Shown: positions 1 through 35,668 of the stretch, in pieces
Numbering within the stretch: position 1 is the first letter of the stretch
Layout of the letters: every line of letters starts with the position of its first letter
Assembly (NCBI GenBank): GCA_001004345.1
Contig: LCQW01000016.1
Coordinates: 1-35,668, forward strand
Direction of reading: 5' to 3'
Source: Candidatus Kaiserbacteria bacterium GW2011_GWA2_52_12
GTDB lineage: Bacteria; Patescibacteriota; Minisyncoccia; Phycocordibacterales; UBA2100
DNA length: 35,668 bases
Notes under the pieces: generated by a model
Seen by the model: the letters and a program-made list of their open reading frames with translations, nothing else
The model's database searches: none
Told to the model about the DNA's origin: nothing
Program-made: the position numbers and the translations under genes

Positions 1-38
1 AAACACCTCATGTATTGCTTTCATGGTCATGAAAGCGA

Positions 39-95
39 CGGTAACCTACTTTTGATCTATCCACTGAGCTTTCGGTAACCTTATTTATGATCTAT
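39..95 (+). promoter_or_regulatory. Imperfect direct repeat upstream of the sensor kinase gene
   Basis: Two related copies, 39-60 and 73-95, share CGGTAACC, then a T/A-rich stretch, then TGATCTAT. Their starts are 34 bases apart. They lie directly upstream of the kinase start at 139. OmpR-type regulators, one of which is encoded two genes downstream, commonly bind direct repeats, so an autoregulatory operator is a reasonable inference. No promoter was confidently placed. Confidence 0.35.
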
Positions 96-138
96 ATCGA
101 CAACTTGCTTATTGCACGCACATCTGTAGTATCAACCA

Positions 139-1179
139 GTGCATCCACATGAGAGGGTCTTTGACCCGCTCGGTGACCCAAAAGATGGTCATATACTCAC
201 GCAGGCGATTATTGACACCATTCACGAGCCACTGATAGTACTGGACGAGGATTTGCGCATCATTGTCGCGAGTCGCGCTTTTTATAAAAAATTTAATCTC
301 ACGCACGAGAATACGCGCGAGACGATGTTTTATGACCTCGGCAACGGACAGTGGAATATTCCTGCACTACGCACGTTACTTGAAGACGTGATCCCAAAAC
401 ATACGGCTGTCGAGGATTACGAAATAGAGCACGATTTTCCATTTTTGGGGCGGCGCATCATGTCCGTCAATGCGCGTGAGATTCGCTCCGACAACGACAG
501 AAAGAAGATGCTGCTTTCCATATTTGACGTTACCGATCAACGCTCACTTGAAGCAGATCGAGAGACACTCTTGTTGCAAAAAGACCTCTTGCTTAAAGAA
601 ATGCGTCACCGCGTTGCGAATAGTTTGCAATTGATCGCGAGTATTTTGCTTTTGAAGGCGGAGATGACAACTTCCAAAGAGAGTAGGGCGCACCTCGAAG
701 ACGCTCATGAACGCATAATGACGATTGCAACAGTGCAGCAACAACTTGATCCTGTTGCGCACGGTGAAGATATTGCGGTCGGTGCCTATTTAAACGCACT
801 TTGCAAAAGCCTTACACGCACGATGATAGGCGGCAGGAAGCCGATTACGATTGAGGTAAAGGCGAGCCAGGGATCGGTATTGTCTGATGTTGCCGTAAGC
901 TTCGGCCTTCTTACGACAGAACTCGTCATTAATGCCTTGAAGCACGCATTTATTGATGGTCGTACCGGCACCGTCACTGTCAGCTATGAAGCTCGCGGAT
1001 CTGACTGGACGCTGAGTGTGGGCGACAATGGCGTCGGCATGTCAGAGAGCGAAGAGGTAAAGCGCGTTGGGCTAGGGACCAGTATCGTCGGGGCGCTGGC
1101 AAATCAATTGCAAGCGATCATACGAAAAGAAAGCTCATCCAAAGGCACCACGGTTTCAATCATTCATTCCCAAATGTAG
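139..1179 (+). CDS. PAS-domain sensor histidine kinase (HisKA_2/HWE-like)
   Basis: Cytoplasmic sensor kinase that should autophosphorylate on His and pass the phosphate to a partner regulator. A PAS-like sensor region covers about residues 12-137. Residues 140-185 form the dimerisation/phosphoacceptor region with MRHRVANSLQLI, acceptor His157; this spelling is typical of the HisKA_2/HWE group rather than of classical HisKA. The ATPase domain shows an N-box (ELVINALKHAF, Asn265), G1 (DNGVGM, 296-301) and G2 (GLGTS, from 311). There is no transmembrane segment, so the signal is probably intracellular. The start is GTG at 139; a stop lies four codons upstream and the next in-frame ATG would delete part of the PAS domain. 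It is followed at once by a response regulator and a HisKA-receiver protein, which points to a phosphorelay. The sensed ligand is unknown. Confidence 0.9.
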   Translation: MHPHERVFDPLGDPKDGHILTQAIIDTIHEPLIVLDEDLRIIVASRAFYKKFNLTHENTRETMFYDLGNGQWNIPALRTLLEDVIPKHTAVEDYEIEHDFPFLGRRIMSVNAREIRSDNDRKKMLLSIFDVTDQRSLEADRETLLLQKDLLLKEMRHRVANSLQLIASILLLKAEMTTSKESRAHLEDAHERIMTIATVQQQLDPVAHGEDIAVGAYLNALCKSLTRTMIGGRKPITIEVKASQGSVLSDVAVSFGLLTTELVINALKHAFIDGRTGTVTVSYEARGSDWTLSVGDNGVGMSESEEVKRVGLGTSIVGALANQLQAIIRKESSSKGTTVSIIHSQM

Positions 1180-1232
1180 GTGCCCACCCTGTTTAATCAT
1201 TCTTTAATGAAGCACATATACCATTGATTTCT

Positions 1233-1907
1233 ATGAGATTGATCATTGTCGAAGATGAGAGTGCATTTGCGCAAAATCTCAAAAAACTGCTTGAGTACAA
1301 GGGATTTGCGGTCGACTGGCTTCCCAGTGCCGAAAAAGCATACAACAGGATATTGCTGTACCAGAATGAATACGATGCCATCATACTCGACCTTGCCATG
1401 GATGGTATGGGTGGAATGGATCTCACAAAAAAATTGCGGGCAGAAGACGTGAAAGTACCGATACTCATTCTTACCGGCAATAGTGAGACAAAGAGCAAGA
1501 TCGCACTCTTGAATAGCGGTGCCGATGACTATATCGTAAAACCATTTTCAGTAGATGAACTTGTCGCCCGCATCAATTCCATCATGAGGCGTCCGTCAAC
1601 GCCATTACCCGTTACACTTTCCGCCGGCACCATCACGATGAATACCTCTGCGCGAAGTATCAAGATCAACGAGAAAGATGTCGCGCTCTCGCTCAAGGAA
1701 TATGCACTTTTAGAATGCTTCGTGCGACACCCCGGAGAAGTAATGTCTCGAGAACAACTTTCAAACAAAGTGTGGGATTTTGCGGCGCTTACGCTTAGTA
1801 ATGTACTCGATGTTCACATGGTGAGTTTGCGAAAAAAGATCGCAAGCGTAGGCGACTCTACCCGCTTTGAGACCATTCGCGGTATCGGATACCGACTCGT
1901 CATATGA
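1233..1907 (+). CDS. OmpR/PhoB-family response regulator
   Basis: DNA-binding response regulator of 224 residues. The N-terminal receiver domain (1-118) has the acidic pair in IIVEDE, the phosphoacceptor Asp53 in AIILDLAMDG and Lys103 in IVKPFS. The C-terminal winged-helix domain (about 128-224) carries the usual LSLKEYALLECFVRHPGEVMSR and RKKI...TIRGIGYRL signatures of the Trans_reg_C family. I prefer ATG at 1233 because the receiver core begins directly there; a TTG three codons upstream (1224) is possible. The stop overlaps the next ATG (ATGA), so the two are translationally coupled. The natural phosphate donor is the kinase at 139-1179, although HisKA_2-type kinases with OmpR-type partners are a less usual pairing. 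Confidence 0.93.
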   Translation: MRLIIVEDESAFAQNLKKLLEYKGFAVDWLPSAEKAYNRILLYQNEYDAIILDLAMDGMGGMDLTKKLRAEDVKVPILILTGNSETKSKIALLNSGADDYIVKPFSVDELVARINSIMRRPSTPLPVTLSAGTITMNTSARSIKINEKDVALSLKEYALLECFVRHPGEVMSREQLSNKVWDFAALTLSNVLDVHMVSLRKKIASVGDSTRFETIRGIGYRLVI

Positions 1908-2548
1908 ATACTACGGAGCAAACAAAAGAAGAGTGTCTTTCCACTCTTGCGCACGAACTCCGCAATCCGCTCGCTTCGATCATGAGCAGTGTTGAGTTGA
2001 TGCGGGCACAGGGACAACATTCAGAAGAAATACCTCATCTCCTAGAGGTTATAGATCAGAAAGTAATAACGATGACGATGGTGCTCGACAATTTTCTCAG
2101 CGCATCAACGGCGGGGCGAGACACACCTTCAGACGAGCACACAGATACATCGGAACGAGTTTCTCATACAGGGTTTAAAGTCTTGGTCGTCGATGACAAT
2201 GCGACGGCGGCGGATTCCTTGAGTAAGCTTCTTATACTACGTGGCTATGATGTGCGGGTGGCCTATGGCGGAGCGGAAGGCTTTAAAGAAGCACGTACAT
2301 TCTTGCCGCAGGCCGCAATACTTGATATCGGTATGCCGGGCATCGATGGCTATCAGCTGGTAGCCATGCTCAGAAAGGAAGATCTTTCCTGCTCCTTCAT
2401 CGCACTTACCGGATATGGACAAGACAAGGATAAGCAAAAAGCATCGAATGTGGGTTTTGATTTTCATCTGACGAAACCATCGCGGATCAAAGACATAGAC
2501 GCAATACTCCAACAAGTTGCGTCCGCAACAGAGAAAGAAGTCGTTTGA
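1904..2548 (+). CDS. HisKA-receiver two-domain protein lacking a kinase ATPase domain
   Basis: A 214-residue phosphorelay protein. Residues 8-65 form a HisKA dimerisation domain with ECLSTLAHELRNPLAS, phosphoacceptor His17. Residues about 88-210 form a receiver domain with VLVVDDN, phosphoacceptor Asp141 (AAILDIGMPG) and TKPS. The HATPase_c domain that normally separates these parts in a hybrid kinase is absent; only about 25 polar residues link them. The protein can therefore not autophosphorylate by itself. It could be a phosphotransfer intermediate or phosphate sink, or it could heterodimerise with a full kinase. It overlaps the regulator gene by four bases, so it belongs to the same transcript. 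A deletion derivative of a hybrid kinase is the likely origin (inference). Confidence 0.88.
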   Translation: MNTTEQTKEECLSTLAHELRNPLASIMSSVELMRAQGQHSEEIPHLLEVIDQKVITMTMVLDNFLSASTAGRDTPSDEHTDTSERVSHTGFKVLVVDDNATAADSLSKLLILRGYDVRVAYGGAEGFKEARTFLPQAAILDIGMPGIDGYQLVAMLRKEDLSCSFIALTGYGQDKDKQKASNVGFDFHLTKPSRIKDIDAILQQVASATEKEVV

Positions 2549-2594
2549 ATACTCGATAACGCTCTATTTTCTCGTTCACAATTGTTTAATACTC

Positions 2595-2690
2595 GAGATG
2601 TAGTCTTCTCTACGGGAAGGAGAATCCCTCCATGCGCTTGTAGCTGGGCCCATCTTTCAAAGGGTGGATCCAGGGTCGCCTACTCACGCC
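2595..2690 (+). other. Possible structured RNA leader or intergenic structure
   Basis: This 200-base gap has no ORF. It can pair with itself: GTAG/CTAC around 2599-2612, then a nested stem GTAG-CTGG-ATC (2640-2654) with GAT-CCAG-CTAC (2667-2683), with GGGA/TCCC pairing between them. No known riboswitch or tracr-like family was recognised. It could be a 5' leader of the secreted protein at 2748 or a decayed gene. Confidence 0.2.
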
Positions 2691-2747
2691 ACATTATTCG
2701 TTACAGACATGATCCCGTTATTACAACAACATAACAAATAAAAAAGT

Positions 2748-3353
2748 ATGAATAAAACAATCAGTCTTGCGGCATTTTTTGCGACACTTATGGTCGTACC
2801 ATTTCTCGCGAGCGCAGCCACAGTCATATCCATCCAACTCGATCCCGGCATGACCAACAGCGATGTATCCGCGCTGCAGACCTTCCTTGCGAAGGACAGC
2901 TCGATCTATCCGGAAGGACTCGTCACGGGCTTTTTCGGACCGCTCACGGAAGCAGCTGTCATCCGCTATCAAACCGCACACGGCATCTCGCCAGTCGGCC
3001 GTGTAGGTCCTGTCACACTCGCATCCATCAATGGCCTCGGTGGCACCGGCGGCTCCGACGATGTGAATGCTCCCATTACATCTGGTGTTATGGCATCAGC
3101 GAACCTGACTTCAGCCATGATCACATGGTCAAACAATGAGCCGGTCTTCGGACGCGTCATGTACGCGACCAGTTGGCCGTTCCTCTATTCGAACGCGCCA
3201 TCCGTCACCAGCTCGTCCGGCTTCAGTTCGGCGCAGGCAGTGACGCTCGGTGGATTGCAATCGCACACGACCTACCACTACGTCGTTGAATCAACTGACG
3301 TAGCAGGTAATCTCACATGGACGATCGGCAACACGTTCACGACAGCGCAGTAA
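2748..3353 (+). CDS. Secreted peptidoglycan-binding (PGB_1-like) protein with fibronectin-like domain
   Basis: A 201-residue exported protein. Residues 1-23 are a clear signal peptide (MNKT, hydrophobic core, cut after ASA). Residues 34-85 match a PG_binding_1-like helical module: SDVSALQTFLAKD, then GFFGPLTEAAVIRYQ and VGRVGPVTLASIN. A Gly-rich linker leads to a beta-rich domain (about 104-201) of fibronectin III/purple-acid-phosphatase N-domain type, with LTSAMITWSNNEP and HTTYHYVVESTDVAGN. No catalytic domain is present. In CPR genomes such small proteins are common and are thought to attach to the cell wall; partner enzymes are unknown. No Shine-Dalgarno site is seen before the ATG. A hairpin follows the stop. 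Confidence 0.85.
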   Translation: MNKTISLAAFFATLMVVPFLASAATVISIQLDPGMTNSDVSALQTFLAKDSSIYPEGLVTGFFGPLTEAAVIRYQTAHGISPVGRVGPVTLASINGLGGTGGSDDVNAPITSGVMASANLTSAMITWSNNEPVFGRVMYATSWPFLYSNAPSVTSSSGFSSAQAVTLGGLQSHTTYHYVVESTDVAGNLTWTIGNTFTTAQ

Positions 3354-3371
3354 GCGACGCCGTGCCAACGT

Positions 3372-3403
3372 ACAACCGTCCCGCTCGCATGTGGGACGGT
3401 TGT
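3372..3403 (+). terminator. Terminator-like hairpin after the PG-binding protein gene
   Basis: A perfect 11-bp stem, ACAACCGTCCC at 3372-3382 with GGGACGGTTGT at 3393-3403, and a 10-base loop, starts 18 bases after the stop codon. The U-run is poor (TTTT only at 3419), so it may be an mRNA 3' stabiliser rather than a strong intrinsic terminator. Confidence 0.55.
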
Positions 3404-3465
3404 GAAATGCCGACCGCGTTTTAAAAAATAATTCAACACCATGGGAATCATCCGTGACAACGCCG

Positions 3466-3744
3466 ATGCGCGAAATTCATATTGCGAACAACGGACTGAT
3501 GCTTTTGCGCGGCGCTACGGTAGTCTCAAACTCTTTTGGTGTCATTCGTGTATCAATGAAGTGGGGTTTTGCTGATTTCACGTGGCAGATACATACAGCA
3601 CCGGGTACAAAATTCTTTACGTCAAAAGGTGAGAAAGAAACAGTGGAGGACATTGCGGCCGGTGACACTGTCACCGTGACCGGCATGCTCACTGGTAATG
3701 GCGAAGAGCCGACTATCGTAGCGGAGTTTGTGAGCGAAAAGTGA
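3466..3744 (+). CDS. DUF5666-like (OB-fold-like) small protein
   Basis: A 92-residue beta-rich protein. The pattern GVIRVSMKWGFADFTWQI, then T.FFTSKGEKETVEDIAAGDTVTVTG and IVAEFVSE, matches the DUF5666-type repeat found in secreted CPR proteins: strand, strand, a short element ending in aGD.V.V.G, and a final strand. Unlike most such proteins it has no signal peptide in this frame. GTG at 3454 would add only four residues, and an ATG at 3441 lies in another frame. The exported N-terminus may have been lost by a frameshift, or the start may be mis-assigned. No catalytic residues are evident and no function can be given. Confidence 0.65.
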   Translation: MREIHIANNGLMLLRGATVVSNSFGVIRVSMKWGFADFTWQIHTAPGTKFFTSKGEKETVEDIAAGDTVTVTGMLTGNGEEPTIVAEFVSEK

Positions 3745-3887
3745 TTTTCACGTGATCCGCACCGTCCCCGGCCACAAAACTTTTCGCAAACAACTGAACA
3801 AATTCGCCGCGATGTATTGTTAAACTCCCCAATGTATATCTCCGAATAATACACACTCTTTTCGTAATATGGCGTGTGTTCATAAAT

Positions 3888-3922
3888 ATGAAAAAGAAAA
3901 CCGCTCGGCTGTCGTCGAGCGG
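3888..3922 (-). terminator. Intrinsic terminator for the minus-strand gene ending at 3932
   Basis: Read on the minus strand, CCGCTCG (3922-3916) pairs with CGAGCGG (3907-3901) and is followed by TTTTCTTTTT. It begins 10 bases beyond the stop codon of the 99-residue gene. This is a classic rho-independent terminator and supports that gene. Confidence 0.8.
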
Positions 3923-3931
3923 TTCGGCCGT

Positions 3932-4231
3932 TCACTGTGTTGAACGAACATATGCGGCGTTCAGCCGACGATCGTGCAGTCGGCACTGTGCGGCAAGGTA
4001 GCTCCACGTCATCATTGCCGCATTGAAGCCGTCCATGCCACGGCCGTCCTTGAATATTTTTCGAATAATAGGATGCGAGCATCGGGGGAGGGGTCCCGAC
4101 TGCAAAAGTTGCAGCATTTCCCATGTACGGACCCTACTCCGCCCGATGTACGGCTTGACGTACTTTTTCCACAGCTCATACGATATCCGGTCGATCTTTT
4201 TCATCCTCTGCGGACTGATACCTTTTATCAT
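3932..4231 (-). CDS. Small protein of unknown function, 99 residues
   Basis: Not recognised. The product is basic and aromatic-rich (KKIDRISYELWKKYVKPYIG, then RTWEMLQLLQSG and MDGFNAAMMTWSYLAAQ) and predicted mostly helical, without signal peptide or membrane segment. It is supported as a real gene by a GAGGAG ribosome site 8 bases before the ATG and by an intrinsic terminator directly downstream. It follows the GH13 gene on the same strand with 55 bases between them, so they are probably co-transcribed. It could be a small nucleic-acid-binding protein, but that is a guess from charge alone. Confidence 0.6.
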   Translation of the reverse strand: MIKGISPQRMKKIDRISYELWKKYVKPYIGRSRVRTWEMLQLLQSGPLPRCSHPIIRKIFKDGRGMDGFNAAMMTWSYLAAQCRLHDRRLNAAYVRSTQ

Positions 4232-4286
4232 CTCAACATCTCCTCATGGTCGTGCTGTGGGAAATGTATCACTCGCGGATAATGAG

Positions 4287-5600
4287 TCAACCAGTAGCCG
4301 CGGTGGCGCTGGGAGGTGCCGGTTGGGACGCCGGGACGTTGTGGATTATCTGTGCGACACGGTTGAATAGGGAATCCGGATCCGCCATTTGTTTCTCCGC
4401 TTCCTGCCAGTCGAAAGCGCCGCGAACGTATTTTCTCGTATCGATGATGCCCTCTGCGAGCGGCAGATTTTTCATTCCTATTTCGTCGCCGTAGTACATG
4501 ATGGGAGAACCGGGCTGCGAGTACAGTATTTCAAACGCGACCGCTATTTTTTGCACGTCGCCGTTGAATACGTTCGCGATGCGCACCGATGTATATTCAC
4601 CCTTTTTAAAGGGATACAGGTGCTGCGGGTCGAGAAACGCGACAAGGCGCGCACGCGCTTCGGGCTGGAGTGTCGAGAGCGATATTTCGTCGTGGTTGCG
4701 CAAAAAGGTCGCCCACCCACAATTCTCTGGAATATTGAATGATTCCGCCACCATCTTCTCGACGCCGCTCCTCTCGCCGATAGCGAGCGCGATCCACATC
4801 GCTTCCATGAGTGGGAAGTGATACGCCATGTGACATTCGTCGCCCTCGCCGAAATACTTTTTTGTGAGGGCGATGCTCTGGTGCGCTTCGGCAAGAAGAA
4901 TGACTTCGGGGTATTTCTCCTCGATGTACTTCCGAATGAGCTTGATGATCGCATGCGTTTCCGGCAATCCCACCGATGTCGTGCCCTCGCGTTTGATGAG
5001 GTGCGGTGCGGCATCGAGCCGGAAGCCATCTACGCCGAGCTCTGCCCAGAAATCCATATTATCGAGCATCGCGGCCTGCACCTCGGGATTGTCCCAGTTG
5101 AGATCTGGCTGCTGCGGATAGAATGTCGCGAAGTAGTAGTCACCGGTTTGTGGATTCGGTATCCAGTTGTTGGACTTGATGTCGGGAAAGGCGTTGACGG
5201 ATCCTTCGAAACCGAACTGCACGTCGCGCCACAAATAATAATCCCGTTTCGAGTTCGACTTCGAGGCGCGCGCTTCCTGAAACCACGGATGCTGCTCGGA
5301 GGTGTGATTGAGAACGATATCAATGATGATGCGGATGTTCCGCGCACGCGCTTCTTTGACGAGCATGCCAAAATCCTCAAGGGTGCCGAGCTCCGGCCGT
5401 ACATTGCGGTAATCCATGACATCGTAGCCGTCGTCGACCATGGGAGAAGGGAAATGCGGCAGAATATGCAAACAGTTGATTCCGAGCTTCGTAAAATAGT
5501 CGAGACGGCCCGTGAGGCCTTTTATATCGCCAGCGAATTTATCGATATACAGCTCGTATATCTTCGCGTTCTTCCACCAGTACATTTTAGTATCCGCCAT
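4287..5600 (-). CDS. GH13 alpha-amylase-family glycosidase, trehalose-synthase-like, short C-terminus
   Basis: Glycoside hydrolase/transglycosidase of 437 residues. All four GH13 regions are present: DIVLNHTS (I), GFRLDAAPHL with nucleophile Asp196 (II), LLAEAHQ with acid/base Glu238 (III) and FLRNHDEI with Asp304 (IV). The start (YWWKNAKIYELYIDKFAG), ELGTLEDFG and NHTSEQHPWFQEAR resemble the trehalose synthase/oligoglucosidase branch, so an alpha-glucan or trehalose substrate is likely. There is no signal peptide, so the enzyme should be cytoplasmic. Family members usually have 550 or more residues; this one ends shortly after the barrel in a Pro/Ala-rich tail, so the C-terminal beta domain is missing. 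GTG at 5609 is an alternative start; ATG 5600 fits the family N-terminus (MADTKMYWW). Confidence 0.9.
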   Translation of the reverse strand: MADTKMYWWKNAKIYELYIDKFAGDIKGLTGRLDYFTKLGINCLHILPHFPSPMVDDGYDVMDYRNVRPELGTLEDFGMLVKEARARNIRIIIDIVLNHTSEQHPWFQEARASKSNSKRDYYLWRDVQFGFEGSVNAFPDIKSNNWIPNPQTGDYYFATFYPQQPDLNWDNPEVQAAMLDNMDFWAELGVDGFRLDAAPHLIKREGTTSVGLPETHAIIKLIRKYIEEKYPEVILLAEAHQSIALTKKYFGEGDECHMAYHFPLMEAMWIALAIGERSGVEKMVAESFNIPENCGWATFLRNHDEISLSTLQPEARARLVAFLDPQHLYPFKKGEYTSVRIANVFNGDVQKIAVAFEILYSQPGSPIMYYGDEIGMKNLPLAEGIIDTRKYVRGAFDWQEAEKQMADPDSLFNRVAQIIHNVPASQPAPPSATAATG

Positions 5601-5737
5601 GAAAAGCACCCACTACATGCTAACATGCGCAGTATACGCTTTCTTTCGCACGGACCGAAACAAGATAACAGCGTGCCCCACTGATTTTAGGAGCTTTGAG
5701 AGCGCAATTCATCATTACTTCATCATGAAGGATTTTG

Positions 5738-5767
5738 TTGACAGCATATACAGCCGACATGTATGGT
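5738..5767 (+). promoter_or_regulatory. Probable sigma70-type promoter of the VWA/MoxR cluster
   Basis: A perfect -35 TTGACA (5738-5743) is followed after 18 bases by TATGGT (5762-5767), which matches four of six -10 positions. It lies about 80 bases upstream of the first gene of the cluster at 5850, in an otherwise ORF-free 250-base divergent gap shared with the GH13 gene. Confidence 0.45.
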
Positions 5768-5849
5768 GCGTATGGTGTGAGCTTTGACATCTTAAAAGAG
5801 TTCAAAAGCCATCCAGAGATTGAGCATGGCCAACACAGGAGTATGCACC

Positions 5850-7562
5850 ATGAGACATCACGTTCTGGCATTGCTCCTGACATATTCGGCCGCTTTTTTG
5901 GGCGGCGCGAATACGGCATGGGCACAGACACAGAATACGGTGATAGCCCCGCAGGAGCGCGTTGTTTCGCGCGACGAGTTCTATTACTACGATGAAAACA
6001 AGCTTCGCAGGCCCCTCAACCTGTCTCGATCAGTCGCGGTGCGTTTTCCGACTTGGAAACCTCTCGGAGAGAGAGAGCAGTACCTGAAGCAATTCGGACC
6101 TCTTGAGGTGCGACAGATCGCACAGCTGTATTCGCGTGTGGAATTCGCGCTCGACTACATGCCGACGCTAAGTCAAGACGCGAGAGCGGCGACCATCAAA
6201 CGATTGGCCGCCGAACAGGACATCGAGGTTGCGCCGATCTTTACCGTTGATGGCATGGATGCCGTTGTGGATGGGATCTATCTGCAAACGGTCACGCCCA
6301 TGTCGCGCGAAACAATCGTACGGGCGCTTGGAAAATATTTCGGCAGCGGCATTGGGATTCACGAAGTGACTCCCGAAGGCGATGTGTGGCACGTTTCGTT
6401 CACGCGGTTGTTTTTTCTCGATAGTGAAAAGCTCCCGCTCACGGTGCTTTCGGTCGCGAATCTGATGCAGGCGAGTGATGCGCTGCCGTGGGTGAAGCGC
6501 GCCTATCCGAAATTCGCATTCCTGAACACTCCCGTCATTCCCTCTATATCGGTCTTCCCCATGTCGGGAACGGTCGGAGAAGAGCGGACGGTCGTGCTTG
6601 GGTTTCGGATTTTCGGAAAAACATCGGCCGACGTAATGATCGAAGACTCGGACATCCCCGAATTAATGCAGGGGTCGTTTGAGCCGAAGGCGAACGGATC
6701 ACCGCCACAATCGTCTTTCTGGGAAGTCATCGGGACTCCCGTGAAAGAGAAGCTCATGCAGGTGGGACCGAACGAGTGGTACTTCGAACATCGCTATACG
6801 CTCGGCCTGTATGCGCCGGAGCCGGAATGGGTGTTTTCGTCGCTCACGATCCCATACATGTACCGCGGCGTGCGGAAGCAGATGACTCTCCCGGCGACGA
6901 CGTTTTTCGTCCGGCCGCACCTAGACGCGAAGTTCGCGCTCCAGGACATCCCGCGGGCGTTTTCACTCCCGGTCGCAAAATTTCCGGGGTTTACGCAGAT
7001 GGAACCGACACGGATCCGTTCGTGGTTTGATCCTGCGGCGGATATGATCGGACGCGAGAACGTGGCAACTGCCGCGAAGATCGCATTCGGTCTGTCAGCC
7101 GCGATCGCGCTTGCGTGCTTCGGCACCTTCGCGGCCCGCATAGTTGCAAGGAGACGGTTGGCGCACAAGCGGCGCGGCATTGACAGAATGCGGCTTGCTG
7201 CGTTACTGAAACAAGCCGAAGGGACAACGGATCATCACGCGGCAATTCAGGCCTACCACGGGACGCTCTCGGAAGTGCTCCATGCGTGGGACTCGAAATT
7301 CCCGCGACGCAATGTGACGTATCAAGACGTGAAAGATTGCCTCGGCGCGTCCCTGGAACACCTGGAGAGGGCACTCGATCTTGAGGACCTGTTCGGCGAC
7401 ATCGAATCGCGCAATGAAGCATCCTTCAGTGCGCGAGATGAGAATGAAGTGCGGATACTCCGCACCAACATGCGCCTGAAAATCGAGAAACTCGCCGCAG
7501 AACTTGAAGCTCTGAAAAAAGGAGCGGAAAATGAACTACTCGGCCACGCTCTTCGGGATTGA
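5850..7562 (+). CDS. Exported membrane-anchored protein, MxaA/BatD-like architecture
   Basis: A 570-residue protein and first gene of the cluster. Residues 1-25 form a signal peptide (MRHHVLALLLTYS...AWA). A large extracytoplasmic beta-rich part (26-405) follows, then one membrane helix at about 409-431, then a basic RRRLAHKRR stop and a helical cytoplasmic tail ending in a coiled coil (LRTNMRLKIEKLAAELEALKKG). An outer domain, one TM and an inner tail, next to VWA/MoxR/DUF58 genes, is the layout of MxaA (calcium insertion into methanol dehydrogenase) and BatD. I see no diagnostic motif for either, so this is architecture plus context. ATG 5850 is preferred over upstream in-frame codons because CAGGAG precedes it and the signal peptide starts there. 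It overlaps the next gene by 32 bases. Confidence 0.72.
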   Translation: MRHHVLALLLTYSAAFLGGANTAWAQTQNTVIAPQERVVSRDEFYYYDENKLRRPLNLSRSVAVRFPTWKPLGEREQYLKQFGPLEVRQIAQLYSRVEFALDYMPTLSQDARAATIKRLAAEQDIEVAPIFTVDGMDAVVDGIYLQTVTPMSRETIVRALGKYFGSGIGIHEVTPEGDVWHVSFTRLFFLDSEKLPLTVLSVANLMQASDALPWVKRAYPKFAFLNTPVIPSISVFPMSGTVGEERTVVLGFRIFGKTSADVMIEDSDIPELMQGSFEPKANGSPPQSSFWEVIGTPVKEKLMQVGPNEWYFEHRYTLGLYAPEPEWVFSSLTIPYMYRGVRKQMTLPATTFFVRPHLDAKFALQDIPRAFSLPVAKFPGFTQMEPTRIRSWFDPAADMIGRENVATAAKIAFGLSAAIALACFGTFAARIVARRRLAHKRRGIDRMRLAALLKQAEGTTDHHAAIQAYHGTLSEVLHAWDSKFPRRNVTYQDVKDCLGASLEHLERALDLEDLFGDIESRNEASFSARDENEVRILRTNMRLKIEKLAAELEALKKGAENELLGHALRD

Positions 7563-8766
7563 GATCGGCTTCTGGCCGGCACTCGCTTTCCTATCGCTGC
7601 TTCTTTTCGGAGGATCCTTGATCCTTCTTGGGGTAGTGGAAGGTCTGCATAATAAACAGGGCGTGCTGAAAGCCTGGAGCGGGATGAGGGAGTCAAAACT
7701 CTACTCCCGCTTCAGGATCTTTTTTCCACAGCTCTGTTTCTTTTTCGGGATCGCTTTCTCTATAGCGGCGCTTGCCGACATTACGCGTACCTATGTAGTT
7801 GTCTCTGATGTGTACGCGACCAATCGCCTGTTCATCGATATTGATAATTCAAGTTCGATGTACAATTTCGGCGGCGGGCCGCCTATCCACTGCACCGACA
7901 CCGGTTTGAAACGCGACTACCCGCGCATATTCAATGCGTGCCGGGCGCTCTTCAATATCGTTGATGCAACGGAAAAGTACGCCAAGACCAAAGGTGCCGG
8001 CAACCAGGATCAGATCGGGCTTCTACGCTTTGGGCTCCACTCGTTCGTCGAGATCTACGGGACGACGGATTACGAGCGCGTGCGCAAACGGACGCGAGAG
8101 CTTAATTGGCGGGACTCGCGGACTGGCATCATGACAGAGATTCATCTCGCGCTCTGGGATCTTATCCAGGTGGCGCTCCAGAGGAATTTTCGGGGGGAGA
8201 AAGGTGTGGTGGCGCTCGACGAGGAGGATCGGCTGACGATCGCGCGTTCGCTGTACCCCGAAGGTCGCTCTGTTCGCTACCACGTGCCGAGCATACTTCG
8301 CACCAAACTTGAAGCGATGCGCGCCGATTTGCGCGACACGGCATTCATCTTCCTTACTGATGCCTACGAGGGTCAGTTTGACAGCCGCCTCGACAAATCA
8401 CCGGTATCGTTGGTGAAGATGATGCAGCTGGCCGAATTTCTTGAGCTTCCGGTCTACGTAATCTCAATTTACGCCGATCACGAAGTTGTCAGAAAATTGG
8501 CGGAGCGCACCGGGTCGGGTCCCCTCAAAGGGAATAATCGCGGCGCGTTTTATCTCTTAAAGGGTGAAAAAAACTACGAGGATATCGACGTGATCGTGGA
8601 GAAAATACTTTCAACACGATTCCGCGTCGTTTCCACGCGCAGTGAGTTGCTTCGGAAATCGTACACGACGCTCTTCGCGTTCCTCGCGATCTGTTTCGTG
8701 TCGGCGGGGCTCATCTTGTCACTTTCGTCCTTTGGGCGAAAGATCACAAAAGGAGGCATCACATGA
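7531..8766 (+). CDS. VWA-domain membrane protein, MxaC/BatA-like
   Basis: A 411-residue protein with two N-terminal membrane helices (about 10-32 and 62-82), a von Willebrand A domain (about 98-350) and a C-terminal helix (about 380-400). The metal-ion-dependent adhesion site has the DxSxS motif at Asp105-Asn-Ser-Ser-Ser109; FIFLTDAYEG supplies a later strand with the acidic residue. Such VWA proteins act with MoxR AAA+ ATPases as metal-insertion or complex-assembly chaperones. The ATG overlaps the upstream gene and has a perfect AAAGGAG site. Its stop overlaps the next start as ATGA, so these genes are tightly coupled. Membrane topology and position match MxaC of mxaACKL; BatA is the alternative. 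Confidence 0.82.
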   Translation: MNYSATLFGIEIGFWPALAFLSLLLFGGSLILLGVVEGLHNKQGVLKAWSGMRESKLYSRFRIFFPQLCFFFGIAFSIAALADITRTYVVVSDVYATNRLFIDIDNSSSMYNFGGGPPIHCTDTGLKRDYPRIFNACRALFNIVDATEKYAKTKGAGNQDQIGLLRFGLHSFVEIYGTTDYERVRKRTRELNWRDSRTGIMTEIHLALWDLIQVALQRNFRGEKGVVALDEEDRLTIARSLYPEGRSVRYHVPSILRTKLEAMRADLRDTAFIFLTDAYEGQFDSRLDKSPVSLVKMMQLAEFLELPVYVISIYADHEVVRKLAERTGSGPLKGNNRGAFYLLKGEKNYEDIDVIVEKILSTRFRVVSTRSELLRKSYTTLFAFLAICFVSAGLILSLSSFGRKITKGGIT

Positions 8767-9533
8767 GACCAATGAGAAATCGCACACTGGTCGTCGGCCT
8801 CGTGCTTTTTGCCGCGCTCGCGGTAGGCGCGTTTGCGACACTGAACAGTGTCGCGGTCGTCGAGAGGCAGGAGGAAGTCGCCAAGGAGCAATACCAAAAT
8901 GCGCTCAAACAGCACGAAGAGACCGTTGGTATGGTCGAGAAACTCGCCGACACGGCGAGCACACTCGAAGAGTGGAGAGACGTACTTGCTCGTACGGGCG
9001 CGCTTCCCTTACAGGCGAAAGAGTATTTCACCGCGCGCGTCCATATCGGCATGCTCGAGACGCTTGCCACAGAGCGTGACCGCTTGTTCGTCAATGCAGG
9101 GGAGCTCTTTGCGGCGAACGAGAAGGATCCGGATATCCGGAAAATCCTCGACAAAGCGCGCGAGGTTCACAAACTCGCGGAGACATTCATCCAGAAACTC
9201 TCGAGCGATTCGGATGATCCGACGTGGCGTCTCGCGCTCCAGTACCGAAAAGCGTACGAGAAGTATCGCTCGCTCGCCTTTCTCGCAGGAAACGAGCATG
9301 ACGAAGCGCTCGACATCATCGCTGATGTCATGTCGAACTTGCGGCTCGCCAACAAGGTCGAATCGAAGAACAATCGAGTCGAACTTTTCATGGAGTTCGT
9401 CTACAAGAAGGCCAAAGAGGAAGAGTCCAAACGTGGTAAGGAGGGAGCTTCCGGGCGACCGCGTGCGCTTCCGTCGCGAGGGGGTCCTCATGAACCCGGG
9501 ACGGGCGGTTCAGATCGCCCACGACGGCACTAA
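8763..9533 (+). CDS. Membrane-anchored helical protein, possible MxaK-like
   Basis: A 256-residue protein with one N-terminal membrane helix (about 7-25) and then a charged, almost entirely helical region (26-220) with coiled-coil character. No enzyme motif is visible. It starts in ATGA overlap with the VWA gene, after an AAGGAGG site. A single-TM protein of about this size between two VWA genes is the position of MxaK in mxaACKL; this is inferred from synteny only. The last 30 residues (GKEGASGRPRALPSRG and onward) are Gly/Arg/Pro-rich and are encoded by inverted-repeat DNA, so the original C-terminus may have been replaced by an inserted hairpin element. Confidence 0.65.
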   Translation: MRPMRNRTLVVGLVLFAALAVGAFATLNSVAVVERQEEVAKEQYQNALKQHEETVGMVEKLADTASTLEEWRDVLARTGALPLQAKEYFTARVHIGMLETLATERDRLFVNAGELFAANEKDPDIRKILDKAREVHKLAETFIQKLSSDSDDPTWRLALQYRKAYEKYRSLAFLAGNEHDEALDIIADVMSNLRLANKVESKNNRVELFMEFVYKKAKEEESKRGKEGASGRPRALPSRGGPHEPGTGGSDRPRRH

Positions 9534-9700
9534 ACCCGTGTCCCGGTGGAAGCACAGCTTTCATCGGGACATTTTTCTACTTCGCCATAGGCGAAGTAGT
9601 CCCGCGAAGCCTTGCCGTGCCCGTCCATAGCTTTATGCGGAGGAGGGGCGTAGTGGGGTAGAATAGCCGCAGGTATTTCCCCGCGGCTTGCCGCACAGAT
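9496..9700. repeat. Cluster of hairpins between the two VWA genes
   Basis: Several inverted repeats lie in tandem. 9496-9505 pairs with 9535-9546 (CCGGGACGGG with CCCGTGTCCCGG), enclosing GGGCG/CGCCC. 9577-9586 pairs perfectly with 9590-9599 (CTACTTCGCC with GGCGAAGTAG, loop ATA). GCCGC pairs with GCGGC near 9667-9688. The first lies in the 3' end of the upstream CDS. It looks like a composite palindromic element inserted in the operon. Attenuation or mRNA processing between the genes is possible; no U-run makes it a standard terminator. Confidence 0.5.
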
Positions 9701-9742
9701 GAAGGCGATGTAGAACTGAGAATAGCTTCATTGGAGGTGAAC

Positions 9743-10924
9743 ATGCTCGAAATGCTTCCTGACATCGTATTCCAGCATCCGATAAGACTCTGGGCCATAC
9801 CTGTCGCCATATTGATCGTCGGCGCATTGTTCGTATGGAATTTTGCGGCCACGAAAGCGGTGCTTGAGAATGCGTTTCTGCGTCTTCACGCGGATGAAGT
9901 ACGTCCGCAGTGGCGCGCATACCTTTGGCGCACGTTCGGATTCTCCCTTCTCCTCGCACTCCTTATCGGAGTAATGGCGGAACCGGAGCGAAAGACGTAC
10001 ACTTATCAGCCGGTCTATGGCGGGGTGCGCATAGCATTCTTGCTTGACGTTTCGCTCTCCATGAAGTACTCGCACGATGTCGCTCCGTATTCGGATCGGC
10101 TCCTCGCCGCAAAAAGCGTTCTGGGTGATTTCGCAGCCATGACAGAGCGTGATCAAGGGCTGCTCGGCCACTACTGGCGCGCGATCATTCCATTTGCCGG
10201 TTCGGCAATAACATACCTGCCGTTCTCGGCCAGTTATGAGGAGTTTCTTTCGGCGATTGATGTCATTGACGAGACAACCGTCAATGACACGGGAACAAAT
10301 CTTCTAAATCCGATCCGAGAGTATGAATTGATGCTCAAGAATTATCCGCGGAAAACTCCTGACACCGTTAATATCCTCGTTCTCATCAGCGATGGGGGAA
10401 AAGGCGAGGGAGCTCACAAGGATCTCTCGCACATCAAAGCGGCGCTTCTGCGGATGAGCAACACGGTCGCGTTTACCGTCGGCATCGGGAGCGTGAAAGT
10501 CACGAAACATCCTGATGGTACGGAGACGCGCGAGACTCTCAAAGTTCCACTCGTGATACAAGATCGCAATGGCAAAGTCGTGGGGCGTTTGTTTGAGGAT
10601 CAAAAGAATCCCAGAAGCGAGCCTCTGACTACCGAACTTGATGAGCGGATACTCACCGAGATCGCGGGCTCTCCCGAGCGCTATATTTTCTATCAAGGAA
10701 AGGAGGCGTTCTTGCAGAAGCTCAAGCAGATCATCATCGAGAACCGAAAGCTCGTGGATACCATTGTGCACACGCGCACGGAGCCTGTCGCAGAATGGTT
10801 TCTGATTCCGGCCATCTTCATTGCGTTCCTGATGTTCGGGTACGCACGACGGCTACTAGCTCTTTTGATGTTCTTTCCCTCGAAGATTTTGAATGTTTTC
10901 AGGTCCGAGAGGCAAAGCATCTAA
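9743..10924 (+). CDS. VWA-domain membrane protein, MxaL/BatB-like
   Basis: A 393-residue protein with N-terminal membrane helices (about 12-35 and 60-80), a VWA domain (about 95-330) and a C-terminal membrane helix (about 350-375). The metal site is complete: DxSxS at Asp102-Val-Ser104-Leu-Ser106, Thr185 in DTGTNLL and Asp217 in LISDGG. The domain thus probably binds Mg or Ca and a partner protein outside the membrane. Start ATG 9743 is chosen because GGAGG sits 5 bases upstream, although TTG 9731 is in frame. Two VWA proteins around a small TM protein reproduce the C-K-L order of mxaACKL. An intrinsic terminator follows directly. Confidence 0.83.
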   Translation: MLEMLPDIVFQHPIRLWAIPVAILIVGALFVWNFAATKAVLENAFLRLHADEVRPQWRAYLWRTFGFSLLLALLIGVMAEPERKTYTYQPVYGGVRIAFLLDVSLSMKYSHDVAPYSDRLLAAKSVLGDFAAMTERDQGLLGHYWRAIIPFAGSAITYLPFSASYEEFLSAIDVIDETTVNDTGTNLLNPIREYELMLKNYPRKTPDTVNILVLISDGGKGEGAHKDLSHIKAALLRMSNTVAFTVGIGSVKVTKHPDGTETRETLKVPLVIQDRNGKVVGRLFEDQKNPRSEPLTTELDERILTEIAGSPERYIFYQGKEAFLQKLKQIIIENRKLVDTIVHTRTEPVAEWFLIPAIFIAFLMFGYARRLLALLMFFPSKILNVFRSERQSI

Positions 10925-10928
10925 CTTC

Positions 10929-10968
10929 ATCCCCATCCGCGGAGCGCGGGTGGGGATTGCTTTTTTCT
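10929..10968 (+). terminator. Intrinsic terminator after the second VWA gene
   Basis: ATCCCCATCCGC (10929-10940) pairs with GCGGGTGGGGAT (10946-10957) and is followed by TTGC and a T-run at 10961-10966. It starts a few bases after the stop codon and separates the ACKL-like genes from the protease gene. Confidence 0.82.
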
Positions 10969-11024
10969 TAATACGGCATACGTTTGAGTAAGACTATAGC
11001 TAAGATAAAAAGGGAGAGACGATC

Positions 11025-12125
11025 ATGAGGTATGTGAGGCGGTTGTCCGTCTTTTGCATACTGCTGTTTGCGGTCTGCATGTCGAATCCACCGATTGCGG
11101 CATATGCGGCGAATGTCCCCAGGGATTTCTCTGAGGGTTTGCGACGCGTAAATACGGAAAGTCAGCGGTATTTAGTGCAAGTGTTTTCAATTCCAAATCC
11201 CGAAAACCCCAAAGGTATGGCTGGCGGCTCGGGAGCGTTGATCCGCTCGGGCGGCGGTGTCGTGCGCATCATTACCAACGCTCACGTTGTAGGGCAAGCG
11301 CAAAAAGTGATGGTTCACTTCGAGGGCAATGGGTTTGCGCAGGAAGTTGCCGTTCTGGGAATTGACACAGCGGTTGATCTCGCGCTTCTCGAAGCTCCGT
11401 TGCCGCTACCGTTTTTTGCACAACCGATCGCGATAGCGAAAAAAGCGGTTAACGTCGGAGACGCCGTGTACACCGCGGGATATCCATTCGGGAACAAGAA
11501 CTTTACTTTCGGCGCCATTACCTCGCTTTCTTCGCCGTTTGCGCAAACAGGACTCGACATGTTCAATTCACACCAGTCTCCCGTGGCGCCGGGAAATTCC
11601 GGCGGCGCACTCATCCGTTTTACGGACACGGGGGAACAGGAACTTGTCGGTATTAATACGGCGATCATCTCACAAAGCGGCGGTCAAGTGTATCTCAGCA
11701 TCAGAGCGTCGGTCATCGACCGAATGCTGGTAAAACTCGAACAAGAACGTTCCGTGAGTCATCCCTTTATGGGCATCGCGCTCGCCGATTCCGATAAAGT
11801 CAATCCGTATGCCATCAAATCTGCCGGCGGCGTATATCCTCCGGCGGTGCACGGTATTACGGTAATCGGTGTAAAGAAAAATTCTCCGGCGGAGCGCGCC
11901 GGTATCCGTGAAGGCGATATCATCAGAAAATTCGAGGCCCTGCTCGACGGACAGTGGTTTGAACTGCCTGTCGTGAAAGCGGAAGACTTGGCACAAACGG
12001 TCTTTTTCGATCTCGCTCCCGATATCAAGGTAAGGATGCAGACGAATCGCGGCAGCCAAAGTATCGGGCGTGAATTCATTCTTGAAATCCAACCGAGCTT
12101 AAACGCGGCGCTCGGTGAGGGGTAA
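11025..12125 (+). CDS. Secreted trypsin-like serine protease with PDZ domain (HtrA/DegP-like)
   Basis: A 366-residue exported protease and probable envelope quality-control enzyme. A signal peptide covers about residues 1-28. The chymotrypsin-fold domain (about 35-240) has the full triad: His87 in ITNAHVVG, Asp118 in AVDLALLEA and Ser192 in VAPGNSGGAL. A single PDZ domain (about 250-355) carries GVKKNSPAERAGIREGDIIRKFE. DegP has two PDZ domains; this one-PDZ form is closer to DegS/HtrA of Gram-positive type, but without a permanent membrane anchor apart from the leader. It has its own ribosome site (GGGAGAG) and a terminator on each side, so it may be a separate transcript lying between the ACKL-like and RS-like halves of the cluster. 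Confidence 0.93.
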   Translation: MRYVRRLSVFCILLFAVCMSNPPIAAYAANVPRDFSEGLRRVNTESQRYLVQVFSIPNPENPKGMAGGSGALIRSGGGVVRIITNAHVVGQAQKVMVHFEGNGFAQEVAVLGIDTAVDLALLEAPLPLPFFAQPIAIAKKAVNVGDAVYTAGYPFGNKNFTFGAITSLSSPFAQTGLDMFNSHQSPVAPGNSGGALIRFTDTGEQELVGINTAIISQSGGQVYLSIRASVIDRMLVKLEQERSVSHPFMGIALADSDKVNPYAIKSAGGVYPPAVHGITVIGVKKNSPAERAGIREGDIIRKFEALLDGQWFELPVVKAEDLAQTVFFDLAPDIKVRMQTNRGSQSIGREFILEIQPSLNAALGEG

Positions 12126-12168
12126 TAAAAACTGAAGGGCGGTCCAAAAGGCCGCTCTTTCTGTTTTT
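12126..12168 (+). terminator. Intrinsic terminator after the HtrA-like gene
   Basis: A near-complementary pair, AAAAACTGAAGGGCGG and CCGCTCTTTCTGTTTTT, flanks a short loop directly after the stop codon. The A-run and T-run at its ends make it a potential bidirectional terminator. Confidence 0.75.
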
Positions 12169-12189
12169 GTGTTCTAATATCACATCCAA

Positions 12190-12218
12190 TTGACAAGGTG
12201 TCTCTATTTCATCAGAAT
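12190..12218 (+). promoter_or_regulatory. Candidate promoter of the MoxR-DUF58 pair
   Basis: TTGACA (12190-12195) is followed after 17 bases by CAGAAT (12213-12218). The -35 is perfect and the -10 weak. A second TTGACA at 12233-12238 has no usable -10 before the gene. A promoter is expected here because a terminator precedes it. Confidence 0.35.
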
Positions 12219-12264
12219 CACATCTAGATTCCTTGACAACGCAGAATAATAAAGGAGAGAGGCC

Positions 12265-13396
12265 ATGCGTCCTATCGAATATACCGCGACGCCTCCTCAA
12301 GGGGCTCGTCGGCCGATCAGCTGCGCCGAAGCGGAGAAGCTTTTGCCGAAGGCATGCGAAGGGGAGATGGATCCACGGTTTCCGCCCCGCGGTTCGACAT
12401 GCGATCCGGAATTTATTCGCAACGTTCTCAAGGCCCATTGGGCACTTCGCCAGGCCATTAAGAAGCGGCTCGTGGGTCAGGAATCAATGATCTACTGGCT
12501 GATTCTGGCATTTTTCGCCTATGGCGAGCGTCAGCCTAAGAATCTCGGTTTTGGTCATCTTTTGCTCACGGGCCATCCCGGCTCTGGCAAAACGGTCCTT
12601 GCGGAAACGCTCCGGGAACTCTATACGATGAAGACGTCGCGCATCCAGGGAGGTCCGGATACTATGTTCTCCGATATTACGGGCAGTTATGTCCTTCATA
12701 TCGACGAGAACGGCAAACGCGGCTTCAAGTTCGTTCCCGGAGCGATCTTCGGGGACTTCGTGAACGTCGATGAGATCACCCGCATTACGCCGCGCGTGCA
12801 ATCGGCATTCCTTGAAGTCATGTCCGAAGGCACGGTAACGGACTCAAACGGCATAACGCACAAAAATCCAGCGTTCATACTTGGAACGTCGAATGACGAG
12901 CACGTCTGGAAACTTCTCGACGCGCTCTACGACCGATTCATGCTAACAGTGAGAGTCGAACTGCCCACAGCAGAAGACTTCACGGAAATTCTCTATCGCA
13001 CGCAGGACTTCCATAAAGTGAAGCTGGAGCCGGTAGGCACTGCTGATGATGTGATGAAGATTCGCAAATTCTTTCACGAAGCGGTCACTGTGTCGCCAGA
13101 GATCCGCGAGCTGATGGGCAGGCAGTTTACCGGTCTGGGAAGGAATTTCGCGTTCAAAGGCGGCAATGGAATATCGCGATTACGTGACGCTGGGCGACAT
13201 AAAGCAAACGCTGCTGCCTGTCGTTCGGCATCGACTGCATTTCAAGCCCAACGTGATATCGCAAGATGCCCGCGAGTGCGTGCAAAGCAAATTGCGCACG
13301 CGATTCCAGGGTACGGGAAAGACCGAGATGGCCGAATATCTTACTCAGGAGATCATCAGGGTCGCTTGGGACCACGCGGGTTTGAGAAAGGTCTAA
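12265..13396 (+). CDS. MoxR-family AAA+ ATPase, interrupted by a frameshift near 13141
   Basis: MoxR ATPases act with VWA proteins in assembly or metal insertion of enzyme complexes. Walker A is GHPGSGKT (103-110) and Walker B is FVNVDE (Asp169-Glu170); sensor 1 is in the ILGTSND strand. The reading frame from ATG 12265 (AAAGGAG site) keeps family similarity up to about 13140. There the expected lid region continues one frame over: from 13142 this frame reads GISRSKAAMEYRDYVTLGDI, then VVRHRL, the typical MoxR C-terminus, ending at 13396. The original frame instead runs into low-quality sequence to 13470 and would overlap the DUF58 gene. Removing one base in CTGGGAAGG restores a single protein of about 377 residues. 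Sequencing error, recent mutation or programmed frameshifting are all possible. Confidence 0.85.
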
Positions 13397-13399
13397 CGC

Positions 13400-14293
13400 A
13401 TGTGGGGCATACGGAGGAACGATCGCGGCCAGAGAGAACTAAGACTTGCTGTCGGTCGGATAGTGACTGAGTTTTCGTCGGGCATGCATCAAAGCGTGAC
13501 AAAAGGTCGTGGTATCGAGGTTGTCGGGTATAGGCAGTATGACCATTCCGATACAGCTCGTGATATCGCGTGGCGGGCCTCGGCCCGCCTACCCGACGAT
13601 GACGATATATTGTCGCAGAATTTTGCACCCGAGAAACAGATGCGGATACTCATGGTAGTTGATGAGGGTCACTCCATGCGTTTTCCGCGCCTCAAACCTC
13701 TCTATGCTGATGCGCTGGTGCGGATCTTCGCATCCGCTGCACTCGATGCCGAAGACCTATTTAGTGTTGTTGGTGTCGAAGGGGACGGAATGATCTATTC
13801 GGATCAACTAACGGGTGAAGGCGATCTCAACGACTTTCTGAAGGCCGCTGACGAGCAAAGACAGAGAAGGGTTTACCGTGCGGATGTACGGCTCTTGCCG
13901 GACCTCCTCAACGAACTCGATCTCAAAAACACGCTCGTAATCTTTCTCACAGACTTTGTGAGGACCGAATGGATCCCATTCCAGGCGATGCGTGAGATCG
14001 ACCCCCTGCAAAACGTCCGGTTCGTTGCGGTCGTACTCGACGAATGGAGCGGCTTTGCGCCGACTTCACATTCGATCATGTTCGAGCACGTCGAAAACGG
14101 CATGACAGCGGTCCTCGACATGCGCAGGGGCGGGGGAGTCGAACGCGAAGTACACGCATTTCGCGAACGCCTCCGAGCACTTCGTAATCAAGGAAACGCG
14201 CTCGGACTCTCTGTAATCACGGTCCCGCTTGCGGATGAAAATCCACTCCGAATGTTCTACAAGCAGTGGGAGCGGCTCTTTGAAGAAAACTAA
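13400..14293 (+). CDS. DUF58 protein (MxaS/BatA-associated)
   Basis: A 297-residue cytoplasmic protein. The DUF58 signature is clear: GIEVVGYRQYDHSDTARDIAW and SAR at about 39-63, with the conserved R..Y....D..R.I.W..SAR pattern. It is followed by a VWA-like fold with ILMVVDEGHSM (Asp88-x-Gly90-x-Ser92) and LVIFLTDF. DUF58 proteins are encoded next to MoxR in mxaRS and Bat operons and are thought to link the ATPase to its VWA partners. It starts 3 bases after the true MoxR stop at 13396, which also supports that frame. It lacks the N-terminal membrane helices that many DUF58 proteins carry. An intrinsic terminator follows directly. Confidence 0.88.
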   Translation: MWGIRRNDRGQRELRLAVGRIVTEFSSGMHQSVTKGRGIEVVGYRQYDHSDTARDIAWRASARLPDDDDILSQNFAPEKQMRILMVVDEGHSMRFPRLKPLYADALVRIFASAALDAEDLFSVVGVEGDGMIYSDQLTGEGDLNDFLKAADEQRQRRVYRADVRLLPDLLNELDLKNTLVIFLTDFVRTEWIPFQAMREIDPLQNVRFVAVVLDEWSGFAPTSHSIMFEHVENGMTAVLDMRRGGGVEREVHAFRERLRALRNQGNALGLSVITVPLADENPLRMFYKQWERLFEEN

Positions 14294-14324
14294 ACCCCTC
14301 GACATAGAGTCGGGGGTGTTTTTT
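14294..14324 (+). terminator. Intrinsic terminator after the DUF58 gene
   Basis: ACCCCTCGAC pairs with GTCGGGGGT around the loop ATAGA and is followed by GTTTTTT. It starts directly after the stop codon and marks the end of the VWA/MoxR cluster. Confidence 0.85.
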
Positions 14325-14336
14325 CATGTGTTGATA

Positions 14337-14364
14337 TAAAAAAGAGCCCCTACGTGGGGCTCTT
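14337..14364 (-). terminator. Intrinsic terminator, minus strand
   Basis: A perfect 9-bp stem, AAGAGCCCC (14342-14350) with GGGGCTCTT (14356-14364), has a 5-base loop. On the minus strand it is followed by TTTTT. It terminates the zinc-binding mini-protein and dehydrogenase transcript, and may also act on the plus strand. Confidence 0.82.
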
Positions 14365-14400
14365 ATTCTCCCGTATGCTTTTCAGATATTCTTTATCGAA

Positions 14401-14604
14401 TCACAACAATGACGGCTTGCCTTGACATTTGTCGCAGCGCATCACCAGCTCGGTGCTGGGCGGCGGTTCATCGACCATCGCAATATGTGATGAACAAAAC
14501 CAATTTTTGCACTTCTCGCATTGTTGCAATAGTAGCGGAACGAAATTATCTCGGCACCGATGACAGTACCCATCCGCTTGCGTATTACTCCTGAAGATGC
14601 CCAT
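14401..14604 (-). CDS. Zinc-binding mini-protein with four Cys/His pairs, 67 residues
   Basis: Function not recognised. The ligand spacing is CHRC, then 12 residues, CEKC, then CSSH, then a final CDKC: four pairs, enough for two Zn ions. The order C2-C2-CH-C2 recalls treble-clef or cross-brace folds (FYVE, AN1 or RING-like), but no family could be assigned. The chosen start (MGIFRSN) has AAAGGAG 9 bases upstream; a longer reading to 14679 is possible but has no such site. It lies 74 bases downstream of the dehydrogenase gene, and that gap holds an inverted repeat. A terminator follows. Confidence 0.7.
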   Translation of the reverse strand: MGIFRSNTQADGYCHRCRDNFVPLLLQQCEKCKNWFCSSHIAMVDEPPPSTELVMRCDKCQGKPSLL

Positions 14605-14624
14605 AATTCTCTTCTCCTTTGGTA

Positions 14625-14663
14625 TCTTGCGCGATAATACCACCGCGCATGAATCGCGCAAGA
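14625..14663. repeat. Inverted repeat, 11-bp arms, 17-base spacer
   Basis: TCTTGCGCGAT (14625-14635) and ATCGCGCAAGA (14653-14663) are perfect complements. The repeat lies in the gap between the dehydrogenase and the zinc mini-protein. Similar TCTTG...CAAGA repeats with 17-18-base spacers occur at 15714-15754 and 16881-16918. Confidence 0.6.
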
Positions 14664-14678
14664 AAGGTATCGCAAACA

Positions 14679-15677
14679 TTATTGAACGACGTTCGTCGGC
14701 GTCCCTGCGGTGAAGGATTTTATATTGTTGAGCGACGTTTGCAGTATTTCCTGGTATGCCTCGCGTGAGAAGAACGCGATGTGCGGCGTGATGATGACGC
14801 GCGGCATGTCGATGAGCACATGGTCTTTGATGAGTACTTTCAGCGCATTGATCGATTCGATGCCTTTGACGAGTTCCATCTCATCCTTGAGCAAACGCTC
14901 TTCCTCCAAGACGTCGAGGCCGGCACCGGCAACCTGCCCGACCTTCAGGGCTTCGACGAGCGCATCGGTATCAATGAGCTCACCGCGGGCCGTATTGATG
15001 ACAAAAACGCCTTTTTTCATCTTCGCGAACGAGTCGGCATTCAAGAGATGATGATTTTCCTTGGTGTACGGCGTATGCAGCGTGATGATATCGGACTGCG
15101 CAAGAAGTTCATCCACACTCACATACTGCGCGCTCGCATCCGCGAGCTTTTGATCGGGGAAAAGGTCGAACATGCGCACCTGCATGCCGAATCCTTTTGC
15201 AATGCCGACGACGGTATGTCCGATAGCGCCGGTGCCGATGACACCGAGCGTTTTGCCATAGAGATCGAATCCTTCGAGGGCGCCGGTCTTGAAACTCCCG
15301 CTCTCGCGTATCTGGTGGAATGCGTCAAAAATGCGGCGCGAGAGCGAGAGCATGAGCGCAAAGGTGAATTCCGCCACCGTCCGGGCCCCGTAACGGGGCA
15401 CATTGCACACGGGGATGCCTTTTTCCTTTGCCGCCGCGACATCAATATGATCGACACCAGTCGAGCGAGCCACTATGCATTTGAGAGAAGGCAACCGTTC
15501 GATATCTTCCTTTTTTAGCGATGAGGTCGTGAACAGCGAGACGACTTCAGCATCAGTATTCGCGGACAACACTTCTTGTGAGACAGAGCCATCGACATAT
15601 ACCAGCATGTTTCCGGCGAGCTCGGCATCGTACAGCCTCTTGACGGCCTCGTCGCTATTGAATACCAGTATTTTCAT
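14679..15677 (-). CDS. D-isomer-specific 2-hydroxyacid dehydrogenase (D-lactate dehydrogenase-like)
   Basis: An NAD-dependent enzyme that reduces 2-oxo acids, probably pyruvate to D-lactate, and so would regenerate NAD in a fermentative cell. It has 332 residues, the normal length. The dinucleotide fold has GVIGTGAIG (GxGxxG 148-153) with Asp171 after the second strand, favouring NAD over NADP. Catalytic residues are Arg231 (NTARGE), Glu260 region (GLDVLEEE) and His299 (ITPHIAF). The YGARTVAEFTFALML segment and the long loop after LDVLEEE resemble the LdhA branch more than phosphoglycerate dehydrogenase. Substrate cannot be fixed from sequence alone. Confidence 0.93.
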   Translation of the reverse strand: MKILVFNSDEAVKRLYDAELAGNMLVYVDGSVSQEVLSANTDAEVVSLFTTSSLKKEDIERLPSLKCIVARSTGVDHIDVAAAKEKGIPVCNVPRYGARTVAEFTFALMLSLSRRIFDAFHQIRESGSFKTGALEGFDLYGKTLGVIGTGAIGHTVVGIAKGFGMQVRMFDLFPDQKLADASAQYVSVDELLAQSDIITLHTPYTKENHHLLNADSFAKMKKGVFVINTARGELIDTDALVEALKVGQVAGAGLDVLEEERLLKDEMELVKGIESINALKVLIKDHVLIDMPRVIITPHIAFFSREAYQEILQTSLNNIKSFTAGTPTNVVQ

Positions 15678-15713
15678 GACCGTAGTATATCAAAAAAAGA
15701 AGCACGTCTTGCC

Positions 15714-15754
15714 TTGAATCTTGACGGATAGGAATACAAATAGTCAAGAATCAA
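15714..15754. repeat. Inverted repeat, 12-bp arms with one mismatch, 17-base spacer
   Basis: TTGAATCTTGAC (15714-15725) and GTCAAGAATCAA (15743-15754) are complementary except at one position. It lies 60 bases upstream of the SbmA-like start and could be an operator. It shares the TCTTG/CAAGA core and spacer length with two neighbouring repeats. Confidence 0.55.
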
Positions 15755-15814
15755 AGCGGCATCTGATGAGTGATACCATCTGCGTAGCTCAAAGTGAACA
15801 AAAGGAGAGCGACC

Positions 15815-16840
15815 ATGATCCGTGCGCTCTTCAAAAGAGTGCGAGCATATTTCGACCGCGGCGTTTTTCGCGCGTTTTTCTGCAGAGAACACGCACGCTT
15901 TGCGTATGGCATCGGATCGCTACTCATCGCACTCATTGTCGCAGAAACGATCGTCGCCCTCTACCTCAATGTTGTGTTCGGACAAACAGCGGATATCTTG
16001 GCAAATCATACCGCTCATACTTCGGAAGAATTCTACGCGGCAACACGGAAATGGATATTACTTTCGCTGGCCAACGACGTCGTCATTGTGGTCGCAACGT
16101 CGTACCTATCAAAGTGGTATGCGCTTCGCTGGCGTGTCGCAGTCACCAGGTATTACATAGGAGCAGGAAACCTTCCCAAAAACGCTTCACAGCGGGTCGA
16201 GCGTGACCTCGACAGCTTCATAGGTATTTTTCTGATGCTGGCGACGGGCTTCATGAGTTCTGTTATCACTCTCATAGGTTTCCTGCCGATGCTCTGGATA
16301 TTAAGCAGGGGCGTCGATGTGGGATTTCTACCGAGGGGGTGGTCGGATATCGATGGAATTATCGTGTGGGTTCTTGCTGTCACCTGTATTGTCGCAACGG
16401 CGATCGCATGGGCTATCGGATGGTTTCTCAAAGAAATAGAGGATCAAAAACGAGAGGCAGATGCCGGTCTGCGCGGCGCACTAGTTTTATCGGAAAATCA
16501 TGGTATCTATCCGATTCGCGATCATATACGCTTTTCGCCGATTGACCATATTCCGCGAGTCTACCGCACACAAATGCGCTTCTTTAAAAATATCGCATTT
16601 TGCGAGAGCTGGACGACTCTGTACACACTGACCATCGAGGTTCTACCGTACTACATCGGCGTCGAATCGTTGTTTGCCGGGGCCATTCTCTATGGAACGA
16701 TTATTAGGATTGCCGACGCCTTCGGCAATGTGAAAAAAAGCGTCTCGTTTTTCATCGAGAACCGACCGAGTTTTGCCGTACTGCAAGCCATGCACAAGCG
16801 ACTTGTGGAGCTCGAAGATAACCTCGATATTTCATCTTGA
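15815..16840 (+). CDS. SbmA/BacA-like inner-membrane peptide transporter
   Basis: A 341-residue polytopic membrane protein. The order of hydrophobic segments, together with the motif LRWRVAVTRYYIG followed by NASQRVERDLDSF, matches the SbmA/BacA family, in which LTFRWR...L and NPDQRI.ED are typical. Other family-like stretches are ALVLSENHGIYPI and MRFFKNIAFCESWTTLY. SbmA/BacA proteins take up peptides and peptide antibiotics using the proton gradient; related ABCD-type proteins add an ATPase domain, which is absent here and not encoded nearby. For a cell likely dependent on hosts or neighbours, peptide import is plausible. ATG 15815 is chosen because AAAAGGAGAG precedes it; GTG 15794 lies inside that site. 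A strong terminator follows. Confidence 0.8.
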   Translation: MIRALFKRVRAYFDRGVFRAFFCREHARFAYGIGSLLIALIVAETIVALYLNVVFGQTADILANHTAHTSEEFYAATRKWILLSLANDVVIVVATSYLSKWYALRWRVAVTRYYIGAGNLPKNASQRVERDLDSFIGIFLMLATGFMSSVITLIGFLPMLWILSRGVDVGFLPRGWSDIDGIIVWVLAVTCIVATAIAWAIGWFLKEIEDQKREADAGLRGALVLSENHGIYPIRDHIRFSPIDHIPRVYRTQMRFFKNIAFCESWTTLYTLTIEVLPYYIGVESLFAGAILYGTIIRIADAFGNVKKSVSFFIENRPSFAVLQAMHKRLVELEDNLDISS

Positions 16841-16868
16841 AACCACCGCTTCACATCGGTGGTTTTTT
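16841..16868 (+). terminator. Intrinsic terminator after the SbmA-like gene
   Basis: AACCACCG (16841-16848) pairs perfectly with CGGTGGTT (16857-16864) and is followed by a run of T to 16868. It starts directly after the stop codon. Confidence 0.88.
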
Positions 16869-16880
16869 ATGCAAACGCAT

Positions 16881-16918
16881 ATACCTCTTGCGTGGAGGGC
16901 CGTCGAAACAAGAGGTAT
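16881..16918. repeat. Inverted repeat, 10-bp arms, 18-base spacer
   Basis: ATACCTCTTG (16881-16890) and CAAGAGGTAT (16909-16918) are perfect complements. It lies between two convergent terminators in a 147-base gap, so it is unlikely to be an operator for either flanking gene. Confidence 0.6.
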
Positions 16919-16945
16919 CTCTGCGCGGCATGGCACTACTTCGGA

Positions 16946-16977
16946 AAGAAAAAGCCCGCCAAGGTAGGCGGACTTTT
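16946..16977 (-). terminator. Intrinsic terminator for the CtpA-like gene
   Basis: On the minus strand, AAAGTCCGCC pairs with GGCGGGCTTT around TACCTT and is followed by TTTTCTTT. It starts about 11 bases past the stop codon at 16988. Confidence 0.82.
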
Positions 16978-16987
16978 GCAGTATCAA

Positions 16988-18319
16988 TTAGTGTGACGCC
17001 TTCACGGGCGGGAATGCCGGATTGGTCGCAGTTCCGCGCAGGAGTCCAAAGGCCATATTAAGCGCTGCATCGTTTGCCGGATCTGGCGGAATGTAGGATT
17101 GTGACCCTGCTTCCTCTTTGTCGCCAGTCTTGAGATGACCTTTTAGCGACGATTCACCCTTTGTGTCCGTCTTGCCCTTCAGTTCCTCGGGCTCGACCTG
17201 GAGCACTTCGATGTCAGGCGTGATGCCCACTGCCTGTATCGTGCGGCCCGACGGCGTGTAGTACCGAGCCGTCGTGAGCCGCAAGGCTCCGAAGTCTCCG
17301 CCAAGCGGAATAATGGTCTGTACGGATCCCTTGCCGAATGAGCGCGTGCCGATGATGGTCGCACGTTTGTGATCCTGCAGCGCGCCGGCAACTATCTCCG
17401 AAGCGGAAGCGGAACCGCCGTTGATGAGAACGATGAGCGGCTTTCCGCGCGTGAGTGTATCGAGATCGCCACGCCGCGCACGAAAGCGCTGCGTTTCTTC
17501 AGCAGAGCGCCCGCGTGTCGAGACGATTTCCTGACCGCCTTTTAAGAAAACCTCCGATACAGTAATCGACTCAAGTAAGAGGCCGCCAGGATTATTGCGC
17601 AAGTCGAGCACGAACCCCCTGAACTTCTTCGCGGAGATTTTTTCGGTAATGTCCTTGAGAGCTCTCTTCAAGCCGCTCGTTGTCGGTTCGGAGAATAGCG
17701 AGATGCGTATATAGCCGATGTCGTTTTCAACACGTGAGCGAACGGACTGCACCTGGATCTTGGCGCGAACGAGAGTGACTTCGATCGGCTCCGCCGTGCC
17801 CTTACGGATGATCTTCAGTTTGATCTTGCTGTTGACCGGACCGCGCATTTTGTCGACCGCCTGTGCGAGGGTGAGACCCTGTACTGGCTCATCATCGAGA
17901 TGGGTGATGACATCACCTGCCAGAATACCCGCCTTGAATGCAGGAGTGTCCTCGATCGGCGATACCACTTTGATCAGACCTTCTTCCATGGTCATTTCGA
18001 TGCCGAGGCCGCCGAATTCACCGCGGGTCTCCGTTTGCATCTCGCGATAACTCTTCGCACTCATATAGCTCGAATGCGGGTCGAGACCGCTCAATATGCC
18101 GTTGATGGCGGACTCGATGAGATGCTCGTCATTGGGTTTCTCGACGTAGTATTTCCGCACGATGTCGATAGCATTCCCAAGCAATTCGATCTGCTTATAG
18201 AAATCGGAAGCAGGTGATGCTGTCGCCGTATCAACGAAACCTATCCGTGGCTCGGTTACGGAAAAAACGAGCGCCACACTTGCCGCGATGCCAATGAGAA
18301 TTGATCGCACGGTACGCAT
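16988..18319 (-). CDS. S41-family carboxy-terminal processing protease (CtpA/Prc-like)
   Basis: A 443-residue exported Ser/Lys protease that trims C-termini of envelope proteins. A signal peptide or anchor (about 1-25) is followed by a helical cap (about 40-85, with IDIVRKYYVEKPNDEHL and GLDPHSSYM), a PDZ domain (about 95-175, with FGGLGIEM and IEDTPAFKAGILAGDVI), and the S41 catalytic domain (about 195-370). The SASASEI motif gives nucleophile Ser305 and SFGKGSVQ gives Lys330, the usual 25-residue separation. The C-terminal 60 residues are a charged Lys/Glu-rich tail. The start ATG has GCGGAGG 8 bases upstream. It may act with the HtrA-like protease at 11025. Confidence 0.95.
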   Translation of the reverse strand: MRTVRSILIGIAASVALVFSVTEPRIGFVDTATASPASDFYKQIELLGNAIDIVRKYYVEKPNDEHLIESAINGILSGLDPHSSYMSAKSYREMQTETRGEFGGLGIEMTMEEGLIKVVSPIEDTPAFKAGILAGDVITHLDDEPVQGLTLAQAVDKMRGPVNSKIKLKIIRKGTAEPIEVTLVRAKIQVQSVRSRVENDIGYIRISLFSEPTTSGLKRALKDITEKISAKKFRGFVLDLRNNPGGLLLESITVSEVFLKGGQEIVSTRGRSAEETQRFRARRGDLDTLTRGKPLIVLINGGSASASEIVAGALQDHKRATIIGTRSFGKGSVQTIIPLGGDFGALRLTTARYYTPSGRTIQAVGITPDIEVLQVEPEELKGKTDTKGESSLKGHLKTGDKEEAGSQSYIPPDPANDAALNMAFGLLRGTATNPAFPPVKASH

Positions 18320-18363
18320 TGTGAAGTCCTCCGCAGGTCTTCTTTTTGGCCACTATTGGCTAC

Positions 18364-20364
18364 ATGGACAGTACCAGAGGCCGGAGATTCCGTCGAGCTG
18401 CAGCAGCGTATCCCCACAAACTCTATCCCCACAAACTCGGAGGGAGGATAGGAAAGGATGATAAAATATATGTATCGACGACTCACGCATCCAGCTTCAT
18501 CCAAGCATCCTCGACCCGCTTCTCCGTTTTCGACAAAGCGTACTTCGGCGGCACCGCGACCTCCACCTTTGATAGCGCGGGGAATCTCTCCATCACGGGT
18601 ACGCTTGGTGTGACGGGCGCAACGACGCTCGGCAACTTCACCACGACGAACGGCACCACTACAAATGCGACCTCAACGAATCTCGCTGTAACGGGCACCG
18701 CGTCCACATCAAACCTCATCGCCTCAACCGGCTTCACGTTCAAGACCGTGACCGGCTTCCTCAAAGCAACGGCGGGAGCCGTCGCAGCCGCGCTCATTGA
18801 TCTTACAAACGACGTAACCGGCATTCTGCCGGTCGGCAGCGGCGGCACGGGCTGGGCAAACATTGCGAGCGGCGCCATTCCGTACGGCAATGGCAGCTCG
18901 GCACTCACCACCACAACGGCCGGCACGGCAGGCTACGTGCTCGCCTACCTCAACGGCGTGCCAACGTGGACGGCAACTACGACACTCGCAAACATCTCCG
19001 GCACGCTCGCCGTGGGAAGCGGCGGCACCGGACAAACATCCTTCGGCCAAGGCTGGCTCAATTCCGACGGCACGACACTTTCCGCCTCGACAAGCCCCAC
19101 AGTGAATTACATCGTCGCCACCTCCACAACCGCTACATCCACCATCGCCTCCGGCGGCTTCACAGTCGGCAGCTCGTGTCTCGTCGTCCAGCAAGGAAGC
19201 GGCAATGTCGGCATCGGGACGACGAGTCCGGGCTCAAAACTTGAGGTCAATGGCGCGGTTACAATCGCCGGCGGTGGGCTTCTCGTAAAGGGGAATCAGA
19301 TCAGCGGTGCTGTCTTTGCTGGCGGCACAGGCCAGACCGCGGCTATAGCAGGCCCAGCAACCTTTTTTTTCGATGGCACAAATATCTCCCAAGGTCTCTA
19401 TATTAAAGATATTTCGGCAACTAACGGTGCTGCCCCAATCAGTTTTTACTCTACAACGAATTTAGTTGGTTCGGTGACTCAAACTCCAACAAATGTCGCC
19501 TACAACACTTCCTCCGATCGCCGCATCAAGGAAAATATCGCGACGACCACGCTCGGCCTCTCAACATTGATGCAAATTCCGGTGGATGATTTCGATTTCA
19601 TCACAGACCCCACGCACGCAAAAACGACGGGCTTCATCGCGCAGAAACTGCTCCCCATTTTCCCTGCTGCCGTGACGACGAACGGCGACAACGGCATTGA
19701 CCCGCTCGGCGCATCGTCTACACCGTGGCAGGTCGACTACGGCCGCATCACGCCCCTCATCGTCAAAGCGGTGCAAGACATCGCCAACTTATCCGAAGCG
19801 TTCAAGCAAACGCTCATCGCGTGGCTCGCTGACGCCGCAAACGGCATCACAAAGTTCTTTGCTGGCGAAGGACACTTCGCCGATAAGCTTTGCGTCGGCG
19901 ACACGTGCGTCACGCCCGCGCAATTCCAAGCGATGGTCGCCGCGGCAAGTAACGCCGGAGGAGACACCTCCGGCACGACAGACACCAACCAGCAAGGCGA
20001 CGCCTTGCTGGATACAGAGCCGCCCGTCATCACCATCAACGGCAACAACCCCGCGCACATCAACGTCGGCGATACCTACAGCCTGCGACCTACCACATCA
20101 ACTACGTCGCCACCGACGCCGCGGGCAACACCGCAACCTCCACAAGAACGGTTATCGTTCGCGCACCTGATTCAGCAGATGATTCAGCAGAATCACCTAC
20201 TGGGGTCATCGTGGAGGCCGCAGATTCTATCCCCACGGCACCGCAACCCGAACCGGAAATTGTGGAAACTCCGGCATCAGAACCTGCCGCTCCACCTGCT
20301 CCGGATGCACCGCCGGAAGAGTGAACCAGCAAGGCGACGCCTTGCTGGTTTCAGTGTATACTGA
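18364..20364 (+). CDS. Fibre-like surface protein with S74 chaperone-type domain; C-terminus out of frame
   Basis: A Gly/Ser/Thr-rich protein of about 666 residues. The N-terminal half (FDKAYFGGTATSTFDSAGNL, repeated GSGGTG and GIGTTSPGSKLEVNG) is of the phage tail-fibre type common in CPR surface proteins. SSDRRIKENI at about 383-392 starts a Peptidase_S74/endosialidase chaperone domain, which in fibres helps trimerise and then self-cleaves. After it an Ig-like (DUF5011-type) domain begins (EPPVITINGNN...VGDTYS) but is cut at about 20083. The continuation (ATYHINYVATDAAGNTATST, then a Pro/Glu/Ala tail to 20324) is in another frame, so the translated tail is nonsense ending in REP-encoded EPARRRLAG. 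The start is unclear (TTG 18346 or ATG 18364), with no signal peptide, so the 5' end may also be truncated. Confidence 0.75.
   Translation: MDSTRGRRFRRAAAAYPHKLYPHKLGGRIGKDDKIYVSTTHASSFIQASSTRFSVFDKAYFGGTATSTFDSAGNLSITGTLGVTGATTLGNFTTTNGTTTNATSTNLAVTGTASTSNLIASTGFTFKTVTGFLKATAGAVAAALIDLTNDVTGILPVGSGGTGWANIASGAIPYGNGSSALTTTTAGTAGYVLAYLNGVPTWTATTTLANISGTLAVGSGGTGQTSFGQGWLNSDGTTLSASTSPTVNYIVATSTTATSTIASGGFTVGSSCLVVQQGSGNVGIGTTSPGSKLEVNGAVTIAGGGLLVKGNQISGAVFAGGTGQTAAIAGPATFFFDGTNISQGLYIKDISATNGAAPISFYSTTNLVGSVTQTPTNVAYNTSSDRRIKENIATTTLGLSTLMQIPVDDFDFITDPTHAKTTGFIAQKLLPIFPAAVTTNGDNGIDPLGASSTPWQVDYGRITPLIVKAVQDIANLSEAFKQTLIAWLADAANGITKFFAGEGHFADKLCVGDTCVTPAQFQAMVAAASNAGGDTSGTTDTNQQGDALLDTEPPVITINGNNPAHINVGDTYSLRPTTSTTSPPTPRATPQPPQERLSFAHLIQQMIQQNHLLGSSWRPQILSPRHRNPNRKLWKLRHQNLPLHLLRMHRRKSEPARRRLAGFSVY
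18409..18438 (+). repeat. 15-bp tandem direct repeat near the fibre gene start
   Basis: TATCCCCACAAACTC occurs twice without a gap (18409-18423, 18424-18438). In the reading frame it encodes YPHKL twice. It lies in the part of the fibre ORF that does not resemble the rest of the protein and may in fact be upstream non-coding DNA. Confidence 0.7.
19989..20011. repeat. REP palindrome, copy 1 (inside the fibre CDS)
   Basis: CCAGCAAGGCG-A-CGCCTTGCTGG is a perfect 11-bp palindrome with a single central base. It is the same sequence as the two copies flanking the transposase. Here it is translated in frame as part of TNQQGDALLD, at the joint between the S74 domain and the Ig-like domain. Confidence 0.85.
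20324..20350. repeat. REP palindrome, copy 2 (upstream of the transposase)
   Basis: AACCAGCAAGGCG-A-CGCCTTGCTGGTT has perfect 13-bp arms. It overlaps the TGA (20322-20324) that would end the ancestral frame of the fibre protein and lies 19 bases before the transposase ATG. Confidence 0.88.
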
Positions 20365-20369
20365 CTGGC

Positions 20370-21077
20370 ATGGCATACCGAAGGACACCATTTCAAATTG
20401 ACGAATGGTTCCACTGCTACAACCGCGGGATCGATAAGCGTGTGGTGTTTACATCAGAAGATGATTCGGAACGCTTCCTGCAACTGCTGTATCTTGCGAA
20501 TTCGGCCGGTGAACTCCGAAGGGACAACATCTCCGCCCGCCGGACTGAAGAAATTGTCCTCCGGCCGCGCGGACGGATCCTCGTCTCAATCGGCGCATAT
20601 TGTCTTATGCCCAACCATTTCCACCTGCTTCTCAAGGAGATCACTGAAGGTGGTATCACGCGATTTATGCAGAAACTAGGGACTGCATATGCCATGTATT
20701 TCAATACGAAGAACCGCAGAACCGGAAATTTGTTCGTGAAGCCCTTCCGATCGCGGCATGTCGGAGAAGATCGGTACTTTCAGTGCGTGGTCAATTATAT
20801 TCACTGCAATCCAGCGGAGCGGTTTGAGTCAGGTTGGAAGAAAGGTGTTGTAAAAAGCATGAGTCGGCTCGAGCGGAAGTTGCGAAATTATAGGTACTCG
20901 AGTTTTCCGGACTATGCCGGCGAGCGCCGCGCATTGTCGGCCATTCTCTCGCGCGACGGTTTCGATGTATACCGGAATCAAACGTCGAGAAAAATGCTTG
21001 AAGATTGCCGTGTGTATTACGCAGATATTGCAAAAGATGATCCGGATCTGCATCCACAGAGAACGAACGAGGTATGA
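20370..21077 (+). CDS. REP-associated Y1 transposase (RAYT, HUH superfamily)
   Basis: A 235-residue single-strand DNA transposase/recombinase of the Y1_Tnp (IS200/TnpREP-like) superfamily. The HUH metal site is His83-Phe-His85 in CLMPNHFHLLLK. Tyr143 in VVNYIHCNPAE is the best candidate for the catalytic tyrosine, and the segment NRRTGNLFVKPFRSRHV is characteristic of the family. The gene is flanked at 20324 and 21076 by the same perfect palindrome, and its TGA stop lies within the downstream copy, so the two REPs and the gene form one unit. TnpREP enzymes cut and join single-stranded REP hairpins. It appears intact, so the unit may be active or recently active. Confidence 0.92.
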   Translation: MAYRRTPFQIDEWFHCYNRGIDKRVVFTSEDDSERFLQLLYLANSAGELRRDNISARRTEEIVLRPRGRILVSIGAYCLMPNHFHLLLKEITEGGITRFMQKLGTAYAMYFNTKNRRTGNLFVKPFRSRHVGEDRYFQCVVNYIHCNPAERFESGWKKGVVKSMSRLERKLRNYRYSSFPDYAGERRALSAILSRDGFDVYRNQTSRKMLEDCRVYYADIAKDDPDLHPQRTNEV

Positions 21078-21104
21078 ACCAGCAAGGCGACGCCTTGCTG
21101 GTTC
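21076..21104. repeat. REP palindrome, copy 3 (downstream of the transposase)
   Basis: GAACCAGCAAGGCG-A-CGCCTTGCTGGTTC has perfect 14-bp arms and contains the last two bases of the transposase stop codon. It is the longest of the three copies. Confidence 0.9.
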
Positions 21105-21158
21105 GCTAGCGGGCCCGCACCCGCTTTTCTGTACTGCAACCCCAACTTCCTCCTGACA

Positions 21159-21187
21159 CAATGTTCGACTTACGAAGTCGAACATTG
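21159..21187. repeat. 13-bp hairpin with 3-base loop
   Basis: CAATGTTCGACTT (21159-21171) and AAGTCGAACATTG (21175-21187) pair perfectly around ACG. It lies downstream of the small basic ORF on the minus strand, with no U-run. It is unrelated in sequence to the REP copies but has the same short-loop design as 9577-9599 and 21416-21444. Confidence 0.7.
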
Positions 21188-21201
21188 AAAAAGCACGTGA
21201 T

Positions 21202-21345
21202 TTAGAGGGTACGTTGCACTTTCTTCTTCTTTCGCACTGGCTGCATCATTGCTTCCTTCACTTTTCCTTCCATGCGCGGCGGACGCGTCACGTGTGTTTT
21301 CTGCCGTATGTCCCGCTTGTCACTCTTTGATCGCCGTATGTTCAT
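21202..21345 (-). CDS. Possible 47-residue basic protein
   Basis: An ORF from ATG 21345 to TAA 21202 encodes MNIRRSKSDKRDIRQKTH and ends KKKKVQRTL. It is strongly basic, with Lys/Arg clusters and no hydrophobic segment. A size and charge like this suit a small nucleic-acid or ribosome-binding protein, but no family is recognised. No ribosome site is visible. It occupies most of an otherwise empty gap between the transposase and the MFS gene. Confidence 0.35.
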   Translation of the reverse strand: MNIRRSKSDKRDIRQKTHVTRPPRMEGKVKEAMMQPVRKKKKVQRTL

Positions 21346-21415
21346 ATTTCAATCTTGAACCATCACGATAAATATTTGATGAATGTTAGCACTTTACGGA
21401 CGACGTAGAGCGAGT

Positions 21416-21444
21416 GAAGCGCGCGAGCGTAGCTCGCGCGCTTC
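21416..21444. repeat. 13-bp GC-rich hairpin with 3-base loop
   Basis: GAAGCGCGCGAGC (21416-21428) and GCTCGCGCGCTTC (21432-21444) pair perfectly around GTA. It lies 36 bases beyond the 3' end of the MFS gene (minus strand). Without a T-run it is not a classic terminator, but it could protect the mRNA 3' end. Confidence 0.7.
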
Positions 21445-21479
21445 CGAGCCGAGGAGTTCGAAAACCGACAACGGTTTAC

Positions 21480-22631
21480 CTACGCATTCTTTTTTTCTCT
21501 GACGAAGAGGAGAATGAGTATTGCCACGACGGTGAGGAGCGCGGAAAAATAGAACGGCGCGGCAATACTGACTTTGTCCCACAGAACGCCCGCGATGAGC
21601 GATGCGGGCAATGCTGCGAGCCCCACCGTCATTTGAAAACTCCCGAGCGTGGAGGCCCGCAATTCCGGTACGGCGAGCTCGGAAACCAAGGCGCGTTGTA
21701 CGGGGTCTATCGCGCCGAGGTGCAAGCCGTACAGAATGAACGCGATAACGATGCCGACGAAATTGTGGAAATAGATAAAGACGCCGCAGGCGAGCAGCCA
21801 AAAGACGAATGACAGTATCAAGACCGGCTTGCGATGTATCTTGTCGGCAAGTTTCCCGAAGGGCAGTGATACGAGTGAGGCAATGGCGCTGTAGAGCAAA
21901 TACAAGACCGGTAGCGCGACCACGGCGAAACCGAATTGCTGCGCGTAGACGAGCAAAAAAGAATAACTGAACGATGATAGCGCAAAAATAGTGCTTAATA
22001 GCAGATAGAGTTTGAGGTCGCGGTGAAAATCTTTGAATGTAATTCCTTTGAATATCTTTCTGTCGGAGCCGACATGTTCCTTGATGGAGCGGAACACGAG
22101 GAATGCGCCGATGAGCGATGGAATACCGGCGATGAGGAAGAGATTTTGATATCCGAGACGGCTGAAGAAAAATATCGTGAAGAGCACGCCACAGACCGCT
22201 CCCAGATTGTCCATCGTCCGGACGTAGCCGAAATTCCTCCCCCTGTTCTCGTCGGTCGAAATATCGGCGATAATGGCATCACGCGGCGCGCCGCGCATTT
22301 TTCCGGCACGATCCAGTATCCGGAAGGGGATGATGAAGTGCCACGTCGGGGCGAGCGCATAGCCGATGCGGGATATACCGGCGAATATGTACCCGACCCA
22401 CACGAATATCTTCCGCTTGCGGGTTTTATCGGCGATATATCCCGATATCGCCTGCGAAATGGAAACAACGGCATCGCCGAGCCCGTCGATAAAGCCCAAG
22501 ATCTCCATGTTGGCGCCCATCACGGATGTCAGAAAAATCGGCCACAGCGGAAAAATAATGTCCGATCCGAAATCATTGAGAAATGACGCCCAGCCGAATA
22601 TCCGGAGCGTTTTTTTCGAGTCATTGTTCAT
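21480..22631 (-). CDS. MFS transporter
   Basis: A 383-residue polytopic membrane protein of the major facilitator superfamily with about twelve membrane helices. The inter-helix loop signatures are GYIADKTRKRKIFVWVGY after helix 2 and GKLADKIHRKPVLIL in the matching place of the second half. RILDRAGKMRGAPRDAIIAD in the region of helices 4-5 resembles a subgroup of MFS proteins annotated as multidrug or metabolite exporters. Substrate is unknown. The start MNNDSKKTLRIFGW is followed at once by the first helix. It is at normal length for the family and appears intact. Confidence 0.9.
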   Translation of the reverse strand: MNNDSKKTLRIFGWASFLNDFGSDIIFPLWPIFLTSVMGANMEILGFIDGLGDAVVSISQAISGYIADKTRKRKIFVWVGYIFAGISRIGYALAPTWHFIIPFRILDRAGKMRGAPRDAIIADISTDENRGRNFGYVRTMDNLGAVCGVLFTIFFFSRLGYQNLFLIAGIPSLIGAFLVFRSIKEHVGSDRKIFKGITFKDFHRDLKLYLLLSTIFALSSFSYSFLLVYAQQFGFAVVALPVLYLLYSAIASLVSLPFGKLADKIHRKPVLILSFVFWLLACGVFIYFHNFVGIVIAFILYGLHLGAIDPVQRALVSELAVPELRASTLGSFQMTVGLAALPASLIAGVLWDKVSIAAPFYFSALLTVVAILILLFVREKKNA

Positions 22632-22687
22632 GACGTTTGATTATACCAAGTGCTTTCGTTGAAATTACGCGCAGTATGTAGGCGTCA

Positions 22688-22718
22688 ATAAAAAACGTCC
22701 CGCCGTGGCGGAACGTTT
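22688..22718 (-). terminator. Intrinsic terminator for the exported hydrolase-like gene
   Basis: On the minus strand AACGTTCCGCC pairs with GGCGGGACGTT across a short loop and is followed by TTTTATT. It starts within 10 bases of the stop codon at 22722. Confidence 0.83.
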
Positions 22719-22721
22719 CGT

Positions 22722-23537
22722 TTACTGTCCGTAGGCTTTTTTGAGGACATCTGTGATTGGATTTTGTGTCCACGCTTCGGTTACGAAGTCGTAGTGGAGG
22801 CCGCTCGCCTCGATCTTTTTTACAACGACCGAGCCGGGCGAAAGGCGGCCGTCCTGAAAGTGCCATGTGAACGGCACACCGGCTTTTTCGAGCATTTTTT
22901 CGAATTCTTTGCCCCGCTCGCTCGAAGCATACATATATGAGCTCACAAAGAATCCGGAACGTTGGCGCGAAAAACGTATCGCTTGCTCTGCAAATATCTT
23001 TTGCGAACCATAGTGCGCGTCGAGAAGCACGACACCATCGAGAGCGATGCCTCCGCGCGCGATGGCCATTTTCACGGGAAGGTGTCCGCCGCTGTATGCG
23101 ACGATGACGACGCGTGCATGTACGAACACACTCGGCGATACGCGCGTTGCCTTTGCCATTGCAGCAGTCGCTTCCTTCAGGAATTTCTTGAAAGAATCTC
23201 GTTTCGCAAAGAGGGCTGCACGCTTTTTCGGTCGAGCTGCAAGGGAAGGTGCGACGAGCACCGCGTTCACCACCGCCGCCTCGACTTGCTCGGCTACACG
23301 CTGCCGCGCGAGCACTTCCTCGAATGTTTCGTCCGTGAGCAGGCCGTGGAAATACACAACTATCGTTATGGGTTTTTGCGCATCGAAATCCCGCGGAACA
23401 GAAAAGAACATCTTTTCGCCTTTTTGCGTCATGTACACAGCCGCATACGGAGCACGTACCTCGTCAGCTTTTGCGAATGAGTTCACCGCCGCGAGTGTAG
23501 CGAAAGCGAGCGCGGCACGCGTAAAGAATCCGTTCAT
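22722..23537 (-). CDS. Exported alpha/beta-hydrolase-like protein
   Basis: A 271-residue protein with a signal peptide (about 1-24, cut near AKA). The fold is suggested by VVYFHGLLTDE (oxyanion strand, His64-Gly65), VVIVAYSGGH with candidate nucleophile Ser149 in a slightly unusual A-Y-S-G-G elbow, GVVLLDAHYG with Asp173, and GLHYDFV with His248. These are in the correct order for a Ser-Asp-His triad. The substrate is unknown; an envelope esterase or lipase-like role is possible. ATG 23537 is chosen because an AAAGGAAA site precedes it and the signal peptide begins there. A longer reading to 23666 has no such support. A terminator follows. Confidence 0.72.
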   Translation of the reverse strand: MNGFFTRAALAFATLAAVNSFAKADEVRAPYAAVYMTQKGEKMFFSVPRDFDAQKPITIVVYFHGLLTDETFEEVLARQRVAEQVEAAVVNAVLVAPSLAARPKKRAALFAKRDSFKKFLKEATAAMAKATRVSPSVFVHARVVIVAYSGGHLPVKMAIARGGIALDGVVLLDAHYGSQKIFAEQAIRFSRQRSGFFVSSYMYASSERGKEFEKMLEKAGVPFTWHFQDGRLSPGSVVVKKIEASGLHYDFVTEAWTQNPITDVLKKAYGQ

Positions 23538-23619
23538 GGCACCGTTTCCTTTTCTCATATCACATTTGAATGTCCTTACGAAGTATACGACGCATCTTCT
23601 CTCACGTATATCTGAACCG

Positions 23620-23647
23620 TTGTCTCTTTTCGCGCGGGTGCTACAGT
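23620..23647 (+). promoter_or_regulatory. Probable promoter giving a leaderless mRNA
   Basis: TTGTCT (23620-23625), 16 bases, TACAGT (23642-23647). The usual start of transcription would fall at about 23654, directly before the ATG at 23655, and no Shine-Dalgarno site is present. Confidence 0.4.
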
Positions 23648-23654
23648 TCAGAGC

Positions 23655-24008
23655 ATGTCCAAACACCTTGATGTCATGTCGAATGGTCCGAGAGCCGACA
23701 ATAATCGCGCTCTTTCAGAAAGAGACCGCAGCGCGGCCCTACATGCGGTGAAAGAATTGAAAGAGAATGGGCACGAGGTCGGGTACGAAGAGACCCCGAA
23801 CGAAGTTCTTATCACGCACGTCGTTGATGGCGAGAAGCGCACGACTCATCTGACCGCTGTCAGTGATTTTGAAGGTTTGTTCGGCCAACTCGTCAAAGCG
23901 ACGGTCCTGCACCCCGAAGCGATGCTTCCGCATAAATCGTCGGATGAACGTAATTACAAAGACGACCTGCGGGGTTTCCTCGATGGATTATTGACACCGA
24001 AGAAATAA
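23655..24008 (+). CDS. Small acidic/charged protein of unknown function, 117 residues
   Basis: Not recognised. It is soluble and charged, with a predicted helix (ERDRSAALHAVKELKENG), then beta strands (HEVGYEETPNEVLITHVVDGEKRTTHL) and a C-terminal helical part. No signal peptide, Cys or catalytic motif is apparent. It is a single-gene unit, with a likely promoter just upstream and an intrinsic terminator 25 bases downstream, which supports it as a real gene. Confidence 0.65.
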   Translation: MSKHLDVMSNGPRADNNRALSERDRSAALHAVKELKENGHEVGYEETPNEVLITHVVDGEKRTTHLTAVSDFEGLFGQLVKATVLHPEAMLPHKSSDERNYKDDLRGFLDGLLTPKK

Positions 24009-24033
24009 TCGGCACGAGAGCGCACATAAAGAA

Positions 24034-24061
24034 AAACCGCCTCATGGGGGCGATTTTTTTG
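24034..24061 (+). terminator. Intrinsic terminator after the 117-residue gene
   Basis: ACCGCC and GGGCGA pair around TCATGG, preceded by AAAAA and followed by TTTTTTT. It could work in both directions. Confidence 0.78.
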
Positions 24062-24146
24062 TGTACCCAGAAATCCCCTTATTCCCAAATCCCGTCATTT
24101 TTTCGGTATACAATAAAAGGATACGAGATAATAATAAGAAATAATT

Positions 24147-24383
24147 ATGAATAATAATGTACTGATGGGGATAGGTGCGATCGTGCTTATCGCGATAGTG
24201 GTTGCGGCATTTATATTATGGGGAAGCAGATCGCAGCCTGTTCAGGGTTTAGGTGATATCGTAAACCAAGGCGTCCTTCCTGCCGTCGACGGCGAGGTAA
24301 ACGTCATGAAAAATAAACCCGACGTTAACCCCGTGGACGCATCGAATCCGTACCGGTCGCTTAAAACAAATCCATTCGAATAA
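24147..24383 (+). CDS. Small single-TM protein, 78 residues
   Basis: An N-terminal membrane helix (about 7-26) is followed by an exposed, Asn/Pro/Val-rich tail ending DASNPYRSLKTNPFE. It probably stays anchored with the tail outside. The gene ends one base before the start of the Cys-repeat protein, so the two share a transcript and possibly a function at the cell surface. The stretch NPY.....NPF near the C-terminus looks conserved-like, but no family name can be given. TACAAT at 24109-24114 is a possible -10 element. Confidence 0.72.
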   Translation: MNNNVLMGIGAIVLIAIVVAAFILWGSRSQPVQGLGDIVNQGVLPAVDGEVNVMKNKPDVNPVDASNPYRSLKTNPFE

Positions 24384-24384
24384 T

Positions 24385-26139
24385 ATGAAAACGATCTATA
24401 TTCAGGCAGGTATTTTTGTGGCCGCACTCGTCATGGTAGCAGCCGTAGCCGGTTTCGTTGTGGCATCTGAAGCTGACATACAATACCCCGTGCCGGAGCT
24501 CGGCAATTGTGCGGATAAAGACGCTTGCAAAGCGTATTGTGACACATCTGCTCATATGAGCGCATGCATTTCTTTTGCCGAAAAAAATCAACTGATGTCA
24601 CTCGAGGAGATCAATTCCGCCAAAAAATTTATGGAGAACGGCTCGAAAGGCCCCGGCGACTGCACCGGCAAGGATTCGTGCGAAACATACTGCAACGACA
24701 TAAGCCATATAGATGAATGTGTCGCGTATGCCGAACAAACAGGCATCATGTCGCCGCAGGATCTGGCGGAAGCAAAGATGGTCCAATCCGCCATTTCAAG
24801 AGGTGTGAAGCCGCCACCGTGCAAGAACAAAAAGCAGTGCGATGCGTATTGCGAAGATCCCGCCAACATGAAGGTGTGCATAGCATTCGGCGAGGAAGCG
24901 GGATTCTTGAAGGGAGAGGAATTGAATCAAGCTAAAAAAATGCTGACCGCGATAGATAACGGCGCTACACCGCCGCCATGCAAAGGCAAAGAAGCATGCG
25001 ATGCGTACTGTTCGGCACCGGAGAACATGGAGGTGTGCATGAATTTCGCGAAAGCGGCCGGATTTATGTCCCCGGAAGAGGCGGCAAATTCTGAAAAAAT
25101 GCTGAACGCTATACGACAGGGAGTAAAACCGCCGGCCTGCAAGGGCGATGCAGAATGTCGCACCTTCTGTTCCCAAAAAGAACACGTTGAAGAATGCATC
25201 GCCTTTTCGGTCGCAGCGGGAATGATGTCGGAAAAAGACGCGCAGATGATGAGAGAGACGGGGGGAGTAGGGCCCGGCGGCTGTTCGAGCAAAGAAGAAT
25301 GCGAGGCATTTTGCGGTACGCCGGAGAATCAAAATGCGTGCGAGGATTTCGGAAGAGAGCACGGGATGATGCCGCCCGAAGGTTCTGGTCCACAGGGATC
25401 CGGTGAGCAAGGACCGGGCGGAAGACAAGGGCCGACGACGGGACCGGGAGGATGTAAGGGACCAGAAGAGTGCCGAGCGTTCTGTGGTAAACCTAAAAAT
25501 CAGCAAGCGTGCGCTGAATTCGGCAGACAAAACGGCGCGCCACCGCAAGGACAATCGCAAAACGGCGTTCCACCACAACAGCAGGGTATGCTGCAACGAT
25601 CGGAACCCGGCGATTCAAGAATGACGGGACCGGGCGGCTGTTCGGGTAGGGAAGAGTGTCAAGCGTTCTGTAGTCAATCCGAGAACCAGCAAACATGCGC
25701 GCAATTCGGACGCCAAAATGGCGATAGAACACCACAGGGAGATGGACAACCGCCTCAATCGGGAATGTATCAGCAACAACCACCGCAGCAGCGGGATGGA
25801 GCATATCAGCAGATGCCGCAGCAAAGAGAAATGGGGCAACCACCGCCATTCGGCACATATGAGCAGATGCCGCAGCAAGGACAAATACAACTTCAGCCGC
25901 GACAAGAGATGCAGCAACAGGGGGAGTATCCGCAATTGCCCCCGGGAGATTATCCTCCTCCGCCGACAGGTTCGTACATACCACCGACGGGTTCATATGA
26001 ACAAATACCTCAAGAACCTATTCAGCAGATGGCTCCGCAACAAGAGATGATGCAGCTGCTCCCGTCTACGAGCTTGTCTTCGATGCGTTTCGTCGCCGCT
26101 GTTTCCGCCATTGTCGCGCAACTGTTTCGTGGATTCTAA
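24385..26139 (+). CDS. Cys-rich tandem-repeat surface protein with Pro/Gln-rich tail
   Basis: A 584-residue exported or membrane-anchored protein. An N-terminal hydrophobic segment (about 7-28) is followed by eight repeats of about 45-50 residues between residues 42 and 440. Each has exactly four Cys with spacing C-x5-C-x3-C-x8-C, e.g. CADKDACKAYC then 8 residues and Cys, followed by FA/FG and an M-S-x-E-E helix. The first four repeats have long helices (LNQAKKMLTAI-type) and the last four shorten and gain Gly/Pro/Gln. The tail (about 445-584) is rich in QQ, PP and TGSY repeats and ends in a hydrophobic stretch (RFVAAVSAIVAQLF). Thirty-two Cys in pairs suggest disulphides outside the cell or metal binding. 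The pattern is known from CPR genomes as an uncharacterised protein; a wall-spanning or adhesive role is inference. Confidence 0.85.
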   Translation: MKTIYIQAGIFVAALVMVAAVAGFVVASEADIQYPVPELGNCADKDACKAYCDTSAHMSACISFAEKNQLMSLEEINSAKKFMENGSKGPGDCTGKDSCETYCNDISHIDECVAYAEQTGIMSPQDLAEAKMVQSAISRGVKPPPCKNKKQCDAYCEDPANMKVCIAFGEEAGFLKGEELNQAKKMLTAIDNGATPPPCKGKEACDAYCSAPENMEVCMNFAKAAGFMSPEEAANSEKMLNAIRQGVKPPACKGDAECRTFCSQKEHVEECIAFSVAAGMMSEKDAQMMRETGGVGPGGCSSKEECEAFCGTPENQNACEDFGREHGMMPPEGSGPQGSGEQGPGGRQGPTTGPGGCKGPEECRAFCGKPKNQQACAEFGRQNGAPPQGQSQNGVPPQQQGMLQRSEPGDSRMTGPGGCSGREECQAFCSQSENQQTCAQFGRQNGDRTPQGDGQPPQSGMYQQQPPQQRDGAYQQMPQQREMGQPPPFGTYEQMPQQGQIQLQPRQEMQQQGEYPQLPPGDYPPPPTGSYIPPTGSYEQIPQEPIQQMAPQQEMMQLLPSTSLSSMRFVAAVSAIVAQLFRGF

Positions 26140-26170
26140 AACATTTTCTAGTCAACAACAGGACGAATAA

Positions 26171-26692
26171 TCAGATTTCGCCCTGCACGAGCATCGTTAC
26201 GGTGCGGCTGCGGTCATGGTCGAGCTCGACGAGAAGGATTTGTTGCCATGTTCCGCGTACCAATTTCCCGTTCGCGATAATAAGCGTGAGATAACTTGGA
26301 ATGATCAAATTGTGAGCATGCGCGTGGCCGTTGATGCATTCTTGAATGACCCCGTTTTCATCTGGTATGCACAAGTGCGTGTGTCTTTTGCCGTGTGGAT
26401 TTTTGGCATCACGAATGTCGTTGTGGTGATACTCCTCTTCCGGATCCGCAAAGCGATCGAGGACGCGCTTCAGATCGGGCACATAGCCGAGAGATGCGTG
26501 GGGTCCTATGAGGTTCTGTTCATCCTCATTCACCCATACGCCGCAGGTAGTGTGATGGGTTTGCAGTGTCGCGGTACCATTTTTTATTTTGGACTCTGAT
26601 ACGAACGTTTCAACATCATGAGTGATGTTGATGAATTCCAAACGTTCATGGGTCTGATACGTGAGCGTCTGACTCACTGCTTTGTATGCCAT
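26171..26692 (-). CDS. yjbQ: YjbQ/UPF0047-family protein (secondary thiamine-phosphate synthase type)
   Basis: A 173-residue protein, longer than the usual 130-140 because of an insertion rich in His/Asp (about 85-115, EEEYHHNDIRDAKNPHGKRH). Family signatures are LQTHHTTCGVWVNEDE, INGHAHAHN and GTWQQILLVELDHDRSRTVTM. YjbQ proteins have been reported to carry weak thiamine-phosphate synthase activity; the true physiological role is unsettled. The conserved His cluster probably binds metal. It is transcribed divergently from the HIT gene across a 71-base gap with two candidate promoters. Confidence 0.9.
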   Translation of the reverse strand: MAYKAVSQTLTYQTHERLEFINITHDVETFVSESKIKNGTATLQTHHTTCGVWVNEDEQNLIGPHASLGYVPDLKRVLDRFADPEEEYHHNDIRDAKNPHGKRHTHLCIPDENGVIQECINGHAHAHNLIIPSYLTLIIANGKLVRGTWQQILLVELDHDRSRTVTMLVQGEI

Positions 26693-26699
26693 GAGGTGT

Positions 26700-26756
26700 A
26701 GTATAAACTAAACTACAGTGGGCGCATGTCCAGAACATTGATGCCTTTGCTATAAT
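26700..26756. promoter_or_regulatory. Divergent -10 elements placed for leaderless transcripts
   Basis: Plus strand: TATAAT at 26751-26756, 7 bases before the HIT ATG at 26764. Minus strand: TATACT at 26705-26700, 7 bases before the YjbQ ATG at 26692. Neither gene has a Shine-Dalgarno site, and transcription would start at or beside the start codon in both directions. The -35 regions are weak. Confidence 0.5.
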
Positions 26757-26763
26757 AGATCGA

Positions 26764-27213
26764 ATGGAGAAATATCGAAGCTTGGATCAGCCCTATGTTC
26801 AATGGATAATCAAGGAGTATCAGTACTGGACTTTGCTACTGAATGACGACCAGCGATACCTTGGTCGCGCGTATGTATGGCTAGTGCGCGAGGGCGGGAT
26901 GCAGCGATTCTCAGAAATTACCGACGTGGAATATACAGAGCTTCGAATCATCATGTGCGAATACGAGAACGCTCTCAAAGAATTGTGGAATCCCGACTTT
27001 ATGAATTATGCGTGGCTTGCTAATCTCATCAGTGAACACGGCGGACACGGACACCTGCATCTCATTCCGCGATATCAAGATTCGCGCACATTCGCAGGTA
27101 TTGATTTTGTTGACGGAAGGTGGGGTAAGAATTTTTCTCCACACGAAACGTTCAAGCCATCCGAAGAAATTCTCATTCAGCTTCGCGACGTATTGAAAGG
27201 AACCATGCGCTAA
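26764..27213 (+). CDS. HIT-family protein (histidine-triad nucleotide hydrolase/transferase)
   Basis: A 149-residue protein. The histidine triad is GHGHLHLIPRY with His95-x-His97-x-His99; the central His would be the nucleophile acting on nucleoside phosphates. The N-terminal part (YWTLLLNDDQRYLGRAYVWLVREG) is the usual HIT strand pattern where the nucleotide base is held. NYAWLANLISEHGGHGHLHLIPRY is close to the family core. The C-terminal helix is short. The natural substrate (Ap4A-type or other nucleotide) cannot be decided. A perfect -10 element just before the ATG suggests leaderless translation. Confidence 0.87.
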   Translation: MEKYRSLDQPYVQWIIKEYQYWTLLLNDDQRYLGRAYVWLVREGGMQRFSEITDVEYTELRIIMCEYENALKELWNPDFMNYAWLANLISEHGGHGHLHLIPRYQDSRTFAGIDFVDGRWGKNFSPHETFKPSEEILIQLRDVLKGTMR

Positions 27214-27497
27214 ATCTAAGCTCGCCCTGCTCAACGATTTTCGAACTTTTGACTGGGCTGAGGAGTACAAATATCCTACCGTGGTTTTAGACCAGATGAA
27301 AGGATTGCTGGCCAAGTACGAGAACCTGTAACCCCTGATTTCCCACTTGGTTGCCCTTGTGGCGAGCTTTGTACCGAGAGTAAGAGTTTGCCACCAGTTG
27401 AACCCGGTCCGAGCCGTAAAACCAAATTTGAGAGCGTGGGACGATTTGCTTAACTCGAGCAATGTTAAGCAAAGTACACCAAGTCATAATTGCTTAA
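27214..27497. other. Gap with an ORF remnant and a 10-bp inverted repeat
   Basis: No complete gene is supported. 27218-27331 (plus) encodes an open C-terminal fragment (LALLNDFRTFDWAEEYKY, then LLAKYENL and stop) without its own start, possibly the end of a lost gene. TTTGCTTAAC (27445-27454) and GTTAAGCAAA (27464-27473) form a perfect hairpin, and GCTTAACT recurs at 27492-27499. The region borders the defence island and may be an old insertion junction. Confidence 0.4.
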
Positions 27498-27674
27498 CTA
27501 AAGACTTTCCTCGATCTCAACGGCGTCGTCTTCGTCCACGCCTAAATCTTCCATGATCTCCTGAACACGTTCGGCCGTGTCCTTATCAAGGTCATGACTT
27601 TCCATAAGCTCCTTAACATCTTCGTCGGGAGCTTCTTCGGCTGGTTCGTTTTTAATTGGATCGTTGATATCCAT
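27498..27674 (-). CDS. 58-residue acidic protein downstream of the Avs-like gene
   Basis: Not recognised by name. ATG 27674 to TAG 27498 encodes MDINDPIKNEPAEEAPDEDV, then two similar helical units, LMESHDLDKDTAERVQEI and MEDLGVDEDDAVEIEE. About 40 per cent of residues are Asp or Glu. The repeat of (L-D-x-D-x-A-E-x-V / V-D-E-D-D-A-V-E-I) suggests a helix-turn-helix hairpin of UBA-like size, as in acidic small proteins seen in other CPR genomes. It starts 12 bases after the stop of the 1954-residue gene and has no promoter of its own in that space, so they should be co-transcribed. A regulator, inhibitor or DNA-mimic role is only a hypothesis. Confidence 0.72.
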   Translation of the reverse strand: MDINDPIKNEPAEEAPDEDVKELMESHDLDKDTAERVQEIMEDLGVDEDDAVEIEESL

Positions 27675-27686
27675 TGGGAGTGGTGA

Positions 27687-30600
27687 TCAAATAATAATAT
27701 TGCTTACATTTAATAACTTTGTTTCCTTATATTTTTTAACTTCGTCATGGCTATACTGTCTTGAACGGTAGGTGCTTTTCAATAAGTAGCCAAGCCGGAG
27801 ATTATCACCACTAAGCCAGCTGTTTAAGAAATCTTGATCTAAAGTCAAAGACTGTCCGTGTGGGAGTGGCATATTTCGATCGTATCTTTCTTTTAATCCC
27901 TCGAGCCAGTCTTCGTACGTTGCCACTATTCGTTCATCTTTATTTTTTAGTTGCCATTTATTTTTGCCTAGTTCAATTTTTAATTCCTGTGAAAGTGAAT
28001 GATTTAAATTGAATGCCATATCGTAATCTCGAAAATACTGCCAAAGTGCAATACAGAGATCACGATCACGGGCAACTATCGGGTAAATTACAATATCCTT
28101 AATGCGAATGCCTTCGCTTCCTACCGGCAGATGGTTTTCTCTATCTTCAAGAAAGTTAAATGGTCTATTCGTTCGTGAAGGAATAGTAACTAGGGTTGGA
28201 GAGTAAGCAATTTCTTCTGCAACTTCCTCTGGTGTTGGCATCTCTGAGCCAACGACTTTATAACCAAAAGCTACTAGCAGGAAGGAATGCATCGGATCGT
28301 CTACCCATCCGTTTGCAGTTTGAATAGCTCCCTCCGCGGCTACCAATACTTTCCCATCCGAATTTTTAATCAAGTCTTCCGGAGAATTCTCAAAATAAAT
28401 GGTTGTTAGCGGATCATCTTTTTTGGTATCTAGAGTAGAGATAGGTGCTAGTTTGGGCCACCAATCCGGAGCACGGTTTAGTAGAATCTTCCATTTTGAT
28501 AATTCAATAGGCAGGGTCGCATAAGCATACTCAAGATAAAAATCTTTAGGAATGTCGCCATTTTGATAGAAATGTTGCAGAACCCTCAAAAATGCTGATC
28601 TGTAGACTTCACTTATTTTTGAGGAGAAACCCAGTAAAAATTCATCATGCTCACTACGAGCATAGTAATAAACCTGATTCGAGTTTAGCTGGATTCCGGT
28701 ATCTCTTATTATGTTATCCGCAGTGAAAACCCATTGCTGGATGAATTGCTTTCGTGAACGCCGTTCAATTTCTTCGGCTCTTTGCATATAAATGGGAGCA
28801 AGAAAAGTCTTGATGTATTTTGCAAAAAATGGATTCGATGAATACCCAGTTGGTACAAGCTCGATATCGATCGGTGAGGGTAGTTCCGGTTTATCTTGAG
28901 TCGTTAGGAGAGTTAATTCATCGAATAGTTTTTCTATGACTTCAGAGTTAATCGAAACAGCTTTTGCTAAAGTCTTTATATCTATATATTTCAGATCATT
29001 GGGATTTCCAATAATAGAAAAAGCTTTTATTATCGGGAGAAACCCTATGGCTACCGCAGTTTCCAGCCGTTGTTCCTCAATCCAAGATAATAAAATCTTA
29101 AGCACATCTTCTTTTTTTGTGCTCGAACAGAGCAGATAAGCCAAGGCGGTAGCCGCCCTTTCTCGGACTAAAGGACTTGGCCAGATCAGTCTTTGAATCA
29201 AAATATCTAAAATATTAACTTCCGATCGACTTTCTGACCATTCAGGCAGTGGGATATTTGAGTCGGTTACAAGCGATTTGGCAAAACAAACGCTCGCCTC
29301 AGTTATGGATTCCGCTTTTGCCGAATCACCAAATAAAAGCAGATACTCAACTCCTCTAGATAAAGGCACATGGTAATCTGTGCTTTTCTGGAAAAATTCC
29401 AAATAACGTCTCGGGTACTTTTCTTTAATAAATTGCCACCTTTTTTCAGCCTTCTTTTTATCAGTCCAATATCGTTGCCATCCATGATCATTGATTTGAG
29501 CCTTGCACAACATATCAAAAGCGGTTCCATTATCAAATTCAAACGCCAAGGGGTACAAAGTATCAAGAAGTTCGCCTGATATAGCTTGTACGCCGAATTT
29601 ATCAATAATCTGTTTTAGAGTATTGTAAATTTTCTCCTTACCACTTTTATCGAGCCAGTATCCGATCCACCCTATTAAATAATTATTCCATTCCCATCTG
29701 TTCTCAAAATTTGTATCTAGGTGTTCGAGTAAATGTTCGGGATCAATTTTTGAGTAATCTTGTGTCGGTTTTTCTATCCCTGTATAAGAACTTCCTTTTT
29801 CAGTAGGAAAATTAATTTGGCCAAGATAGGATTGGATTTTTTCGAGTGCCGTTGAGGCATCGGGATTGCTTTGAGCTATTGTTTTTAGTTCTAAAAAAGC
29901 ATCTTTTTCTACGGCGGTACTTGCTAAAGCAATAGCCTCCTCTTTAGAAAAAGAAAGAGACTTAATCACATACTTAAATAAATCTTCGGCATGATACAGT
30001 TCTTCTTTATCAGCGGAGTGATAATAGTATTTACGCAGTAACGCCTGATCTTGCGTAGCCAAAAGGTCGGCCAGTTCATATGGTAAATGGTTTGTTTCGT
30101 CGCCGTCGGTATACTCTCCGACACTTTCAATTAAAGGGATAATTCTACTTGTCCAGTCATCAATTTTTGTTTTCTCTATCCCTGATTTAGCGCAAAATTC
30201 TATTGCTTCAAGAACATCGAATAAATATGTGTCCTTGTGATACCCGTACCCAAGAAGATTATCAGAGGCCTTTTTCAAAAGGGAATGAGATAACTCTGTC
30301 TCCCCGTATAAGCGAGTAATTTTTGAAATAGTACTATAGTCTCGAGCTCTATCGGGGAAATAATTTACAGTTTTTGATAAAACATCAATATCTTCGTTTT
30401 TAATTTTTTCATACACGTCCCGTGCCAAAAGTGGCTGATAGGCTTCGAGCGTTAAAGATGTCAGATCACTCTTACTAAAGAAAGGTGGATTTTTAGTAAT
30501 AGCTACGTAGTCCGCCAGGGTAATTTCTTGACCATTACCGAAATATTCCTTGAGGACAATGATGTCTTCTAAGATTGCTTTGACAGAATCGCTAAACGCG

Positions 30601-33551
30601 CTTTGAAGACCTAAAATATCTCGATCTTCATGCCATTTCAATATATCTAAGTCAGCCCAATAGCTAAATAAAGCTCCGTAATTGATTTTAGATTCTCGTA
30701 TACCTGTACTAACGTATAAACTTGCTCGGAATAAACCAGTCATTGCCCTTGCAGACCAAGAGCTTGGAGCCTTTACGATCCATTCTTCTACATCTTTTTG
30801 TTTACCGGCAATACCATAAAGTATGCCGATGAGAAAATTGTCATAGTAAAACCCTCTCCACTTTGCTCGCTCTTCTGAGTCGTGTTCTCTGATCTTGTCC
30901 GGGAAAATATCGTATTCGGGAAGTAATGGTAGATCAAATTGGCTACCCTTTATGGCTTTAAATAGCGAACAAATTAGTGGTAAATCTGGGCTACTATTCA
31001 AGTAAGTAGAAATATCATCACCTTTGTTTTTAAAACCATACCTTGCACACTCTACTAGCACGGCTTGTTTTTCTGTTCCCGTAAGATCGAGTTCAAATAA
31101 TTTGGTGATCTTTTCCTTTTGTCCAAGTGCAAACAGTTGACGTGAGTAAATACCAAATAAAAATTGTGTAATATTTAGGTCCCGAAACTGAATTATGTAC
31201 TTATAAATATTTTCTGTTTTATGGGTCCGATCATAAGGTAGTACGTTAAGAAGCGCGGCTGTCGCACTTGGAATTGAATTCTGACGATACTCCTGTCTAC
31301 TCAACCTCTCAATCAATATTTCGTTAATTTCTTCCACCACCATATCTTTACCAGTAGCGTTGGCCGTACTTGCAAGTTCAGGAAGCAAGGTTGATGGCAA
31401 AGATTCGAAATCAAGATAATCAAAGACGTTAGGGTTCCGCTGAAGAGCTTCCTTCCATACAAGCTCTGTTGCTTCTTCAACAAAATCTTTTGAGTTTAGG
31501 TAGTACGTATGTAGATAGGAAATTTGTAGCCCTTTTCCAAAATCTTCTTTCTCGCAGGCAACTCTTGCGGCTAATTTCATCTGCTTAGAAATTTGACTGG
31601 AATTAGATGGATAGCAAATAGCATTTATAAGCCATTCCCGATCTATCTCAAGAATCGGATTACTATTGCCAAGCTCATGTTCTATTATTCTTAGCTCTGC
31701 CCACTTTAAATATTCATGACTTGATTGTTCCAGCCATTTTTTGATGTTTGTTTTTATTACAATTCTTTGTTGGGTCATTTCCGGCCGGTCCCTCAAAAAT
31801 AGCTCGAAGCTGTTGTGGTACACGCTCATCTGATCACGAAGATTTTTAGAAATCAGATGAGAAATTTGTTTGAAACCATTTGTCACATCTTCTGGGCTAG
31901 TCGTAGAAAAAGAGATGCATTCAATAAGCTGTCTCTCCGTGAAAAGAAAGTTAACACTAGCCATTGCAAGCAGGAGCTCCTTTGCTTTATCTGAAATCTG
32001 GTTCCAAAGAGAATCGTAATATTTTTCAATCCCAGCACCGTATGATATGAGATCATTGCACGAATAATCTGTAACAAGACTATTTCCGGAAATATTCTTT
32101 AACTGTTGTAAACTATAACGCAAATGCAGAGGATTACCTTCGGTGATTGAAAACAACTTTTCTACCAGATTTTTAAATTGCTCAGCTTGATCTGGTAAAT
32201 GTAAGCCTATTTTATTTGCTTGGATGAGTTTTGAAACAGCATCTTTGCTTAGACCCTTTATTTCTGTCCATTTAGTCTCAGGACATTTATCAAAAACGAT
32301 TTGTGGCAGATGTGGCTTGGCAACTGCCTGCATACCAATAATGATCCAGACACCTGGCTGTGGTAGGCATATTTCCTTTAAAAAACTCTCTAATTCATTT
32401 TTTTCACCATAGCGCAAAACATGGTCGAGTCCATCAATGATTACGATGAGGGACTTACTCTCTGAATTGAGTTTTGTAGCTATTGTTGTAATAAATTCTC
32501 CAACAGGTATTTCTTTTGAGTTCTTATTCGCCAAATCCCCAAGCTCCTCTTTGTGTGATTTTAATTGTGACTTGATAGCCTCAATGACTCGTTCCGCGTT
32601 CAGGCGTTCTTGAGGGTTAGAATCTTCAGGAGATATGTGGTAATGATGTTTTATTGAGATTAACTTTTTTTCGCTCAACTCTTTATCAAGTTTTGATAAA
32701 TACACGCTTTTACCGACACCGGGTTTACCAAAAATTACCTTTATACCGCCTTCAGGCTTTTGCAGGTCAGATAAAATTGACTGATGGGTATGATCATCAA
32801 AAAACTCAAAATCAGCTGGAATATCAAACTGTTCTTCCAGTGGCCGCGGTAGATCAAATTCACACCACCTGCGAAGGGTTTCGATATCCAACTGCCTAGT
32901 ATTCTGTTGTCGGCATTCCTTGTCTATTTCGTGATATAGATTAGTAACACCGGATTCAGTTGCACTTAAATTTTCATAGAAGCTTTTTCTTATCGTAGCT
33001 TCTAAGTCATCTCCGGAAAGATTTTCTTGATTGAACCGAAAATGAAGTGTCTGAAAGATACGAACAGCGTTATCTTCGTTTCCAATTTCTACGATAATTC
33101 GATTATAAAGATCAAGAGTCTCCGTTTTAATTCTTTGGATATCAACTAGTTCGTTGCTCAGATATTTAGTAATATCATCTTCAGCTTCTCCGTTTGTAAT
33201 AAAAAACGCCTCCTTAGTTTTATCGAGGCGAGTCGCTAAAGAATTTGCCCACTTTTTTATAAGAGAAGTGCCACCGCTTCTCTCTGTATTTAAAAGACTG
33301 TTCCAAGTCCATTTATTTGCAGGGTCTTGTCTATGCTTTGTCTGATAGAAATGATAAAAATCGTCTGAATCAAGACAGACAATATCATCGAGATAGAACT
33401 TGCTAGGGTCTTCTTCGTCAGGACACGTTTCAAACTGAATCCACTTATATTTTTCCGGGGCAATAAGCCACTCACCGCACAACCTTAAACCCCAGAAATT
33501 CTGGTAAGCAAATCCGCTTCTGATAGAACTTGTGCGATTAGTGTGTGACAT
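27687..33551 (-). CDS. Giant Cap4-like nuclease-STAND NTPase (Avs-like antiphage protein), 1954 residues
   Basis: Predicted innate-immunity sensor. Residues 10-235 resemble the Cap4/DUF4297 endonuclease: RSGFAYQNFWGLRLC, then Glu41, Asp55-Asp56 (YLDDIV) and Gln70-x-Lys72 (YQTKH), a PD-(D/E)xK-type set. Residues about 245-520 form a STAND/NACHT-type ATPase: Walker A GKPGVGKS (275-282) and Walker B LIVIIDGLDHV (Asp373, Asp376), then a winged-helix-like section. Residues about 600-1750 are a long alpha-helical repeat region (TPR/HEAT-like), followed by a distinct mixed C-terminal domain. This nuclease-STAND-long repeat order and size match the Avs family, in which the repeats bind a phage protein (terminase or portal) and the nuclease then degrades DNA. 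Coding bias is AT-richer than neighbours; probably acquired. It is intact, between an acidic gene and a restriction locus. Confidence 0.85.
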   Translation of the reverse strand: MSHTNRTSSIRSGFAYQNFWGLRLCGEWLIAPEKYKWIQFETCPDEEDPSKFYLDDIVCLDSDDFYHFYQTKHRQDPANKWTWNSLLNTERSGGTSLIKKWANSLATRLDKTKEAFFITNGEAEDDITKYLSNELVDIQRIKTETLDLYNRIIVEIGNEDNAVRIFQTLHFRFNQENLSGDDLEATIRKSFYENLSATESGVTNLYHEIDKECRQQNTRQLDIETLRRWCEFDLPRPLEEQFDIPADFEFFDDHTHQSILSDLQKPEGGIKVIFGKPGVGKSVYLSKLDKELSEKKLISIKHHYHISPEDSNPQERLNAERVIEAIKSQLKSHKEELGDLANKNSKEIPVGEFITTIATKLNSESKSLIVIIDGLDHVLRYGEKNELESFLKEICLPQPGVWIIIGMQAVAKPHLPQIVFDKCPETKWTEIKGLSKDAVSKLIQANKIGLHLPDQAEQFKNLVEKLFSITEGNPLHLRYSLQQLKNISGNSLVTDYSCNDLISYGAGIEKYYDSLWNQISDKAKELLLAMASVNFLFTERQLIECISFSTTSPEDVTNGFKQISHLISKNLRDQMSVYHNSFELFLRDRPEMTQQRIVIKTNIKKWLEQSSHEYLKWAELRIIEHELGNSNPILEIDREWLINAICYPSNSSQISKQMKLAARVACEKEDFGKGLQISYLHTYYLNSKDFVEEATELVWKEALQRNPNVFDYLDFESLPSTLLPELASTANATGKDMVVEEINEILIERLSRQEYRQNSIPSATAALLNVLPYDRTHKTENIYKYIIQFRDLNITQFLFGIYSRQLFALGQKEKITKLFELDLTGTEKQAVLVECARYGFKNKGDDISTYLNSSPDLPLICSLFKAIKGSQFDLPLLPEYDIFPDKIREHDSEERAKWRGFYYDNFLIGILYGIAGKQKDVEEWIVKAPSSWSARAMTGLFRASLYVSTGIRESKINYGALFSYWADLDILKWHEDRDILGLQSAFSDSVKAILEDIIVLKEYFGNGQEITLADYVAITKNPPFFSKSDLTSLTLEAYQPLLARDVYEKIKNEDIDVLSKTVNYFPDRARDYSTISKITRLYGETELSHSLLKKASDNLLGYGYHKDTYLFDVLEAIEFCAKSGIEKTKIDDWTSRIIPLIESVGEYTDGDETNHLPYELADLLATQDQALLRKYYYHSADKEELYHAEDLFKYVIKSLSFSKEEAIALASTAVEKDAFLELKTIAQSNPDASTALEKIQSYLGQINFPTEKGSSYTGIEKPTQDYSKIDPEHLLEHLDTNFENRWEWNNYLIGWIGYWLDKSGKEKIYNTLKQIIDKFGVQAISGELLDTLYPLAFEFDNGTAFDMLCKAQINDHGWQRYWTDKKKAEKRWQFIKEKYPRRYLEFFQKSTDYHVPLSRGVEYLLLFGDSAKAESITEASVCFAKSLVTDSNIPLPEWSESRSEVNILDILIQRLIWPSPLVRERAATALAYLLCSSTKKEDVLKILLSWIEEQRLETAVAIGFLPIIKAFSIIGNPNDLKYIDIKTLAKAVSINSEVIEKLFDELTLLTTQDKPELPSPIDIELVPTGYSSNPFFAKYIKTFLAPIYMQRAEEIERRSRKQFIQQWVFTADNIIRDTGIQLNSNQVYYYARSEHDEFLLGFSSKISEVYRSAFLRVLQHFYQNGDIPKDFYLEYAYATLPIELSKWKILLNRAPDWWPKLAPISTLDTKKDDPLTTIYFENSPEDLIKNSDGKVLVAAEGAIQTANGWVDDPMHSFLLVAFGYKVVGSEMPTPEEVAEEIAYSPTLVTIPSRTNRPFNFLEDRENHLPVGSEGIRIKDIVIYPIVARDRDLCIALWQYFRDYDMAFNLNHSLSQELKIELGKNKWQLKNKDERIVATYEDWLEGLKERYDRNMPLPHGQSLTLDQDFLNSWLSGDNLRLGYLLKSTYRSRQYSHDEVKKYKETKLLNVSNIII

Positions 33552-33595
33552 AGCATATCATTCTCATTTTTTGATCTTGTCGATATTCGTAGACA

Positions 33596-34321
33596 TTAGT
33601 GCTTCCACTCCTCATGCGAAAGGACGAAGCGGTTCAGTTCGTCTTTTATGCTTCGCCACTTGGGGACGTTCTTCGTCATTAGACTGACAAATTTCTCTGT
33701 GTGTTTCTTTTCAATCAAATGCAAGAGCTCGTGGACGACAACATATTCCACGCAAGTGATCGGCTTCTTCACCAGCTCGAGGTTGATCAAAATGCGAGCA
33801 CGTTTGTGATTGCAGGTACCCCAACGGGTCTTCATCTGCTTTATCCCCCAGTAGCTCGTTTGCACGCCAATCTTTTTCTGCCACTTCGTTATCAAGTTTC
33901 CCACCACCGGATGCAACTGCTTGCGATACCACTCCGTTATTACCTCGTGCCTTTTTGCTATCGTGCTCTTTGGACGAACCTGTAAGATGATTTTGTTTTT
34001 GCCTTTCAAAAAGACGGCTGGTACATCATCCTTATAAACCAGCTCAAGACGATACCGCTTGCCAAAAAAGTAATGGCTTTCGCCGGAGACATAAGTACGC
34101 TTGGTCTGTCGTTCCTGTCCGGCAAATTTACCTTGCTGACGTTTAATCCATGGGAGCCGAGTAGCTATAAGAGTCCGGATAGCGTCGTCTTTCATATTCT
34201 CCGGAGAGGTTACCCTGACACGCCCGGCCGGTGGCAATACCGAGAGATGCAAATTCTTGATCGGCTTGCGGACGACCAAGACCTCGACACTTCCGAGTTG
34301 TAAATATGAATTAGTACTCAT
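33596..34321 (-). CDS. YgjP/DUF45-type M48-like metallopeptidase
   Basis: A 241-residue protein with the zincin motif VVVHELLHLIEKKH: His197-Glu198 and His201, with a third ligand probably in the following helix. The N-terminal half (VEVLVVRKPIKNLHLSVLPP, GRVRVTSPENM, LPWIKRQQGKF) and YWGIKQMKTRWGTCNHKRARILINLELV are characteristic of the YgjP-like DUF45 family. Such genes are frequently found directly downstream of hsdR in type I restriction loci, though their part in restriction is unknown. The start is ATG 34321, which overlaps the end of hsdR by 11 bases and implies translational coupling; an extension to 34342 is less likely. It lies 44 bases upstream of the Avs-like gene on the same strand. 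Confidence 0.9.
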   Translation of the reverse strand: MSTNSYLQLGSVEVLVVRKPIKNLHLSVLPPAGRVRVTSPENMKDDAIRTLIATRLPWIKRQQGKFAGQERQTKRTYVSGESHYFFGKRYRLELVYKDDVPAVFLKGKNKIILQVRPKSTIAKRHEVITEWYRKQLHPVVGNLITKWQKKIGVQTSYWGIKQMKTRWGTCNHKRARILINLELVKKPITCVEYVVVHELLHLIEKKHTEKFVSLMTKNVPKWRSIKDELNRFVLSHEEWKH

Positions 34322-35668
34322 TTTGATTCTTGATAATCTCAAAGAGATTTTTCAGCTCTTCGTCTGAAATATCCGGCAACGCCTTTTTGATTTCAATCTT
34401 GATTGCTCGCTCTTTCAGATGATTACCACGCCAGTCGGACTGTCTCGCGCCCAAGACCGCTTTGTCCACGACCAGAGCTTTTTCAACATCCTGTCCCAAG
34501 TTATCGTAGAGAGCACGCTTGGCCGATGTGTTAATTTCCAAGCCTACCGACTCATCCATCGGATTTTTTACTTTCTTGGACAAAGCCACGACCTGCTTGA
34601 GATATTCCTTATACTCCACGTCTGCCTGTTTTCGCTTCTTGACCAATTCATCCAAGAGCTCGGACATTCGCAAGTAATACTTCGGGTTAGTCGGCATTTC
34701 ATCAATGATCAGCTTGCGGACGTTGTTCTCAATCGTCTCCGCCATTGCATCCTGACTTTGTTTTATAGCGTCCGGCAATTCGTTAAGAGCGTCCTCACCC
34801 TTCTGCACAATCAGATCAACCAGCGTCATATCATCAAACGCTGAAAGCTTCTCGCTTTCTTTGGCTGTGATATAGCGGTCAATAAGCACGCGCATTGCTG
34901 GCTCGTATTTCTTGAGATCAATGTAATCACCACTGGCGAGTTTTACTTCCATTCGCACCCGCTCAAAGTGCCTGACCTCTCGCTCGATGGCCTGCGCTTG
35001 GTCTTTGGTATATCCGGCACTGGCCATGTCATTGGCGAGATCGGCATACGCTCGAAGCAAGTGACTAACTGTTTTATACAGCTTCACTCGCTTAACTTCG
35101 TTCTCCTTGAGTGAGTACGGATTTTCTACATCACCGCAGAAATAGCGAATGTAGGTGGCCGAGTCTTTTGGGGGAGATACCGGTTCGCATAAAGCTCGGA
35201 CGATTTCCAACGCCTCGTCCAAATCCTTTTTGCCTTCTTCCATCCGATCCTTCAAGAGGCCAAGTACATCCTCCTTATCAAAGCCCTCAAGAGCACCGGC
35301 GGTATAATCACCGACCGCTTGCTCAAGCTTTTTGAACAGGTCCCGATAGTCCACGATATAGCCGTACTCTTTGTCTTCGCCATCCAAACGATTTACACGG
35401 CAAATCGCTTGGAACAGCCCGTGATCCTGCATGTTTTTGTCGATGTAGAGATATGTCGCCGGTGGTGCATCAAAGCCGGTGAGCAATTTGTCCACCACAA
35501 TGAGAAGTTGCATCTGGCCGGGTTGCTCAATAAACTTCTTTTTGATTTCTTTCTCGAAATCCTCCGTGCTTTTGCCGTTGAGCATTTTCTGATAGACGGC
35601 ATACTCACGTGTGTCGGTAGAAAGCGCGCCGGGTTCATAGGAAGTTACGACAGCACACTTGGTAAAGC
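34311..35668 (-). CDS. hsdR: Type I restriction enzyme R subunit (HsdR), C-terminal part
   Basis: The last 451 residues of the restriction/translocase subunit; the gene runs off the window end with its frame open. The second RecA-like helicase domain is visible at the start: KCAVVTSYEPGA, then LLIVVDKLLTGFDAPPATYLYIDK (motif V) and GLFQAICRVNRLDGEDKEYGYIVDYRDLF (motif VI). This is followed by the long helical C-terminal region that contacts the methyltransferase (ERVRMEVKLASGDYIDLKKYEPAMR). The nuclease and first helicase domains, and hsdM and hsdS, must lie outside. HsdR cuts unmethylated foreign DNA after ATP-driven translocation. The product is not visibly damaged within the window. Confidence 0.95.
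   Translation of the reverse strand, partial: FTKCAVVTSYEPGALSTDTREYAVYQKMLNGKSTEDFEKEIKKKFIEQPGQMQLLIVVDKLLTGFDAPPATYLYIDKNMQDHGLFQAICRVNRLDGEDKEYGYIVDYRDLFKKLEQAVGDYTAGALEGFDKEDVLGLLKDRMEEGKKDLDEALEIVRALCEPVSPPKDSATYIRYFCGDVENPYSLKENEVKRVKLYKTVSHLLRAYADLANDMASAGYTKDQAQAIEREVRHFERVRMEVKLASGDYIDLKKYEPAMRVLIDRYITAKESEKLSAFDDMTLVDLIVQKGEDALNELPDAIKQSQDAMAETIENNVRKLIIDEMPTNPKYYLRMSELLDELVKKRKQADVEYKEYLKQVVALSKKVKNPMDESVGLEINTSAKRALYDNLGQDVEKALVVDKAVLGARQSDWRGNHLKERAIKIEIKKALPDISDEELKNLFEIIKNQNEY

Follow-up and report, generated by a model that had tools for sequence, protein, structure and literature searches.

The window analysed here, 35,668 nucleotides in length, makes up an entire contig in a Patescibacteria MAG of 0.92 Mb that is 91% complete. 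On its minus strand, a giant gene with an ATG start occupies positions 27687..33551 and encodes an intact open reading frame of 1954 aa, predicted to join a Cap4-type nuclease, a STAND NTPase and a solenoid. A preliminary description of this DNA had given these coordinates and this length, which stand, and had left the strand unstated; the plus strand of the interval is crowded with stop codons. It had also placed the gene in a CPR-type, reduced genome, in agreement with the genome size and with the phylum, which is the same as that of Patescibacteria group bacterium RA.bin39 (G161), the carrier of a closely similar copy. The 1954-aa protein matches Pfam NACHT over its cut-off (5.9e-8), and comparison of the window and G161 copies, 91% identical, gave a dS of 0.32, a dN of 0.04 and a dN/dS of 0.128. 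These two results argue against a chance reading frame, and the gene is under purifying selection (dN/dS 0.13). Upstream on the same strand lie a gene for a YgjP-like metallopeptidase (33596..34342; Pfam YgjP-like 4.4e-58), which is the final gene of a type I restriction-modification (R-M) operon, and the C-terminal part of the type I restriction gene hsdR (34311..35585; PADLOC REase_I 8.8e-155), truncated by the contig end. Downstream, a 58-aa acidic small ORF on the minus strand (27501..27674), with no Pfam match, lies within DNA shared with G161 and is 84-87% identical there, and the shared block is bordered by a conserved non-coding edge (about 27217-27503), which contains the palindrome TTTGCTTAAC-9-GTTAAGCAAA at 27445-27473 and also occurs, dispersed, in further genomes of that order.

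Using alignments of relatives, we built AlphaFold2 models of residues 1-1150 (49 rows, mean pLDDT 87.7) and residues 760-1954 (48 rows, mean pLDDT 90.4). Residues 1-240 (32832..33551, minus strand) were modelled as a PD-(D/E)xK nuclease domain with an alpha-beta-beta-beta-alpha-beta core, in which D55/D56 precede strand 2 and Q70xK72 closes strand 3. The best single-domain match in VIA was E. cloacae Cap4 (7yib, Z 17.4, rmsd 2.8 over 205 residues), and further matches were HerA-DUF4297 (Z 15.5), LmuA (9nxx, Z 14.5) and Hachiman (8zue, Z 12.1), so that the nuclease fold expected from the preliminary description is present. The Pfam model Cap4_nuclease (PF14130) stayed below threshold for the window protein (4.3e-4, 21.0 bits versus a cut-off of 26.2), and its best score in any family member was 5.5e-6. 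The CBASS effector Cap4 of E. cloacae, LmuA, HamA and HerA-DUF4297 have this same fold (Z 12-17) but respond to cyclic nucleotides or to partners that sense DNA; the nuclease of the window protein is instead linked to a STAND sensor.

Residues 241-700 (31452..32831, minus strand) form the STAND/NACHT NTPase with a winged-helix/arm region, covered by Pfam NACHT at 272-444 and by NCBIfam Avs1b at 263-597. Both Walker motifs, A at 275-282 (GKPGVGKS) and B at 371-378 (IIDGLDHV), are intact and, like E41, D55-D56 and Q70-x-K72, are as given previously. Residues 701-1725 (28377..31451, minus strand) were modelled as a helical-repeat solenoid, the presumed sensor, and residues 1726-1954 (27690..28376, minus strand) as a beta-rich domain with strands from residue ~1734, mostly at pLDDT >85, which is the least conserved part across the family. 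The models thus contain the more than 1000 residues of helical repeats and the distinct C-terminal domain that had been proposed, and together with Pfam NACHT they uphold the STAND assignment and the Avs-type domain order. An N-terminal effector domain, a STAND NTPase with both Walker motifs and a large C-terminal helical-repeat sensor, the general features of Avs/AVAST proteins, were all found, and the product is a protein of predicted nuclease, STAND and solenoid folds in an Avs-type architecture.

In Foldseek searches, SeAvs3 (8dgc) was the top match of both models, with E values of 1.1e-17 (residues 1-1150) and 1.2e-10 (residues 760-1954, covering most of the solenoid). The next different proteins scored 1.7e-7 (Avs4, first model) and 4e-3 (second model), and NLR/CED-4 ATPases followed for the first half. 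VIA aligned 990 residues of the first model with SeAvs3 at Z 21.9, with a large overall rmsd indicating that the domains are placed differently. For the second model 996 residues were aligned, matching 1-1190 of the model with 782-2072 of SeAvs3; other solenoids in the same list equalled the Z score of SeAvs3, but with far fewer residues or a much larger rmsd. The SeAvs3 fold was therefore found, colinear, along the entire length of the protein, and the likeness extends to the size (~2000 aa), the domain order and the Cap4-like nuclease, whereas sequence identity is only 11-13%. EcAvs4 (8dgf), the match next after SeAvs3, differs in its Mrr-type nuclease, and the family HMM found no match in the sequence of an Avs4-like protein. 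The regulator MalT ranked far below Avs3 in the structure comparisons. Sequence searches of the PDB with the protein and with a 10-sequence profile found no Avs protein; structure comparison alone found them.

No curated Avs model passed its cut-off in the PADLOC and NCBIfam scan. The nearest was Avs1b (AVAST type 1, NF041810), which matched residues 263-597 at 4.9e-10 and scored 37 bits, its cut-off being 1500; the Avs2-5 models gave no match, and NF041816 (Avs3a) found nothing in the window protein at E<=1. When the family HMM was run against fetched comparators, Avs1b scored 84.7 bits, an Avs3a protein (L098), identified as a SeAvs3 homologue by 3230 bits to 8dgc, scored 3.4 bits, and the others scored below 0. 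With hhalign, in which the comparators were single sequences and the values are hence lower bounds, the STAND region matched Avs1b with a probability of 99.7% and Avs3a with 0.1%, a weak match to Avs3a was seen for the nuclease domain (E 4.6e-5, prob 41), and a weak but colinear one for the C-terminal part (E 0.03). Neither the family HMM nor hhalign detected a sequence match between the solenoid and Avs3a, so the common fold is no proof of a common ligand. Judged from sequence, the ATPase is kin to Avs1b and not to Avs2-5, and the grouping with regulatory STAND proteins that would have spoken against the Avs reading was not seen. The preliminary description had assigned the gene to the Avs family, with SeAvs3 as the named example; this holds in that the protein appears to be an Avs-like nuclease STAND receptor, but not for membership of a named Avs type, and membership of Avs3 by sequence fails. 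Avs1b resembles the window protein in the STAND and winged-helix regions, which are homologous by sequence, and in length (1931 aa), but it bears an N-terminal trypsin-like protease that acts on a separate MBL nuclease (PMC12799240), whereas the window protein has a nuclease fused in cis and no protease. Correspondingly, residues 1-240 are Cap4-like and not trypsin-like, and no MBL gene was found among the scanned window proteins. The structural match to SeAvs3 and the STAND match to Avs1b together point to an Avs3 fold carrying an Avs1b-like ATPase.

Scanning 84,980 species genomes with a profile recovered 150 relatives, 80 of which were kept. They come from Pseudomonadota, Bacteroidota, Bacillota (Thermoanaerobacter), Nitrospirota, Ignavibacteriota, an archaeal MAG and several CPR lineages, with plasmid-borne members in Klebsiella and Serratia; E. 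coli carries the family in 4 of 5,426 genomes. A homologue from E. coli 1517k lies at NZ_CP054388.1, 1666037-1671805. The family is rare in Patescibacteria, with 2 of 380 sampled genomes carrying it, and is no peculiarity of CPR. Existing annotations call its members 'AAA family ATPase', 'NACHT domain-containing protein' or 'ATP-binding protein' and nothing more specific, and on the available sequences it is a broad family without an Avs type name in PADLOC 2.0, NCBIfam 2026 and PGAP. Among 60 full-length members, D56, Q70, K72 and Walker A are present in all, and D55 in 58; the invariance of D56/Q70/K72 is no artefact of the search, because the scan patterns lay within the ATPase. The Cap4 fold is thus accompanied by a conserved D..QxK signature. 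Of the catalytic set that had been listed, D56, Q70 and K72 are invariant, but E41 is not: it is kept in 44 members and replaced in 16 (Q in 13, D in 3). One viral-contig scan and a tblastn search of phage records returned no relative. Separately, a Parcubacteria S145 copy on a 6-kb contig (L019) shows 88-91% DNA identity to two Melioribacteraceae copies (L016/L020); L020 comes from the same sample as L019, and the high identity may reflect transfer or mis-binning.

The protein is divided at residue ~1440 in 23 of 59 analysed relatives, giving two overlapping genes of ~1450 and ~480 aa, so that the sensor of many relatives is spread over two genes, which also sets them apart from SeAvs3. Members of this split form occur in Roseibium and Cupriavidus, for example. 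In the window, the split point (residues ~1440-1445) corresponds to 29217..29234 on the minus strand, and in the model residue ~1440 lies in an inter-helix loop. The overlaps are mostly of the ATGA start/stop type, with the same relative frame in 22 of the 23, and on the tree the fused or split state changes 7 times, at least 5 of these forced by well-supported branches. Six loci that look like broken genes (L043, L057, L066, L069, L013, L054) were excluded. Assembly frameshifts were rejected as the source of the two-gene form, given the shared residue, the ATGA-type overlaps and the single frame; a programmed -1 frameshift is compatible with the frame, but canonical overlapping starts explain the arrangement better. 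A fixed split point makes the C-terminal quarter a separable subunit, whose translation is presumably coupled to that of the remainder. This natural one-gene/two-gene switch is a ready tool for separating sensor from effector. The second gene of two split members (L009 12467-13843, L010 12470-13846) is annotated 'multidrug DMT transporter permease', a name that is probably wrong, given that in the giant protein its homologous region is the C-terminal sensor half. In another Patescibacteria genome (G123), the gene L124 8633-12867, broken between two reading frames, combines an Avs4-type N-terminus (PADLOC Avs4, 118 bits) with a C-terminal part matching residues ~866-1196 of the family sensor (47 bits), which hints at sensor exchange between effector types.

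The giant gene has a GC content of 38% and a GC3 of 33%, versus 53% GC for window positions 1-27000 and a GC3 of 52-67% in neighbouring genes; by its composition it is a foreign gene, horizontally acquired. G161 belongs to another Patescibacteria class, and its copy, on a contig 52,818 long, shares 91.3% DNA identity beginning six bases before the ATG; similarity continues downstream in separate pieces to 27220, and none was found past that position. Upstream of the gene, G161 carries a DpnII-type R-M system, made up of DpnII and two methyltransferases, the first of them of the D12 type. A congener (G637) has a complete hsdM-hsdS-hsdR-ygjP operon followed by a GmrSD-type gene in the slot of the giant gene. 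This variable defence slot (L145 5371-8916) holds a gene for an Mrr_N/GmrSD_N/HEPN-like protein together with an ORF of 127 aa whose CxxC motifs are HNH-like. R-M or other defence genes adjoin the family gene in the window, in G161 and in many relatives, in counts that have no background control. For Patescibacteria, this suggests that immune genes travel between classes as cargo beside restriction systems. A groundwater survey found that CPR genomes have fewer defence systems each, yet at higher density (PMC12259885); an Avs-like gene in CPR is therefore notable, though defence in general has precedent there. The strong phage pressure that had been deduced is not demonstrated by one foreign gene making up 0.6% of the genome.

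Taken together, the top match to SeAvs3, the Cap4 fold, the invariant D56/Q70/K72, the Avs1b-kin ATPase, the adjoining R-M and defence genes, the dN/dS of 0.13 and the foreign GC make it likely, with good confidence, that the protein is an Avs-like antiphage immune receptor, in which a phage protein would activate the Cap4-type nuclease and lead to abortive infection; the failure of every curated Avs model, the solenoid without sequence match to Avs3a and the replacement of E41 in 16 of 60 members weigh against it. At rest, the protein would be a monomer with nucleotide in the STAND domain. A phage protein would then fill the helical solenoid, which in many relatives would be assembled from two polypeptides. 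The large terminase subunit is probably this ligand by analogy with both nearest relatives, Avs1 being activated by phage terminase (PMC12799240) and SeAvs3 having been solved bound to terminase according to the title of 8dgc. Binding may free the STAND domain for oligomerisation, as in SeAvs3, and bring the N-terminal nuclease domains together, which would cleave the DNA of phage and host alike; death or arrest of the infected cell would follow ahead of phage release. Such a receptor would extend the antiviral STAND receptors by a widespread clade, and its E. coli and Klebsiella members open the family to testing in laboratory strains. Tentatively, and at somewhat less than even chances, we further propose an unrecognised Avs type of recombined effector, ATPase and sensor (an Avs3-fold frame with an Avs1b-like ATPase), in which the sensor can come as a separable, translationally coupled C-terminal subunit, with sensors swapped between nuclease types tracking the same phage ligand and with Patescibacteria trading such genes through variable slots beside R-M operons.

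The end-to-end fold match to SeAvs3 and the weak hhalign matches of the nuclease and C-terminal part to Avs3a would also suit a diverged SeAvs3 orthologue that shares its terminase ligand and represents nothing of a new kind. We consider this unlikely, as both the bit scores and the STAND alignment favour Avs1b over Avs3a, NF041816 found no match, and the two-gene form was absent among the Avs3a examples fetched. It is similarly improbable that the solenoid watches a host factor instead of directly binding a phage structural protein, in the manner of a guard-type bNACHT receptor: typical bNACHTs are much smaller than the 1954-aa window protein, its sensor has the Avs3 fold, and the cross-phylum transfer argues against reliance on a single host partner, even though NACHT is its best Pfam match. 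In bNACHT25 and bNACHT32 (clade 6), too, NACHT carries a PD-(D/E)XK DNase, and host DnaJ is required (PMC12169576). Theirs is an NCH1 C-terminus with sensing via DnaJ; no NCH1 match appeared among the Pfam hits of the window protein, from a library that may lack such a model.

STAND proteins include regulators such as MalT, and several family members are plasmid-borne, as a non-defence regulator or a defence solely against plasmids or other mobile elements would allow; the invariant nuclease residues, the R-M adjacency, the patchy transfer and the low rank of MalT make either role very unlikely. Least credible is a mis-binned contig or a decaying gene. The GC difference, the window being one entire contig and the possibly mis-binned L019 copy could be read in that way, but the gene runs on into its flanks without interruption, homologues of HsdR/YgjP and of the gene at 26764-27213 occur in congeners, and G161, an independent CPR genome, holds its copy with common downstream DNA and a dN/dS of 0.13.

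Beside the receptor gene, the non-coding edge of the shared block belongs to a ~165-base element with a near-perfect palindrome (ATTTGCTTAACTT-5-AAGTTAAGCAAAT in L141) that recurs in several genomes of the order (window 27217-27503; L139 9596-9758; L140 2862-3118; L141 9456-9632; L143 373-494; L144 24-74; L003 10589-10842), often at contig ends, as repeats are. Its appearance suggests a recombination site or an operator; the exact form of the loxP-like palindrome was not found in viral contigs. An ORF of ~106 aa (MFLLAM..DDIEAILATAKNIRMPHRRGSFNPL..), with no Pfam match, stands beside the same element in three genomes (L003 10230-10553; L141 9685-10002; L143 81-278). The 58-aa acidic protein (window 27501-27674; L003 10062-10235; L141 10003-10089) is 84-100% conserved across distant Patescibacteria. 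Elsewhere in the window, positions 24385-26139 encode a secreted-looking protein of 584 aa, without a confident Pfam match, that contains roughly ten repeats rich in Cys (CKGKEACDAYC..) and a tail rich in Gln and Pro.
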